DNA of 64,000 nt from Polaromonas sp. OV174. GTDB lineage: Bacteria; Pseudomonadota; Gammaproteobacteria; Burkholderiales; Burkholderiaceae_C. The stretch is from positions 186,001 through 250,000 of the forward strand of contig NZ_FOKZ01000003.1 in the NCBI RefSeq assembly GCF_900112285.1, given 5' to 3'. A program made the position numbers and the translations under genes. The notes beneath the pieces were generated by a model, which was not told the DNA's origin, made no database searches, and saw only the letters and a program-made list of their open reading frames with translations. This document shows, piece after piece, positions 1 through 64,000 of the stretch (position 1 is its first letter; each line of letters begins with the position of its first letter).

Positions 1-70
1 GCTTTTTGCGCCCATTGCTTATGGCCTGCAAGGCTTTTTTCCTTAAAAAATGCCGGCCGCACGGCCAGCC

Positions 71-847
71 TCAGTCGCCCTGCTTGCGCCTGAACACCAG
101 TCTATCGATCTCGGAGACGCTGGGCTCGAAACGATAGCCTTCGGCCTCGAAGTCCTTCAGCTTCTTGACGCCGAGCAGCTGGTTCTCGATCGCGTAGCGC
201 ACCATCAGGCCGCGGGCGCGCTTGGCATGGAAGCTGATGATTTTGTACTTGCCGCCTTTGAAGTCCTGAAACACGCAGTTCACCACGCGGGCCTTCAGCG
301 CCTTGCGGTCCACCGCCTTGAAATACTCTTCGCTGGCCAGATTGACGATGAGCGGCGAGGCATCGGCCGCGGCGCGCTCGTTGAGGTAGTCAGAAATCTG
401 CGAGCCCCAGAACTGATACAGGTTTTTGCCGCGCTCGGTGGCCAGCGCCGTGCCCATCTCCAGGCGATAGGGCTGCATCCAGTCGAGCGGACGCAGCACG
501 CCGTAAAGCCCGCTGAGAATGCACAGATGCTGCTGCGCCCAGTCCAGTTGCTGCGCATCCAGGCTTTTGGCGTCCAGCCCGCCATAGACATCGCCATTGA
601 AGGCCAGCACCGCCTGCTTGGAGTTTTTTGCCGTGAATTTGGGCGACCAGGCCTCATAGCGCGCCACGTTCAGGCCAGACAGCGCATCCGACAGCTTCAT
701 CAGGCTGCCTATGTCCTGCGGTGTCTTGGTCTTGAGCACCTCAATCAACTCGGCCGACTGGCGCGTGAACAGGGGCTGGGTGTGGGTGGCCACATGGGGC
801 GGGGTGTCGTAGTCCAGCGCTTTGGCTGGCGAGAGTAAAAACAGCAT
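71..847 (-). CDS. yaaA: Peroxide stress protein YaaA (DUF328/UPF0246)
   Basis: The 258-residue product matches the YaaA family in length and in its N-terminal signature MLFLLSPAK. A basic segment near residue 210 (KAKRARGLM) and the conserved stretch PLDWMQPYRLEMGT around residue 120 also fit. In E. coli YaaA lowers free intracellular iron during hydrogen peroxide stress and so limits Fenton damage; the fold binds DNA in vitro. These functional statements are family knowledge. The ATG start has no strong Shine-Dalgarno. The gene is divergent from valS with about 200 bp between them, so it is probably transcribed alone. No OxyR site was recognised by eye. Confidence 0.9.
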   Translation of the reverse strand: MLFLLSPAKALDYDTPPHVATHTQPLFTRQSAELIEVLKTKTPQDIGSLMKLSDALSGLNVARYEAWSPKFTAKNSKQAVLAFNGDVYGGLDAKSLDAQQLDWAQQHLCILSGLYGVLRPLDWMQPYRLEMGTALATERGKNLYQFWGSQISDYLNERAAADASPLIVNLASEEYFKAVDRKALKARVVNCVFQDFKGGKYKIISFHAKRARGLMVRYAIENQLLGVKKLKDFEAEGYRFEPSVSEIDRLVFRRKQGD

Positions 848-1049
848 GGATGTGAGTTCTTCTGAGCAGGCAAAGGCCAGACTTTACGACAGCCACGGGC
901 TGCCAGGGTAGGGGCGGCCATCAAAGCCCTGCCGGCCGGAACGGCGGCCAGAGGCGGCGGTGGCACCAGTCGAATAAAATCAGGCCTACGCTTGCCCATC
1001 TCACTCCAACCCAAGGCGGCATCCCTGCGATGTCGTTTTTTATTGCCCC

Positions 1050-3974
1050 ATGACTGAAGCTGCCATTCCTACGCCCGCCGCCCCCGCTCCCGATGCCACC
1101 AAGGTGTTTGCTCCCACACCGGGGCTGGACAGCCTGGCCAAGTCCTTCGAGCCTGCGGCCATTGAAGCCCAATGGGGCCCGCTGTGGGAGCAAAGCGGCC
1201 AGTACGAGCCCACGCTGGACGCCAGCAAGCCCTCCTTTGCCATCCAGTTACCGCCACCCAATGTGACCGGCACCTTGCACATGGGCCACGCCTTCAACCA
1301 GACCATCATGGATTCGCTGGCGCGCTACCACCGCATGAAGGGCGACAACACGCTGTGGGTGCCCGGCACCGACCACGCCGGCATCGCCACGCAAATCGTG
1401 GTGGAGCGCAAGCTGCAAGGCGAAGGCAAAAGCCGTCACGACCTGGGCCGCAAGAACTTTGTCGCCAAGATCTGGGAGTGGAAGGAAGAGTCCGGCTCCA
1501 CCATCACGCGCCAGATGCGCCGCATGGGCGACTCGGTGGCCTGGAAGCACGAGTACTTCACCATGGACCCCAAGATGTCCAAGGTCGTCACCTCGACCTT
1601 TGTGCAGCTCTACGAACAAGGCCTGATCTACCGCGGCAAGCGCCTAGTCAACTGGGACCCGGTGCTGAAATCGGCGGTGAGCGACCTGGAAGTGGAAAAC
1701 GAAGAGCGCAACAGCTTCATGTGGCACATTGAATACCCCTTCAGTGATGGCCCGCAAACCGCCGCCGACGGCACGCCAATGCGCGGCATGCACATTGCCA
1801 CCACGCGCCCGGAAACCATGCTGGCCGATGGCGCGCTGGCGGTTCACCCCGACGACGAGCGCTACCAGCACCTGATCGGCAAGATGGTCGACCTGCCGCT
1901 GTGCGACCGCCAGATTCCGGTGATTGCCGACACCTACGTGGACCCGGCCTTTGGCAGCGGCTGCGTCAAGATCACCGGCGCGCATGACTTCAATGACTAC
2001 CAGGTGGCATTGCGCCACAAGCTGGCGCTGATCACCATCTTCACGCTGGACGCCAAGATCAACGAAAACGGCCCGCTGCCATACCAGGGCCTGGACCGCT
2101 ACGACTGCCGCAAGGCGGTCTTGATGGATCTGGAAGAGCAGGGTTTTCTGGAAAAAGCCGTGCCGCACAAAAACATGGTGCCGGTCTGCACCCGCACCGG
2201 CCAGGTGGTCGAGCCCATGCTGACCGACCAGTGGTTTGTCGCCGTCAACAAAGTTTCAGAGCAAGACCCGACCGGCAAGTCGATTGCGCAAAAAGCCATT
2301 GATGCGGTGGACAGCGGCGCCGTCAAGTTCGTGCCCGAGCAGTGGGTCAACACCTACAACCAGTGGATGGGCAACATCCAGGACTGGTGCATCTCGCGCC
2401 AGCTATGGTGGGGCCACCAGATCCCGGCCTGGTATGACGAAGACGGCAAGGTCTATGTCGCCACCGATGAAGCCGCCGCCCAGGCCCAGGCGCCCGGCAA
2501 AAAGCTCACGCGCGACGAAGACGTGCTCGATACCTGGTACTCCTCGGCGCTGGTGCCCTTCTCTTCGCTGGGCTGGCCCGAGAAGACCAAGGAACTCGAT
2601 CTGTTCCTGCCCTCCAGCGTGCTGGTCACCGGCTACGACATCATCTTCTTCTGGGTTGCCCGGATGATCATGATGACCACGCATTTCACCGGCCAGGTAC
2701 CCTTCAAGCATGTCTACATCCATGGCCTGGTGAAAGACTCGCACGGCAAGAAGATGAGTAAGTCCGAGGGCAATGTGCTGGACCCAGTGGATCTGATCGA
2801 CGGCATCGAACTGGCGCCGCTGCTGGACAAGCGCTCACAAGGCCTGCGCAAGCCCGAAACGGCGCCGCAGGTGCGCAAGAACACCGAAAAGGAATTCCCG
2901 GCCGGTATTCCGGGCTACGGCGCCGACGCTCTGCGCTTTACCTTTGCCTCGCTGGCCAGCCTGGGTCGCAGCATCAACTTCGACAGCAAGCGCTGCGAGG
3001 GCTATCGCAACTTCTGCAACAAGCTCTGGAACGCCACCCGCTTCACCTTGATGAACTGCGAAGGCCAGGACTGCGGCCTGCAAGAACACAGCAAAGAGCA
3101 ATGCGCGCCTGGCGGCGAATTTGAAAACTATCTTGATTTCTCGCAGGCCGACCGCTGGATCTCATCGACCATGCAGCGCGTCGAAGCCGACGTCGCCAAG
3201 GGCTTTGCCGAGTACCGCCTGGACAACGTGGCCGGCAGCATTTACCAGTTCGTCTGGGACGAGTTCTGCGACTGGTACCTGGAAATCGCCAAGGTGCAGA
3301 TCCAGCTCGGCAGCGACGCCCAAAAGCGCGCCACCCGCCGCACGCTGATACGTACGCTGGAAGCCATCATGCGCCTGGCGCACCCGCTGATTCCCTTCAT
3401 CACCGAAGAGCTCTGGCAAAAAGTGGCGCCCGTCGCCGGCAGGGCCGGTAAGTTCATCGGCATGGCGGCCTACCCGCAAAGCCAGCCCGAGAAGATTGAT
3501 ACGCAAGCCGAAGCCCATGTGGCCAAGCTCAAGACCCTGGTCGACGCCTGCCGCAACCTGCGCGGCGAAATGAAGGTGTCGCCGGCCACGCGCCTGCCGC
3601 TCTTCGTCGTCGGCGATACCGCCTTCATGACGGCCGCCGCGCCGGCCCTCAAGGCTCTGGCCAAGCTCAGCGAAGTCAAGGTCTTCGATGACCAAGCCGC
3701 CTGGGCCGCCGCCGCCGAAGCTGCGCCCGTGGCGGTGGTGGGCGACGCCCGCGTCTGCCTCTACATGGAAGTCGATGTCGCGGCAGAAAAAGCCCGCCTG
3801 GCCAAGGAGGCCTCCCGCCTGGAAGGCGAGCTGGTCAAGGTCAATGCCAAGCTGGCCAACGAGGCTTTTGTGAACAAGGTACCGCCGGCAGTGCTGGAGC
3901 AAGAGCGCAAGCGCCTGAGCGACTACACGGCCACGCTGGAAAAAATCCGCGAGCAGCTGCTGCGCCTGAAATAA
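1050..3974 (+). CDS. valS: Valine--tRNA ligase
   Basis: This class I aminoacyl-tRNA synthetase charges tRNA-Val with valine. The 974-residue product has the HIGH-type motif as HMGH at residues 77-80 and KMSKS at about 568-572. The CP1 editing domain lies between them, an anticodon-binding domain follows, and the C terminus is a charged coiled-coil arm rich in [18 protein letters not shown]-type heptads. All catalytic signatures are present, so it should be active. The N terminus carries an Ala/Pro-rich extension of about 25 residues before the conserved core; a later start is possible. It is divergent from yaaA and convergent with the 2-hydroxyacid dehydrogenase gene. Confidence 0.97.
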
Positions 3975-4019
3975 GCGCAAGGTAAACGCAAGCGCCGGGG
4001 GCCCTAAAGCTCCCGGTGG

Positions 4020-5003
4020 TTAGGGCATGAGCGCCATCGGCGACTCCAGCCTCACCGGCGCGCTGGGCGGCGCGTTCACGCCCGCCGCAGGCGTACTCAA
4101 GGCCTCGTGCAGGCGGTGCGCCACGTACCAGCTGGCGCGCAAGCGCGCTTCACGCGTGTGCGAGCTTAGGCGCGGTGTGATGAACAGGTTTTTCAGCCCG
4201 TTGAGTGGCGAGGTCTCGCCCAGAAAACCGGCCTCATGGCCATCAAGGATGCAGGCCTCTATGCGGCCATCGCGCAAAGCCGCCGCCAGCGCCTCCTGCT
4301 CGAACAACTCGCTGCGGCTCAGCCCCACCCACAACTGCTCGGGCTTGCAGGCCGCCAGCAGCTTGGCATTGACAAAACCCTTGAAGCGGCTGGCATACAG
4401 CATCTGCACCGACACCGCATCGGCCTGGCCGATCAGCTCGGGCAAGGACACCGGCTGGATACGCAACCGCTCCCAGAGCGGCGAAGTGTGATGCACGGCC
4501 GGGTCGTAACCGATCAGGCGCACGCCCAGGCCGCTCAGCATGCCGGCCAGCGTCTGCGCCACCGGCGCCAGCCCCAGCATGCCGACCGTGCTGCCGTGAA
4601 GCTCACGCCCCAGTTGGATGGCGGCAGGCCGGCGCCCCATCAAGGACGACACCACACCGCGCCGGTACAGCAGCAACAAGCTGCTCAGCAAATACTCGGC
4701 ATTGGCGCGTACATGAGCGCTGCTGGCATGCACGACCTTGATGCCGCGCGCCTTGCAGGCCTCAAGACCGCTGTTGTCCATGCCCACATGCAGGCGGGCC
4801 ACGGCCTCCAGCCTGGGCAGAAAATCGAGCAGCTCGTGAGTGACGACGGTTTGCCGGGAAAAGACTATGCCCCGGGTCTTGTAGGCAGCCTGACGCAAGG
4901 CCACAAGGTCCTCTGCCAGCTCGGGACGGTATTCCACATGGTGTCTGCTGGCAAGCCAGTCCACGGCCTCGGGCAGCAAGGCGTCAAGAAGTAAGATGTC
5001 CAC
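4020..5003 (-). CDS. Divergent D-isomer specific 2-hydroxyacid dehydrogenase
   Basis: The 327-residue product has the overall layout of the D-2-hydroxyacid dehydrogenase family (SerA/DdlA-like), with a split substrate domain around a Rossmann domain. Two signatures are altered. The NAD-binding glycine motif, normally GxGxxG, reads GLAPVA at 144-149. The catalytic His region, normally TPHxAxxT, reads TPRLSSHT with Arg at about 278. The active-site Arg survives in LSRSE (about 230). It may be a weak or non-catalytic member. The start is chosen as GTG at 5003 because AAGGA lies 9 nt upstream; a TTG at 5012 would be too close to that site. It is divergent from galU. Confidence 0.75.
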
Positions 5004-5120
5004 TTGCGTCAATCCTTATGGTGCAAATTGCTGATTGAGGGTTTGTCCCACACCAAACAAGGCCCAAAGCCGATACGGCGGCCAACACAAACCCGTCACA
5101 CTTTTGTCTTTTCTTTATCA

Positions 5121-6014
5121 ATGTCGATGCCAAAACTCACACTCAACAAAGCGGTATTTCCGGTCGCCGGACTGGGCACCCGCTTTCTGCCCGCCACCAA
5201 GGCCCAGCCCAAGGAAATGCTTCCCGTTGTCGACAAGCCGCTGATCCAGTACGCGGTGGAAGAGGCTTATTCGGCAGGCATTCGTCACATGATTTTTGTA
5301 ACCGGACGCAATAAACGGGCCATCGAAGATCACTTCGATACCGCTTACGAACTGGAGAACGAACTGGAGATGGCCGAAAAGCATGCTTTGCTGGCCCTGG
5401 TGCGCTCCGTTCAGCCCGACGATATGAACTTTGCCTTTGTGCGCCAGCCGCGCTCCCTGGGCCTGGGCCACGCGGTGTTATGTGCCGAACACCTGGTCGG
5501 CAATGAGCCTTTTGCCGTGCTGCTGGCCGATGACCTGATGGTCGGTCCGGCGAGCGGCCCCTCGGTGCTGGCGCAAATGGCGGCGCAGTTCGAGCAGTTG
5601 CAGCAATCCATACTGGCCGTGCAGGAGGTGCCGCTGGAGCAGACGCGCCGCTACGGCATCGTGGCCGGGCAAGACGTGGGCCCAGGCCTGATGAAAGTGC
5701 AAAAAATTGTAGAAAAACCCGCGCCGGAGCTGGCCCCATCGCGCATGGGTGTGGCCGGTCGCTACCTGCTCACACCGGCGATTTTCAAGCACATACGCAG
5801 CCAGACGGCCGGCGTGGGCGGTGAGCTGCAACTCACCGACGGCATCTCCAGCCTGCTGGCCGAAGAGACCGTGTATGCCCTGCAATACCAGGGCAAGCGC
5901 TATGACTGCGGTAGCAAGGAAGGTTTTCTAGAGGCCACCGTCGAACTGGCGCTACAGCATCCGGAAGTCGGCCAGCAGTTTCGCCGCTACCTGAGCGGAC
6001 TCAAACTGGACTAA
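5121..6014 (+). CDS. galU: UTP--glucose-1-phosphate uridylyltransferase
   Basis: GalU makes UDP-glucose from UTP and glucose-1-phosphate, feeding lipopolysaccharide, exopolysaccharide and trehalose pathways. The 297-residue product carries the nucleotidyltransferase loop [11 protein letters not shown] at 17-27, followed by [11 protein letters not shown] with the conserved Lys. Later come [11 protein letters not shown], the metal-site LLADD, IVEKP and the C-terminal [12 protein letters not shown] at 5121 or 5127 are the plausible starts; the reading frame is open further upstream but that stretch is not family-like. The gene converges on tusA across a 66 bp gap that holds an inverted repeat. 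Confidence 0.96.
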
Positions 6015-6037
6015 AGCCTCGATTTAAATGCTTTTGA

Positions 6038-6074
6038 CCGGCCTTGATCGTTTTTAATGAAAAGCCAAGGCCGG
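6038..6074. terminator. Inverted repeat between galU and the TusA gene
   Basis: CCGGCCTTG (6038-6046) pairs with CAAGGCCGG (6066-6074). Inside the loop TTTT and AAAA can pair as well, giving an extended hairpin. It sits in the short gap between two convergent genes, so a shared bidirectional terminator is likely. There is no long U tract on either side. Confidence 0.5.
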
Positions 6075-6080
6075 CAAGGC

Positions 6081-6308
6081 TCAGCGACGCTTCAGTACGT
6101 GAATGAAATCGTTGCCCGCCGTTTGCTGCTCAACCAGCTCGTTACCGGTCTGTTTGGCAAAGGCCTGAAAGTCGCGGGTCGAGCCGGCATCGGTGGAGAC
6201 CACGCGCAAAAGCTGGCCGCTCAGCATTTCAGCCAGGGCTTTCTTGGCTTTCAAAATAGGCAGCGGGCAGTTCAGTCCGCGCGTGTCGAGTTCTTTGTCG
6301 ATGTTCAT
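6081..6308 (-). CDS. TusA/SirA-family sulfurtransferase
   Basis: This 75-residue protein has the TusA fold signature near its N terminus: DTRGLNCPLPILKAKKAL, with the single conserved Cys in the CPxP motif (about residue 14). TusA-like proteins carry persulfide sulfur to tRNA thiolation, molybdopterin or thiosulfate pathways. Which acceptor this one serves cannot be read from the sequence, because the tusBCD relay is absent here. A good AAGGA site precedes the ATG. It lies beside a NUDIX gene and cysM, a loose sulfur-themed neighbourhood. Confidence 0.88.
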   Translation of the reverse strand: MNIDKELDTRGLNCPLPILKAKKALAEMLSGQLLRVVSTDAGSTRDFQAFAKQTGNELVEQQTAGNDFIHVLKRR

Positions 6309-6383
6309 AGCAATCCTTGAATGGTTTTTATTTTAGGCAAGAACAAGGCGGGACCCGGCCCCAAGCCCCTGTTCCGCGTGCAT

Positions 6384-6917
6384 TTATGAGGGGTTTTCAC
6401 CCCAGGCCATAAACGCCGGCTCATGGCCGCGCGAGCGCAGCCAGTCCGCCAGCGCGTAGCCGGTGCTGGACGGCCAGCACTTGAGCTGCTCCAGCTCGTA
6501 AAGCTTGTAATCCACCAGCTCAGGCGACAAGCTCACCTCGCCGGTGCAGACCGCATGATAGGCAATGATGATCTGGTTCATGCGCTGGAAGTCATAAACC
6601 CCGATCAGACTCAAGGCCGTGGCGTCCAGATTGGTTTCTTCCTTGATCTCGCGGGCAATACCGTCCTGCGGCGTTTCGCCCGCCTCCATGAAACCGGTGA
6701 TGAGGGCATACATGCGGCCCGACCAGGCCGCATTGCGCGCCAGCAACACCCGACCCTGGTACTCGACGACCGCCGCCAACACCGGCGTGGGATTGTTCCA
6801 GTGGGTGTAGTCGCAGGCAGGGCAACGCAGGCGTGTCTTCGCCCCACCGTCTTCCATTTGCGACACCATGGCAAGCGGCGTCGCGCAACTCGGGCAAAAC
6901 CGGAATTCGTGGTTCAT
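6384..6917 (-). CDS. NUDIX hydrolase with N-terminal zinc ribbon
   Basis: The 177-residue product begins with a four-cysteine zinc ribbon (CPSC near residue 8, CPAC near 33). A NUDIX domain follows, with the box GFMEAGETPQDGIAREIKEE (about 95-114) close to the GX5EX7REUXEE consensus. This order resembles NudC, but the protein is shorter than NudC (about 260 residues) and lacks its N-terminal domain. The substrate is therefore unknown; a nucleoside diphosphate derivative is likely. The ATG start follows a gap that holds a copy of the dispersed repeat next to cysM. Confidence 0.85.
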   Translation of the reverse strand: MNHEFRFCPSCATPLAMVSQMEDGGAKTRLRCPACDYTHWNNPTPVLAAVVEYQGRVLLARNAAWSGRMYALITGFMEAGETPQDGIAREIKEETNLDATALSLIGVYDFQRMNQIIIAYHAVCTGEVSLSPELVDYKLYELEQLKCWPSSTGYALADWLRSRGHEPAFMAWGENPS

Positions 6918-6950
6918 GAGAGACGGATTGTTTTCACAGATTACTCTGAT

Positions 6951-7000
6951 TTTTATAGCTGGTAGCGCCCATGGGATATGGGCTAGGGGCCAATTTTCTT
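6951..7000 (+). repeat. Dispersed palindromic repeat, copy D
   Basis: This copy contains TTTTATAGCTGGTAGCGCCC, then a spacer, then ATGGGCTAGGGGCC and a T-rich tail. It matches the right half of the family consensus. The left GCTAT arm is missing. It sits between the NUDIX start and the cysM stop. Confidence 0.65.
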
Positions 7001-7005
7001 TTCAA

Positions 7006-7908
7006 TCAGGCGGGGAAGACGCCGGTCGAGAGATAGCGGTCACCACGGTCGCAAACGATGAAGACAATCACCGCGTCTTTCACCGTCTTGGCAATTTCCT
7101 GCGCCACCCAGCAGGCGCCGGCGGCGGAAATACCGGCAAAAATACCTTCTTCGCGCGCCAGCCGGCGGCACATATCTTCGGCGTCAGCCTGGCTGACCAG
7201 CACCAGCTCGTCGACGTTGCTAGGGTCGTAAATCTTGGGCAAATACTCCTGCGGCCATTTGCGTATGCCCGGAATGCGTGAGCCTTCGCTGGGTTGCGCG
7301 CCTATGATTTTGATGGCCGGATTTTTCTCTTTCAGGTAGCGCGAAACTCCGGTAATCGTGCCGGTTGTGCCCATGGCACTGACAAAATGTGTCACCTTGC
7401 CTGACGTATCTGTCCATATTTCGGGCCCCGTGGTCTCGTAATGGACGCGCGGATTGTCGGGATTGGCGAACTGATCGAGCACCCGGCCCTTGCCTTCGCT
7501 TTGCATCTTGTCGGCCAGGTCGCGCGAGTATTCGATGCCGGCGCTCTTGGGCGTCAGGATCAACTCGGCGCCAAAAGCCTTCATGGTCTGGGCGCGCTCT
7601 ATGCTCAGGTCCTCCGGCATGATCAGAATCATGCGATAGCCCTTGATGGCAGCGGCCATGGCCAGCGCGATGCCGGTATTGCCCGAAGTGGCTTCGATCA
7701 GCGTGTCGCCCGGCTTGATGTCGCCGCGCTCTTCGGCGCGCTTGATCATGGCCAGCGCGGGCCTGTCCTTGACGGAGCCGGCCGGGTTGTTGCCCTCCAG
7801 CTTGCCCAGAATGACGTTGCCGCGGGCGGCGTTTTCGGTGGCAGCAATACGCTGCAAAGCGACTAGCGGTGTTTTTCCGATCGCATCTTCAATGGTTGGG
7901 AAGTTCAT
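7006..7908 (-). CDS. cysM: Cysteine synthase B (O-acetylserine sulfhydrylase)
   Basis: This is a PLP enzyme that makes cysteine from O-acetylserine and sulfide or thiosulfate. The PLP lysine is K47 in NPAGSVKDRPA, and the phosphate-binding loop TSGNTG lies near residues 74-79. The C-terminal half has GTTGTITG and PSEGSRIPGIRKW. At 300 residues, with the latter motif, it fits CysM better than CysK. ATG at 7908 begins the conserved MNFPTIEDAIGKTPL; an in-frame GTG nine bases upstream is less likely. tRNA-Leu lies just upstream on the opposite strand. Confidence 0.94.
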   Translation of the reverse strand: MNFPTIEDAIGKTPLVALQRIAATENAARGNVILGKLEGNNPAGSVKDRPALAMIKRAEERGDIKPGDTLIEATSGNTGIALAMAAAIKGYRMILIMPEDLSIERAQTMKAFGAELILTPKSAGIEYSRDLADKMQSEGKGRVLDQFANPDNPRVHYETTGPEIWTDTSGKVTHFVSAMGTTGTITGVSRYLKEKNPAIKIIGAQPSEGSRIPGIRKWPQEYLPKIYDPSNVDELVLVSQADAEDMCRRLAREEGIFAGISAAGACWVAQEIAKTVKDAVIVFIVCDRGDRYLSTGVFPA

Positions 7909-7947
7909 GGTCCACACTGTGCCATAATTTCGTTCTTAGCTTTTATT

Positions 7948-8032
7948 GCCCGGGTGGTGAAATTGGTAGACGCAGGGGACTCAAAATCCCCCGCCGCGAG
8001 GCGTGCCGGTTCGATTCCGGCCCCGGGCACCA
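7948..8032 (+). tRNA. tRNA-Leu (anticodon CAA)
   Basis: This is a full 85 nt type II tRNA with an encoded CCA end. The acceptor stem GCCCGGG pairs with CCCGGGC (8022-8028), followed by discriminator A and CCA. The anticodon stem GGGGA/TCCCC encloses the loop CTCAAAA, which gives anticodon CAA (codon UUG). The long variable arm expected of Leu isoacceptors and the T loop GGTTCGATTCC are present. Confidence 0.97.
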
Positions 8033-8040
8033 AATACCTA

Positions 8041-8079
8041 AAGCCGTCTCTGTTTTCGCAGAGACGGCTTTTTTGTTTT
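8041..8079 (+). terminator. Rho-independent terminator of tRNA-Leu
   Basis: A perfect 12 bp stem AAGCCGTCTCTG / CAGAGACGGCTT surrounds the loop TTTTCG and is followed by a T-rich run. It begins 9 nt after the tRNA CCA end. Confidence 0.92.
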
Positions 8080-8114
8080 AGCCTTGTTTTAGCGCCGCCT
8101 GAAAGTCATCCCCG

Positions 8115-9023
8115 ATGTCCTTGCCAGCACCCCACCCCCAACGCTCCCAACGTTTTGGCCTGGTCGCGCACCGGCGTCACCGCCAGGCCGATAGTGGCCT
8201 GGTGCGCTGGGCCCAGGCCTGCGAGCCGGCGATACGGGCACTGGGCCTGGGCCTGCACGCGGTAGGCGGCACTTACGATGCGCTGGCGCGGGCTGGCCGG
8301 CTTGCCGGCTATGCACCGCTGGTGCGCTATCCCTTTGGCTACGAAGGCGGGCTGATGCGGCTGGTGTCGCATGTGGCGGGCGCTGCCGACCCCAAGGATG
8401 GGCTGGACGGCATGATTTACCTGATAGATCCGGTCGATCCGTCCTCGATTTACCCGGAGGCGCTGGCGCTCAAGCGCCAATGCGTGACGCACGGCAAGCC
8501 CTTTGTCTCCACGCTGGCCGGCGCCACCGAGTGGATCGCCGTGGAACTGGCGCACGCGGGTCTGAACGAGGTCAAGATCGAGGGCGCCGAACGGCTGTTC
8601 GCACTGGAAACGCAGACGCTGGCGCTGATCGCCCACGATGCCTTGAAGGACCGCATGGTCGACTTTGCCGCCACGCATTTCGAGCTGCTTTCCCGCTTTG
8701 CCGGCCGCGTGGCCACCGGCACCACCGGCAGCCGACTCAATGACATGGCCTGGGCGCGCGGCTGGCCCCAGGGCCAGCCCTGGGTCAAGCGTTACCAGAG
8801 CGGCCCGCTGGGCGGCGATGCGCAAATCGCTGAGCTGGTACTGGACAGGCGCTGCCACAAGGTCATCTTCTTCGAGGACCCGCATGTGGCGCGCCAGCAT
8901 GAGGCCGACATCCAGCTGCTGGAGCGCGCGGTCTGCAGCGCCAGCGTGGAAACCACCTGCTTCAACTCGCCGGTGATGGCCCAGCGCTGGGCCCAGGCCT
9001 TGCAGCTACGGCCGACCGCCTGA
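8115..9023 (+). CDS. Tandem methylglyoxal synthase-like protein
   Basis: This 302-residue protein is about twice the length of MgsA (about 150). The C-terminal half (about 165-300) is a recognisable methylglyoxal synthase domain: LALIAHD 169-175, GTTG 202-205, SGPLGGDAQ 229-237 with the catalytic Asp, FFEDP 252-256, and QHEADI 261-266 in place of PHDPDV. The N-terminal half repeats the layout (GLVAHR 15-20, GGTYD 51-55, IYLIDPVDP 101-109), but it lacks GTTG, the GGD Asp and the His/Asp pair. The second domain may convert dihydroxyacetone phosphate to methylglyoxal, while the first looks structural or regulatory. The gene stands alone after the tRNA. Confidence 0.8.
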   Translation: MSLPAPHPQRSQRFGLVAHRRHRQADSGLVRWAQACEPAIRALGLGLHAVGGTYDALARAGRLAGYAPLVRYPFGYEGGLMRLVSHVAGAADPKDGLDGMIYLIDPVDPSSIYPEALALKRQCVTHGKPFVSTLAGATEWIAVELAHAGLNEVKIEGAERLFALETQTLALIAHDALKDRMVDFAATHFELLSRFAGRVATGTTGSRLNDMAWARGWPQGQPWVKRYQSGPLGGDAQIAELVLDRRCHKVIFFEDPHVARQHEADIQLLERAVCSASVETTCFNSPVMAQRWAQALQLRPTA

Positions 9024-9057
9024 CCAGGCACCGGCTTCTGCCGCCCCAGGCGAAGCC

Positions 9058-10602
9058 TTAATCAAGTTTGAATTCGCCCACCGCCGCCTGCAGCTGGTGC
9101 GCCTGTGCCGACAGCGCGGCGGAGGCGGCAGCCCCCTGCTCAACCAGGGCGGCGTTTTGCTGCGTGGCCTGGCCCATCAGCGCCATGGCCTGACTCACCT
9201 GCTCTATGCCCTGGCTTTGCTCCACCGAAGCCGCCGAGATCTGCGCCAGCAGGCTGCTGACCCGCTGGACGGCCTGCACGATGTCCTGCATGGTGCTGCC
9301 GGCGCGATTCACCAGCTCGGAGCCATGGCCAACCTGCTGCACCGAGTCCCCGATCAAGGCCTTGATTTCCTTGGCCGCCTCGTCGCTGCGCCGCGCCAGG
9401 CTGCGAACCTCTCCGGCCACCACCGCAAAGCCGCGGCCCTGCTCGCCGGCCCGCGCCGCCTCCACGGCGGCATTGAGCGCCAGGATGTTGGTCTGAAAGG
9501 CAATGCCCTCGATCACGCCGATGATGTCGACAATCTTTTTCGAGCTGCCGCTGATGGAGGCCATGGACGCGACCACCTGGGCTACCACCTCGCCGCCCTG
9601 CCCGGCAATGCCCGAGGCCGTGGCGGCCAGCCCGCTGGCCGAGCGTGCGTGCTCCGCGTTCAGCTTGACCGTGGCGGTCAGCTGCTCCATGCTGGACAGC
9701 GTTTGCACCAGCGAGGCCGCCTGCTCCTCGGTACGCCGCGACAGATCGGCATTGCCGGCGGCAATGTCCCCGGAAGCCTCGGTAATCTCATCGGTCGAGC
9801 CCTTGATGCGGCTGACCAGATCGGTCAAGGTGTCTTCCATCTCTCCCAGGGCGCCCAGCAGCCGGCCAAAGTCGCCGCCGCGCTCGGTCACGAACTCCTG
9901 GCTGAGATCGCCCGAGGCCACGGTCTCGGCGATGTAGATGGCCTCCTTGAGCGGCTGCGCGATGCTGCGCACCAGCCGGTAGGCCAGGATGCCGCCCAGC
10001 GCCAGCGCGGCCAGGCCCAGCCCGAACATCAGGGCGCGCGCCGAACTCACCTCTGAACCGGCTTGTGCGCTGCGGTTACTGACATGCTTTGTCTGCCAGT
10101 CGGTCAGCGACTGGACCTCTTGCTGCAGGCGATCCAGCGCCGGCAGGGCCGCACCCGTCAGGGAACGGGAGGCCGCCTCGCGCTCGCCCTGTTCCAGCAG
10201 CTTTGCCACCTGGCCAAAGGCCTGCATATAAGCCGCGCGCGCACTTTGGATGCGCGCCAGCAAGGCCGTCTCCTCATCCGGGAGCACGGCCTGTTCCAGC
10301 ACCGCCAGCGCCTGGGTGACGAGCTGCTGGTTGCTCTCCATGTGCTGGCGTATTCCCGCCGCCTGCGTCTGGTCGTTCGTCAGGAACAACTCCATCGTTC
10401 TTCTGGCATTGGCTTGCGTCGTGGCCTTGACCGTCGCCAGCGCCTCGGCCTTGCGCCAGTCCGTGCCGGCGATCTGCTGGCTGATGGCGCCTACCCCGGC
10501 CAGATGGCTCAACCCGACGGCCGTCAAGCCGCCCATCAGCAGCAAAAGCAGGCCGAACGCGGCCATCAGCCGCGTGCTGATCTTCAGATTTTCCAGATGC
10601 AT
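9058..10602 (-). CDS. Methyl-accepting chemotaxis protein
   Basis: This is a 514-residue receptor of Tsr/Tar-like layout. It has an N-terminal membrane segment (about 11-32), a periplasmic four-helix bundle (about 35-190) and a second membrane segment (about 195-215). A HAMP domain and a long cytoplasmic signalling hairpin follow. The hairpin tip is [20 protein letters not shown] and continues with [16 protein letters not shown], which identifies the family clearly. No C-terminal NWETF-type CheR pentapeptide is present. ATG at 10602 is chosen because GGAG lies upstream at good spacing and the membrane helix begins directly after; the frame is open further upstream. The ligand is unknown. Confidence 0.95.
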
Positions 10603-10784
10603 GGTGTTTGTGTCTCCTGCCGGCCCCCTCCGTCTCAAGATGCGTGAGATGCCCAAAGCATCACCGTAGCCAGACCACGGCGCCCCATAAGCCCGAAAAA
10701 GGGCGAAAAATGGCCGCATTTCAGCGCATTGGCATGCGCCGGCGGCACGGCGAGGCCCACCCGCCTTGGGTTGCCATCGCACTG

Positions 10785-10846
10785 TTTGAATCAAATCGGG
10801 CTCTAGCCCATAACCCACGGGCGCAAGCAGCTCCCGTTTTTATAGC
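10785..10846 (-). repeat. Dispersed palindromic repeat, copy C
   Basis: Read on the minus strand, this copy has GCTATAAAAACGGGAGCTGC, then TTGCGCCCG, a spacer, GGGCTAGAGCCC and an AT-rich tail. It is nearly the full consensus. It lies 15 bp after the stop of the epimerase-like gene, in the gap upstream of the chemotaxis receptor gene. Confidence 0.75.
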
Positions 10847-10860
10847 ACCCCACTCTGACG

Positions 10861-11781
10861 CTAAACCAAGCCTTGCGCCACCGTGGGGTAGCGCAACACC
10901 ATCCTGAGCTCATTTTTCAGGCGCCAGTTGTCCAGCCGCCGCGACTCGCTCATGAAGCTCAGCAGCATCAGCGGCAACTGCTCCTTCGCGCTATCGCGCG
11001 CCAGCCGGGGCGGCCGGGGCAACTGGTAGAGGTCGGCGGCCAGGTCGAAGTAGTCGCCCATCAGCAGTTCGGTGTCGTCGCAGGCATGCGTCACGCGTTG
11101 CGGCTTGCCGCGCCACAGCGCCGCCAGGCAGGCGCGCGCCAGGTCGTCGGCGTGAATATGGCTGGTGTAGACATCGTCTTCGCGCCGCAGCACGGGCGTG
11201 CCCTTGAGCAGTCGCCCCCGCGGCGTGCCGCCTTCGCGGTCGGGCGCATAAATGCCCGGAATGCGCAAGATGTGCACCGGCGTGCCGCTGGCGCGCCCGA
11301 ACAGCCGCAGATGGGCTTCGGCATGCACGCGGCGCTGCGAGCGCGGCGTGTGCGGGTTGAGCGGCCGGGTTTCACTCACCCTCTCGCCGCCGCAGTCGCC
11401 ATACACCCCGCTGGTCGAGCCATAGACCAGCGACTGCGGCAGGCCGCGCAAACGCAAGGCCCGCAGCAGCGCCAGCGTGCGCGGATCGCAGCGCCAGTCC
11501 GGGTTGTCGCCGGGCGGCGGCGCCAAGTGAACCACACGGGTGGCCAGGCCGGCCAGCCGACGCAAGGTAGCCGGCTGATCCAGATTGCCCAGCAAGGGCG
11601 TGATGCCCTGAGCGCGCAAAGCCGGCACACGCCCGGCGGAGGAAGTCAGCGCCAGCAGCTTGAGCCGGGACGGCAACTGGCCGGCCACGCGCTGGCCAAC
11701 ATCGCCGCAGCCGACGATCAACACCCGCTGCCGGCGGAAACGAAAAGGCAGCGCGCCAAGGGGATTCAGGTTTGAGGGCAA
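10861..11781 (-). CDS. NAD-dependent epimerase/dehydratase family protein
   Basis: The product is an atypical or extended short-chain dehydrogenase of about 300 residues. The Rossmann motif VLIVGCGDVGQRVA lies near residues 20-33, and the central motif LVYGSTSGVYGDCGG near 117-131 resembles YeeZ-like nucleoside-sugar epimerases. The substrate is unknown. The N terminus is uncertain: the longest frame begins with TTG at 11781 without a clear ribosome binding site. The gene is divergent from the flavoprotein gene with only about 60 bp between them, so the two promoters must overlap. Confidence 0.8.
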   Translation of the reverse strand: MPSNLNPLGALPFRFRRQRVLIVGCGDVGQRVAGQLPSRLKLLALTSSAGRVPALRAQGITPLLGNLDQPATLRRLAGLATRVVHLAPPPGDNPDWRCDPRTLALLRALRLRGLPQSLVYGSTSGVYGDCGGERVSETRPLNPHTPRSQRRVHAEAHLRLFGRASGTPVHILRIPGIYAPDREGGTPRGRLLKGTPVLRREDDVYTSHIHADDLARACLAALWRGKPQRVTHACDDTELLMGDYFDLAADLYQLPRPPRLARDSAKEQLPLMLLSFMSESRRLDNWRLKNELRMVLRYPTVAQGLV

Positions 11782-11840
11782 AATTGGGGGTTTGCTGGAA
11801 GACCAGCCCAGTCATCAAGACCCCCAAGGATACCCAATAT

Positions 11841-12881
11841 ATGAGTTTCAACGTGAGCGTGCAGCCCAGCGGCAGAACCTTTACCGCCAATCCCGATGAA
11901 GCGCTGCTGGCCGCCGCCATTCGCCAGGGCATAGGTCTGCCCTATGGCTGCAAGGATGGCGCTTGCGGCTCCTGCAAATGCAAGAAGCTGGAAGGCACGG
12001 TGAGCCACGGCACACACCAGCTCAAGGCCTTGTCGCCCGAAGACGAGGCCAACGGCTTCATCCTGACCTGCTGCGCCGTGGCGCACAGCGACGTGGTGAT
12101 CGAGTCGCGTCAGGTCACCGACGAAAGCGCCTTTCCGATCAAGAAAATGCCGGTGCGCATCAACAGCCTGAACAAGCTGTCGCACGACGTCATGGCGGTG
12201 CGCCTGCAGCTGCCGGCCAGCGATACCTTCAAATACCACGCCGGCCAGTATGTGGAGTTTTTGCTGCGCGATGGCGACCGCCGCGCCTACTCCATGGCCA
12301 ACGCGCCACACACCCAGGCCGACAACCCGGGCGTGGAGCTACACATACGCTACATGTCTGGCGGCAAGTTCACCGAGCATGTGTTTGCCACCATGAAGGA
12401 AAAAGAGATTTTGCGCATAGAAGGGCCTTACGGCAGCTTCTTCCTGCGCGAAGACAGCGACAAGCCCGTGGTGCTGCTGGCTTCGGGCACCGGCTTTGCG
12501 CCCATCAAGGCGCTGATCGAAAACATGCAGCACAAAAACATCACGCGCCCGGCCGTGCTGTACTGGGGCGGCCGCCGCCCGGAGGACCTGTACATGAACG
12601 ACTGGGTCCAGGCCAAACTGGCCGAAATGCCCAACCTCAGCTATGTGCCCGTGGTCTCAGACGCCCTGCCCGAAGACCAGTGGAGTGGCCGCACCGGCTT
12701 TGTTCACAAGGCCGTGCTGCAAGACTTTCCCGACCTCTCGGCGCATCAGGTCTATGCCTGCGGCGCGCCCATCGTGGTGGAATCTGCCCGCGACGAATAC
12801 AGCGCGGTGGCCGGCCTGCCGGCAGAAGAGTTCTTTTCCGACCCCTTCACCACCGAGGCTGACAAGGCCAAAACCGCCTGA
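11841..12881 (+). CDS. 2Fe-2S ferredoxin-type flavoprotein reductase (AscD-like)
   Basis: The 346-residue product joins an N-terminal plant-type 2Fe-2S ferredoxin domain (GCKDGACGSCKCK near residues 36-48, last ligand in TCCAVAH near 77) to a ferredoxin-NADP reductase module. The module has the FAD motif RRAYSMANAP (about 150) and the pyridine nucleotide motif GTGFAPIKA (about 217). This arrangement matches proteins annotated as CDP-6-deoxy-delta-3,4-glucoseen reductase. In betaproteobacteria that name is often only a label for a generic oxygenase-type reductase. ATG at 11841 is preceded by AAGGA. No partner oxygenase or sugar gene is adjacent, so its electron acceptor is unknown. Confidence 0.85.
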   Translation: MSFNVSVQPSGRTFTANPDEALLAAAIRQGIGLPYGCKDGACGSCKCKKLEGTVSHGTHQLKALSPEDEANGFILTCCAVAHSDVVIESRQVTDESAFPIKKMPVRINSLNKLSHDVMAVRLQLPASDTFKYHAGQYVEFLLRDGDRRAYSMANAPHTQADNPGVELHIRYMSGGKFTEHVFATMKEKEILRIEGPYGSFFLREDSDKPVVLLASGTGFAPIKALIENMQHKNITRPAVLYWGGRRPEDLYMNDWVQAKLAEMPNLSYVPVVSDALPEDQWSGRTGFVHKAVLQDFPDLSAHQVYACGAPIVVESARDEYSAVAGLPAEEFFSDPFTTEADKAKTA

Positions 12882-12907
12882 AACACCTGAAGCCGGGCGC
12901 CACTAAA

Positions 12908-12968
12908 GCTATCAAAACCATAGCATTTAGCGCCTAAAACCAAAAGGCTAGAGGCACTTTTTTCTTTA
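12908..12968 (+). repeat. Dispersed palindromic repeat, copy E
   Basis: GCTATCAAAACCATAGC is followed by ATTTAGCGCC, a spacer, AGGCTAGAGGC and a T tract. The arms extend outward: CTAAA before the core pairs with TTTAG after it, and flanking GCGC pairs too. The copy lies between the flavoprotein and Bug genes and could also end transcription. Confidence 0.75.
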
Positions 12969-13068
12969 ATTCAACACCCAGCACCGCCGCCGCAACAGAG
13001 CTTGAGCCCTGTTGCCCTCATGGCACGCCATGAAACAGCTGGGTCAACTTTTTCGAAACCATCAGACC

Positions 13069-14061
13069 ATGAACCGCCGAAACTTCCTGCCTTTTTTGAG
13101 CAAAAGCCTCGCACTCGCGTCCATCGCCACGCTGGCCTTGTCGTCCACCCTGGCGCTGGCCCAACCCAAAGTCATGCGCATCATCGTTCCCTATGCGCCG
13201 GGTGGCCCGCTCGACATCACGGCCCGTCTGGTCGCCGAACGGGTGAAGGATTCCCTGGGCACCGTGATCATTGAAAATCGCCCCGGCGCCGGCGGCAACA
13301 TCGGCGTGGATGCCATTGCCAAGGCCGCGCCCGACGGCATGACCATAGGCCTCGCCGCCGTCGCCACCCATGCCATCAACCCCTGGCTGTACAGCAAGAT
13401 GCCTTACAACGCGGCGACCGACTTTGCCCCCATCACGCAAATGGTGCGGGTGCCCAATGTGCTGGTGATGAATGCCGAAACGGCGCAGCGCCTGCACATC
13501 AACACGCTGGCCGACCTGATCAAGTACGCCAAGGCGAACCCGGGCAAACTCAATTTCGCCAGCGGCGGCAATGGCAGCGCCGGCCACCTGGCCGGTGAGA
13601 TGTTCAAGGCCCAGGCCGGCATCTTTGCGCTGCACATTCCCTACAACGGCGGCAACCCGGCCCAGCTGGCGCTGCTGAGCGGCCAGGTCGACTTCAACTT
13701 TGACAACCTCGCCGCCGCCTCAAGCAACATCAAGTCCGGCAAGCTCAAGGCGCTGGCGGTCACCACGGCCAAGCGCAGCGCCATGCTGCCCGATGTGCCG
13801 GCCGTGGCCGAAACGCTCAAGGGCTTCGAGATCGACACCTGGTGGGGACTGGTCGCGCCGGCCGGCACGCCCAAGGACGTGATTGCCAAACTCAGCCAGG
13901 CCTACATCGCGGCACTGAACTCACCCGAGGCCAAGAGCCGTTTTGCCACCCTGATGGCCGAACCGGTGGCCAGCACGCCCGAGCAGTTTGGCGCTTTCAT
14001 GAAGAGCGAGCAGGCCAAATACGAGAAAGTGGTGAAAGCCTCGGGCGCCAAGGTCGACTAA
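13069..14061 (+). CDS. Bug-family (TctC) tricarboxylate transporter substrate-binding protein
   Basis: This is a periplasmic binding protein of the Bug family, which is greatly expanded in Burkholderiales. After a signal peptide of about 33 residues (Tat-like NRRNFL then a hydrophobic core ending ALAQ), the mature part begins with the family motif RIIVPYAPGGPLDITARLV. NRPGAGGNIG and ASGGNGSAGHLAGE follow later. The ligand, usually a carboxylate, is not predictable. Start ATG at 13069 fits the signal peptide; upstream ATGs at 13030 and 13012 are possible. No tctAB permease is adjacent, although tctAB lies at the right end of the window. Confidence 0.92.
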   Translation: MNRRNFLPFLSKSLALASIATLALSSTLALAQPKVMRIIVPYAPGGPLDITARLVAERVKDSLGTVIIENRPGAGGNIGVDAIAKAAPDGMTIGLAAVATHAINPWLYSKMPYNAATDFAPITQMVRVPNVLVMNAETAQRLHINTLADLIKYAKANPGKLNFASGGNGSAGHLAGEMFKAQAGIFALHIPYNGGNPAQLALLSGQVDFNFDNLAAASSNIKSGKLKALAVTTAKRSAMLPDVPAVAETLKGFEIDTWWGLVAPAGTPKDVIAKLSQAYIAALNSPEAKSRFATLMAEPVASTPEQFGAFMKSEQAKYEKVVKASGAKVD

Positions 14062-14110
14062 GTTCGCAATTTGTGGTGTTTTAGGGATCAAGCCCATACC
14101 AGTTGGTCGT

Positions 14111-14137
14111 AGCAAGCTATGAAATTAATAGCTTGCT
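14111..14137. repeat. Dispersed repeat core, copy F (perfect hairpin)
   Basis: AGCAAGCTAT and ATAGCTTGCT form perfect 10 bp arms around GAAATTA. Only the core is present; the GGGCTAGAG module is missing. It lies between the convergent Bug and GNAT genes and may act as a terminator. Confidence 0.6.
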
Positions 14138-14171
14138 GCAGCTACCCTGCCAGCAGCACGCGACAAAAACC

Positions 14172-14690
14172 TCAGTTTGCAGCCAGCGCCTGCGTCATGT
14201 AGACAGCGGCGCCGAGATAAGTCGCCAGGTGCTGCCGCTCGCGCGGGTCGTCCAGCGTCGTGGCCCGAAAACCTAGGCGCTGCCAGAACGCCTGCGAACC
14301 CTGCACCGACACCAGGGCGCAATATGCCAACCCCTCCTGCCTGGCCACGGCCAGCGCATGGCTGACCAGCGCGGGACCCAGGCCCTGACCGGCCGCCGCA
14401 GTGGAAACGGCCAGATCGTGCAAATACAGACAGTTGGGTAGCGCTGGCGAATGAAAGTGCCCGCCCAGCGGCGTGATCTTGCCCAGTACCGAGCGGTAGG
14501 CCACCAGATAAGCACACACCCCGGCAGGCCCTTGCGCCACCCAGGCGGTATCGGGAAACTCGTTCAGGCGGGCGCGCAGCGTCGCATCGTCTTCCAGATA
14601 ATGCGGATGATAGGAGTCGGCCTGTATGGCCGCGACACTGGCCAGGTCGCCAGGGCGCATCAGTCGCACGCTGGGACTGGGCCGTGTCAC
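14172..14690 (-). CDS. GNAT family N-acetyltransferase
   Basis: The product is about 172 residues with the GNAT acetyl-CoA binding region: LHDLAVSTAAAGQGLGPALV (motif A with QGLG in place of QxxGxG/A), followed by VSVQGSQAFWQRLGF. The substrate is unknown. The start is placed at GTG 14690, seven bases after the livF stop, where GGTGAG can serve as ribosome binding site; an ATG at 14735 would overlap livF by 38 bp. The close linkage suggests co-transcription at the end of the liv operon, but nothing in the sequence ties its substrate to branched-chain amino acids. Confidence 0.82.
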   Translation of the reverse strand: MTRPSPSVRLMRPGDLASVAAIQADSYHPHYLEDDATLRARLNEFPDTAWVAQGPAGVCAYLVAYRSVLGKITPLGGHFHSPALPNCLYLHDLAVSTAAAGQGLGPALVSHALAVARQEGLAYCALVSVQGSQAFWQRLGFRATTLDDPRERQHLATYLGAAVYMTQALAAN

Positions 14691-14697
14691 CAGATCA

Positions 14698-15414
<717 letters not shown>

Positions 15415-15428
15415 GTTCTTGCTTTCCT

Positions 15429-16196
15429 TCAATGACCGGTGCCCAAATAGGCGGTGATCACTTTTTCATTTTTCTGCACATCGGCGGGCGCGCCTTCGGC
15501 GATCTGTTTGCCGTAGTCCAGCACCGTCACCCGATCGCACAAGCCCATGACCAATTTCACATCGTGCTCAATCAGCAAGATGGTGCGGTTGTCCTTGCGA
15601 ATGCGGTCTATCAGCTCGCGCAGCTGCACTTTTTCGGTGGCATTCATGCCGGCAGCCGGCTCGTCCAGCGCGATCAGCTGCGGGTCTGTGGCCAAGGCCC
15701 GGGCAATCTCCAGGCGCCGCTGGTCGCCGTAGCTCAGGGTGCGGGCCTTGAAGTCGGCGTACTTGCCAATGCCCACATAGTCCAGCAGCTCCTGCGAGCG
15801 CTTGGCAATCGCCGCCTCTTCGTGCTTGAAACCCGGCGTGCGAAAGACCGCACCGAGCAGGCCGGACTTGGTGCGTATGTGACGACCGACCATCACGTTC
15901 TCAAGTGCCGTCATGTCGGCAAACAGGCGGATATTTTGAAAGGTGCGGGCAATGCCGGCCTTGGCCACTTCATGCACCGCCGTCGGCTTGTAAGGCTTGC
16001 CGGCCAGCTCGAAAGTACCGCTGTCCGGCGTGTACAGGCCGGTCAACACGTTAAAGAAGGTGGTCTTGCCCGCGCCATTGGGACCAATCAGGCCATAGAC
16101 CTGACCGCGTTCGATCTTGATGCCGACATCGCTGAGCGCCTGCAAGCCACCAAAACGTTTGGAAACACCGGAGACATTAAGAATGGTTTCACTCAT
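15429..16196 (-). CDS. livG: Branched-chain amino acid ABC transporter ATP-binding protein LivG
   Basis: The first ATPase subunit has 255 residues. Walker A is GPNGAGKTTF, the signature is LSYGDQRRLEIARALA, and Walker B is LIALDEPAAGMN. The C-terminal tail VTVLDYGKQIAEG matches LivG. Two in-frame ATGs exist; 16196 is chosen because AAGGGG lies seven bases upstream, whereas the one at 16202 is too close. It starts 11 bp after the livM stop. Confidence 0.95.
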   Translation of the reverse strand: MSETILNVSGVSKRFGGLQALSDVGIKIERGQVYGLIGPNGAGKTTFFNVLTGLYTPDSGTFELAGKPYKPTAVHEVAKAGIARTFQNIRLFADMTALENVMVGRHIRTKSGLLGAVFRTPGFKHEEAAIAKRSQELLDYVGIGKYADFKARTLSYGDQRRLEIARALATDPQLIALDEPAAGMNATEKVQLRELIDRIRKDNRTILLIEHDVKLVMGLCDRVTVLDYGKQIAEGAPADVQKNEKVITAYLGTGH

Positions 16197-16207
16197 GTCC
16201 ATTCCCC

Positions 16208-17293
16208 TTAGTTCTTGACAGGTTTAGCCAGCGACTTGCCGTGCTCTGGCGAAGGCCAGAGACCGCGCGGCCGCATCAGCATGATGACGATCATGGCCAG
16301 CGCAATCAGCAGCTGGCGCAAGATGGCGGAATCGAGACGGCCGTCGGTCATGGCCTGCAAGGGCCCGGCCACATGGCGCAGCACCTCGGGCAGCGAAGCC
16401 AGCAGCAAGGCGCCCAAAATGACGCCGGGCAGATAACCGATACCGCCCAGCACCACCATGGCCACGATCATGATGGACTCCATCAGGCTGAAGGATTCGG
16501 GCGAGACAAAACCCTGGAAGGCGGCAAACATAGCGCCCGACACGCCGCCAAAGGTGGCGCCCATGCCGAAGGCCAGCAGCTTCATGTTGCGGGTGTTGAT
16601 GCCCATGGCCTTGGCGGCGATTTCGTCCTCGCGGATCGCCATCCAGGCCCGGCCAATGCGCGAGGTTTGCAGCCGGTGGCAAATGATGACAGACACGATC
16701 ACCAGCGCCAGGAAGAGGTAGTAATACATCGACACCGAGTTGACGGTAAAGCCGAAAAACTCATGCGACTTGCCCAGATCGAAGCCGAAGAACTTAATGG
16801 AATCGATCTGGTTGATGCCCTTGGGGCCGTTGGTCAGATTGACGGGCCGGTCCAGGTTGTTCAGGAACACCCGGATGATTTCGCCAAAACCCAAGGTGAC
16901 GATGGCCAGGTAGTCGCCGCGCAGCTTGAGCGTGGGCGCGCCAAGAATCACGCCAAACAAGCCCGCCAGGGCGGCCGCCGCCGGAATGGCGGCCCAGATC
17001 GGCAGGTGCAGGCCTTCGGGAAAGGCGGCGGCAATGGCCGGAAAGGCCTCCGCCAGATGCGGCGAGCCTAGCAGGGCAAACAGGTAGGCGCCGAGCGCAA
17101 AAAAGGCCACGTAGCCAAGGTCGAGCAGACCGGCATAGCCCACCACGATGTTCAGGCCCAGGGCCAGCAGCACATAGAGCAACGTCATGTCGACAATCCG
17201 CACCCAGGCGTTGCCGCCCTGCTGCAGCAGCAAGGGCAGCACCAGCAGCGCGATGCCGGCGATTAAAAAGGTAGCCAGTTTGTTGAGTTTCAT
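16208..17293 (-). CDS. livM: Branched-chain amino acid ABC transporter permease LivM
   Basis: This inner membrane permease has 360 residues and about ten hydrophobic segments. The LivM family motif GLNIVVGYAGLLDLGYVAFF lies in the N-terminal third, and the coupling-helix region SRIGRAWMAIREDEIAAKAMGIN lies in the middle. ATG at 17293 follows AAGGAA. The frame remains open upstream, but that part is not family-like. It pairs with LivH and the two ATPases; no periplasmic binding protein gene is next to this cassette. Confidence 0.95.
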   Translation of the reverse strand: MKLNKLATFLIAGIALLVLPLLLQQGGNAWVRIVDMTLLYVLLALGLNIVVGYAGLLDLGYVAFFALGAYLFALLGSPHLAEAFPAIAAAFPEGLHLPIWAAIPAAAALAGLFGVILGAPTLKLRGDYLAIVTLGFGEIIRVFLNNLDRPVNLTNGPKGINQIDSIKFFGFDLGKSHEFFGFTVNSVSMYYYLFLALVIVSVIICHRLQTSRIGRAWMAIREDEIAAKAMGINTRNMKLLAFGMGATFGGVSGAMFAAFQGFVSPESFSLMESIMIVAMVVLGGIGYLPGVILGALLLASLPEVLRHVAGPLQAMTDGRLDSAILRQLLIALAMIVIMLMRPRGLWPSPEHGKSLAKPVKN

Positions 17294-17339
17294 GAGAATT
17301 TTTCCTTGTATCTCGGCTGGATAGAGGGTGACGTGGGCC

Positions 17340-18269
17340 TCAGGCCCGGTCCGCCACACGTTCACCCAGCAGGCCGGATGGGCGCAGCGTGAGCACGAAA
17401 ATCAGCACGATAAAAGCAAAAATATCGGAGTACTGGCTGCCCAGCACGCCACCGGTCAGCGGGCCTATGTAGCCAGCGCCTATGGATTCAATCAGCCCCA
17501 GCAAGATGCCGCCCAACACGGCGCCGCCCAGGTTGCCGATGCCACCAAACACCGCCGCGGTAAAGGCCTTGAGGCCGGGCAAAAAGCCCATGGTGTGCTG
17601 CACCGTGCCGTAATTCGAGGCATACATCACGCCGGCCAGCGCGGCCAAGATGGCGCCGATGATGAAGGTGGCGGAAATCACGGTATCGGGTCGCACACCC
17701 ATCAGCGCGGCCACGCGAGGATTCTCGGCCGTGGCCCGCATGGCGCGGCCCAGCTTGGTGTAATGCACCAGCCACATCAGCACCGACAGCGACACCGCCG
17801 TAGCACCCAGGATGAAGAGCTGCGTCACGGTGATCACGGCGCCACCGACCTGAAAGGGCTCACTGGGCAGCAGCGTGGGATAAGGCTTGTAATTGGGCTT
17901 CCAGATGATCATGGCCAGCGTCTGCAGCAGCAGCGACATGCCGATGGCGGTGATCAGCGGCGCCAGCTTGGGCGAATTGCGCAGCGGCCTATAGGCGATT
18001 TTTTCAATCGTGAAATTCAGCGCCGCGCAGACCACAAAGGCGATCAAGAGGGAGATCAGCAAGATCAGCCAGCCCGGCGCGCCCGGCATGGCTTCCTGCA
18101 TCCAGCGGATGATGGTCCAACTGGTGAGAGCCCCCACCATCAAGACCTCGCCGTGGGCAAAATTGATCAGGTTGATGATGCCGTAAACCATGGTGTAACC
18201 CAGGGCGATCAGGGCATACATGCTGCCCAGAACCAAACCATTGATGATTTGCTGTAGCAATATTTCCAT
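17340..18269 (-). CDS. livH: Branched-chain amino acid ABC transporter permease LivH
   Basis: This 309-residue permease begins MEILLQQIINGLVLGSMYAL, the usual LivH N terminus, and continues with GYTMVYGIINLINFAHGEV, the family signature. ATG at 18269 follows GGAGAG. It is the first gene of livHMGF, with a 257 bp leader back to the convergent end of rarA, so the operon promoter must lie in 18270-18526. That region is AT-rich near 18470-18490, but I could not assign promoter boxes with confidence. Confidence 0.95.
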   Translation of the reverse strand: MEILLQQIINGLVLGSMYALIALGYTMVYGIINLINFAHGEVLMVGALTSWTIIRWMQEAMPGAPGWLILLISLLIAFVVCAALNFTIEKIAYRPLRNSPKLAPLITAIGMSLLLQTLAMIIWKPNYKPYPTLLPSEPFQVGGAVITVTQLFILGATAVSLSVLMWLVHYTKLGRAMRATAENPRVAALMGVRPDTVISATFIIGAILAALAGVMYASNYGTVQHTMGFLPGLKAFTAAVFGGIGNLGGAVLGGILLGLIESIGAGYIGPLTGGVLGSQYSDIFAFIVLIFVLTLRPSGLLGERVADRA

Positions 18270-18526
18270 AACTCTCTCCGGTTTGATTGAACTTGCCAAC
18301 TCCGCTTTCGCCGCCATGCCATGGGATCACCACGACATCACGTGAGCTAACAAAAAGCCCGCCTATCAAAACCAGGAAACTGGGTTGGGTGGCGAGCTAA
18401 TTGGCGAATTGTAGCCATGGGTCTCTAGCGAGAATTGGGCCAGGAAGGCCGTTTTTGCGGGGTTTACCCTTGAGAAATTTTATTTTTTTCGCGCAGTCAG
18501 GGTTTATCAGGAGGGCTGGTCCAGCG

Positions 18527-19825
18527 TCAATTTCTCTGCTGGTTTTTTAGCTTCAGTTCGTTCAACTTATCCGCAATCCGTATCTCCAGGCCACGGTTGA
18601 CGGGCCGGTAAAAAGCCGGTGCAGCCATGCCTTCGGGAAAATAATTTTCACCGGCGGCAAAGCCATCCTCCTCGTCGTGTGCATAGCGGTAGTGCTTGCC
18701 GTAATCGAGCTCCTTCATGAGCTTGGTCGGGGCATTGCGCAGATGCAGCGGCACCGGACGCGTGCCGTCTTTCTTGATGAAAGCCTTGACCTCATTGAAG
18801 GCTTTGTACACCGCATTCGACTTGGGCGCCACTGCCAGATAAACCACGCACTGGGCCAGCGCCAGCTCGCCTTCCGGCGAACCAAGGCGCTCATAGACCT
18901 CGGCGGCATCCAGCGCCAGCCGCAAGGCGCGCGGATCAGCCAGGCCTATGTCTTCGCTGGCCATGCGCACCAGGCGGCGCGCCATGTAGCGCGGCTCCGC
19001 ACCACCATCGAGCATGCGCATGAACCAGTACAGTGCGGCGTCGGGATCGGAGCCGCGCACGGATTTATGCAGCGCCGAAATGGTGTCGTAAAACTGCTCG
19101 CCGCCCTTGTCGTAGCGGCGCAGGCGCTCGCCCAGCACCTTGAGCAGCCAGGCATCGCTGACCTCGCTGATGCTCTCGGCCCTGGCCGCCACACTGAGGG
19201 ATTCCAGGGTGTTGAGCAGGCGCCTGGCATCGCCATCGGCGTAGGCCACCAGCCGCTCTACGGCCTCATTTGCTATGTTTTCAATAGCTGGCAGCGCCCG
19301 CTCAGCAAGGACCCTGGCCACGATTTTCTTGAGATCGGGCTCGTCAAGCGGCTGCAGCACATAAACCACGGCGCGCGACAGCAAGGCCGAATTCACCTCG
19401 AACGAGGGGTTTTCCGTGGTGGCGCCAATAAAGGTGAACAGACCGCTTTCCACATGCGGCAAGAAGGCATCCTGCTGGCTTTTGTTGAAGCGGTGCACCT
19501 CATCGACAAAGACAATGGTGCGCTTGCCGCCCTGCCCTTGCCAGATGCTGGCCTGCTCGACCGCCTCGCGAATCTCCTTGACGCCGCCCAGCACCGCCGA
19601 AATGGTGATGAAATGCGCCTCGAAACTGCTGGCCATCAGCCGCGCGATGGTGGTTTTACCAACACCGGGCGGGCCCCACAGAATGCAGCTGTGCGGCTGG
19701 CCGGACTCGAAGGCAATGCGCAGCGGCATGCCCTGACCCAGCAAATGCTGCTGGCCAATGACTTCACCAAGATTTTTGGGACGCAGGCGCTCGGCCAGAG
19801 GAGGATGGGAAGAAGAAGTCGCCAT
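18527..19825 (-). CDS. rarA: Replication-associated recombination ATPase RarA
   Basis: RarA (MgsA) is a clamp-loader-like AAA+ ATPase acting at stalled replication forks. The 432-residue product has Walker A GPPGVGKTT at 51-59, Walker B DEVH at 108-111, sensor 1 IGATTENPS and the C-terminal tetramer domain with GSDPDAALYWFMRML. Residues about 169-184, between the AAA core and the lid, are encoded by a copy of the dispersed repeat; this region varies in length among RarA proteins. The gene is divergent from the LysE-type exporter gene. Confidence 0.95.
   Translation of the reverse strand: MATSSSHPPLAERLRPKNLGEVIGQQHLLGQGMPLRIAFESGQPHSCILWGPPGVGKTTIARLMASSFEAHFITISAVLGGVKEIREAVEQASIWQGQGGKRTIVFVDEVHRFNKSQQDAFLPHVESGLFTFIGATTENPSFEVNSALLSRAVVYVLQPLDEPDLKKIVARVLAERALPAIENIANEAVERLVAYADGDARRLLNTLESLSVAARAESISEVSDAWLLKVLGERLRRYDKGGEQFYDTISALHKSVRGSDPDAALYWFMRMLDGGAEPRYMARRLVRMASEDIGLADPRALRLALDAAEVYERLGSPEGELALAQCVVYLAVAPKSNAVYKAFNEVKAFIKKDGTRPVPLHLRNAPTKLMKELDYGKHYRYAHDEEDGFAAGENYFPEGMAAPAFYRPVNRGLEIRIADKLNELKLKNQQRN
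19272..19319 (+). repeat. Dispersed palindromic repeat, copy I, inside rarA
   Basis: GCTATGTTTTCAATAGCTGG then CAGCGCCCG, a spacer and a weakened right module ending CCTGGCC. It runs antisense to rarA and is read in frame as part of the segment ERALPAIENIAN (about residues 172-183). Confidence 0.6.
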
Positions 19826-19954
19826 TAATTTTTAGTGCGGTGCCGCCATGCGGCACGGAAGTTCGCTGGCGCATCGTCGCCAAGTTTATCGGACGCGGCC
19901 CGGGCTTACCGGATAATTTGGGCCCTCACCCCCGCATAGGCCTCAAGGATTTTC

Positions 19955-20566
19955 GTGAAACTTTATCTGCTCTTCGTCGTTGTGGCGACCGCCACCGTAC
20001 TCAGCCCCGGCCCTGGCGTTGTCATGACGCTGACCAATGCACTTCGCTACGGCATGCGCGGCACCTTTGGCGGCATTCTGGGCATAGCCACCGGCGCCCT
20101 GATCGTGGCCGCCATTTCAGCCACCAGCCTGGGCGTTTTGCTGGCCACGTCAGCGCTGGCATTCACCGCGCTCAAGCTGCTGGGCGGCGCCTACCTGGTC
20201 TACCTCGGGATTCGGCTGTGGCGCGCGCCGCCGCTGAAATTGTCGGCAGAAGCGGCGCACGAAGCGAATTTCGGCAAACGCTTTCTCGAGGGCCTGTCCC
20301 TGCAGCTGACCAACCCCAAGGCGATCTTTTTCTTTCTCTCGGTATTTCCGCAATTTATCGCTCATGAGGCGAATTACGCGAGCCAATTCATGGCGCTGGT
20401 GCTGACCTACAGCGCCCTGGTCGTGATCATTCACTGCGTCTACGCCTTTTTCGCCAAAAAGGCCAAGAACTGGCTGACTTCAGAGCGAGGCGGCCGCAGC
20501 GTCAACAAGGCCGCCGCCGCCATGTTTTTGTGCTTCGGCGCTGCCCTGGCGACGGCGAGCCGCTGA
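19955..20566 (+). CDS. LysE/RhtB-family amino acid exporter
   Basis: This is a 203-residue membrane protein with about six hydrophobic segments. The family signature is near its N terminus: LSPGPGVVMTLTNALRYGMR (the SPGP motif at about 17-20), followed by GILGIATGALI. The central LTNPKAIFFFLSVFPQF is also diagnostic. Members export basic or neutral amino acids or homoserine lactone; this one's substrate is unknown. The start is GTG at 19955 with AAGGAT upstream, in about 130 bp of sequence shared with the divergent rarA promoter. Confidence 0.92.
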   Translation: MKLYLLFVVVATATVLSPGPGVVMTLTNALRYGMRGTFGGILGIATGALIVAAISATSLGVLLATSALAFTALKLLGGAYLVYLGIRLWRAPPLKLSAEAAHEANFGKRFLEGLSLQLTNPKAIFFFLSVFPQFIAHEANYASQFMALVLTYSALVVIIHCVYAFFAKKAKNWLTSERGGRSVNKAAAAMFLCFGAALATASR

Positions 20567-20571
20567 GACTC

Positions 20572-21216
20572 TTACTGCCGAATGACATCCGCCCCTTTGG
20601 GCGGCGTGAAACGGAAAGTGTCTGGCGGCAGGCTGGGGTTGACCTCGACCTTGCTAAAGCTCAGCAGTGAGCGCTGACCGAAGCTGTCCAGAATTTCCAG
20701 TGCCGCCAGACTGGCCGGCTTCTCGCCAGCCAGAAAGCCCACGCGGACGGACTGCAACTGACCATCCTTGGTTTTGGGCGTTGCCAGCACCCATTGCAAG
20801 CCATCCTTGTCAGGCGCGGCCGTCAGCGTGAAATCGGCCTGCAGGGCGCGCAGATCGGGCGCAGCGGCAATCAGGGCGGCAGGCGTCGAGCCCAGCGCGC
20901 TGGCCTGCTTGCGCGCGGTGACCTGATTCAAGTCGGTGTCATACAGCCACAGCGTCTGGCCGTCGGCCACTATGCTTTGCTCGAATGGTTTTTTGTAGAT
21001 GAACTTGAAGCGATTGGGGCGGGAGAACTCGAAGGTACCGCTGGAAGTCTTGCTGCGCGCCGCCTGGCCTTCCCTGGTTGGCGCAGTCACCACCTGGCTG
21101 AATTCGGCACGGCCGCTATGCACCGTCTTGACGAATGCTTCAAGGCTTTCAAGGCCATCAGCCCAGGCAGAATGGGCGGATACAGCTATCAAGACTGCAG
21201 CAAAGAGATTTCTCAT
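20572..21216 (-). CDS. lolA: Outer membrane lipoprotein carrier protein LolA
   Basis: LolA takes lipoproteins from the LolCDE complex across the periplasm to LolB. The 214-residue product has a signal peptide of about 18 residues (ending AHSAWA), then EAFVKTVHSGRAEFSQVV. The conserved segments SSGTFEFSRPNRFKF and IVADGQTLWLYDTDLNQVT follow. The start is taken as ATG 21216, eight bases after GGAG; a GTG at 21225 would overlap the ftsK stop. The ftsK-lolA order is the common arrangement and implies one operon, together with a conserved downstream partner (often rarA) that here lies just beyond the LysE gene. Confidence 0.94.
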   Translation of the reverse strand: MRNLFAAVLIAVSAHSAWADGLESLEAFVKTVHSGRAEFSQVVTAPTREGQAARSKTSSGTFEFSRPNRFKFIYKKPFEQSIVADGQTLWLYDTDLNQVTARKQASALGSTPAALIAAAPDLRALQADFTLTAAPDKDGLQWVLATPKTKDGQLQSVRVGFLAGEKPASLAALEILDSFGQRSLLSFSKVEVNPSLPPDTFRFTPPKGADVIRQ

Positions 21217-21221
21217 CAGAC

Positions 21222-23558
<2,337 letters not shown>

Positions 23559-23631
23559 GGGCCGTCTCAGAGCTTACCGCAGTTGAGTCAGGCCCGAATC
23601 GCGTGCGAGCGCAAACTGTAAGCGCGCGCCT

Positions 23632-24309
23632 TCAGCTCAGTGTGTGCAAATGGTCGTTTACCAGCAGGGATCCGTCGTCACGCACTTCAATGAATCCGCG
23701 CTCTTCCAGGTCTTTCATGACCCGGCTGACCATCTCGCGTGAAGCCCCTACCATTTTGGCCAGGTCCTGACGCGAGACCTTGTCGCGAATCACGGCCTTG
23801 CCATCGGCGTTTTCCCCGGCAAACTCCAGCAACACCCTGGCCACGCGGCCATAAACGTCCATCAGCGCCAGCGATTCAATTTTGCGATCCGCATGGCGCA
23901 GGCGCCGCACCAGCCCCTTCAGCACCGCATACGCCATGGAGCCGTTCTCGGGCAGGCAGCGTTCAAACTCTGGCCGGCCGAGTATCAAGGCATCAGTCTG
24001 TATCTCTGCGAGCACCGTGGCGGAATGGGGTTCGTTGTCGATCAGGCTCATCTCGCCTACATAGTCGCCAGGACGCATGGTGGCCAGAATCACTTCACGG
24101 CCGCGAATATCGGTACTAACGACACGCGCCCGACCGGTCAGAATAATGGACAAGGCATTTGATTTCTTGCCCTGCTCCACGATAGGTTCACCCCGTTTGA
24201 AACGACGCTTGACCACGGCATCTGCCACGGATGCGGCCTGAGTGGCCGTTAACATGGAAAAAAGAGGCACCCGGCGAATCAATTCCAGGTTGGACACCAT
24301 GGTTGTCAT
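23632..24309 (-). CDS. Crp/Fnr family transcriptional regulator
   Basis: The 225-residue product has a cyclic nucleotide-binding-type domain (about 15-125; GEPIVEQGKKSNALSIILTG and RPGDYVGEMSLIDNEPHSAT). A C-terminal winged helix follows, with the recognition helix ASREMVSRVMKDLEERG. It lacks the N-terminal Cys cluster of Fnr. The RPGDYVGEMSLI segment resembles the cAMP pocket of Crp, but the ligand is not certain. Start ATG 24309 follows AAGAAAG; ATG 24300 and TTG 24324 are alternatives. It is divergent from trxB and lies next to ftsK. Confidence 0.9.
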   Translation of the reverse strand: MTTMVSNLELIRRVPLFSMLTATQAASVADAVVKRRFKRGEPIVEQGKKSNALSIILTGRARVVSTDIRGREVILATMRPGDYVGEMSLIDNEPHSATVLAEIQTDALILGRPEFERCLPENGSMAYAVLKGLVRRLRHADRKIESLALMDVYGRVARVLLEFAGENADGKAVIRDKVSRQDLAKMVGASREMVSRVMKDLEERGFIEVRDDGSLLVNDHLHTLS

Positions 24310-24438
24310 ATCAACTTTCTTCAAACCTCACAACCGCTCGCAAATGGCATGAGTTCTTACAATGACCGTTAGTCCGCAACAAAACAAATGCCGCAAATCT
24401 TACCTTTAGTGGCACTTGAGCGACCTGACTCTACCTGA

Positions 24439-25413
<975 letters not shown>

Positions 25414-25484
25414 AAATCGCAGCATCTCAAGAGGCGTCGTGGCGCGCCTCTGCAGGCATTCACGAGGCTGGCCAAGTCGTATTT

Positions 25485-25512
25485 TTGAAATTTTTTGTTT
25501 TCGGGCTATAAT
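25485..25512 (+). promoter_or_regulatory. Sigma-70 promoter of rpmB-rpmG
   Basis: TTGAAA at 25485-25490 and a perfect TATAAT at 25507-25512 are separated by 16 bp. It lies about 95 bp upstream of the rpmB start, and a G+C-rich discriminator follows, as expected for a ribosomal protein operon. Confidence 0.82.
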
Positions 25513-25606
25513 TTGCGGCTTAGCTGAGCATTCGTAGGGTCTGTCCAGCACGGATCCAGTCAGTTTTTCAGCATCCTATTTCTAATTTTTTACGGAGAGT
25601 GCGCTC

Positions 25607-25840
25607 ATGGCACGCGTCTGTCAGGTAACGGGCAAAGGCCCGATGGTGGGAAACAATGTTTCTCACGCAAACAACAAAACCAAGCGTCGGTTCATGCCCA
25701 ACCTGCAGTACCGTCGTATCTGGGTCGAGAGCGAAAACCGCTGGGTGCGCTTGCGCATTACCGCAGCCGGCCTGCGCTTGATCGATAAAAACGGCATCGA
25801 TGCGGTCCTGGTGGACCTTCGTGCCCGCGGCGAAGTTTAA
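25607..25840 (+). CDS. rpmB: 50S ribosomal protein L28
   Basis: This 77-residue basic protein begins [20 protein letters not shown], the typical bacterial L28 N terminus, and contains the conserved segment [15 protein letters not shown]. It has no zinc-binding Cys cluster. GGAGAG precedes the ATG. It is followed by rpmG after 11 bp, the standard rpmBG operon. Confidence 0.98.
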
Positions 25841-25851
25841 GGAGAACCAAC

Positions 25852-26019
25852 ATGGCTAAAGGCGGACGCGAAAAAATCAAGCTGGAATCCACGGCTGGTA
25901 CCGGTCACTTCTATACGACCGACAAAAACAAGAAAACCACGCCTGACAAAATGCTGATCATGAAATTTGATCCAAAAGCACGCAAGCACGTGGAATACAA
26001 AGAGATCAAACTGAAGTAA
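25852..26019 (+). CDS. rpmG: 50S ribosomal protein L33
   Basis: This is a 55-residue protein starting [20 protein letters not shown] and ending [16 protein letters not shown], the classic L33 pattern. It lacks the CxxC pairs, so it is the zinc-independent form. AAGGAGAACC lies just before the ATG, close behind the rpmB stop. Confidence 0.98.
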
Positions 26020-26058
26020 TTCAGCCTGACTCCGGCAACGCTTTGGCGTTGCCCCAAA

Positions 26059-26087
26059 AAACCCGCTGTACCCCAGCGGGTTTTTTT
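26059..26087 (+). terminator. Terminator of rpmB-rpmG
   Basis: AAACCCGCTG pairs with CAGCGGGTTT around TACCC and runs into a seven-T tract. It lies 40 bp after the rpmG stop. Confidence 0.95.
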
Positions 26088-26344
26088 ATGCCTGCTGCTG
26101 GCGAATGGCGCACGCTTATGCCTTGCCGCAGCCCAAGTCCAGACGCAACCCCCTTGCCCCACCCCTACCAATGCCAAACCGCCGCCAAGCCTCTCTACAG
26201 CAACCGGAGACTTGAAAGCCCTCCTCGCGTTACCAGGCACGCAGAGCTCGTCGAGTCTCGATCCAACCCTGGCCACAGAAAAGCAGCAAGACCAATTTCA
26301 AGGTGCTTCAAGTGGCCGCCAATACCATGACAGAGCCAGCCAAC
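26088..26344. other. Intergenic stretch without recognised content
   Basis: Together with the two flanking terminators this forms the 387 bp gap between rpmG and the desaturase gene. Open frames exist on both strands, but they have no ribosome binding site, no family resemblance and unconvincing codon use. I see no repeat copy and no promoter boxes. Confidence 0.5.
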
Positions 26345-26383
26345 AAAAAAGCCACCTCAGCGGCGTACCGCTGAGGTGGCTTT
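26345..26383 (-). terminator. Terminator of the desaturase gene
   Basis: A perfect 13 bp stem GCCACCTCAGCGG / CCGCTGAGGTGGC with loop CGTA is followed, on the minus strand, by a run of six T. It begins about 25 bp after the desaturase stop. Confidence 0.93.
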
Positions 26384-26406
26384 AAAGATGGATTGTTCAG
26401 TACAGA

Positions 26407-27606
26407 TCAGCTGCGAGCAGCGCGCAACTTCATAGAGAACTCGCGCAGTGCGGCAATACCGCTTTCTTCGGCGCGGTGGCACCAGGCCTGCAGGTCAGAC
26501 GCCAGTTGCTCGCGCGATGCCGACTTGCTTAGCCACATCTGGCGCAACTCTTCGCGCATGACGACCATTTTGTCCAGCACCGGATGCTCAGCCCTGGCCT
26601 GAGCCAGATGCGGCTTGGCCACTGCGGGCACCTTGTCATCATCGCGGTGCAACCAGCGATTGGCGGCACGCAACACAGACACGTCGGCTTTCTTGGCCTC
26701 CAGCAGCGCAAGCTCTGCCTTGCCAACACGCCGCAGCTCGCGGGCAAAGCCAGCCATCACCTCGTAACGGTGAGCGATCAGCGCTTCCAGCGTTCTCTCA
26801 TCAGCCACAGGCTGAATGGCACCCAGCCGCAACCTTGGCGGCACCTTCTTGACAGAAGCCAGGCCCACAGCCTGCATGGCGCGGATATAAAGCCAGCCGA
26901 TGTCAAACTCATAAGGCTTGACCGAGAACTTGGCCGATGTGGGATAGGTGTGGTGGTTGTTATGCAGCTCTTCGCCGCCAATCACAATGCCCCAGGGCGA
27001 AATGTTGGTACTGGCATCAGGTGCTTCAAAGTTGCGATAGCCCCAGTAGTGGCCAATGCCATTGATGATGCCGGCCGCAGTCACGGGAATCCAGACCATC
27101 TGAACCGCCCAGACGGCCAAGCCAGCCACGCCGAACAAAGCCAGATTGATGATCATCATCAAGCCAACGCCTTGCCAGCTGTAGCGCGTATACACATTGC
27201 GTTCGACCCAGTCATTGGGCGTGCCATGACCGAATTTGCTCAAGGTTTCCTTGTTTTTGGTCTCGGCGCGATAGAGCTCAGCACCGGTCCAGAACACGGT
27301 TTTGATGCCATGCGCCTGGGGGCTGTGCGGATCTTCCATGGTTTCGCACTTGGCGTGGTGCTTGCGATGCACGGCCACCCATTCCTTGGTGACCTGGCCA
27401 GTTCCCAGCCAGAGCCAGAAGCGGAAAAAATGTGAAGGAATGGCGTGCAAGTCCATGGCGCGGTGCGCCTGATGGCGGTGCAAGTAAAGCGTCACGCTGA
27501 CAATCGTGATGTGCGTAGTCACCAGGGTGTACAGCACAATTTGCCACCAGCTGGCAGCAACCAAGCCATGAGCCAGCCAGTCTAGGGCGGCATCAAAAAA
27601 GATCAT
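26407..27606 (-). CDS. Fatty acid desaturase (acyl-lipid or acyl-CoA delta-9 type)
   Basis: This membrane di-iron enzyme puts a double bond into acyl chains. The three histidine boxes are complete: HRHQAH at 43-48, HRKHH at 80-84 and HNNHH at 215-219. Hydrophobic segments lie at about 15-40, 60-75 and 145-185. The core ends near residue 290 and is followed by about 110 residues of charged helical sequence, which is longer than usual and of unknown role. It has its own terminator. It probably adjusts membrane fluidity; regulation is not visible. Confidence 0.9.
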   Translation of the reverse strand: MIFFDAALDWLAHGLVAASWWQIVLYTLVTTHITIVSVTLYLHRHQAHRAMDLHAIPSHFFRFWLWLGTGQVTKEWVAVHRKHHAKCETMEDPHSPQAHGIKTVFWTGAELYRAETKNKETLSKFGHGTPNDWVERNVYTRYSWQGVGLMMIINLALFGVAGLAVWAVQMVWIPVTAAGIINGIGHYWGYRNFEAPDASTNISPWGIVIGGEELHNNHHTYPTSAKFSVKPYEFDIGWLYIRAMQAVGLASVKKVPPRLRLGAIQPVADERTLEALIAHRYEVMAGFARELRRVGKAELALLEAKKADVSVLRAANRWLHRDDDKVPAVAKPHLAQARAEHPVLDKMVVMREELRQMWLSKSASREQLASDLQAWCHRAEESGIAALREFSMKLRAARS

Positions 27607-27805
27607 AAAAGTCCTTTAAACAATCTGCACCAGCCACCGATTCAAAAGGCGTCTCCATAGGCTGCACCAGACAACCCCTAATTATAAGTCGATCATCCCC
27701 AAACACCAAATATTCGGGGATGTAACCGTGATGACGAAAAACTCGAAAATCTTGACATCAATCAAGCAACGTCGGTCTATTTGTAGCTAACTGTCACCAA
27801 AAATC

Positions 27806-29059
27806 TCATGCCTTTTGCCAAACCGCTGCAAAAAACCCATCCGTCTGGTGCAGGTATGGCCAGAGCCGGAGGTAGGGTCCGCGGCAAAGCTTTTCGGCAT
27901 GTTCTACCCCTAGATGGGTCAACAAAGGCCCCGCTTCAAGGACGTTGAACTCTTTATTTGCCGCACCAAAGGCCTCGGCAATGGCCTCATTTTCCTGGCG
28001 CAAAATACTGCAAGTGGCATAAACCAGCCGCCCGCCCGGCTTGAGCAGGCGTGCCGCGCTTTGCAAAATGGCCGTCTGCTTGACCACCAGCTCTTCAATC
28101 GCCTTGGGGTTTTGCCGCCATTTCAGATCGGGATTGCGCCGCAAGGTGCCCAAACCCGAGCAAGGCGCGTCCACCAGCACCCGGTCTATCTTGCCAGCCA
28201 AGCGCTTGATACGGTCGTCGCGCTCATGGGCAATGGCGACCGGATGAACGTTGGACAGACCGCTGCGCGCCAGCCGCGGCTTGAGCGCCGCCAGCCGGTG
28301 GCCAGAGGTGTCAAAGGCGTACAGACGACCGGTATTGCGCATGGATGCGCCCAGGGCTAGCGTCTTGCCGCCCGCGCCGGCACAAAAATCCACCACCATT
28401 TCGCCGCGCTTGGCATCGACCAGCAGGGCCAACAGCTGCGAACCTTCATCCTGCACCTCGATGGCGCCGCGCGTGAAGGCGTCCAGCTTGCCCAGCTGCG
28501 ACTTATCGGCCAGCCGCAAGCCCCAGGGTGAATACGGTGTTGCTACAGTTTTAAGAGCAAAACGCGTAAGCTCCTTCTGGATTTCAGCCCGTTTATCCTT
28601 CAAGGTATTGACGCGAAGATCGAGTCCGGCGGTGGCATTGAGACTTTCCACCAGCGGCCAGAAATCATCGCCCAGCTGTTCCTTGAGCGGCTCGACCAGC
28701 CACTGCGGCAGGTTGTGGCGGTGCAACTCCATCAAATCCGCAGGCTTGACCTGGTCGCAACGGCCCAGCCAGTCTTCTTCCTGGTCGGTCAAGGCCCCCA
28801 AGAGGAAGTCACGAGGCCCGGCAAAACCCAGAATCGCCAGCCGGCGCTCGGGCGCGCCACTGCCGTGCTGAGCCAGATAGGTATAGAGATTCTTTTTGCG
28901 CAGCACGCCATAAATCGTTTCGGCAACGGTGCCGCGCTCGCGCGGACCCAGGCGCATGTCGCGAAAATAGCGTGAAACCACCATGTCGGCGGGATGGTCA
29001 AATTTAAGAACCTGCTTGAGCAGCTCGGAACAACAATCGAGTAAGGCGTTAGGATGCAT
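27806..29059 (-). CDS. RsmB/NOP-family rRNA cytosine-C5 methyltransferase
   Basis: This is a SAM-dependent RNA m5C methyltransferase of 417 residues. An N-terminal NusB-like helical region (about 1-140) precedes the catalytic domain. That domain holds the SAM motif VDFCAGAGGKTLALGA, the motif IV cysteine in DAPCSGLGTLRRNPD and the catalytic cysteine in VYATCSILRQENE. The likely target is 16S rRNA C967 if it is true RsmB, but betaproteobacteria usually carry several paralogs. ATG at 29059 is chosen because AGGGG lies just upstream. It is divergent from the DUF1653 gene, with 55 bp between the starts. Confidence 0.88.
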   Translation of the reverse strand: MHPNALLDCCSELLKQVLKFDHPADMVVSRYFRDMRLGPRERGTVAETIYGVLRKKNLYTYLAQHGSGAPERRLAILGFAGPRDFLLGALTDQEEDWLGRCDQVKPADLMELHRHNLPQWLVEPLKEQLGDDFWPLVESLNATAGLDLRVNTLKDKRAEIQKELTRFALKTVATPYSPWGLRLADKSQLGKLDAFTRGAIEVQDEGSQLLALLVDAKRGEMVVDFCAGAGGKTLALGASMRNTGRLYAFDTSGHRLAALKPRLARSGLSNVHPVAIAHERDDRIKRLAGKIDRVLVDAPCSGLGTLRRNPDLKWRQNPKAIEELVVKQTAILQSAARLLKPGGRLVYATCSILRQENEAIAEAFGAANKEFNVLEAGPLLTHLGVEHAEKLCRGPYLRLWPYLHQTDGFFAAVWQKA

Positions 29060-29114
29060 AGCCCCTATTGTCCCACTGCCGCCCTTTGGCAGCTTTCTTC
29101 GGCCTTGATTGACC

Positions 29115-29363
29115 ATGCCAGACCTGCTTCCCCCACTGATAGAAACCCCGCCCGGCCTGTACCGTCACTACAAAGGCATGCTTTATGAAGTGGTGGGCAC
29201 GGTGCGCCACAGTGAAAACCTTGAACCCATGACCTTGTACCGGGCGCTCTACGGCGAGCGAGGACTGTGGGTGCGGCCGGCCGCCATGTTCAATGAAGAA
29301 GTGGTGATTGAGGGCCTGCGCCAGCCGCGTTTCGCGAAACAAGCCGACTCAGTGCCGGAGTAA
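29115..29363 (+). CDS. DUF1653 domain-containing protein
   Basis: This small 82-residue protein has the DUF1653 core: GLYRHYKGMLYEVVGTVRHS, then PMTLYRALYGERGLWVRP and the ending MFNEEV. The domain is widespread and its biochemical role is not established. ATG at 29115 is the likely start. The gene stands between the divergent methyltransferase gene and prfC; about 140 bp containing an inverted repeat separate it from prfC. Confidence 0.88.
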   Translation: MPDLLPPLIETPPGLYRHYKGMLYEVVGTVRHSENLEPMTLYRALYGERGLWVRPAAMFNEEVVIEGLRQPRFAKQADSVPE

Positions 29364-29393
29364 CTTGGATGCAGCGGCCACAGCGCCGGGCCG

Positions 29394-29420
29394 CCCCAAG
29401 CAAGGCCAACCCCCTTGGGG
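29394..29420. repeat. Inverted repeat CCCCAAG...CTTGGGG upstream of prfC
   Basis: CCCCAAG (29394-29400) pairs with CTTGGGG (29414-29420) around a 13 nt loop; flanking GC bases can extend the stem. I recall similar stretches in other Comamonadaceae intergenic regions, but this is memory, not a search. It occurs once in this window. Confidence 0.5.
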
Positions 29421-29501
29421 CAGCGCATTAAACGCAGTGTTCTCCAAAAGCGGCGTAGCCAAAAGCGTGGGGGTATGTCATGTCACCGATAATCGTGGGT
29501 T

Positions 29502-31118
29502 ATGTCCGAAACCACCGAAATCGCCAAACAGGTCAAGCGCCGCCGCACGTTTGCCATCATTTCCCACCCCGACGCGGGTAAAACCACGCTGACCGAAAAG
29601 CTCTTGCTGTTCTCGGGCGCGATCCAGATCGCCGGCAGTGTCAAGGCGCGCAAGGCCGCGCGCCACGCTACTTCCGACTGGATGGAGATTGAAAAGCAGC
29701 GCGGTATCTCGGTGGCCAGCTCGGTCATGCAGATGGAATACCGCGATTGCGTCATCAACCTGCTGGACACCCCCGGCCACCAGGACTTCTCGGAAGACAC
29801 CTACCGCGTGCTGACCGCCGTCGATGCGGCGCTGATGGTGATTGACGCGGCCAACGGCGTCGAGCCGCAAACCCGTCGCCTGCTGCAGGTCTGCCGCGCC
29901 CGCAATACGCCCATCCTGACCTTTGTCAACAAGATGGACCGCGAGGTGCAAGACCCCATGAGCGTGATGGACGAGATCGAGCAGGAGCTGGGCATGACCG
30001 TCGTGCCCTTCACCTGGCCGGTCGGCATGGGCAAGCTTTTTCACGGCGTGTTCGACCGCCGCGAAAAACGCATGCGCGTCTTCAGCCCCGGCGAAGACAA
30101 GGCCGGCGGCGACGATGAAATCCTGGCCGGCCTGGACAATGCCGAAGCCAGCAAGCGCTTCGGCGCCGAATTCACGCAGGCGCAGGACGAGCTCGAACTG
30201 CTCAACGGCGCCTCGCCTGAATTCAGCCGAGAAGACTTTCTCAGCGGCAAACAGACGCCCATGTTCTTCGGCTCGGCCATCAACAACTTCGGCGTGCAGG
30301 AAGTGCTGGACGCGCTGGTCGACCTAGCACCGGCCCCCGCCGAACGCCCGTCCATGCAGCGCATCGTCAAGCCCGAGGAAAAGAAATTCTCCGGCGTGGT
30401 GTTCAAGATCCAGGCCAATATGGACCCGGCGCACCGCGACCGCATCGCCTTTTTGCGCGTCGCCAGCGGCGAGTTCACGCGCGGGATGCGCCTGAAGGTG
30501 GTGCGCAGCGGCAAGGAGTTGCGGCCCAACACCGTGGTCAGCTTCATGAGCCAGCGCCGCGAGCTGCTGGACACTGCATTTGCCGGCGACATCATAGGTA
30601 TCCCGAATCACGGCGTGCTGCAGCTCGGCGACACCTTGACCGAGGGCGAAGCGCTGCAGTTCACCGGCCTGCCCTTTTTCGCGCCGGAAATGTTCCGCGC
30701 TGTGGAAGTGGCCGATCCGCTGCGCAGCAAGCAGTTGCGCGCCGGCCTGACGCAGCTTGGCGAAGAAGGCGCGATCCAGGTGTTCCGCCCGATTGCCGGC
30801 TCATTGCTGCTGCTGGGTGCCGTCGGCCAGCTGCAGTTTGAAGTGGTCGCTCACCGCCTGGAACATGAATACGGCGTCAAGGCCCGTATCATGGGCAGCA
30901 ACTTCAACCTGGCGCGCTGGGTCACCAGCGAAGACGCCAACGAGTTGAAGAAATTCATGGATGCCAACGCGCATCGCGTAGCGCTCGATGCGGTGGATGC
31001 CCCTACCCTGCTGGTCGATCACAGCGCCACCTTGCGCGCCGTCGAACAGCAATGGCCCAAGATCAAGTTCCATGCGCTGCGCGAACACGCCGGACTGGTG
31101 TTCCAGTCAAAAATGTAA
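29502..31118 (+). CDS. prfC: Peptide chain release factor 3
   Basis: RF3 is a translational GTPase that removes RF1/RF2 after termination. The 538-residue product has G1 SHPDAGKTT at 21-29, switch residues QRGIS at 66-70, G3 DTPGH at 89-93 and G4 NKMD at 143-146. EF-Tu-like domains II and III follow to the end. Length and motifs match the family. Transcription likely ends in a hairpin built from a dispersed repeat copy. Confidence 0.97.
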   Translation: MSETTEIAKQVKRRRTFAIISHPDAGKTTLTEKLLLFSGAIQIAGSVKARKAARHATSDWMEIEKQRGISVASSVMQMEYRDCVINLLDTPGHQDFSEDTYRVLTAVDAALMVIDAANGVEPQTRRLLQVCRARNTPILTFVNKMDREVQDPMSVMDEIEQELGMTVVPFTWPVGMGKLFHGVFDRREKRMRVFSPGEDKAGGDDEILAGLDNAEASKRFGAEFTQAQDELELLNGASPEFSREDFLSGKQTPMFFGSAINNFGVQEVLDALVDLAPAPAERPSMQRIVKPEEKKFSGVVFKIQANMDPAHRDRIAFLRVASGEFTRGMRLKVVRSGKELRPNTVVSFMSQRRELLDTAFAGDIIGIPNHGVLQLGDTLTEGEALQFTGLPFFAPEMFRAVEVADPLRSKQLRAGLTQLGEEGAIQVFRPIAGSLLLLGAVGQLQFEVVAHRLEHEYGVKARIMGSNFNLARWVTSEDANELKKFMDANAHRVALDAVDAPTLLVDHSATLRAVEQQWPKIKFHALREHAGLVFQSKM

Positions 31119-31120
31119 TG

Positions 31121-31183
31121 CTTTAGGGCGCCAGCCCAATCAAAACGAGCGCAAGCAGCTATCAAAATAATAGCTTTTTGCGC
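31121..31183 (-). repeat. Dispersed palindromic repeat, copy B
   Basis: On the minus strand this copy reads GCTATTATTTTGATAGCTGC, then TTGCGCTCG, a spacer, and TTGGGCTGGCGCCC. Outer arms GCGCAA / TTGCGC extend the core hairpin. It starts three bases after the prfC stop. Confidence 0.78.
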
Positions 31184-31189
31184 TTTTTT
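31149..31189 (+). terminator. prfC terminator formed by repeat copy B
   Basis: GCGCAA (31149-31154) plus AGCTAT pair with ATAGCT plus TTGCGC (31178-31183), and six T residues follow (31184-31189). This is the expected geometry for a rho-independent terminator 30 bp behind prfC. Confidence 0.78.
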
Positions 31190-31224
31190 CATGGCCCGCA
31201 CAAGTTGCGCGTGGCGGGCCTATC

Positions 31225-32604
31225 TCATTTGGCGTTCAGAAAATCCGCCACTTCCAGCAACACCAGCTCGTTGTCGTCCGCCTTGTTGGGCTCGCGGCTG
31301 CTGGAGAAGGGCAGATTGTTGTCATTGCCGACCACGATGTGCGTGCCATCCACCACATCGACGTTTTCAATCGTGAAGAAGGGGAAGGTCAACACGCCGT
31401 TGTTCAGCGGCTTGCGCGCCAGCTTGGCCGGGTCGGCAATCGCCATCAGATCTATGTAGCCTATTTTTCGCACGGCGCCGCCGACGTTGGCATCGCTCAG
31501 CTCGACCTTATAGACCCGTTTGAATTTGGCGAGGTCATGAAAGCAGTCGCTGCGCTTCTGGCCTTCCGGGCAAGCCTTGTCGGCCGTGCCTTCGCCGTTG
31601 TCGCGCTCTATGATGAGGCCCGTCGTGCCGTCGATCATGTTGAAGTCGCCAATCGCGTGCGCATTGTTTTCCAGCAGGTACTTCCAGTGGCGGCCGGTCC
31701 AGGCTTCGCGCTTCACATCAAACTCCAGCACGCGCAGGTAATCCTTGCCGTCCAGGTTTTCATTGGCTTTGCTGGCGCCATCCCACACCGCACCCTCCAG
31801 CAAGGCATAGAGCTTGCTGCCGTCTTTGGACGAAGCCATGCCTTCAAACCCCTTGGAGCGCCGCACCTGGAAATCCACCGCGCCGCCTGGCGCGCCCGGC
31901 GTGGTCACGGCCGGGTGATCCGGCGAGCGCACCACCTTGCCGTCGACCAGGGTGTCAAACACCGCCAGCACCTTGCCCTTGAGATCGGCCTTGATCAGAA
32001 AGGGGCCGAACTCGTCACCAATCCACAGGGCGCCGCCGGCAAACTGGAAGCTTTCGGTGTCGAAGTCGCTGCCGGTCAGATAGCGCTTTTTCGTGCCTTC
32101 GTGAACGATGCGAAACGGCACTTTTTTATCGGGGTCGTGCAGGAATATGGTTTCCAGCCGCTTCATGGCACCGGTCTTGAAATCGATGTTGTAGCGGTTC
32201 AGGTAGAGCATGGAATCGGGCGAATTGGCCTTGGCGCCAAAACCGTTGTCCGTGATGATCCAGAAGCTGCCGTCTGGCATTTTCTTGATGCCTGAGTGAC
32301 CTTGCAAGGGCTGGCCCTTGAAAGGCAGCGACACGCCGGTAGGCCGGCCGGCGGACAAGCCCTCGACCGACGCCACGGCCTCGACGCGCTTGCCGTTAGA
32401 AAATTTCCCGCTGATCTTCAGGTCTTGCGGCGCGTCTTTGGGTGCCGCGATGAAAGACTTGGCGGGCATCACCACGTGGCCGGCTAAGGTAGCGGGAAAA
32501 GCGGTCTGGGCCTGCAGCGGCGAGACCAGCGCGGCGGCGGCCAAGGCGGAGAAAATCGATTTGAAAGCCAGATGCCGCATGAGGGCAGAACAGGAAGAAG
32601 GCAT
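31225..32604 (-). CDS. Exported esterase-like phytase-family protein
   Basis: The product is about 459 residues with a signal peptide (hydrophobic core around SALAAAALVSPLQAQ) and a body resembling the esterase-like domain of the phytase family (PF13449). Characteristic segments are GHSGIKKMPDGSFWIITDNG, the WIGDEFGPFL motif and RRSKGFEGMA. The domain is a presumed beta-propeller of unknown substrate, found in exported proteins. The start is uncertain: ATG 32604 and ATG 32580 both give a plausible signal peptide and neither has a strong ribosome binding site. It is convergent with prfC and divergent from the 7TM receptor gene. Confidence 0.8.
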   Translation of the reverse strand: MPSSCSALMRHLAFKSIFSALAAAALVSPLQAQTAFPATLAGHVVMPAKSFIAAPKDAPQDLKISGKFSNGKRVEAVASVEGLSAGRPTGVSLPFKGQPLQGHSGIKKMPDGSFWIITDNGFGAKANSPDSMLYLNRYNIDFKTGAMKRLETIFLHDPDKKVPFRIVHEGTKKRYLTGSDFDTESFQFAGGALWIGDEFGPFLIKADLKGKVLAVFDTLVDGKVVRSPDHPAVTTPGAPGGAVDFQVRRSKGFEGMASSKDGSKLYALLEGAVWDGASKANENLDGKDYLRVLEFDVKREAWTGRHWKYLLENNAHAIGDFNMIDGTTGLIIERDNGEGTADKACPEGQKRSDCFHDLAKFKRVYKVELSDANVGGAVRKIGYIDLMAIADPAKLARKPLNNGVLTFPFFTIENVDVVDGTHIVVGNDNNLPFSSSREPNKADDNELVLLEVADFLNAK

Positions 32605-32752
32605 GTGCAATCCACAGTTGATGAGGAGTGCATGCTCAGCAATTCATGTGACGCCCTGATTACAAAATGCGCTTTTGATCGCCAGCACCACGCCCTTTCT
32701 GGGACAACAGACTGCAGCCCTGCAGGGCAGGTCGCGCTTTTTGCCATAAGCT

Positions 32753-34603
32753 ATGCGGATGTCCCGAAAAGCAAACCTGCTCGGTTTTTTCCTCACACTG
32801 CTCTGCGCCTTCTTTGGCGCAGCCCATGCACAGGCCTTTGACCACCTGTATGAAAGCAGCGCCAGGATTGCGCTGAGCCAGCCGCTGCAATGGGTGGCGG
32901 TGCCCAAAGGTTCGGTCGCATCGCCTGAGGTCTTGAGCGCCGACAGCCCCACTGCCGGGTCGTGGAACTTTCAGCCTTATACGGACGACACCACGCTTCC
33001 CACCTCGGACAAACAAGAGGTTTGGGCCCGCTTCGCGCTGCCGCTTACCCCCAGCCTGCAGACCTGGTTTATCCGGCTGCCGGGCCGGGCGATCTTCAAG
33101 GTAAGCCTTTATTCACGTGATCCTCAGGGCGGCTGGAAAGTCCATTCGGCCGGCCAGGCGATTGCGCCCGCAGACTGGGCTTTACGCACCCGCGTTCCCA
33201 GCTTCGAGCTGCAGTCACGCAGCGATCTGGCACCCATTTACTTCCTGCGCTTTGAGCATCACAAGCCCATCACCGAGCGGCCCATGCTGCTCACGCCCAT
33301 CGAGTACATCGATGGCGCATCCCGGGTCGGCGTGGTGATAGGCCTGATGTGGGGAATGTTCAGTCTTCTGGCCGTGCTTTGCCTGGCCGCCTTCAGCATG
33401 GCGCGCAACAAGGTGTTCCTGTGGTTTGGCGCCGTGGTGGTGACGCTGATGTTCACGCAGCTGGTAGTGATAGGTTACGGCGGCTGGCGCATCTGGCGGC
33501 ACAGCATCTATCTCAACCAGGTCATGGGCTGGGTCTCGGCCGCGCTGACCATGGCTGCTGCCGCCTGGTTTTGTGCCCAGGCCAGCTACGCCAGGAGCGC
33601 CCACCCGCGCATCTACCAGCTGCTGGCCGTCATCACGGTGAGCAGCTTGCTGATGGCATGCCTGGTGGCTATCCAGCCGGACCTGGTGCCGCGTAACCTG
33701 CGCAACCTGTGGCTGGCGCTTGCCATTTTGATGACCATGGGCAGCCTGGTCTGGATGTCGCTGCGGGGGCAGGCGTGGAATCTCCAGCTATTGCTGGGTG
33801 CGGCACCGATAGCGCTGGCCATGCTGGCGCGGCTCTCCTACAACGCAGGCTGGGTGTTGAACATTGAATCGGCGCAAGCTGCGGGCGTGCTGTCGGCCAT
33901 GCTGGGCCTGCTCTGGGTTTTCCTGGTGTTGGCCTGGCGCAGCCGGGCCGCGCTGTTCTCCAACCACCGCGCCGCCGCCTTGGCGACCTATGACCCGGCC
34001 AGCGGCCTGATGCTGCCCCGCATCATTGAAGGCAGGCTGCCGCAAATGCTGCTGCGCGCACGCCGGCAAAAGTCGGAATGCGGCGTCTTGATGTTGCGCT
34101 GGCTCAACCAGGGTCCCAGCAATGACGAATTGAGCGATCAAAAGCGCAGTTTTGCGCTTTCCCGCATCGGTGAAATTTTGCGCCGGGCTGCCCGCGATAT
34201 GGACACCGCGGCTCGCTATGACGAGAACCAGTTCATGATGCTGGTCGACGGCCCCATCAGCCGCGACGCCCTCTCCGAGATTGCCACCAGAATCCTGGCG
34301 GACTGCCTGCGGGCCGCCCAAAAATGGGGCGACCCGAGCACCTTCAATCTGCGCATTGCCATCTGGCATGGTACGCCCACTACACAAACTGCCCAGCAAG
34401 TGATGGAGGCGCTGACAAGCCGTTTGCACAGCATGTCCAGCGGAACAAGGCGGCATGTGCAGTTTGTCGATTCGGCGCTGGAGCCTGAGATTGTGGTGGT
34501 GCAAGACATCAGCCGGCGGGAAGATTTGATGGCGAAGATCAATGCGCTGGAGACCTCGCATCCGGCACTGTCCAGGCAAACGGCCGCCAGCCTGGATCGC
34601 TGA
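32753..34603 (+). CDS. 7TM-DISM receptor with degenerate GGDEF domain
   Basis: This 616-residue membrane sensor has a signal peptide (about 1-26) and a periplasmic 7TMR-DISMED2-like beta-sandwich (about 40-180). Seven hydrophobic segments follow (about 193-400), then a cytoplasmic domain (about 410-590) that has the size and flow of GGDEF. The signature normally RYGGDEF reads RYDENQF at 488-494, so the GTP-binding and metal residues are lost. It should not make cyclic di-GMP and may act by protein contact or as a nucleotide sensor. No effector gene is adjacent; aceE-like follows after about 100 bp. Confidence 0.78.
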   Translation: MRMSRKANLLGFFLTLLCAFFGAAHAQAFDHLYESSARIALSQPLQWVAVPKGSVASPEVLSADSPTAGSWNFQPYTDDTTLPTSDKQEVWARFALPLTPSLQTWFIRLPGRAIFKVSLYSRDPQGGWKVHSAGQAIAPADWALRTRVPSFELQSRSDLAPIYFLRFEHHKPITERPMLLTPIEYIDGASRVGVVIGLMWGMFSLLAVLCLAAFSMARNKVFLWFGAVVVTLMFTQLVVIGYGGWRIWRHSIYLNQVMGWVSAALTMAAAAWFCAQASYARSAHPRIYQLLAVITVSSLLMACLVAIQPDLVPRNLRNLWLALAILMTMGSLVWMSLRGQAWNLQLLLGAAPIALAMLARLSYNAGWVLNIESAQAAGVLSAMLGLLWVFLVLAWRSRAALFSNHRAAALATYDPASGLMLPRIIEGRLPQMLLRARRQKSECGVLMLRWLNQGPSNDELSDQKRSFALSRIGEILRRAARDMDTAARYDENQFMMLVDGPISRDALSEIATRILADCLRAAQKWGDPSTFNLRIAIWHGTPTTQTAQQVMEALTSRLHSMSSGTRRHVQFVDSALEPEIVVVQDISRREDLMAKINALETSHPALSRQTAASLDR

Positions 34604-34702
34604 ACGCGCCCTTTGCCGCGGCCATGCCGCTTGGCGCCCAAGCAGCAGGCCGATAGAAAAGGCAACACCGCCGGCACAAAACTGCGTAGAGTGGTTGCTG
34701 CC

Positions 34703-37390
34703 ATGAACCACGCCACACCTCAGCCGCTCCCGGCGCCAGCCAGCAACCCAGTCGATCCCGACCCGCAGGAAACCGCCGAATGGCGGGATGCCTTTGAGGC
34801 CTTGCTAGCCACCCAGGGCCTGGCCAGGGCACGCCAGATGCTGGAGCAATTGAGTCTTCTTGCCAGAGAGCGCCGCATCGGCTGGCGGCCCGAACTGTCC
34901 ACGCCCTACGTCAACACCATTGGCGTGAATGAGCAACCAGTGTTTCCGGGCGACCTGGCGCTGGAAGAGCGCCTGGCCTCCTTGATGCGCTGGAATGCGC
35001 TGGCCATGGTGGTGCGCGCCAATCAGGCCGAGACCGGCGGCTCGGCCGAACTGGGCGGACATATCGCCAGTTACGCCAGTGCGGCCGATCTGTTTGAAAC
35101 CGGCTTCAACCACTTCTTTCACGCGCGCGAAGGCACGGGCGAAGGGCAACACCGCGGCGACTTGGTGTTTTTCCAGCCGCACAGCGCCCCCGGCGTTTAT
35201 GCGCGCGCCTTCCTCGAAGGCCGGCTGAGCGAAAAAGATCTGGGGTTTTACCGCCAGGAACTCAGCGCACCCAGCCATGGGGCGCAAGGCCTGTGCAGCT
35301 ACCCGCATCCCTATTTGATGCCGGACTTCTGGCAGTTCCCCACCGGCTCCATGGGCATAGGGCCCATCAGCTCGATTTACCACGCGCGCTTCATGCGCTA
35401 CCTGACGCATAGACGCCTGCTCGATTGCAGCGGCCGCAAGGTCTGGGGGGTGTTTGGCGACGGCGAAATGGACGAGCCCGAATCCATGAGCGCGCTGACG
35501 CTGGCCGCGCGCGAAGGCCTGGACAACCTGGTCTGGGTCGTCAACTGCAATCTGCAGCGCCTGGACGGACCGGTGCGCGGCAACGGCCGCATCATCGACG
35601 AGCTTGAAAAACTCTTTGCAGGCGCCGGCTGGAACGTCATCAAGCTGGTCTGGGGCAGCGACTGGGACGGCCTGTTTGCCCGCGACCTGAGCGGCGCCCT
35701 GACGCAAGCCTTCGCCCACACCGTGGACGGCCAGATGCAGACTTTTGCGGCCAAGGACGGGCGTTTCAACCGCGACAACTTCTTCGGCCAGAACGAAGAA
35801 CTGGCGCGGCTGGCGCAGGGAATGACGGACGAGCAGATCGATCGCCTCAAACGCGGCGGCCACGACCTGGTAAAAATCCATGCGGCCTACGCAGCGGCCG
35901 CCAATCACCAAGGCCAGCCCACGGTAATCCTGGCGCACACAAAAAAAGGCTATGGCATGGGTAGCACCGGCCAAGGCAAGATGACCACGCATTCGCAAAA
36001 GAAATTCGACGAGACCGACCTGCTGGAATTTCGCAACCGCTTCAACCTGCCGCTCAGCGACGAGCAGGCCAGGCGTATAGATTTTTACAAGCCGGACGCC
36101 AACAGCGCCGAGATGCAATACCTGCACGCCAAACGCCAGGCGCTGGGCGGCTATCTGCCCAGGCGCGAAACCACGGCAGAACAAATCGCCATCCCTGCCC
36201 TGCCCTCCTACGCCGGCTTTGCGCTGGCCGCCGACGGCAAGGAAATGAGCACCACCATGGCTTTTGTGCGCATGCTGGGCGGCCTGCTGAAAGACCCGGC
36301 GCTGGGGCCGAAGATCGTGCCCATAGTCGCCGATGAGGCGCGCACCTTCGGCATGGCCAATCTGTTCAAGCAGGTCGGCATTTATTCCAGCGTCGGCCAG
36401 AAATACGCGCCCGAGGACATAGGCTCGGTGCTGAGCTACCGCGAGGCGCTGGACGGCCAGATCCTGGAAGAAGGCATCAGCGAAGCCGGCGCGCTGGCCA
36501 GCTGGACGGCGGCCGCCACCAGCTACAGCGTGCACGGGCTGGCGATGCTGCCTTTTTATATTTACTACTCGATGTTCGGCTTCCAGCGCGTGGGCGACCA
36601 GATCTGGGCCGCGGCCGACCAGCGCGCCCGCGGCTTTTTGCTGGGCGCCACCTCGGGCCGCACCACCCTGGGCGGCGAAGGCCTGCAGCACCAGGACGGC
36701 TCCAGCCACCTGGCGGCCGCCACCATTCCCAACTGCAAGGCCTACGACCCGGCTTTTGCGGGCGAGCTGGCCGTCATCATCGACCGCGGCATGCGCGAGA
36801 TGATGACCGAACAGCAAGACGTGTTTTATTACGTGACCCTGATGAACGAAAACTACGCCCAGCCCGATTTGCGGCCAGGCGCGGAGGCCGACATCATTCG
36901 TGGTTGCTACCAATTCAATAGCTACTTTCGCCTGTCGGACAAGGGCCAGAACCCTGAAATGCTTAAGAAAGTGACCCAAACCGTCACCTTGCTGGGCTCG
37001 GGCGCCATTTTGACCGAGGTCATCAAGGCCGCGCAGCAACTGGCAGAACTTGGCATAGTGGCGACGGTTTACAGCGTGACCAGCTGGAGCGAACTGGCAC
37101 GCGACGGCGCGGCCTGCCAGCAAGATGCGCTGAACGGTGATGGCGCGCCGCGTGAGGCCTTCATCACGCAGCAGTTGCGCAGCAGCCAAGGCCCCATCAT
37201 CGCCGCCACCGACTATGTGCGCGCCGTGCCGGAAAGCATTCGCGCCTTTCTGCCGGCAGGCCGCAGCTATCTGACGCTGGGCACCGACGGTTTCGGCCGC
37301 AGCGACACCCGGGCCGCGCTGCGCGAGTTTTTCGGCGTCAATGCCAGAAGCATCGCCAAGGCGGCGTTGCACCAGCTCAAGTCAACGTAA
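34703..37390 (+). CDS. Pyruvate dehydrogenase E1 (homodimeric, AceE-like), stand-alone
   Basis: This 895-residue thiamine diphosphate enzyme is of the AceE/MdeB family, which decarboxylates pyruvate (or 2-ketobutyrate for MdeB). The TPP motif GDGEMDEPES is at about 252-261, with NCNLQRLDGPVRGN downstream. The C-terminal half contains GISEAGALASWTAAATSY and FYYVTLMNENY. Residues about 735-751 (CYQFNSYFRLSDKGQNP) come from a dispersed repeat copy in a loop that is shorter in E. coli AceE as I remember it. No E2 or E3 gene is adjacent, which suggests a paralog of the main aceEF locus. ATG 34703 begins the family-like part. Confidence 0.88.
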   Translation: MNHATPQPLPAPASNPVDPDPQETAEWRDAFEALLATQGLARARQMLEQLSLLARERRIGWRPELSTPYVNTIGVNEQPVFPGDLALEERLASLMRWNALAMVVRANQAETGGSAELGGHIASYASAADLFETGFNHFFHAREGTGEGQHRGDLVFFQPHSAPGVYARAFLEGRLSEKDLGFYRQELSAPSHGAQGLCSYPHPYLMPDFWQFPTGSMGIGPISSIYHARFMRYLTHRRLLDCSGRKVWGVFGDGEMDEPESMSALTLAAREGLDNLVWVVNCNLQRLDGPVRGNGRIIDELEKLFAGAGWNVIKLVWGSDWDGLFARDLSGALTQAFAHTVDGQMQTFAAKDGRFNRDNFFGQNEELARLAQGMTDEQIDRLKRGGHDLVKIHAAYAAAANHQGQPTVILAHTKKGYGMGSTGQGKMTTHSQKKFDETDLLEFRNRFNLPLSDEQARRIDFYKPDANSAEMQYLHAKRQALGGYLPRRETTAEQIAIPALPSYAGFALAADGKEMSTTMAFVRMLGGLLKDPALGPKIVPIVADEARTFGMANLFKQVGIYSSVGQKYAPEDIGSVLSYREALDGQILEEGISEAGALASWTAAATSYSVHGLAMLPFYIYYSMFGFQRVGDQIWAAADQRARGFLLGATSGRTTLGGEGLQHQDGSSHLAAATIPNCKAYDPAFAGELAVIIDRGMREMMTEQQDVFYYVTLMNENYAQPDLRPGAEADIIRGCYQFNSYFRLSDKGQNPEMLKKVTQTVTLLGSGAILTEVIKAAQQLAELGIVATVYSVTSWSELARDGAACQQDALNGDGAPREAFITQQLRSSQGPIIAATDYVRAVPESIRAFLPAGRSYLTLGTDGFGRSDTRAALREFFGVNARSIAKAALHQLKST
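36906..36954 (+). repeat. Dispersed palindromic repeat, copy J, inside the aceE-like gene
   Basis: GCTACCAATTCAATAGCTAC, then TTTCGCCTG, a spacer, and AAGGGCCAGAACCC. It is sense with the gene and read in frame. The match is weaker than for intergenic copies but keeps module order and spacing. Confidence 0.5.
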
Positions 37391-37426
37391 AAAGCCCGTG
37401 AGCGCATCAAGCACCGACGGGCTTTT
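37390..37426. terminator. Bidirectional terminator between aceE-like and fasciclin genes
   Basis: AAAAGCCCGT pairs with ACGGGCTTTT around a 17 nt loop. It lies directly at the aceE-like stop and 21 bp after the convergent fasciclin stop, with T or A runs on both sides. Confidence 0.8.
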
Positions 37427-37447
37427 GTCTAGCTTCTTGCGCCGCGC

Positions 37448-38002
37448 TTATTTAGGCAGCAGCACCTTGTCCACCACGTGGATGACGCCGTTGGACTGGT
37501 AGACGTCAGGAATCGTCACGGTGGCCACACCGCCTTTTTCGTCGGTCACTGTGAGCTTGCCGCCAGCCGATTTGGCCACCAGCGTGCCGCCGGCCACGGT
37601 CTTGATGGCGGCCATGCCCTTGCCGTCGGCAATCATCTTGCTGATGGCGGCGGCGTCCCACTTGCCGGCCACCACGTGGTAGGTCAGGATGCCGGTCAAC
37701 ATGCCCTTGTTTTCAGGCTTGAGCAGGGTGTCCACCGTGCCGGCCGGCAAGGCGGCAAAAGCCGCATTGGTAGGCGCAAACACGGTGAAGGGACCCGGGC
37801 CTTTGAGCGTCTCCACCAGGCCGGCGGCTTTCACGGCGGCCACCAGCGTGGTGTGGTCTTTGGAGTTGACGGCGTTATCTATGATGTCCTTGCTGGGGTA
37901 CATGGCCGCGCCGCCCACCATCACCTGGGCAAACGACGAGGCAGCGGCGAGGGACAGCGTGATGGCCAGGCCGATGGAGGCCAGTTTGTGTTGGGTCTGC
38001 AT
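37448..38002 (-). CDS. Exported fasciclin (FAS1) domain protein
   Basis: This 184-residue protein has a signal peptide of about 25 residues (ending ASSFAQ) and a single FAS1 domain. The domain motifs are HTTLVAAVKAAGLVETLKGP, PFTVFAPTNAAFAALP and ILTYHVVAGKW, ending VYQSNGVIHVVDKVLLPK. FAS1 proteins are secreted adhesive or surface proteins; the bacterial role is unclear. ATG at 38002 follows AAAGGA at good spacing. It has its own terminator on the 3' side. Confidence 0.93.
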   Translation of the reverse strand: MQTQHKLASIGLAITLSLAAASSFAQVMVGGAAMYPSKDIIDNAVNSKDHTTLVAAVKAAGLVETLKGPGPFTVFAPTNAAFAALPAGTVDTLLKPENKGMLTGILTYHVVAGKWDAAAISKMIADGKGMAAIKTVAGGTLVAKSAGGKLTVTDEKGGVATVTIPDVYQSNGVIHVVDKVLLPK

Positions 38003-38137
38003 ATGAATTCCTTTAGCTTGATTTAAAACATCAGCCGGAATCGGAATGATTTCCAAGCGGCTGTCATGAATACGGGCCCGATGAAGGACTGGATTCAAGA
38101 AGCGCAAGAAATAATTAAGCAGAACCCCAGCAGCGCC

Positions 38138-38722
38138 TCAGCCCCGGGAGGCGAAAAAAGCCCGCACGGCTTGCGGAAAGATCAGGTGCTCCTGCGTCAG
38201 CACACGGGCCGCCAGCGCTTGCGCCGTGTCGCCAGGCAGCAGCGGCACCACGGCCTGCGCCAGGATGTCGCCATGGTCCAGCTCGGCCGTCACCTGGTGC
38301 ACGGTGGCACCCGCCACCTGGCAGCCTGCGTCTATGGCGCGCTGGTGCGTGTTCAGGCCGGTGAAGGCCGGCAGCAGCGAAGGATGGATGTTGATCAGCC
38401 GGCCGGCGTAATGCTGCACAAAACCCGGCGTGAGTATGCGCATAAAGCCCGCCAGCACCACCAGCGCGGGCGCATGGTGGTCTATGCGCGCCATCAGCGC
38501 CGCATCAAAGGCCTCGCGCGAGTCAAAGCTCTGGTGCGGCAAGACCTCGGTGGCCAGTCCCAGGCCGCTGGCCAGGGCCAAGCCGGGCGCATCCGCCTTG
38601 TTGCTGATGACGGCGGCCACCCGCACGCCCCACTTCGCCTGCCAGGCCTCTTTTTGCGCCGCTCGGGCAATGGCGGCCATATTGGAGCCGCTTCCCGAAA
38701 TCAGGATCACGATGTTTTTCAT
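38138..38722 (-). CDS. purN: Phosphoribosylglycinamide formyltransferase
   Basis: PurN transfers a formyl group from 10-formyltetrahydrofolate to GAR in purine synthesis. The 194-residue product shows GSGSNM at 10-15 for the substrate phosphate. The catalytic triad is N111, H113 (in INIHPSLLPAF) and D149 (in AELDHGD), which correspond to N106, H108 and D144 of the E. coli enzyme. The ATG at 38722 is only 18 bp from the divergent yceH start, so the two promoters overlap with the coding starts. Confidence 0.96.
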   Translation of the reverse strand: MKNIVILISGSGSNMAAIARAAQKEAWQAKWGVRVAAVISNKADAPGLALASGLGLATEVLPHQSFDSREAFDAALMARIDHHAPALVVLAGFMRILTPGFVQHYAGRLINIHPSLLPAFTGLNTHQRAIDAGCQVAGATVHQVTAELDHGDILAQAVVPLLPGDTAQALAARVLTQEHLIFPQAVRAFFASRG

Positions 38723-38740
38723 TGTTCTAAGATTATCGCC

Positions 38741-39424
38741 ATGAGAGCACTTACCCCGAATGAAACCCGCGTGTTGGCCACCCTGATGGAAAAGACCCGC
38801 ACCGTCCCCGACAGCTACCCCTTGTCGCTCAATGCCTTGCTGCTGGGCTGCAACCAGAAAACCAGCCGCGACCCGGTGATGGAGCTGTCCGAATCCGAGG
38901 CGCAGCAGGCAATCGACGCGCTCAAGGCCTGCAGCCTGGTGTTTGAAGCCAGTTCCAGCCGGGTGCCGCGCTTTGAGCACAATTTCCAGCGCGGCTTTGG
39001 CGTGAGCGAGCCGCAGGCCGTGCTGCTGGGCCTGCTGATGCTGCGCGGGCCGCAAACGCCGGGCGAGCTGCGCACCAACAGCGAGCGCTGGTACAAGTTT
39101 GCCGACATCGCCAGCGTGGAAGACGCCTTGGCCGAACTGAAAACCCGCAGCGAAGACGGCGGCGCGGCCCTGGTGCAGCAACTGCCCCGGGCCGCCGGCA
39201 TGCGCGAACAGCGCTGGGCCCATTTGCTTAGCGGTGAGCCGTCTTTGCAGCCGTTTTCACAAGCCGGCGCAGGCGATGCCGCTATCGAGACGGAAGCAGA
39301 ACCGGTTTCCCTGGGCCAGGCCGAGCGCCTACAGCAGCGCATGGCCGCGCTGGAAAGCCAGGTAGCGCAACTGCAGTTGCAACTGGCGCATTTGCACAAG
39401 GAATTGGGACTGTCTCAAGCCTGA
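38741..39424 (+). CDS. YceH family protein (DUF480)
   Basis: This 227-residue protein has two winged-helix-like halves, the DUF480 pattern. It starts LTPNETRVLATLMEKTRTVPD, continues NALLLGCNQKTSRDPVMEL, and later has LLMLRGPQTPGELRTNSERW. The C-terminal tail is a short coiled coil (about 195-222). The function is not established; the fold suggests nucleic acid binding. It is divergent from purN. Confidence 0.9.
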   Translation: MRALTPNETRVLATLMEKTRTVPDSYPLSLNALLLGCNQKTSRDPVMELSESEAQQAIDALKACSLVFEASSSRVPRFEHNFQRGFGVSEPQAVLLGLLMLRGPQTPGELRTNSERWYKFADIASVEDALAELKTRSEDGGAALVQQLPRAAGMREQRWAHLLSGEPSLQPFSQAGAGDAAIETEAEPVSLGQAERLQQRMAALESQVAQLQLQLAHLHKELGLSQA

Positions 39425-39474
39425 CACGCTGGCGCGAACGATCGTGCTAAAAATAGCCCACTGGAGAACCCCTC

Positions 39475-40656
39475 ATGGATTTAGCTTTCACCCCTGAAGA
39501 GCAGAAGTTTCGCGCAGACATACGCGCCTGGGTTGCCGCCAACCTGCCGGCCGATATTTCGCACAAGGTGCACAACGCCCTGCGCCTGTCGCGCGACGAT
39601 ATGCAGCGCTGGGCCAGGATTCTGGGCAAAAAGGGCTGGCTGGGCCACGGCTGGCCCAAGGAGTTTGGCGGCCCGGGCTGGAACGCCGTGCAAAAGCATT
39701 TGTTTGAAGAAGAGTGCGCGCGGGCCGGCGCACCGCGCGTCGTGCCTTTTGGCCCGGTGATGGTGGCGCCCGTCATCATGGCCTTTGGCAATGCCGAACA
39801 GCAACAGCGCTTTTTGCCCGGCATCGCCAGCGGCGACGTCTGGTGGAGCCAGGGCTATAGCGAGCCGGGCGCGGGCTCCGACCTGGCCTCGGTCAAATGT
39901 CGGGCCGAGCGTGTTGGCGACAAATACATCGTCAATGGCCAGAAAACCTGGACCACCCTGGGCCAGTACGGTGAATGGATCTTCTGCCTGGTGCGCACCA
40001 GCACCGAAGGCAAGCCGCAGACCGGCATCAGCTTTTTGCTGATAGACATGAAGTCACCCGGCGTCACGGTGCGCCCCATCAAGCTGCTGGAGGGTGAATC
40101 CGAGGTCAATGAAGTCTGGTTTGACAACGTGGAAGTGCCGACCGAGAACCTGATCGGCGAGGAAAACAAGGGTTGGACCTACGCCAAGCACCTGCTCAGC
40201 CACGAGCGCACCAATATCGCCGACGTCAATCGCTCCAAGCGCGAGCTGGAGCGCCTCAAGCGCATCGCCAAGACCGAGGGCGTTTATGACGATCTTCGCT
40301 TTCGCGACGAAATCGCCAAGCTGGAAGTCGACGTGGTGGCGCTGGAAATGCTGGTGCTGCGCGTGCTGTCGGCCGAGAAATCGGGCAAGAATTCACTGGA
40401 TATTGCCGGCCTGCTCAAGATCAAGGGCAGTGAAATCCAGCAGCGCTATGCCGAACTGATGATGCTGGCCGCCGGCCCCTACAGCCTGCCCTTTATCGAG
40501 GAAGCCATGGAGGCCGGCTGGCAAGGCGACTTCCCCGGTGGCGTGCCGGCCAATGCGCCGCTGGCCGCCAGCTATTTCAACCTGCGCAAGACCACGATTT
40601 ACGGCGGCTCCAACGAGGTGCAGCGCAACATCGTCGCGCAATTCGTGCTCGGTTAA
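39475..40656 (+). CDS. Acyl-CoA dehydrogenase, PimC-like large subunit
   Basis: This FAD-dependent acyl-CoA dehydrogenase has 393 residues. The substrate/FAD signature is QGYSEPGAGSDLASVKCRAE, and the FAD-binding end is TIYGGSNEVQRNIVAQFVLG. It is followed after 28 bp by a second, shorter homolog. This is the arrangement of pimC-pimD, pimeloyl-CoA dehydrogenase, which oxidises dicarboxyl-CoA esters. The adjacent genes do not include the thiolase or ligase of a pim operon, so the true substrate is uncertain. The subunits probably form a heterotetramer. Confidence 0.88.
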   Translation: MDLAFTPEEQKFRADIRAWVAANLPADISHKVHNALRLSRDDMQRWARILGKKGWLGHGWPKEFGGPGWNAVQKHLFEEECARAGAPRVVPFGPVMVAPVIMAFGNAEQQQRFLPGIASGDVWWSQGYSEPGAGSDLASVKCRAERVGDKYIVNGQKTWTTLGQYGEWIFCLVRTSTEGKPQTGISFLLIDMKSPGVTVRPIKLLEGESEVNEVWFDNVEVPTENLIGEENKGWTYAKHLLSHERTNIADVNRSKRELERLKRIAKTEGVYDDLRFRDEIAKLEVDVVALEMLVLRVLSAEKSGKNSLDIAGLLKIKGSEIQQRYAELMMLAAGPYSLPFIEEAMEAGWQGDFPGGVPANAPLAASYFNLRKTTIYGGSNEVQRNIVAQFVLG

Positions 40657-40684
40657 GTGCACAAGATTTAAAGGACAAGCCATC

Positions 40685-41800
40685 ATGGATTTTGATTTCA
40701 CCGACGACCAGGAACAACTGCGCGACGCGGTGCGCAAATGGGTGGACAAGGGCTACGACTTCGAGCGCCGCCGCGCCATCGTCAAGGGCGGCGGATTTTC
40801 TCGCGAAGCGTACGGCCAGCTGGCCGAACTCGGCCTGACCGGCCTCTATGTTCCCGAGGCCCAAGGCGGGCTCGGCATGGGACCGGTGGAAGCCATGGTG
40901 GTGATGGAAGAACTGGGACGCGGCATGGTGCTGGAGCCCTTGACCCAGACCCTGATCGCCGGCGCCCTGCTCGCCGGCTACGCGCCCGAGGCCTTGCAGT
41001 CGGCTTGGCTGCCAAAAATAGCTTCTGGCGAGAGCCTGGTGGTGCTGGCCTACCAGGAGCGCGCAGCCCGCTACCATTTTGAAAAATGCGAGGCAAAAGC
41101 GGCTCTAGCCCAGGATACATGGTCGCTGACAGCTACCAAAAGCATAGTGCCCGCAGGCGACCAGGCCGATGCCTTCATCGTGCCGGCGCTGGTTCAGGGC
41201 AAGATGGCGCTGTTTCTGATCGAGCGCTCGGCGGCCGGCGTGGCCACGCGCGGCTACGCCACGCAGGACGGCGGACGCGCCGCAGAAGTCACGCTGAGCA
41301 ATGCACCGGCCAGCCTGATCACGCTGGATGGTTTGAGCGCGCTGGAACACGCGGTGGACATAGGCATTGCCGCCAGTTGCGCCGAAGCAGTCGGCGTGAT
41401 GGACAAGACGCTGGCGGTGACGGTGGAGTACATGAACACGCGCAAGCAGTTCGGCGTGGCCATCGCGAGCTTTCAGGCGCTGCGCCATCGCGTCGCCGAC
41501 ATGAAGATGCAGCTGGAGCTGGCCCGCTCCATGAGTTACTACGCCTCGCTCAAGCTCAATGCGCCGCTAGAGGAGCGGCGCCGCGCGCTGGCCAGGGCCA
41601 AGTACCAGCTGGGGGTGTCCATGCGCTTCGTCGGCCAGCAGGCGGTGCAGCTGCATGGCGGCATAGGCGTGACCGACGAGTACATCGTCAGCCATTACTT
41701 CAAGAAACTGACCCAGCTGGAGATGAGCTTTGGCGACACCCTGCACCAGTTGGGCGAGGTGTCGCGCCAGATGCAGGACAGCGCCGGCGTTTTCGCCTGA
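40685..41800 (+). CDS. Acyl-CoA dehydrogenase, PimD-like small subunit
   Basis: The 371-residue partner of the PimC-like protein starts MDFDFTDDQEQLRDAVRKWV and ends with VQLHGGIGVTDEYIVSHYFK, the C-terminal acyl-CoA dehydrogenase signature. Residues about 129-154 (including AALAQDTW and ATKSIV) are encoded by a dispersed repeat copy. This is the beta domain, where homologs usually read a conserved DGW..G.KS pattern; Gly before Lys is replaced by Thr. AAAGGACAAG precedes the ATG. It is co-transcribed with the preceding gene. Confidence 0.88.
   Translation: MDFDFTDDQEQLRDAVRKWVDKGYDFERRRAIVKGGGFSREAYGQLAELGLTGLYVPEAQGGLGMGPVEAMVVMEELGRGMVLEPLTQTLIAGALLAGYAPEALQSAWLPKIASGESLVVLAYQERAARYHFEKCEAKAALAQDTWSLTATKSIVPAGDQADAFIVPALVQGKMALFLIERSAAGVATRGYATQDGGRAAEVTLSNAPASLITLDGLSALEHAVDIGIAASCAEAVGVMDKTLAVTVEYMNTRKQFGVAIASFQALRHRVADMKMQLELARSMSYYASLKLNAPLEERRRALARAKYQLGVSMRFVGQQAVQLHGGIGVTDEYIVSHYFKKLTQLEMSFGDTLHQLGEVSRQMQDSAGVFA
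41071..41146 (-). repeat. Dispersed palindromic repeat, copy K, inside the pimD-like gene
   Basis: On the minus strand it reads CTATGCTTTTGGTAGCTGTC, then AGCGACCATG, a short spacer, CTGGGCTAGAGCC and a T-rich tail extending to 41071. It is antisense to the gene and read in frame. GGGCTAGAGCC is a perfect match to the right module. Confidence 0.68.
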
Positions 41801-41810
41801 AACAGGCTTG

Positions 41811-41851
41811 AAACAAAGCAGGGCCGGCGCCATTCAATGCGCCGGCCCTGC
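41811..41851 (-). terminator. Terminator of the TRAP operon
   Basis: A perfect 13 bp stem GCAGGGCCGGCGC / GCGCCGGCCCTGC surrounds an 8 nt loop. On the minus strand TTTGTTT follows, so it best serves the TRAP permease gene ending at 41900; it may also block read-through from the pimD-like gene. Confidence 0.82.
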
Positions 41852-41899
41852 TGCACTCAAGCCCTATGCCAGCCTCGCGCTGGCATTTTTTTGCCCGGC

Positions 41900-43183
41900 C
41901 TAAAAGCCCAGCACGTGCGGCAGCCAGGTCGAGATGGCGGGCACAAAGGTCAGCAGCATCAGCACCACCAGATGCGCCAACAGGAATGGCGGCAGCTCGC
42001 GCGTGAGTTCGGCCATGGACACCCGGGTCGCCACCGCCGTGACAAACAGCAGCCCGCCCACCGGCGGCGTGATCATGCCCAGGGTCAGGTTGACGATCAC
42101 CACCATGGCGAAGTGAATCGGGTCTATGCCCAGCGCGGCGGAAATCGGCGCCAGTATGGGCACCAGAATCATGATGCCGGGCAGCGGCTCCATGAAGATG
42201 CCAAAGATCAGCAGCAAGATGTTGACCGCGATCAGAAAGGTCCAGGGCGACAGGTTCCAGCCCACAATCGCTTGCGACACCGCCTGCGGCACGCCTTCCA
42301 CCGTCAGCACCCAGGCAAAGGCCGCGGACGCCGCCATCACCATCAGCACCGAGGCGGTCAGCAAGGCCGAGCGCGCCGCGATGGCCGGCAAGGCCTTCCA
42401 CTCCAGCGTGCGGTAAACCCACTTGCCGCAGGCCAGCGCGTAGAACACGGCGACCACCGAAGCCTCCGTCGGCGTGAAGATTCCAAAGCGTATGCCGACC
42501 AGAATCAGCACGATCAGCAGCAGCGCCGGAATCGCCTTGAAGCTGTTGACCCACATCTGGCGGGCCGAGGGGCGCGGCTCGCTGGAGCGGTAGTTGCGCT
42601 GGCGGCAGACGCGCCAGTTCACAAAGGCCATGGCCAGGGCGATCAAAATGCCGGGAATGAAACCGGCAATAAACAGCCCGCCCACCGACACCTGCTCGTC
42701 CTGCATGGCGTAAATAATCATCGCGATGGAGGGCGGAATGATGGGCCCGACGATGGCGGTGCTGGCCGTCAGCGAGGCGGCATAGGCGCGCGAGTAGCCG
42801 GCTTTTTCCATCATCCTGACCATCATGGAGCCGGGGCCGGCAGCGTCCGCCAACGCCGAGCCGGAAATGCCCGAAAACAGCGTCAACGACAGCACATTGG
42901 CATAACCCAGGCCGCCGCGCAGGTGGCCGACGAACTGGGCGGCAAAACGCAGCAGCACGGCCGTCAGCGCGCCGCCCGACATCAGCTCGGCGGCCAGAAT
43001 GAAGAAGGGCACGGCCATCAGCGGAAAGCTGTCGATGCCGGTGAACATCTCCTTGAAGACGATGAGCTGCGGATAGCGCCCGCCAACGAAGACGGCCAGC
43101 GCCGCCGACATGGCCAGCGCGAAAGCCACGGGGAAACCCAACGCCATCAGCACGACGGCGGCAATAAAGAGTGTGAGTGTCAT
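41900..43183 (-). CDS. dctM: TRAP transporter large permease DctM
   Basis: This 427-residue membrane protein has about twelve hydrophobic segments. The DctM signatures are FILAAELMSGGALTAVLLRF, the GISGSALADAAGPGSMMV motif and TASTAIVGPIIPPSIAMIIY, with a second-half repeat GMITPPVGGLLFVTAV. It forms the sodium-dependent transport domain and works with DctQ and DctP. It starts 21 bp after the dctQ stop. The substrate, usually a carboxylate, is unknown. Confidence 0.94.
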   Translation of the reverse strand: MTLTLFIAAVVLMALGFPVAFALAMSAALAVFVGGRYPQLIVFKEMFTGIDSFPLMAVPFFILAAELMSGGALTAVLLRFAAQFVGHLRGGLGYANVLSLTLFSGISGSALADAAGPGSMMVRMMEKAGYSRAYAASLTASTAIVGPIIPPSIAMIIYAMQDEQVSVGGLFIAGFIPGILIALAMAFVNWRVCRQRNYRSSEPRPSARQMWVNSFKAIPALLLIVLILVGIRFGIFTPTEASVVAVFYALACGKWVYRTLEWKALPAIAARSALLTASVLMVMAASAAFAWVLTVEGVPQAVSQAIVGWNLSPWTFLIAVNILLLIFGIFMEPLPGIMILVPILAPISAALGIDPIHFAMVVIVNLTLGMITPPVGGLLFVTAVATRVSMAELTRELPPFLLAHLVVLMLLTFVPAISTWLPHVLGF

Positions 43184-43204
43184 GAAATAAAGGCCTTCAT
43201 CAAA

Positions 43205-43720
43205 TCAAAGCGAGGCCGCAGCGTCGGCGTCCATCTCGTCCGAACTCTCGTAGCTGCCGTCCTTGACGTAGCCGCGCACGATGAAGAGCAGGTGAATAAA
43301 CAGCAGAAAAAAGCCCACCGGCATGGCCGAGTAAATCCAGGAGATCGGGATGTCGGTGGCCGCCGTGGTCTGAAAGCGCGTGGCCCAGACGTAGAGGATG
43401 GAGGAGTAGGTCATCACCAGCGCAAACACGCCAATGCCTGCCACCACCACGCCGCGCAGCAGCCGCGCCAGCGGCGTGCTGACGGCCTTGTGCAGATTGT
43501 CGATGGCGACATGGCCGCCAAAGCGCAGCACCAGGCCGGCGCCCAGAAAGGTGCCCCAGATCATCAGGTGGCGCGCGACTTCCTCGGCCCAGACCAGGGA
43601 GTCGCCGGTGGTGTAACGCAGCACCACATTGGCAAACACGATGCAGGCCATGGCCAGCAACAAAACAATCAGCAGCCAGCGGTTGCACGCCACCAGGATG
43701 CTCTCAAGGCGATTTAGCAT
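43205..43720 (-). CDS. dctQ: TRAP transporter small permease DctQ
   Basis: This 171-residue protein has four hydrophobic segments. The DctQ motif WAEEVARHLMIWGTFLGAGL lies near residues 40-59, followed by FGGHVAIDNLH. It scaffolds the DctM domain. The ATG has no recognisable Shine-Dalgarno, and the preceding 100 bp hold two hairpins, so permease translation may be low compared with the binding protein gene dctP. Confidence 0.92.
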   Translation of the reverse strand: MLNRLESILVACNRWLLIVLLLAMACIVFANVVLRYTTGDSLVWAEEVARHLMIWGTFLGAGLVLRFGGHVAIDNLHKAVSTPLARLLRGVVVAGIGVFALVMTYSSILYVWATRFQTTAATDIPISWIYSAMPVGFFLLFIHLLFIVRGYVKDGSYESSDEMDADAAASL

Positions 43721-43764
43721 AAGGAAACAAGGCGCCCGCGGGCGCCTTCCTCAAAAAGAATGGA

Positions 43765-43794
43765 AACAACAAAACGCCCGGACCAGGCCGGGCG
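43765..43794 (-). terminator. Hairpin after dctP, likely attenuating terminator
   Basis: On the minus strand CGCCCGG and CCGGGCG pair around a 6 nt loop and are followed by TTTTGTTGTTT. A second, perfect 20 bp palindrome follows at 43729-43748. Together they lie between dctP and dctQ, where partial termination would favour the binding protein. Confidence 0.7.
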
Positions 43795-43820
43795 CTGCAA
43801 TCGGGCGCTAAAGGCCCGGA

Positions 43821-44810
43821 TTACTTGACGTTGCTGATGTCGTCCAGCGTTTTCTGGCCGAATTTGCTGGCGTACTGCTTGTAGGCCGGGGCCATGGCCG
43901 TCTTGAAGGCCGCCTTGTCGACCTGGGTCACCACCTGGGTGCCGTGCGACTTCATCTCTTCCACGCCCTTTTTCTCGACGTCGTCGACGAACTTGCGCGA
44001 AGCCAGCGCACCGGCGCGCGCGCCTTCGGTGAAGGCGGCCTTTTGGGCATCGTTCAGGCTGTTCCAGAAACCGGGCGAGACGATCAGCGCCACGGGCGCG
44101 TAGACGTGCGAGGTCAGCGTCATGTGCTTTTGCACCTGCCACAGCTTGGCCGACACGGCGACTGACAGCGGGTTCTCCTGGCCGTCTATGGTGCCCTGCT
44201 GCAGGGCGCCTATCACTTCGGGCCAGGACATGGGCGTGGGCGATGCGCCCAGGGTGCGGAAAGCCGTGATGTGAACCGGGTTCTCGGTCACGCGAATCTT
44301 CAGGCCCTTCAGGTCTTCCGGCTTGCTGACCGCGTGCTTGTTATTGGTCAGATGGCGAAAGCCCTGCTCGCCCCAGGCCAGTGCGATCAGGCCGCGAGCC
44401 CGGAACTTGGTCAGCAAATCCTGACCGAACTTGCCATCCAGCACGGCGCGGGCATGGGCCGTGTCGCGGAACAGAAAGGGAACGTCCACCACACCCACAT
44501 CGGGCACGAAATTGCTCAGCGCGCCGGTGGAAACGATGACCGCCTCGACGGTGCCCAGCTGCAGACCTTCGATTAGCTCGCGTTCGCCGCCCAGGGCGCT
44601 GGAGGGAAATTGCTTGAACTTAAAGGCCTGGTTGGTGCTTTTCTCGACCGAATCGGACCAGGCTTGTGCCGCGGCGCCGTAATGGGAGTTCACGGCCAGG
44701 GCGTAACCCAGCTTGACGTCTTTGGCCTGCTGGGCAAACACGGTTGCGGTGGAAACGGTCAGGGCCGCCAGGGCGCAAGTGGCCACGAAGGTGCGGCGAA
44801 GGCTAGTCAT
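43821..44810 (-). CDS. dctP: TRAP transporter substrate-binding protein DctP
   Basis: This 329-residue periplasmic binding protein has a signal peptide of about 27 residues (ending VFAQQ). The DctP region KIRVTENPVHITAFRTLGAS includes the carboxylate-binding Arg, and PTPMSWPEVIGALQQGTIDGQENP follows. ATG at 44810 is preceded by AAGGA eight bases upstream; ATG 44819 is too close to that site. It is the first gene of the dctPQM operon. The ligand is unknown. Confidence 0.94.
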   Translation of the reverse strand: MTSLRRTFVATCALAALTVSTATVFAQQAKDVKLGYALAVNSHYGAAAQAWSDSVEKSTNQAFKFKQFPSSALGGERELIEGLQLGTVEAVIVSTGALSNFVPDVGVVDVPFLFRDTAHARAVLDGKFGQDLLTKFRARGLIALAWGEQGFRHLTNNKHAVSKPEDLKGLKIRVTENPVHITAFRTLGASPTPMSWPEVIGALQQGTIDGQENPLSVAVSAKLWQVQKHMTLTSHVYAPVALIVSPGFWNSLNDAQKAAFTEGARAGALASRKFVDDVEKKGVEEMKSHGTQVVTQVDKAAFKTAMAPAYKQYASKFGQKTLDDISNVK

Positions 44811-44950
44811 CAATGTCATCCTTGTTTTTAGGTGTAGCTACAAATAGAGAAGCGGTATTGTAGGTTTCACATTTGGCTACATCCTGGCCCACGCGCTGAG
44901 GCGCGGGCACAGCCAAGCCCTGGCAGCGGCACGCCAGGGGAAAATTTCAA

Positions 44951-45018
44951 GAAAAAACGAGTCCTAGCCCTTGTGGTACGGGCGCAAATAGCTACTAAAA
45001 ATATAGCAAATTACGCCC
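44951..45018 (-). repeat. Dispersed palindromic repeat, copy G
   Basis: On the minus strand it reads GGGCGTAATTTGCTAT, loop, TAGCTATTTGCGCCC, spacer, AAGGGCTAGGACTC and a T tract. The outer arms GGGCG/CGCCC and AA/TT make one long hairpin. It lies in the 256 bp gap between the bestrophin stop and the dctP start. Confidence 0.78.
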
Positions 45019-45066
45019 AAAGTAGGTTTTTAGGTGTGCGACATGCTCCAGCCTGGATGGCGGCGA

Positions 45067-46002
45067 TCAGCTCAGGCAGTAGTTGAGCGATGCCTGTTTG
45101 TTCTGCGGCACCGGCTCGCCCAATGACTCCAGCAGATTTTGCTCAATGGTGTGGCACAGGGTATCGAGCGGCAAGTCGTTGGACTCCAGGCCAAAGGGCT
45201 CCTCGATTTCATCGCCCAGCGCGTCCAGGCCAAAAAAGGTGTAGGCCACGATGGCGACCACAAACGGGGTCATAAAGCCTATGGTGTCGACCAGGCCGAA
45301 GGGCAGCAGAAAACAGTAGAGATAGGCCGTTCGGTGCAGCAGCAGCGTGTAGGAAAACGGCACCGGCGTGCCCTTGATGCGCTCACAAGAAGCGGCCGAG
45401 GACGTCAGGGCCGACAAGGTGTTGTCTATGGTCGCCGTCAGACAGGGCTCAATCCAGCCTTGTTGCTGGCAATGCCCGAGCTCCTTGCCCATGTTCAGCA
45501 TCAGCGCATCGTGCTTGCAGGACGCTTTTTGCAGGCTGGCCCATTCGGCCTCGGGCACCCAGCGCTGCAATTCGCCATAGTCGGCATGGTCGCGCAGCTG
45601 CAGCCGCAAGGCATGGGCAAAGGCGATAGCGCGGTAAAGCATGCGCCGGCGCGCCTGCGCCGCCTCGCTGGCCTGCCCGGCCAAGGGCTGGATAAAGCTC
45701 TGGCATTGCCGGGAGAGCGAACGGCTTCTGAGCACCAGCTCGCCCCACAGCTTGCGCCCTTCCCAGTAGCGGTCATAGGCGGCGGAATTGCGAAAACCCA
45801 GAAAAATCGCCAGCGGCAAACCGATCAGGGTGAAGGGAATGGTCGTCAGGGTGATCTTGACCGTGAACAGGTTGCCGTGCGCTAGCGTCACCAAAATCGC
45901 GCTCAGCGTGTTGATCAGCAAGGTATTTCGAATCCTCGGCAGGATCGAGCCACGCAGGACAAAAAACAACTTGATGCCGGAAGGTCGATCTCGGACGATC
46001 AT
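45067..46002 (-). CDS. Bestrophin-like (YneE/UPF0187) membrane protein
   Basis: This 311-residue membrane protein starts MIVRDRPSGIKLFFVLRGSI and has the family segment IPFTLIGLPLAIFLGFRNSAAYDRYWEGRKLWGEL in two parts near residues 55-90. Near the C terminus is the conserved DALGDEIEEPFGLESNDLPL. Bacterial homologs form pentameric ion channels related to animal bestrophins; ion selectivity varies and is not predicted here. It stands alone, with no obvious regulator. Confidence 0.9.
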   Translation of the reverse strand: MIVRDRPSGIKLFFVLRGSILPRIRNTLLINTLSAILVTLAHGNLFTVKITLTTIPFTLIGLPLAIFLGFRNSAAYDRYWEGRKLWGELVLRSRSLSRQCQSFIQPLAGQASEAAQARRRMLYRAIAFAHALRLQLRDHADYGELQRWVPEAEWASLQKASCKHDALMLNMGKELGHCQQQGWIEPCLTATIDNTLSALTSSAASCERIKGTPVPFSYTLLLHRTAYLYCFLLPFGLVDTIGFMTPFVVAIVAYTFFGLDALGDEIEEPFGLESNDLPLDTLCHTIEQNLLESLGEPVPQNKQASLNYCLS

Positions 46003-46076
46003 GAAAAGACAATTAAGGGAAAACCCTTATTTAACCATACCGCCAGGCGTAGAAGGACCTGGATAGCGCATGAATT

Positions 46077-46634
46077 TCAGCTCAGCAAGCGCGAGGATTT
46101 GGGGACATGGGCCATCAAAAACTCCATCTGGTCCGCCAGGATGCGGCGGTTGCGCAAGATGAAGTCTTCCCACAGGCTGGGCACATAAGGCGTGTAGAGC
46201 AGCGGCATATGGGCCTGCTCCGGCGTGCGATTGCTTTTTCGGTGGTTGCAGGCGCGACAGGCTGTGACCACGTTCATCCAGCTGTCAATGCCTTGCTGCG
46301 CCAGTGGAATGATGTGCTCGCGCGTCAGCACCTCTTCGGCATGGTGGCTGCCGCAGTAGGCGCAGACATTGCGGTCACGCGTGAACAGCTTGCCATTGGT
46401 CAACCCCGGCTTGAGGTCAAACGGATTGATATTGGGCACGCCGCGGGTGCCTATGATGCTGTTGACAGTGATGATGGACTGCTTGCCGGTGATGGCATTG
46501 TGGCCGCCATGAAAGGTGGCAATCCGCGCTCCCAGCTCCCAGCGCACTTCATCCGCCGCGTAATGTAAAACGGCCAGTTCAAGGCTGATCCACGACTGTG
46601 GCAACCCTTGGGCTGAGAGCTTCAAGACCTTCAA
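46077..46634 (-). CDS. HNH endonuclease domain protein
   Basis: This 185-residue protein has an N-terminal region found in many proteobacterial HNH proteins (MKVLKLSAQGLPQSWISLE) and a C-terminal HNH nuclease with its zinc ribbon. The ribbon and nuclease read CAYCG, TREHIIPLAQQG, then N and CRACNHRKS. The start is TTG at 46634: GGAGG lies six bases upstream and the translated N terminus matches the family, whereas a GTG further up lacks a ribosome binding site. It is probably a housekeeping nuclease of unknown role, not a homing endonuclease; no intron or intein is nearby. Confidence 0.86.
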   Translation of the reverse strand: MKVLKLSAQGLPQSWISLELAVLHYAADEVRWELGARIATFHGGHNAITGKQSIITVNSIIGTRGVPNINPFDLKPGLTNGKLFTRDRNVCAYCGSHHAEEVLTREHIIPLAQQGIDSWMNVVTACRACNHRKSNRTPEQAHMPLLYTPYVPSLWEDFILRNRRILADQMEFLMAHVPKSSRLLS

Positions 46635-46795
46635 AACGAACCTCCATGAAAATGGAAACACGGTGTCGAACTGTCAATAAAACAATATACAGCTAAATCA
46701 TGAAGGCCACACGACCAAGCGCTTCTCAATTCATGATCCGCCGGTGTCAGCCCCAACTCTTCAGGCCTTAGCGCTATAAAAACGATAATTAGCCC

Positions 46796-47770
46796 ATGAA
46801 AGTTTTCCGTGGTTACCTTCATCCCCAATTGCTGCCGCAATGCGCCCTGACGATTGGCAATTTCGACGGTGTGCACCGTGGTCATCAAGCCATGCTGGCC
46901 TTGCTGAAAAACGAGGCCCAGCACCGCGGCGTGCCCAGCTGCGTGCTGAGTTTTGAGCCGCATCCGCGGGATTACTTTGCCGCCGTGGCCCGCAAACCCG
47001 AGCTGGCGCCCGCCCGCATCGCCACGCTGCGCGACAAGCTGACCGAGCTGGCGCGCTGCGGCATAGACCAGTGCGTGATCCTGCCCTTTGACGCGCCGCT
47101 GGCAGCGCAAACGCCGGAAGGCTTTATCCAGGACGTGCTGCTGCAAGGTTTGGGCGCACGCTACGTGCTGGTAGGCGATGATTTCCGCTTTGGCAGCAAG
47201 CGCGCGGGCGACTACGCCATGCTGGACGCCGCCGGCGAGCGCCTGGGCTTTGACGTTGCCCGCATGAACAGCTACGAGGTGCACGGCACCCGGGTCTCCA
47301 GCTCGGCCGTACGCGAGGCCCTGGCGCATGGCGACATGGAGCGGGTCGCCGGCCTGCTGGGCCGGCCCTACAGCATCTCCGGCCATGTGGTGCATGGCCG
47401 CAAGCTGGGCCGCGAGCTGGGTTTTCGCACCCTCAACCTGCGCTTTTCCCACTGGAAGCCGGCCGCCAGCGGCATTTTTGCGGTGCTGGTGCATGGCCTG
47501 AGCGAATCGCCTCTGCCCGGCGTCGCCAATCTGGGCATACGCCCCTCCATAGACCCGGACGACGTCAATGGCGGGCGCGTGCTGCTGGAGACCCACTGCC
47601 TCGATTGGCCCGCCAGCCTTGGCGCCGAAGGGGCGTACGGTAAAATCATCCGTGTGGAACTGCTACACAAACTGCACGACGAGCTGAAATACGACGGTCT
47701 GGAAGCCCTGACCCGGGGCATCACCAAAGACTGTGACGATGCCCGTGCCTTTTTCGCTACGCGAATTTGA
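46796..47770 (+). CDS. ribF: Bifunctional riboflavin kinase / FAD synthetase
   Basis: RibF makes FMN and FAD. The 324-residue product has the N-terminal adenylyltransferase motif [16 protein letters not shown] (about 17-32) with the HxGH-like site. The RSSAVREAL-type segment appears as [13 protein letters not shown], and the C-terminal riboflavin kinase has [17 protein letters not shown]. In the kinase the usual PTxN reads RTLN, an exchange of the Pro only. It heads the ribF-ileS-lspA cluster, common in this order. A half copy of the dispersed repeat core ends three bases before its ATG. Confidence 0.95.
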
Positions 47771-47883
47771 CGGGGCGCTGCGCCCCGCTCTCACCGTTCG
47801 CCCCCTGCCCTGCAGGGGATCATTTGAAGGGGGTCTTGAGGACTGCCCATCATCCCCAAAGTTTGCCCCCCAAGAGTTTCAAT
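47771..47883 (+). other. GC-rich leader between ribF and ileS
   Basis: CGGGGC/GCCCCG forms a hairpin at 47771-47787 at the ribF stop. CCCCCT at 47801-47806 can pair with AGGGGG at 47828-47833, or the shorter CCCTGCAGGG can fold on its own. There is no T-box signature. It may only separate the two genes. Confidence 0.35.
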
Positions 47884-50715
47884 ATGACCGAAAAAGTCGA
47901 CTACCGCCAAACCCTGAATCTGCCCGACACCCCCTTCCCCATGCGTGGCGACCTGCCCAAACGCGAGCCGGGCTGGGTCAAGGAATGGGAAGACAAGGGC
48001 GTCTACAAAAAGCTGCGCGATGCCCGTTGCGGCGCCCCCAGGTTTGTGCTGCACGACGGCCCGCCCTACGCCAACGGCAAGATCCACATCGGCCACGCCG
48101 TCAACAAGGTGCTCAAAGACATGATCGTCAAGGCGCGCCAGCTCAAGGGCATGGACGCCGTCTATGTGCCGGGCTGGGACTGCCATGGCCTGCCGATCGA
48201 GAACGCGATTGAAAAACTGCATGGCCGCAGCCTGCCGCGCGATGAGGTGCAAGCCAAAAGCCGCGCCTTTGCCACCGAACAAATCGCCGGCCAGATGGCC
48301 GACTTCAAGCGCCTGGGCGTGCTGGGCGAATGGGACAATCCCTATCGCACCATGGATTTCGGCAACGAAGCCAATGAAATCCGCGCGCTCAAACGCATCA
48401 TGGAGCGCGGCTTTGTCTACCGCGGCCTGAAACCCGTGTACTGGTGTTTCGACTGCGGCTCTTCGCTGGCCGAGTTTGAAATCGAATACGCCGACAAGAA
48501 GTCGCAGACGCTGGACGTCGGCTTCAAGGCGGCCGAGCCCGACAAGCTGGCCGCCGCCTTTGGCCTGAAGAGCCTGGCCAAAGACGCCTTTGCCGTGATC
48601 TGGACCACCACCGCGTGGACCATTCCCGCCAACCAGGCGCTCAACCTCAACCCGGATCTGGAATACGCGCTGGTAGACACCGAGCGCGGCATCCTGCTGC
48701 TGGCCGCCGTACTGGTCGAGAAATGCATGGAGCGCTACCAGCTGACCGGCACGGTGCTGGCCACCACGCCGGGCAAAAAGCTGGCACTGCTGAACTTCCA
48801 GCATCCGTTTTACGACGTGGAGGATGACGGCGGGAACCACGGCTACCGGCGCCTGAGCCCGGTGTTCCTGGCCGACTACGCCACCGCCGACGACGGCACG
48901 GGCATAGTGCACTCCTCGCCCGCTTACGGCGTGGAAGACTTTAACTCCTGCGTCGCCAACGGCATTGCTTACGACGACATCCTGAACCCGGTACAGGGCA
49001 ACGGCCGCTACGTCGATGAGCTGCCGCTGTTTGGTGGGCTCAACATCTGGAAGGCCGCACCGCTGGTGATAGACAAGCTGCGCGAGCACGGCCGCCTGTT
49101 TGCCAGCCACGACATCGTGCACAGCTACCCGCACTGCTGGCGCCACAAGACGCCGGTGATTTACCGCGCGGCCGCCCAATGGTTTGTGCGCATGGACGAA
49201 GGCGAAGGCGTGTTCACCAAGGACAAGGCAGCGCAAACCTTGCGCCAGCTGGCGCTCAACGCCATCGAGGAAACCAGTTTCTATCCCGAAAACGGCAAGA
49301 CTCGCCTGCGCGACATGATCGCCGGCCGGCCCGACTGGTGCATCAGCCGCCAGCGCAACTGGGGCGTGCCGCTGCCCTTCTTCATCCACACCGCCACCGG
49401 CGAGTTGCACCCGCGCACCATGGAGATCATGGACCAGGCAGCTAGCATGGTTGAGGCTGGCGGCGTCGAGGCCTGGAGCAAGGCCTGCGCGGAGTCCATC
49501 ATTGGCGCCGACGCACCCGACTACATCAAGAGCACCGACATCCTGGATGTGTGGTTTGACTCGGGCACCACGCATTTCCACGTGCTCAAGAACAGCCACG
49601 CCGCGCAATCGGCCTGGCCGGCAGACCTCTATCTGGAAGGTCACGACCAGCACCGGGGCTGGTTCCACTCCTCGCTGCTCACGGCTTGCGCCATGTACGA
49701 CCACGCCCCTTACAAGGGCCTGCTGACGCACGGCTTCACGGTGGACGGCAAGGGCCGCAAGATGAGCAAGAGCGAAGGCAACACCGTGGTGCCGCAGGAA
49801 GTCAGCGACAAGCTGGGTGCCGAAATCATCCGCCTGTGGTGCGCCTCCACCGACTATTCCGGCGACCTGGGCATTGACGACAAGATACTGGCACGCGTGG
49901 TCGACGCTTACCGCCGCATCCGCAACACGCTGCGCTTTTTGATGGCCAACGTCAGCGACTTTGACCCGGCCCAGGACGCCGTGCCGTTTGACCAGATGCT
50001 GGAAATCGACCGCTATGCCCTGAGCCGTGCGGCGCAGTTGCAGGCCGACATCCTGGCGCACTACGAGGTCTATGAGTTCCATCCGGTCGTCTCCAAGCTG
50101 CAAATCTATTGCAGCGAAGACCTGGGCTCCTTCTATCTGGACATCCTGAAAGACCGGCTCTACACCACCGGTCCCAAGTCACTGGCACGGCGCAGCGCGC
50201 AAACCGCCCTGCACGCGATCACCCATGCCATGCTGCGCTGGATGGCGCCTTTCCTGAGCTTTACCGCCGAAGAGGCCTGGAAGTTTTTCGGCCAGTCGGA
50301 ATCCATCTTTCTGGAAACCTACGCCGAATTTCCGGCGCCCGATGCCGCCCTGCTCGGCAAATGGTCGCGCATTCGCGACATCCGCAACGCGGTCAACAAA
50401 GACATAGAAACCTTGCGTGCCGAGGGCAAGGTCGGCTCGTCGCTGCAGGCCAATGTGGCGCTGCAGCTCAACGCCGACGACCATGCGCTGCTCAGCAGCC
50501 TGGGCGATGACTTGAAGTTTGTCTTCATCACATCCGCTATTAATTTAGTAGCTGGAGACGACCTGAAGGCAGGCGTCAGCACCAGTTCCGCCATCAAGTG
50601 CGAGCGTTGCTGGCACTACCGCGAGGATGTCGGCATCGACCCGGCCCACCCGGCCATTTGCGGCCGCTGCACCAGCAACCTGTTTGGCGCGGGCGAAGCC
50701 CGGCAATTCGCATAA
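47884..50715 (+). CDS. ileS: Isoleucine--tRNA ligase
   Basis: This class I synthetase of 943 residues has HIGH at 68-71 and KMSKS at 626-630. The editing domain lies between them, and the C-terminal zinc site contains [11 protein letters not shown] and CGRC. All catalytic elements are present. Residues about 885-895 ([11 protein letters not shown]), just before the zinc site, carry the core of a dispersed repeat. ATG 47884 starts the family-like [14 protein letters not shown]; the frame is open upstream. The stop overlaps the lspA start by one base (TAATG), implying coupled translation. Confidence 0.97.
50536..50565 (+). repeat. Dispersed repeat core, copy L, inside ileS
   Basis: GCTATTAATTTAGTAGCTGG followed by AGACGACC. 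Only the palindromic core and a weak next module are visible. It is sense with ileS and in frame. It is weaker than other copies, but the AT content contrasts sharply with the GC-rich gene around it. Confidence 0.45.
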
Positions 50716-51218
50716 TGGCGAAGGCTAGCCTGAAAAAAACCTCGGCCGCCATGCTGCCCTGGCTGGGCCTGGCACTGATTCTGCTGATCGCCGACCAGTT
50801 CACCAAGGTGCTGATCCTGGGCTATTACCGCCTGGGCGACGCCACCTATGTGACCAGTTTTTTTAACGTGGTCAGGGTGCACAACACCGGCGCCGCCTTT
50901 TCTTTCCTGGCCTCCGCGTCGGGTTGGCAACGCTGGTTTTTCACGGTCCTGGGCCTGGTCGCCGCCGCCTTCATCATCTGGATGCTCAAATCGCATGCGG
51001 GACAAAAGCTGTTCTCGTTTGCCATGGCCTGCATTCTGGGCGGCGCGCTGGGCAATGTGATAGACCGCACGCTGCACGGCTACGTGGTGGACTTTCTGGA
51101 CTTTCATTACGGCAGCTGGCACTTCCCGGCCTTCAACATTGCCGACAGCGCCATCACCGTCGGTGCCGTCTGCCTCATTCTTGACGAGTTGCTGCGCGTG
51201 CGTCGCGCCAAGGCATAG
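50715..51218 (+). CDS. lspA: Lipoprotein signal peptidase (signal peptidase II)
   Basis: LspA cleaves signal peptides from lipidated prolipoproteins in the inner membrane. The 167-residue product has four hydrophobic segments and conserved blocks [25 protein letters not shown] with the first catalytic Asp, VVDFLDFH, and FNIADSAI with the second catalytic Asp. The ATG overlaps the ileS stop by one base. The gene is the last of ribF-ileS-lspA. Confidence 0.96.
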
Positions 51219-51272
51219 GGTTCTGCCGGGCCTCCGGGCGTTCGCGCCGGGGGTATAGTCAGCCAGAAGTCT

Positions 51273-52931
51273 ATGAAGCATTTGTTGAATTTATTGGCGG
51301 CCATTGCGCTGCTTGTCTGGGGCACCCATCTGGTCCGTACCGGTGTGTTGCGAGTGTTTGGCGCCAATCTGCGCAACATGCTGGCCCGCAGCATGGCCAA
51401 CCGCTTCACCGCGGCGCTCTCGGGTATAGGGGTGACGGCCCTGGTGCAGTCCAGCACCGCCACCTCGCTCATGACCTCCTCCTTCGTCGGGCAAGGCCTC
51501 ATCTCGCTGCCCGCGGCGCTGGCGGTGATGCGTGGCGCCGACATAGGCACGGCCGTGATGGCGGTGCTCTTCTCCTTCGACCTGTCATGGCTGTCGCCGC
51601 TGTTTATTTTTGCCGGCGTGGTGCTCTTCCTCTCGCGGCAAGACGGCACAGTGGGACGGGTCGGCCGCGTCTTCATCGGCCTGGGCCTGATGCTGCTGGC
51701 CTTGCGTCTGGTGGTCGATGCCACCGAGCCGCTGTTGGCCGCGCCGGCGGTGCGCGCCCTGCTGTCTTCGCTGGGCAGCGACGTCTTGCTGGAAATCACA
51801 GTGGGCGCCACCCTGGCGGTGCTGTCTTACTCCAGCCTCGCCGTGGTGCTGCTGATCGCCGCGCTGGCGGCGTCTACGGCGATACCGCTGGATGTGGCGC
51901 TGGGCCTGGTCCTGGGTGCCAATCTGGGCAGCGGCATCCTGGCCGTTTTGACCACCCTCAAGTCCTCGGTCGAAGCCCGCCATGTCACCGTCGGCAACCT
52001 GGTTTTCAAGGTCATGGGCGTGACCATTGTTGCGCCCTGCATAGGTCTGTGGCTGAGCTACGCCAGGCCCTGGCTGCCTGACATCACCAGCGCCGTGGTG
52101 ATGTTTCATCTGGCCTTCAATGTGGTGATCAGCCTGGGCTTCATAGGCCTGACCCAGCTGGTCGCCAAATGGGTGCAAAAGCTGCTGCCCAAACCGGAGG
52201 CCTCGCCCTCGCAAATCCGCCTGCAGCATCTGGACCCCTCCGCGCTCGCTACGCCCTCCCTGGCCATCTCCTGCGCCGCACGCGAGGCCATGCACCAGGC
52301 CGATGTGGTGGAGACCATGCTCAACGGCGTGCTGCCTGTGATCCGCAACAATGACCTGCGACTGGCCGAAGAGCTGCGCAAGCTCGACGACACGGTCGAC
52401 ACCCTGTACTCGTCCATCAAGTACTACCTGACCAAAATTTCCCGCGAGGCGCTGGGCGAGGAAGAAAGCCGCCGCTGGACCGACATCATCAGCTTCACCA
52501 TCAACATGGAGCAGATTGGCGACATCATTGAGCGCGTGCTGATAGATATCGAGGACAAGAAGATCAAGCCGGGCCGCCACTTTTCCGAAGCCGGCATGGC
52601 CGAAATTGTCGAGCTGCATGAGCGCCTGATCAGCAATCTGCATCTGGGCATGAGCGTATTCCTGAACGGTAACGTGCGCGATGCCCAGAAACTGCTGGAA
52701 GAAAAAGCACGCTTTCGCGACCTCGAACGCGCTTATGCCACCAACCACCTGAGCCGGCTATCGGCCAATACGCTGCAAAGCCTGGAAACCAGCTCGCTGC
52801 ATATCGACCTGATCAGCGACCTCAAGCGCATCAACTCACACATCTGCTCCATTGCCTACCCGATTCTGGACTCGGCCGGCGCGCTGGCCCCCAACCGCCT
52901 GCGTCCCGAGGCCCTGGCCATGAAGCCCTGA
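51273..52931 (+). CDS. Na/Pi cotransporter family protein with PhoU-like tail
   Basis: The 552-residue protein has about eight hydrophobic segments (about 1-300). They contain two inverted repeats with the QSSTATSLM motif (about 60-68) and its partner YSSLAVVLL, the hallmark of the NptA/YjbB family. A cytoplasmic PhoU-like helical domain follows (about 330-540). Family members move phosphate with sodium, often outward. The product is standalone, and no Pho box was recognised upstream. The N terminus MKHLLNLLAAIALLVWGTHL is typical of the group. Confidence 0.92.
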   Translation: MKHLLNLLAAIALLVWGTHLVRTGVLRVFGANLRNMLARSMANRFTAALSGIGVTALVQSSTATSLMTSSFVGQGLISLPAALAVMRGADIGTAVMAVLFSFDLSWLSPLFIFAGVVLFLSRQDGTVGRVGRVFIGLGLMLLALRLVVDATEPLLAAPAVRALLSSLGSDVLLEITVGATLAVLSYSSLAVVLLIAALAASTAIPLDVALGLVLGANLGSGILAVLTTLKSSVEARHVTVGNLVFKVMGVTIVAPCIGLWLSYARPWLPDITSAVVMFHLAFNVVISLGFIGLTQLVAKWVQKLLPKPEASPSQIRLQHLDPSALATPSLAISCAAREAMHQADVVETMLNGVLPVIRNNDLRLAEELRKLDDTVDTLYSSIKYYLTKISREALGEEESRRWTDIISFTINMEQIGDIIERVLIDIEDKKIKPGRHFSEAGMAEIVELHERLISNLHLGMSVFLNGNVRDAQKLLEEKARFRDLERAYATNHLSRLSANTLQSLETSSLHIDLISDLKRINSHICSIAYPILDSAGALAPNRLRPEALAMKP

Positions 52932-52938
52932 GCCCCCC

Positions 52939-52957
52939 GAACGGCCTCAAGCCGTTC
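52939..52957. terminator. Hairpin between Na/Pi and NUDIX genes
   Basis: GAACGGC pairs with GCCGTTC around CTCAA. It overlaps the stop codon of the convergent NUDIX gene and has no U tract, so its termination role is tentative. Confidence 0.45.
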
Positions 52958-53771
52958 AGGGCAGGCCCAGCACCTGCAGCAGAATCAGCGCCGCCTCCAG
53001 GGTGAATTCATCGCGCTGCAAGGCGGCCAGCAATTGACCTTTATCCATCAGGCAAAACTGCGCCACCTCGCCATCCTGGTTATCTGGCGTCAAACCATCG
53101 GGCACGGTGCAGACATACCAGTCGATGTGCTCGCTGACATAACCGGCGCCCCGGCCATCCTGGCTGGGCCGGCAGATGCTCAGGCGCCCGCCGTAGCGCA
53201 TGGCCTGCAGCTCGACAATCCGCAGGCCGGCCTCCTCCCAGGTCTCACGCGCCAGCGCGGTTTCAAGCGTGTCCGCCGCCGCCACCATGCCGCCCATCAA
53301 GGTATCCCACAGACCGGGGTCGTTGGCCTTGTCCAGGGCTCGCTGCTGCACCCAGACGCTGCCCTCAGGCGTTTGCCCCACCAGATGCACGGCCTGCGTC
53401 ACTATGCCCAACGGCCTGACCGCGGCTCGCTCTACCGTGCCCTGGCGCTGGCCCGACGGATCGGACACCGCGAGCTGCTCGTTGCGCCAGGCGCCGGCCA
53501 GGCCGGCTTCATGCAAGGCCGTGGCGACGCGGTTCAGGCCGCTCGTCACATCGCCCAGCAAGCGCCAGCCGGCCTGCTCCGAATACTCTTCTTTTAATAG
53601 CGGGTTGCGCCCGTCCAGCAAGGGCTGGAGGGCTATTTGACGTAAAAAATCGGTTTCCACCGAGCCAATCACAGCGTCCCCGGCCCAGAGCGGTACCCGC
53701 GGGCGCAACGGCGCCTGGCTGGCAGCCGCCTGCAGACGGCGCAACCATTGGGCATCAAACTCAAGCGGCAT
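52956..53771 (-). CDS. NUDIX hydrolase, DUF4743 type
   Basis: This 271-residue protein has an N-terminal DUF4743-like domain and a C-terminal NUDIX domain. The box is GGMVAAADTLETALARETWEEAG (about 165-187), spoken of here in parts: GG, the E of LETALARE, and REUxEE as RETWEE. Homologs include TPP- or 8-oxo-nucleotide-directed enzymes; the substrate is unknown. Residues about 45-61 (IALQPLLDGRNPLLKE) are encoded by a dispersed repeat copy in the N-terminal domain. It follows the quinone oxidoreductase gene by 11 bp and is probably co-transcribed. Confidence 0.85.
   Translation of the reverse strand: MPLEFDAQWLRRLQAAASQAPLRPRVPLWAGDAVIGSVETDFLRQIALQPLLDGRNPLLKEEYSEQAGWRLLGDVTSGLNRVATALHEAGLAGAWRNEQLAVSDPSGQRQGTVERAAVRPLGIVTQAVHLVGQTPEGSVWVQQRALDKANDPGLWDTLMGGMVAAADTLETALARETWEEAGLRIVELQAMRYGGRLSICRPSQDGRGAGYVSEHIDWYVCTVPDGLTPDNQDGEVAQFCLMDKGQLLAALQRDEFTLEAALILLQVLGLP
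53591..53639 (+). repeat. Dispersed palindromic repeat, copy N, inside the NUDIX gene
   Basis: CTTTTAATAGCGGGTTGCGC then CCGTCCAGC, AAGGGCTGGAGG and CTATTT. It keeps all modules after the left arm and is antisense to the gene. The CCGTCCAGCAAG spacer is shared with copy M in the SDR gene. Confidence 0.68.
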
Positions 53772-53782
53772 GCGGTCTGGCC

Positions 53783-54778
53783 CTAGAGCGTGAGAATGGT
53801 GCAGCCCGTGGTCTTGCGGGCTTCCAGCGCACGGTGGGCGTCGGCCACATCGGCCAGGGCAAAGCGCTGGTCAATGCGAATGTTGATCTTGCCGCTGCTG
53901 ACCATCGCAAACAAATCATCCGCCATCTCCTGTGTGCTTTCACGCGTGGTGATGTGGCTGAACAAGGTCTGGCGCGTCACATACAAAGAACCCTTGGGGC
54001 CCAGGATGCCGGGCGAAAAAGGCGCGACCGGGCCGGAGGCATTGCCAAAACTGACCATCAGGCCGAAGGGACGCAGGCAATCGAGCGAACGGTCGAAAGT
54101 GTCTTTGCCGACCGAGTCATAAACCACCTTCACGCCCTGGCCGGCGGTGATCTCCTTGACGCGGGCGACGAAGTCTTCCTTGGCGTAGTTGATGACGAAA
54201 GCCGCGCCATGGGCCTTGGCCAGCGCACATTTTTCGTCCGACCCGGCCGTGCCTATCAGCTGCAGGCCCATGGCTTTTGCCCATTGGCAGGCGATCAGGC
54301 CGACACCGCCTGCAGCGGCGTGAAACAGCACGAAGTCGCCCGCATTGAGCCCGCCCTGCGGCTGACTACGGCGCAGCAAATATTGCGCGGTCAGGCCCTT
54401 GAGCATCATGGCCGCGCCAGTTTCGAAGGAGATCGCGTCGGGCAGCTTGCAGACGCATTTGGCGGGCATCACGCGCAGCTCGCAATAGCTGCCCGGCGGC
54501 TGGCTGGCATAGGCGGCGCGGTCACCCACTTTCAGGTGCGTCACGCCCTGGCCCACGGCCTCGATCACGCCAGCAGCCTCCATGCCCAATTGAACCGGCA
54601 TGACCTGCGGATACAGGCCGCTGCGCTGGTAGACATCGATGAAGTTCAGCCCTATGGCCTTGTGACGTATGCGGATCTCGCCGGGGCCGGGTTCGCCCAC
54701 GGTCACGTCAACGATCTTGAGTTCTTCGGGGCCACCGTGCTGGTCTATGCGAATGGCTTTGGAAATCATGGCGGTCAT
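53783..54778 (-). CDS. NADPH:quinone oxidoreductase (Qor, zinc-less MDR)
   Basis: This 331-residue medium-chain reductase has the substrate domain motif GLNFIDVYQRSGLYP (about 49-63) and the nucleotide-binding loop HAAAGGVGLIACQWAKAMG (about 154-172). The zinc-ligand cysteines are absent, so it belongs to the quinone oxidoreductase branch that makes one-electron or two-electron reductions of quinones or enones with NADPH. Two near ATGs (54778, 54769) are possible. It is the first of a pair with the NUDIX gene. Confidence 0.93.
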   Translation of the reverse strand: MTAMISKAIRIDQHGGPEELKIVDVTVGEPGPGEIRIRHKAIGLNFIDVYQRSGLYPQVMPVQLGMEAAGVIEAVGQGVTHLKVGDRAAYASQPPGSYCELRVMPAKCVCKLPDAISFETGAAMMLKGLTAQYLLRRSQPQGGLNAGDFVLFHAAAGGVGLIACQWAKAMGLQLIGTAGSDEKCALAKAHGAAFVINYAKEDFVARVKEITAGQGVKVVYDSVGKDTFDRSLDCLRPFGLMVSFGNASGPVAPFSPGILGPKGSLYVTRQTLFSHITTRESTQEMADDLFAMVSSGKINIRIDQRFALADVADAHRALEARKTTGCTILTL

Positions 54779-54925
54779 AAAGGCTTTCTTGCGCTCTGTC
54801 AGCGTATCAATGAAGGGGGAAATCGACTGGCCGCTATCCTGCCATGAATCACAAAAAACTGCTCTTCCAAGCGTTTAAAACCGGTGCGCCGCAGAACGCG
54901 TAACTCGCTTGGTAAAGTCCCCCTC

Positions 54926-55825
54926 ATGAATCAAAGACTGACCCCTGCCACCGCCTTTTTGCTGACGCTGGCGCCCCTGCTCTGGGCCGCCAACGCCGTC
55001 GTCGGCCGCCTCGTCACCGGGCTGGTGCCGCCCATGACGCTTAATTTTCTACGCTGGGTTTTGGCCTTCGTCATTCTCTTGCCGCTAGCCCACCGCTTAC
55101 TGAAGCGCGACAGCGCGCTATGGCCAGACTGGAAACGCTTTGCGCTACTGGGCTTGCTTGGCGTGGGCTGCTACAACGCCTTGCAATACCTGGCACTGAA
55201 AACCTCCACCCCGCTCAACGTGACACTGGTGGCGTCCAGTGTGCCGGTCTGGATGCTGATAGTTGGCGCACTGTGCTTCGGCCAGCGCGTATCGCGCCAG
55301 CAGATTGGTGGCGCCCTGCTGTCGATTGCCGGCGTGCTGGTGGTGCTCACGCGCGGCCAGTGGGCCTTGCTGGCGCAGGTCAGGCTGGTGCCTGGCGATC
55401 TCTATGTGCTGCTGGCCACCCTGTCCTGGGCGTTTTATAGCTGGCTGCTGTCCCAGCCCAAGGAGGCGCCCGAAATCCGCAACGACTGGGCCGCTTTCCT
55501 GATGGCGCAGATTGTGTTTGGCCTGGGCTGGTCCGGTTTGTTTGCTGCCGGCGAATGGGCTCTGCTGGACGTCCACATCAGCTGGGGCTGGCCGCTGGTG
55601 ATGGCCTTGCTGTTTATCGCCATCGGCCCGGCGGTGATTGCCTACCGCTGCTGGGGCGTGGGCGTGCAACGCGCCGGCCCGGCAATTGCAGGTTTTTTCT
55701 CCAACCTCATGCCGCTGTTTGCCGCCCTGCTGTCAGCGGTCTTTCTGGGGGAGTTGCCCCATCTCTACCACGCATTGGCCTTCGTGCTGATCGTGGGCGG
55801 CATCGTGGTATCGGCGCAGCGGTAA
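54926..55825 (+). CDS. DMT superfamily transporter (EamA), first copy
   Basis: This 299-residue membrane protein has ten hydrophobic segments arranged as two EamA repeats. The conserved LLWAANAVVGRLVTGLVPP near the N terminus and LATLSWAFYSWLL at the start of the second repeat identify it. It is probably an exporter of an amino acid or metabolite, but the substrate is unknown. The start ATG at 54926 gives the family N terminus. It is convergent with the LysR gene. Confidence 0.9.
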   Translation: MNQRLTPATAFLLTLAPLLWAANAVVGRLVTGLVPPMTLNFLRWVLAFVILLPLAHRLLKRDSALWPDWKRFALLGLLGVGCYNALQYLALKTSTPLNVTLVASSVPVWMLIVGALCFGQRVSRQQIGGALLSIAGVLVVLTRGQWALLAQVRLVPGDLYVLLATLSWAFYSWLLSQPKEAPEIRNDWAAFLMAQIVFGLGWSGLFAAGEWALLDVHISWGWPLVMALLFIAIGPAVIAYRCWGVGVQRAGPAIAGFFSNLMPLFAALLSAVFLGELPHLYHALAFVLIVGGIVVSAQR

Positions 55826-55851
55826 AGCACCAAAGCGAGAATTTCGCGAAG

Positions 55852-56730
55852 TCATTGCCCATCAATCCCGGCCGCCTTGCAAAGGCAATGCGCCAGCTGG
55901 CTGACCCCAGGCCGGCTGACCTTTGAGGCGCGCTGAAGAATGCCCACCTCCCGGTAGAAAGTATCTTCACCCAACGAAATGGCCCGCACCTGGGGCGGGA
56001 GCGGCAAATGCGCTTGCGCCATCGGCATCAAGGCAACGCCCAGTTCATTGGCCACCATCTGCACCATGCCCTCGATTTCATCGAGCTCGATAGACTCCTG
56101 CACGCTCAGCCCCATGGCGCGCAAAAAGCGCTCGACCTTTCTGCCCCCAAACGAGGTTCGCTCGTAACGCAGAAAGGGCTGGGTCTGGATCAGCGCACGC
56201 CAGTCGCGCCCCTTCACTGCTGCAGGGACCAGGAGCACATACGGCTCCTGAACCAGCGGCTGCCAGACCAGCTCGGGCGGCATGCCAAAACTCGGGCGAA
56301 TCATGATGGAGGTGTCAATTTCCCCCGCATCCAACTGGTCCATCAAATGCATGGAGACACCGGGAACGATGCGCATGCGCAGCTTGGGAAACTGCTTGCG
56401 AAAAGGCACCAGAGCCCGGGCCAGCAGCGTGGACTGCACCGACGCAATGGCACCTATACGGAGCAAGCCATCGGCACTTTCATCGGCAGCCGGCTCGCCG
56501 AGCCTGGAAAAAAGCGCCACGATTTCTTCTGCCCGTTGCAAGGTCATGCCGCCGGCCGCATTCAGCGTCGCGGAACGGCCGGTCCGGTCAAAAAGCTCAA
56601 AACCCAAGGACTCTTCCAGGCGCCTGATCTGGCTGCTCACCGCTGACTGGGTCAGCCCTATGTGCTTGCCAGCCGCAGCAAAAGTGCCGTGACGGGCGAC
56701 GGCCATCAACGTTCGTAATTCAGAAATCAT
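55852..56730 (-). CDS. LysR family transcriptional regulator
   Basis: This 292-residue regulator has the N-terminal winged helix ELRTLMAVARHGTFAAAGKHIGLTQSAVSSQIRRLEESLG (in pieces: helix 2 AAAGKHIG, recognition helix SAVSSQIRRLE). A periplasmic-binding-like effector domain follows (about 90-290). It is divergent from the VOC gene across 116 bp that contain a T-N11-A palindrome, the usual site of LysR autoregulation. Target and ligand are unknown; the VOC gene and the downstream GltI-like gene are the nearest candidates. Confidence 0.92.
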   Translation of the reverse strand: MISELRTLMAVARHGTFAAAGKHIGLTQSAVSSQIRRLEESLGFELFDRTGRSATLNAAGGMTLQRAEEIVALFSRLGEPAADESADGLLRIGAIASVQSTLLARALVPFRKQFPKLRMRIVPGVSMHLMDQLDAGEIDTSIMIRPSFGMPPELVWQPLVQEPYVLLVPAAVKGRDWRALIQTQPFLRYERTSFGGRKVERFLRAMGLSVQESIELDEIEGMVQMVANELGVALMPMAQAHLPLPPQVRAISLGEDTFYREVGILQRASKVSRPGVSQLAHCLCKAAGIDGQ

Positions 56731-56778
56731 GGTTTATTCATTAATTTTATTTTGACTTAGATCAAATATATATCGCTT

Positions 56779-56793
56779 TTCATGATCAATGAA
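56779..56793. promoter_or_regulatory. Candidate LysR operator
   Basis: TTCAT-GATCA-ATGAA is a T-N11-A inverted repeat with 5 bp arms. It lies 49 bp upstream of the LysR ATG and 54 bp upstream of the VOC ATG, in an AT-rich divergent gap. Confidence 0.55.
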
Positions 56794-56846
56794 ACACCCT
56801 AAAGTTCAAACACACATCTCAAACCCCACGCCTTCAAGGACACCCC

Positions 56847-57275
56847 ATGACCACGAGCACGCTGCCTCCCTTTCACCTTGCCTTTCCAGTTAACGACCTG
56901 GCCGAAGCACGCCGCTTCTATGGCGATCTGCTTGGCTGCCCGGAAGGCCGCAGCTCACCCGAGTGGATAGATTTCAATTTCTACGGTCACCAGATCGTGG
57001 CGCATCTGGCCCCCAGCGAAGTCGGCCATCGCTCGACCAGTGCCGTGGACGGCCACAACGTGCCGGTGCGCCACTTCGGTGCCGTGCTGCCCATGGAGCA
57101 ATGGCTGGCTTTGGCCGACAAGCTCAAGGCTGCCGGCATGCCATTCGTGATCGAGCCGCACATCCGTTTCGTAGGCGAGCCCGGCGAACAGGCCACCATG
57201 TTTTTTCTTGACCCGTCCGGCAACGCCGTGGAGTTCAAGTCCTTTGCCGACCTGAGCTCCTTGTTCGCCAAGTAA
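56847..57275 (+). CDS. VOC (glyoxalase/bleomycin resistance) family protein
   Basis: This 142-residue metal-binding fold protein starts [21 protein letters not shown], the beta-alpha-beta start of a VOC module with the first His ligand. It ends [14 protein letters not shown] with the Glu ligand. Internal His residues (GHQIVAHL) fit the pattern. It could be a dioxygenase-like or glyoxalase-like enzyme; the reaction is not predictable. AAGGACA precedes the ATG. A LysR regulator is divergent from it. Confidence 0.9.
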
Positions 57276-57367
57276 ATCTCACAGCTACGAAGTCGGGGGA
57301 CGGGGCCTCAAGCCCTGCCCCCTGACGCTGGCTTCCCAGTTCAAACCCACCTCACACATTGCGCCCC

Positions 57368-58276
57368 ATGAAGAAACCACTTTCCGTAAAGTTTGCTGCC
57401 CTGATGCTTGCCATGTTGGCCGCGGGCTCTGTCCAGGCGAATGACGCCCTGAAGAAGATGAAGGAAACCGGCACCATCACCATGGGGGTGCGCGAGTCGT
57501 CGGGTGCCATGTCTTACACGCTGGGCGCCAACGTCTACGCCGGCTTTCACCATGACGTTTGCCAGCGGGTACTGGCCGACATTCAAAAGCAACTCGGCGT
57601 CAAAAAGCTGGACATCAAATACCAGTCGGTGACGCCGCAAAACCGTATTCCCCTCGTGCAGAACGGCACCGTAGACATCGAATGCGGCACCACCACCAAC
57701 AGCGCCGCACGCCAAAAAGATGTGGCTTTTGCGCCCACGCTTTACGTTGAAGAAGTACGCGTCGCCGTCAAGACCAGCACTGGCTTTAACAGCATTGCCC
57801 AGCTCGCCAACAAGACCGTGAGCGCCACCACGGGCACCACCTCGGTTCAGCTGCTGCGCAAACATGAGCGCGCCAACAAGGCCGACATCAAGGCCTTGAT
57901 GGGCAAGGACAATAGCGAAGCCTTTTTGCTGCTGGAAAGTGGTCGGGCCGATGCCAACATCGCGGACGGCCAGATTCTGGCAACCCTGATTTCGATGTCG
58001 AAAAACTCCTCAAGCTACCGTCTGCTGGATGAGGTTTTGAGCATTGAGCCGATTGCCATCATGCTGAACAAAAACGATGTCGGCTTCAAAAAGGCGGTGG
58101 ATGACAGCATCAAGGCGATGGCGGCAAGCGGTGAAATCGCCAAGCTCTACGACAAGTGGTTCATGCAGCCGATTCCACCCAACAACACCAAAGTCGGTTT
58201 GCCGCCAAATGCCCTGACCAAGGCCGCCTGGGCCAATCCAAGCGACAAGCCACTGGAAGACTATTTGCCCAACTGA
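57368..58276 (+). CDS. Amino acid ABC transporter substrate-binding protein (GltI-like)
   Basis: This 302-residue periplasmic protein has a signal peptide of about 23 residues (ending GSVQA). The glutamate/aspartate-binding pattern is ITMGVRESSGAMSYTLG, then DIKYQSVTPQNRIPLVQNG, and the GTTTNSAARQKDVAFAP motif around residue 120. The permease and ATPase genes normally next to gltI are absent. ATG 57368 is chosen over the upstream start because the signal peptide begins there. Confidence 0.9.
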   Translation: MKKPLSVKFAALMLAMLAAGSVQANDALKKMKETGTITMGVRESSGAMSYTLGANVYAGFHHDVCQRVLADIQKQLGVKKLDIKYQSVTPQNRIPLVQNGTVDIECGTTTNSAARQKDVAFAPTLYVEEVRVAVKTSTGFNSIAQLANKTVSATTGTTSVQLLRKHERANKADIKALMGKDNSEAFLLLESGRADANIADGQILATLISMSKNSSSYRLLDEVLSIEPIAIMLNKNDVGFKKAVDDSIKAMAASGEIAKLYDKWFMQPIPPNNTKVGLPPNALTKAAWANPSDKPLEDYLPN

Positions 58277-58289
58277 AGCCGTGCAGCGC

Positions 58290-59855
58290 TTACAGCATCC
58301 ACTCTATCGGTAGCAAAGACAAGAACCAGACCGAGCTGCGCAAAAGCCAGCTCGTGCCCGGCTCCTGTTCATGCACCAGCGATTGGCCCTCAAGCTGCTC
58401 CACCCATTCAAGCGCGCCGGATTTCCCCAGCCGAACTTCGTAGGAGTGGGCGCTCACCCGCCGGGCAAAGGCATCGGCAATCCCAGTGCCCATGTTGGGG
58501 CTGTCGATCACAAAGCCCATCTCCGTGTTCAGGCGCGCGGAACGCGGATCGAAATTAAAAGAGCCTACGAACACCCGGCGGCCATCGACGGCAAAGGTCT
58601 TGGCATGCAGGCTGGAAGCCGAGCTGCCGCTTAAACCCAGCTCTTTTTTAACCGTCAGGGGCGAGCTGCGTTTCATCTCAAACAGGCGGATGCCAGCCTC
58701 GAGCATGGCCTTGCGTCGCTTGGCATAACCGGCATGCACCACGGCCACGTCGGTGGCCTCCAGTGAATTGGTCAGCACCGACACCTTGACGCCCGCGGCC
58801 GTCATGCCGGCCAAGGCCTGCACCCCCACGGCCGTGGGCACAAAATAGGGCGACACCAGCTCCACCTCGCGCGTAGGCGTGCCCAGAATTTCCTTCAGCC
58901 GTGGCAGCAGCAAGCTATGTTCGGGCGCCTGACCGAGCCCCTTGGCGGGGTCGTCGCTGACCAGCCGCGTCGGCGCCCACTCGAAAGGCAAGCTGCCGGC
59001 CAGCAAGTCGCGCACGAATGGCGACTTGGCCAACGCCTCGACATAGGCACGCGCAGCCGGATTGCGCTCGACTAGCGCCGCCGCCGTGGTGACGCCGGCC
59101 ACCGTCGCCGGATCGACGCTGGCCAGCAAGCTGGACACGGGATAGGCGGAAGGACTGGACCAATAACGGTCAAAGTCGCGCGACACTTCGCTGACCACCG
59201 GACCCACGGCCAACACGTCAAGATCGACAAACAGCAGGTCCTGCCCGGCATCGAAATACTCGTCGCCCACGTTGCGCCCGCCAATGATGCTGGCCAGGTT
59301 GTCGGCGGTGAAAGACTTGTTGTGCATGCGCCGGTTCAGGCGCGAAAAATCATTGAGGTAGCCCAAGGCACGCCAGCGGCGGTTCACGAAAGGGTTGAAC
59401 AAGCGCACTTCGATATGCGGATGGGCATCAAGCGCGGCAAGAATCGGATCCAGCCCGCTGGTGTTGTTGTCATCCAGCAGCAGCCGCACGCGCACGCCCC
59501 GGTCGGCAGCACGGTGCAAGGCCTCGAACAGCAGACGCCCTGACATGTCGTTGCGCCAGATGTAGTACTGCACGTCCAGCGTTCGCTGCGCCGCATCGGC
59601 CAGCAGCGCCCGCGAGGCAAAGGCATCGCGCCCGTTCCCGAGCGGAATCACGCCGGCCAGTCCGGGGTGGGCCTGGGCATGCGGCGCTATCGCCTTGCCC
59701 AGGCGGGTATCGGCGGTATCAAGCCCTGCGGTGGTCACCGCCCAGCCCTGCGCTGGTGGCTGCAGGCCACAGCCGGCCAGGGCACCCATGACCAGCAGCG
59801 CGGCGCTGGCCACAAAGCTGGGGCGCAGCCGGCGCCGCAAGTTCTCGCTCAACAT
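58290..59855 (-). CDS. Phospholipase D family lipoprotein, ClsC (YmdC)-like
   Basis: The 521-residue product has a lipoprotein signal (lipobox LAGC at about residues 26-29) and two HKD motifs. HxKxxxxD number one is HNKSFTAD and number two is HAKTFAVDG, each followed by GG/GS-N. The segment LDVQYYIWRNDMSGRLLFEAL and the LLLDDNNTSGLD stretch follow E. coli ClsC (YmdC), which makes cardiolipin from phosphatidylglycerol and phosphatidylethanolamine with the help of YmdB. No ymdB is present here. It overlaps the preceding small gene by seven bases. Confidence 0.86.
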   Translation of the reverse strand: MLSENLRRRLRPSFVASAALLVMGALAGCGLQPPAQGWAVTTAGLDTADTRLGKAIAPHAQAHPGLAGVIPLGNGRDAFASRALLADAAQRTLDVQYYIWRNDMSGRLLFEALHRAADRGVRVRLLLDDNNTSGLDPILAALDAHPHIEVRLFNPFVNRRWRALGYLNDFSRLNRRMHNKSFTADNLASIIGGRNVGDEYFDAGQDLLFVDLDVLAVGPVVSEVSRDFDRYWSSPSAYPVSSLLASVDPATVAGVTTAAALVERNPAARAYVEALAKSPFVRDLLAGSLPFEWAPTRLVSDDPAKGLGQAPEHSLLLPRLKEILGTPTREVELVSPYFVPTAVGVQALAGMTAAGVKVSVLTNSLEATDVAVVHAGYAKRRKAMLEAGIRLFEMKRSSPLTVKKELGLSGSSASSLHAKTFAVDGRRVFVGSFNFDPRSARLNTEMGFVIDSPNMGTGIADAFARRVSAHSYEVRLGKSGALEWVEQLEGQSLVHEQEPGTSWLLRSSVWFLSLLPIEWML

Positions 59856-60223
59856 GCATCCAGGTCAAAACGCTGCCGAAACTGCTCGGAAAACGCCGGG
59901 CTGGCGCTGAGCAACAGCGTGAAAGTGTGGCGCGGCTTGCCGGCCGGCCCGCTCTGCACGGACAGCTGGCGCGTGGCCGCGTCGTAGCTGAGCTGATCAG
60001 TGGCGCTGAATTCGCGCAAGCCATGCAGGTCGTAATCCCAGTCGCCGCCCTCGGCCACCGGAGCGCGGGTATCGGGAAAAGCCTGGTGAGCCCAATCGAG
60101 CACGCTGACAATTTCAGCCTGCACGGCTGGCACCTGCTCGGCCCAGATCGAGGCCATGGCTTCAAAGCTGCCCGTGCCCTCGGTATCTTCGCTGTAGTCA
60201 AAGCTCAGGTAGCGCAGCTCCAT
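59849..60223 (-). CDS. Hypothetical protein, conserved with ClsC-like gene
   Basis: I do not recognise this 124-residue soluble acidic protein. It begins MELRYLSFDYSEDTEGTGSF and has a predicted alternation of strands and helices, with the motif GGDWDYDLHG around residue 60. It has no signal peptide, membrane segment or cysteine cluster. Its end overlaps the ClsC-like gene by seven bases and it lies 17 bp after the SDR stop, so the three genes are almost certainly one operon. Codon use matches its neighbours. Confidence 0.75.
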   Translation of the reverse strand: MELRYLSFDYSEDTEGTGSFEAMASIWAEQVPAVQAEIVSVLDWAHQAFPDTRAPVAEGGDWDYDLHGLREFSATDQLSYDAATRQLSVQSGPAGKPRHTFTLLLSASPAFSEQFRQRFDLDAC

Positions 60224-60240
60224 GGCATCGGTCTCTGTGC

Positions 60241-61035
60241 TCAAAACGTTCCGGGATAGGCGCCGCCGTCGGCCAGCACATTCTGACCAGTCATGTAGCC
60301 AGCCTGCACACTGCATAAAAAGGCGCAGATGGCGCCGAACTCTTCGGCTGTGCCAAAGCGTTGCGCCGGGATTTGCGCCGCCTGGGCCTGGCGGATGTCA
60401 TCCAGGCTCTTGCCGGTTTTTTGCGCTGCGGCGCCCATCGTCGAGGCCAGACGGTCGGTATCGAACTTGCCCGGCAGCAAGTTGTTGAGGGTGACGCCGC
60501 GCGAGGCCAGCTTGCTGCGCGCCACACCGGCGACAAAACCGGTCAGGCCGCTGCGTGCGCCGTTGCTCAAGCCCAGAATATCTATGGGTGCCTTGACGGC
60601 GCTGGAGGTGATGTTGATGACGCGGCCAAAGCCACGCTCCGCCATGCCATCGACCGTGGCCTTGATGAGCTCGATAGGCGTCAGCATATTGGCGTCCACC
60701 GCCTTGATCCAGCTGTCCCTATCCCAGTCGCGGAAATCGCCGGTGGGCGGACCGCCTGCGTTGGTGACGACGATGTCGAAATCCTTGCGTAGCGCAAAAA
60801 CCGCGGCCCGACCTTCGATCGTGGTGATGTCTGCAGCAACATATTGCACTGTAGCGCTTGCTGGACGGTCGCTATCAGCTATTAATTTACTAGCAGCCAG
60901 CTGCAGCGCCTCGGCACCGCGGGCGACGATGAGCACATGCACGCCCTCACGCACCAGGGCTTGTGCGCAGCCAAAACCCAGCCCCTTGCTGGCGCCGCAT
61001 ACCAGCGCCCATTTACCGGCAATACCTAAATTCAT
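60241..61035 (-). CDS. SDR family oxidoreductase with atypical active site
   Basis: This 264-residue short-chain dehydrogenase has the cofactor motif GASKGLGFG (14-22) and NAGG (about 92-95). Where the classical YxxxK is expected, the sequence reads LSNGAR (about 154-159), so the catalytic Tyr is missing and Lys is replaced by Arg. This pattern recurs in a beta-ketoacyl-reductase-like subgroup as I remember it, whose activity is unclear. Residues about 48-63 come from a dispersed repeat copy. AAGGA precedes the ATG. It lies between the DMT exporter and the ClsC-like operon. Confidence 0.85.
   Translation of the reverse strand: MNLGIAGKWALVCGASKGLGFGCAQALVREGVHVLIVARGAEALQLAASKLIADSDRPASATVQYVAADITTIEGRAAVFALRKDFDIVVTNAGGPPTGDFRDWDRDSWIKAVDANMLTPIELIKATVDGMAERGFGRVINITSSAVKAPIDILGLSNGARSGLTGFVAGVARSKLASRGVTLNNLLPGKFDTDRLASTMGAAAQKTGKSLDDIRQAQAAQIPAQRFGTAEEFGAICAFLCSVQAGYMTGQNVLADGGAYPGTF
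60847..60894 (-). repeat. Dispersed palindromic repeat, copy M, inside the SDR gene
   Basis: On the minus strand it reads GCTAGTAAATTAATAGCTGA, then TAGCGACCGTCC, AGCAAG, CGCTACAGTGC. It is sense with the gene and in frame. It shares CCGTCCAGCAAG with copy N in the NUDIX gene. Confidence 0.62.
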
Positions 61036-61106
61036 AACAGTTCCTTAGAGAGCTCGAGCATGGCGAAACCGCCATGATACGAAGTTTGCGCGTCGGGCTA
61101 GCGCCC

Positions 61107-62048
61107 CTAGCGGGCCGAGCGCGTGAAGACAAAAATTCCGGCAATCACCAGCACCGTGCCGGCCGCCACCCAGGCGGTGAACGGCTCGCCCAGAATCCAC
61201 ACTCCCATCAGTATGGTGGACATAGGCCCCACCATGCCGGTCTGCGCGGACAGGCTGGCGCCAATGCGTTCAATCGCCATCATCACCATCAGCACCGGCA
61301 CGGCGGTGCACAGGATGGCATTGAGCAGCGACAGCCAGATCACCTCTGGCGCCACCGCAGCGGCGCTCAGCGGTCTGAGCAGCAAGAACTGCAGCAGGCA
61401 CAGCAGGCAGGCGATGCTGGTGGCCAGCCCCACCAGCCGTAGCGAACCCAGGCGCTTGACCAGCTCACCGCTGTAAACCATATAGATCGCATAGCTGACC
61501 GCGCTGAGTAGCACCAGCAGCGCACCCCAGGCAACGTCAGGGCCCTGCAGGGTGATTTCGTGGCCGAACACCAGCACCACGCCACAATAGCTGATGGCCA
61601 TGGCGACAACTTGCCGCCGCGTGATGCGTCGCTGGTACAGCACCAGACCCAACAGCATGACGAGAGTCGGGTTGAGATAGAGAATCAGTCGCTCCAGCGA
61701 AGCGCTGATATGGGCCAGCCCGGCAAAGTCCAAAAAGCTCGCCAGGTAGTAGCCGGTAAAGCCAAGCCAGAGCACGCCCAGCCAGTCCTTGCGCGTCAGT
61801 GCGGCCTTGCCCCGACTGGCCCACCAGGCCATCAGGGCAAAAATCGGCAGGGCAAACAGCATGCGGTACATGATCAGCGTGACGGCATCGACGCCGTAGC
61901 GGTAGGCCAGCTTGACGATGATCGCCTTGCCGCTGAAGGCGATCGCCCCGAAAGTCGCCAGCAACAGCCCGGACGCTATGCTTTTAGTAGCTGCTTGCAC
62001 CCGCTCCACTTGGGCTAGAGGCCTATTTATATCTAAATTACTGTTCAA
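61107..62048 (-). CDS. DMT superfamily transporter, second copy
   Basis: This 313-residue protein has ten hydrophobic segments (two EamA repeats). It begins with an unusual polar stretch, then FGAIAFSGKAIIVKLAYRYG. The first 25 residues are not typical: positions 7-25 (INRPLAQVERVQAATKSIAS) are encoded by a dispersed repeat copy. No ATG occurs there; TTG at 62048 with AAGGG six bases upstream is the likely start. The substrate is unknown. It is possibly the first gene of the SDR/ClsC operon, 71 bp ahead. Confidence 0.82.
   Translation of the reverse strand: MNSNLDINRPLAQVERVQAATKSIASGLLLATFGAIAFSGKAIIVKLAYRYGVDAVTLIMYRMLFALPIFALMAWWASRGKAALTRKDWLGVLWLGFTGYYLASFLDFAGLAHISASLERLILYLNPTLVMLLGLVLYQRRITRRQVVAMAISYCGVVLVFGHEITLQGPDVAWGALLVLLSAVSYAIYMVYSGELVKRLGSLRLVGLATSIACLLCLLQFLLLRPLSAAAVAPEVIWLSLLNAILCTAVPVLMVMMAIERIGASLSAQTGMVGPMSTILMGVWILGEPFTAWVAAGTVLVIAGIFVFTRSAR
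61975..62030 (+). repeat. Dispersed palindromic repeat, copy A
   Basis: GCTATGCTTTTAGTAGCTGC then TTGCACCCG, CTCCACT, TGGGCTAGAGGCC and TATTTATAT. It is the closest match to the consensus and covers the N-terminal codons of the DMT gene, antisense to it. Confidence 0.78.
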
Positions 62049-62231
62049 AACATACCCTTAAACGCCAAGCGCTCTGTTCACTGCGACAAAGCGCGCCAGC
62101 TTCCTGTTGATGAGTTTGGCACAGGAAGCGGCCAGGCGACATCTGACATTGTCGGGGTAGGCACCGCCATTGAAGACGGCTCAAGAGTCCAAAAGAAGAA
62201 ACACCGTGAACTGCGGCGCCCCACTCGCCCA

Positions 62232-62258
62232 TGAAAAACGGCGCCCTGAGGCGCCGTT
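62232..62258 (-). terminator. Terminator of the tct operon
   Basis: AACGGCGCC pairs with GGCGCCGTT around a 4 nt loop; on the minus strand five T follow. It lies 26 bp after the tctA stop. Confidence 0.88.
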
Positions 62259-62283
62259 GAATCAGAACGTCAAGAGGCGATGA

Positions 62284-63795
62284 TCAGTCCTCGACGAAAG
62301 CCTCTTCCCGTTTACTCTTGACGGCGGGCAGCAGCACGATCACCAGCATCAGAGCGGCGGCAACCAGCAGGCCAGCAGACAGGGGACGCGTCACGAACAC
62401 GCTCCAGTCGCCACGCGACAGCAGCAGCGCCCGGCGCAGGTTTTCTTCCATCATGGGGCCCAGGATGAAACCGAGCAGCAAAGGTGCGGGTTCGCAGCCG
62501 AGCTTGACGAAGGCGTAACCGATCACACCAAAAATGCCCACCATCCACACGTCAAACGTGTTGTTGTTGGTCGAGTACACACCAATGGCGCAGAACAGCA
62601 CGATGGACGGGAACAGATAGCGGTAGGGCACGGTCAGCAGCTTGATCCACATGCCGATCAGCGGCAGGTTCAAAACCACCAGCATGGCATTGCCGATCCA
62701 CATCGAGGCGATCAGGCCCCAGAACAGTTCGGGGTTGCTGGTCATGACCTGCGGGCCGGGCTGAATGTTGTGAATCGTCATGGCGCCCACCATCAGGGCC
62801 ATCACGGCGTTGGGCGGAATGCCCAGCGTCAGCAGCGGAATGAAGGAAGTCTGCGAACCGGCATTGTTGGCCGACTCTGGCGACGCCACACCGCGGATGT
62901 TGCCCTGACCAAAAGGCACTTCGCCCGGCTTCATCTTCATCTTCTTTTCCAGCGCATAGGCGGCAAAGGCCGACAACAAGGCGCCACCGCCAGGCAGAAT
63001 GCCCAAAGCACAACCCAAAGCGGTACCGCGCAGCACGGCAGGCGTCATGTCCTTGAAATCCTGCTTGGTCGGGAACAGACCGGACACCTTGGCCGTGAAG
63101 ACCTCGCGCTCATGCTCTGGCTGCGACAGGTTGCTGATGATCTCGCCGTAGCCGAACACGCCCATGGCAATCACCACGAAGCCGATGCCATCGGTCAGTT
63201 CAGGAATGTCAAAGCTGAAGCGAGCCACGCCCGAGTTCACGTCGGTGCCGATCAGGCCGAGCAGCAGGCCCAGCACGATCATGGCAATCGCCTTGAGCAG
63301 TGAGCCCGAAGCCAGCACCACGGCGCCGATCAGGCCCAGGGTCATCAGCGAAAAATACTCGGCAGGGCCGAACTTGAAGGCCAACTCGGTCAGTGGCGGC
63401 GCGAAGGCGGCCAGGATCAGCGTGCCGACGCAACCGGCAAAGAAGGAGCCCAGGCCCGCGGCAGCCAGTGCCGGCCCCGCCCGCCCTTTTCGCGCCATCT
63501 GGTAGCCGTCAATACAGGTGACCGCCGACGAAGACTCTCCCGGCAAATTCACCAGAATGGCGGTAGTGGAGCCGCCATACTGCGCACCGTAATAAATACC
63601 GGCCAGCATGATCAGCGCCGACACCGGGGGCAATGCGTAGGTGGCGGGCAGCAGCATGGCGATGGTGGCGACCGGACCGATGCCCGGAAGGACGCCAATC
63701 AGCGTTCCCAAAACACAGCCCACCAAGCAGTACAGCAGGTTGATCGGCGTGAAGGCCACGCCAAACCCCAGCGACAAATGTTGAAGCAATTCCAT
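62284..63795 (-). CDS. tctA: Tripartite tricarboxylate transporter permease TctA
   Basis: This 503-residue membrane protein with about twelve hydrophobic segments is the large permease of a Tct importer. The family signature is FTPINLLYCLVGCVLGTLIG, then GVLPGIGPVATIAMLLP, and a central GALLS and PPNAVMALM segment. It works with TctB (partial here) and a periplasmic TctC/Bug protein. No binding protein lies beside the visible part. Substrates of this family are citrate-like carboxylates. Confidence 0.95.
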   Translation of the reverse strand: MELLQHLSLGFGVAFTPINLLYCLVGCVLGTLIGVLPGIGPVATIAMLLPATYALPPVSALIMLAGIYYGAQYGGSTTAILVNLPGESSSAVTCIDGYQMARKGRAGPALAAAGLGSFFAGCVGTLILAAFAPPLTELAFKFGPAEYFSLMTLGLIGAVVLASGSLLKAIAMIVLGLLLGLIGTDVNSGVARFSFDIPELTDGIGFVVIAMGVFGYGEIISNLSQPEHEREVFTAKVSGLFPTKQDFKDMTPAVLRGTALGCALGILPGGGALLSAFAAYALEKKMKMKPGEVPFGQGNIRGVASPESANNAGSQTSFIPLLTLGIPPNAVMALMVGAMTIHNIQPGPQVMTSNPELFWGLIASMWIGNAMLVVLNLPLIGMWIKLLTVPYRYLFPSIVLFCAIGVYSTNNNTFDVWMVGIFGVIGYAFVKLGCEPAPLLLGFILGPMMEENLRRALLLSRGDWSVFVTRPLSAGLLVAAALMLVIVLLPAVKSKREEAFVED

Positions 63796-63807
63796 TTTTT
63801 TATATCC

Positions 63808-64000
63808 TTAGCCGGTAATGAAGGTGGGCCATACCACGAACTGCAGCTTTAGCGCCATGACGAAAGCGACGTAACTGCCCACCGCCAAAATAGTGGCCAA
63901 AATAAACGTGTTCTTAACTTTCCAACCGGATTCCGCCATGCTGGCGATAAAGGTCAGGAAGTAAATTCCAACAATCATGCCCAAGGCTGGCACGCCAATC
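63808..64000 (-). CDS. tctB: Tripartite tricarboxylate transporter small permease TctB, C-terminal part
   Basis: The last about 64 residues of a small membrane protein are visible, with two hydrophobic segments (about MIVGIYFLTFIA and TFILATILAVGSYVAFV) and ending QFVVWPTFITG. The frame stays open to the window edge, so the N-terminal part lies outside. Position just ahead of tctA, 12 bp away, identifies it. Confidence 0.8.
   Translation of the reverse strand, partial: IGVPALGMIVGIYFLTFIASMAESGWKVKNTFILATILAVGSYVAFVMALKLQFVVWPTFITG

Follow-up and report, generated by a model that had tools for sequence, protein, structure and literature searches.

A dispersed repeat at the 5' end of a DMT exporter gene in Polaromonas and related genera

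The exporter locus

The window, i.e. the whole 64-kb stretch of Polaromonas sp. OV174 DNA that was analysed, contains an exporter gene of the DMT/EamA family and, beside it, an SDR gene, each of which carries an in-frame copy of a dispersed repeat (Table 1). The EamA match in the exporter reached 116.8 bits, against a curated cut-off of 28.2, and fell into two stretches, the best of which covers residues 26-161. Exporters of this family have about ten membrane helices. A search for solved relatives of the protein yielded none at E 0.01. AlphaFold2, run on 26 sequences, gave a mean pLDDT of 79.5 in the best of five models and 54.1 in the worst. The model contains eleven helical stretches, two of which (residues 116-123 and 126-137) are short and perhaps form one broken helix, and this predicted count fits the expectation for the family.

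The reading frame upstream of the gene closes at a TAA (62060-62058), and the TTG at 62048 is the first start codon after it. The initial annotation had held that the region offers no ATG and that only this TTG, with AAGGG six bases upstream, can start the gene. We confirmed the position of the AAGGG (62059-62055) and the absence of any in-frame ATG from the upstream TAA to codon 25. The TTG is indeed present, but it is not the only candidate, as in-frame GTGs occur at codons 14 and 17 (36 and 27 nt ahead of codon 26). A promoter scan of 61900-62320 detected none. On the strand opposite to the gene (+), a terminator-like hairpin was found at 62011-62025, inside the repeat copy of the exporter gene; two such hairpins occur in the scanned region versus 0.3 expected.

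The ORF that ends upstream of the exporter gene has what we take to be a gamma-glutamyltransferase-like C terminus in nine of the 14 loci examined. This gene, unlike in those nine loci, was not found here (62060-62283); tblastn with the corresponding protein of another locus (L046) found no remnant of it upstream of the exporter gene, and its best matches elsewhere in the genome are 56% identical. The upstream gene in the window is presumably tctA. A Cis8_sRNA match of 43.1 bits, below the gathering score of 58, lies at 62630-62757 (+), antisense to the upstream gene.

Table 1. Positions of the exporter gene, its start region and the two in-frame repeat copies in the window.
Feature	Positions	Strand	Remarks
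Second in-frame repeat copy, antisense inside the SDR gene (60241-61035, -)	60838-60895	+	R1 42.1 bits; one of the 15 seeds
DMT/EamA-family exporter ORF	61107-62048	-	313 aa, start TTG; Pfam EamA PF00892
Remainder of the exporter gene, codon 26 onward (EamA part, beyond the repeat match)	61107-61973	-	Best Pfam stretch from residue 26; first helix predicted at 24-50
Copy of the dispersed repeat of about 60 bp, in frame, codons 7-25 of the exporter gene	61974-62028	-	R1 55.3 bits, E 2.8e-16
TTG start codon, conserved in Polaromonas	62046-62048	-	Same in-frame position in 27/34 Polaromonas rows
AAGGG, possible Shine-Dalgarno, overlapping the in-frame TAA; not conserved in orthologs	62055-62059	-

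The repeat family and its relation to known repeats

Repeat copies were scored with a profile, R1, built from 15 copies of the same genome; the exporter copy was held out, while the SDR copy of the window was among the seeds. With this model the exporter copy ranked first among 18 window matches and second among the 150 scored of 2302 genome candidates, all 150 of which matched at E <= 6.6e-8. The match spans the last base of codon 7 through the end of codon 25, so that the placement of the closest consensus match at codons 7-25 by the initial annotation was borne out, and the copy inside the gene is a real feature. Its 3' border can be placed only to within about four codons, because the K-S-I-A encoded there resembles the KSLA, RSLA and KSIA of repeat-less orthologs.

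The consensus of the family is built around AAATAGGcCTCTAGCCCAataagtACGGGCGCAAGCAGCTATtAAAanaATAGCAa (20 top-scoring copies of G014, the leading genome among the matches listed), with little conservation in the flanks beyond about 15 bases before or after it. The repeat is short and variable, with a mean column identity of 70% among the R1 copies. At E <= 1e-4 it was detected in 30 of the 41 genomes of the genus, with counts of up to at least 131 per genome, and in the wider bacterial family 39 of 120 genomes had it, with counts of up to at least 44. Own-genome copies were used for these counts because an iterated profile became dominated by the SDR copies of orthologous loci.

We surveyed the location of the copies in 25 sources, the window and 24 loci, which gave 40 matches. 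After exclusion of five weak secondary matches, 35 copies were examined, 24 from the top-scoring genome matches and 11 from the window. Genes were called with a crude codon-usage script, which places the exporter start after the repeat and hence tallies the exporter copy as intergenic. By these calls, 26 copies lie between genes (11 convergent, 13 tandem, 2 divergent), seven in genes and two at contig edges. Among the window copies, 6/11 fall between genes versus 6.3% by chance (p 2e-5); the count is 5/11 if the exporter copy is taken as in-gene. Nine matches in the 64 kb exceed 39 bits. Besides the SDR copy, the same script put matches at 53584-53643, 41091-41149, 36905-36964 and 19271-19310 inside coding sequence. 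At three further loci a copy is only a few bases away from the called start of another gene (L133, 1501-1560; L141, 1501-1556; L121, 1501-1560); judging from the protein starts, we take the genes beside the first two to be leuB-like and tsaB-like, respectively.

Folding of seven single copies gave z below -2 in two of them and +1.67 for the exporter copy. RNAalifold predicted no pairs on 40 copies, and an Rfam scan of 60000-64000 returned nothing at the repeat. Two possible short helices, of four and five pairs, were paired in 90.3% of cells, versus 27-49% for slid versions; covariation in them was not above that of shuffles, the three both-side changes being equalled in 28/500 and the score being reached by 142/500.

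Among the matches listed by a search of the open-licence PMC literature, we found no description of this repeat family, BRE being the only candidate. According to the available text of its description (Hot et al. 2011, PMC3110155), BRE occurs in Betaproteobacteria including Polaromonas, is usually intergenic, with some copies within or overlapping ORF ends, and has 29 copies in Polaromonas JS666; the Bordetella BREs are 75-91 bp long, have 69% GC and are sometimes in tandem. Both are thus dispersed betaproteobacterial repeats, present in Polaromonas and mostly intergenic (PMC3110155, in the text available). However, against the 29 BRE copies reported for JS666 with another search method (PMC3110155, same text), R1 gave five matches in that genome at E <= 1e-4 (best 3e-7) among the 150 scored of 1618 candidates. 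Judging by copy number, the Polaromonas repeat is therefore probably not BRE.

REPs are 20-40 bp palindromes, of which the GTAG ones are often near RAYT transposase genes, and GTAG/CGTC REPs mostly follow genes, although some occur at the NH2 termini of ORFs, as stated in the accessible portion of a survey (PMC3733652). The repeat shares this preference for sites downstream of genes, with some copies at NH2 termini (PMC3733652, same portion), but the single Y1_Tnp gene found in the genome has no flanking copy: the best score in the 3321 bases of that locus (L152) was 1.4 bits, with an E of 0.92. Five genera looked for in the text of the survey, Polaromonas, Acidovorax, Delftia, Rhodoferax and Variovorax, are not named there.

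The RPEs of Rickettsia (Ogata et al. 2000), according to excerpts of a review (PMC2229807), are 105-146 bp long, with long stem-loops and 12-bp terminal inverted repeats, and occur both between genes and fused in frame within conserved protein genes. Like them, as far as these excerpts go (PMC2229807), the Polaromonas repeat is small and dispersed and is found between genes and in frame in conserved protein genes, here in 56/81 exporter rows and, at a loose threshold, in 59/82 SDR rows. It differs in its length of about 60 bp, in its lineage and in its lack of a supported long fold, since a long palindrome with terminal inverted repeats was seen neither with RNAalifold (no pairs on 40 copies) nor in covariation. 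By analogy, the in-frame presence acts like the known in-frame insertions of RPEs and would add one more case to a type of event already described.

Register, repeat load and distribution among orthologs

The ortholog set consisted of 81 rows, our own gene and the best 80 of 458 confirmed relatives. Loci L010-L038, which partly duplicate the named loci, are outside these rows, but were used for the repeat-load comparison and partly for the tree and the SDR gene. In the N-terminal region, 56 rows scored at least 10 bits and 25 scored less. All but two of the 56 share one register, the same repeat column falling at the same codon. Ahead of the first membrane helix (TM1), the translated tails of many rows resemble [RK]xPxAQxxxAQAxxKSIA.

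Presence in the exporter gene was compared with the number of copies in the genome. Among the 30 genomes of the genus for which the exporter locus was available, the score at this locus correlated with the genome copy count (capped at 131) with a rho of 0.89, a value which ignores kinship and includes many incomplete genomes. The exporter copy was found in 17/21 genomes with at least 20 copies and in 0/9 with fewer, again uncorrected for kinship. The repeat-rich exceptions, with less than 10 bits at the exporter, were G025 (96 copies), G006 (82 copies, score 9.8), G028 (31 copies) and G029 (23 copies). The exporter copy thus goes with the repeat load of the genome.

Since the repeat is short and variable and a score of 10 bits was also reached by 28 of 1305 control pieces, one might think that ordinary 5' coding sequence resembles, by chance, a repeat of low information content. 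However, these controls come from the same loci, and genuine copies such as that of the SDR gene are probably among them, the exporter copy has an E of 2.8e-16 in the window with the held-out model, 54 of the 56 matching rows are in one register and none of the nine repeat-poor genomes has a match. We consider chance resemblance ruled out by the rank in the genome, by the ortholog register compared with the controls and by the link with repeat load.

Rows lacking a match included Polaromonas JS666 (L062), two Variovorax and several Acidovorax. In JS666, the TTG is followed by a different tail of 17 residues, alike only in its last K-S-L-A, and in L028 and L031 codon 26 is preceded by only about seven residues. 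The rows seen thus contain no repeat-less ortholog that shares the same 25-residue tail, the observation which the initial annotation had named as contrary to its reading.

The distribution was then read on a tree of 89 rows, comprising the named loci and our own gene with at least 240 residues and eight others (L027, L031, L033 and L035 are outside). L028 and other repeat-less rows are low in this tree, whose midpoint root serves for drawing only. The label "repeat" required 20 changes, compared with a shuffled mean of 25.7, or 16 changes if weak matches are counted as present, and 36/85 inner branches are weak, which leaves a single gain followed by many losses unproven. If the site were a preferred target, separate insertions there in each genus could account for the 20 changes and for the intermixing of repeat-bearing and repeat-less Acidovorax rows. 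However, such a mixture is also expected from scattered loss or decay, and 54 of the 56 matching rows have one register, which makes independent insertions unlikely.

In the SDR gene, the in-frame antisense match lies in a loop (threshold E 1). Because this loop is equally long in the repeat-less rows L028, L030 and L034, an insertion is not demonstrated for this gene. Many Acidovorax SDR rows have a longer loop.

Start codons, the N-terminal tail and its probable origin

Start positions were expressed in nucleotides relative to codon 26, the TTG start thus being at -75, 25 codons ahead. A TTG at -75 is present in 27 of the 34 Polaromonas rows, our own included, versus 8/816 at the other in-frame codons of the tail. 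It lies 9 nt past the upstream in-frame stop in our own gene and in L040 and L041, which have the repeat, as well as in L062, which has none. The repeat-less rows L028, L029, L030, L031, L034 and L037 likewise have a TTG, ATG or GTG 0-9 nt past the upstream stop, while others (for example L080, L087 and L091) have no start so near to it. This pattern suggests that the start of our own gene is inherited. The proposal of the initial annotation that the repeat displaced the start codon therefore found no support in this gene, the TTG being in place with and without the repeat. Its other proposal, that the repeat supplies the N terminus, holds at the level of the sequence: most of the predicted tail is repeat, and the repeat is probably translated as the first amino acids of the exporter.

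Initiation at these positions is weakly marked. The AAGGG is not conserved, and a Shine-Dalgarno-like match of at least three bases (pattern list) is absent from 21 of the 27 Polaromonas rows with TTG -75, from 8/11 rows with GTG -51 and from 6/6 with ATG -36. As such matches are mostly absent, we infer that coupling to the upstream gene may be needed for initiation. The weak marking is also what one would expect if the repeat were an untranslated 5' leader and the protein started downstream, at the GTG of codon 14 or 17 or at a TTG in TM1, in which case the overlap with codons 7-25 would be an effect of annotation. A pN/pS near 1 in codons 7-12 (see below) is in line with such a leader, and the REP survey says, in its accessible portion, that many REPs at ORF NH2 termini may likewise be extragenic (PMC3733652). 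However, the concentration of TTG at -75 argues for its use, and the GTGs at -36 and -27 are each found in 3/34 Polaromonas rows. We therefore consider an untranslated leader quite unlikely.

The situation is different in two sister genera. A GTG at -51, inside the repeat, is present in 11/19 Acidovorax rows, and in 7/10 of the repeat-bearing Acidovorax rows a stop interrupts the frame at -60 or later. In Rhodoferax, an ATG at -36, also inside the repeat, is present in 6/13 rows. In total, the frame is closed by a stop at -60 or later, at the 5' edge of the repeat or within it, in 13/56 repeat-bearing rows, which must therefore start inside or after the repeat. Judging from these codons, both genera have probably shifted their start to a codon of the repeat, Acidovorax to the GTG and Rhodoferax to the ATG.

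We next considered the constraint on the tail, using 26 Polaromonas rows that combine TTG -75 with a match to the repeat; these were chosen partly by repeat score, which lowers the variation at repeat-like bases. The pN/pS ratio was 0.64 in codons 2-6, 1.05 in codons 7-12, 0.63 in codons 13-19 and 0.28 in codons 20-25, then 0.34, 0.22 and 0.36 in codons 26-45, 46-75 and 76-105. In the AlphaFold2 model, residues 1-18 have a pLDDT below 50 and the first helix spans residues 24-50. Taken together, the tail is predicted to be disordered, polar and outside the fold, and to be weakly constrained save near TM1. The residues encoded by the repeat are polar as first described, but the contrast drawn with the hydrophobic N terminus expected of EamA proteins turned out to be uninformative, as repeat-less orthologs such as L062 and L028 also have short polar tails before TM1.

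Some bases of the tail are strongly kept: GCT (codon 20), AAA (22), AGC (23) and ATA (24) occur in 24-26 of the 26 rows, and pS is 0.25 in codons 20-25 versus 0.34-0.43 in the stretches from codon 26 on. These values, together with the absence of the exporter copy where the family is absent, could indicate that the in-gene repeat is no passenger but is kept for a role at the DNA or RNA level, for example in the control of initiation or in binding a family-wide factor, which would be compatible with most of the explanation given below. However, the choice of rows by repeat score bears on these same values, codon 21 is variable, covariation was not above that of shuffles and 25/81 rows score under 10 bits. 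A role of this kind appears improbable.

The copy itself, the shared register, the pattern of start codons and the link with repeat load are in our view best explained by insertion of the repeat into the 5' end of the exporter gene and its translation as a tail, which we consider likely. A dispersed repeat of about 60 bp, probably once mobile, would have entered the gene in a single event, behind the start codon and ahead of the first membrane helix, in an ancestor shared by those Polaromonas, Rhodoferax and Acidovorax lineages that bear it. It would have done so in the sole sense frame left open by its two conserved TAG triplets; the variable middle of the repeat can also hold a stop in this frame. 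Its translation would yield a polar, unstructured tail of 18-19 residues. The old TTG start would have been kept in place in Polaromonas, while translation in Acidovorax and Rhodoferax would most likely begin at the GTG or ATG inside the repeat, often right after an in-frame stop. Most of the tail would be nearly neutral, the protein tolerating it without needing it, and genomes with few or no members of the repeat family would lack the tail.

This provides a comparative case in which a conserved membrane protein appears to have gained its N terminus from a small dispersed repeat, with likely in-repeat starts in sister genera. An abundant family, some copies of which abut start codons, could also mislead the annotation of start sites. 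One may go further and regard this undescribed family, which extends across many genera within one betaproteobacterial family, as a lasting supplier of protein termini and of start codons. In a single gene, the register would have been kept across three genera while the start moved from before the repeat to two points inside it, and the in-gene copy would be held or lost along with the family at large, as though a single genome-wide factor kept the repeat in place, reading frames included. We regard this wider proposal as improbable.

Two rows, L076 (one of the 13 mentioned above) and L025, have a stop at -60 and no in-frame ATG, GTG or TTG before codon 26, and are candidates for a non-standard or later start or for a dead gene.
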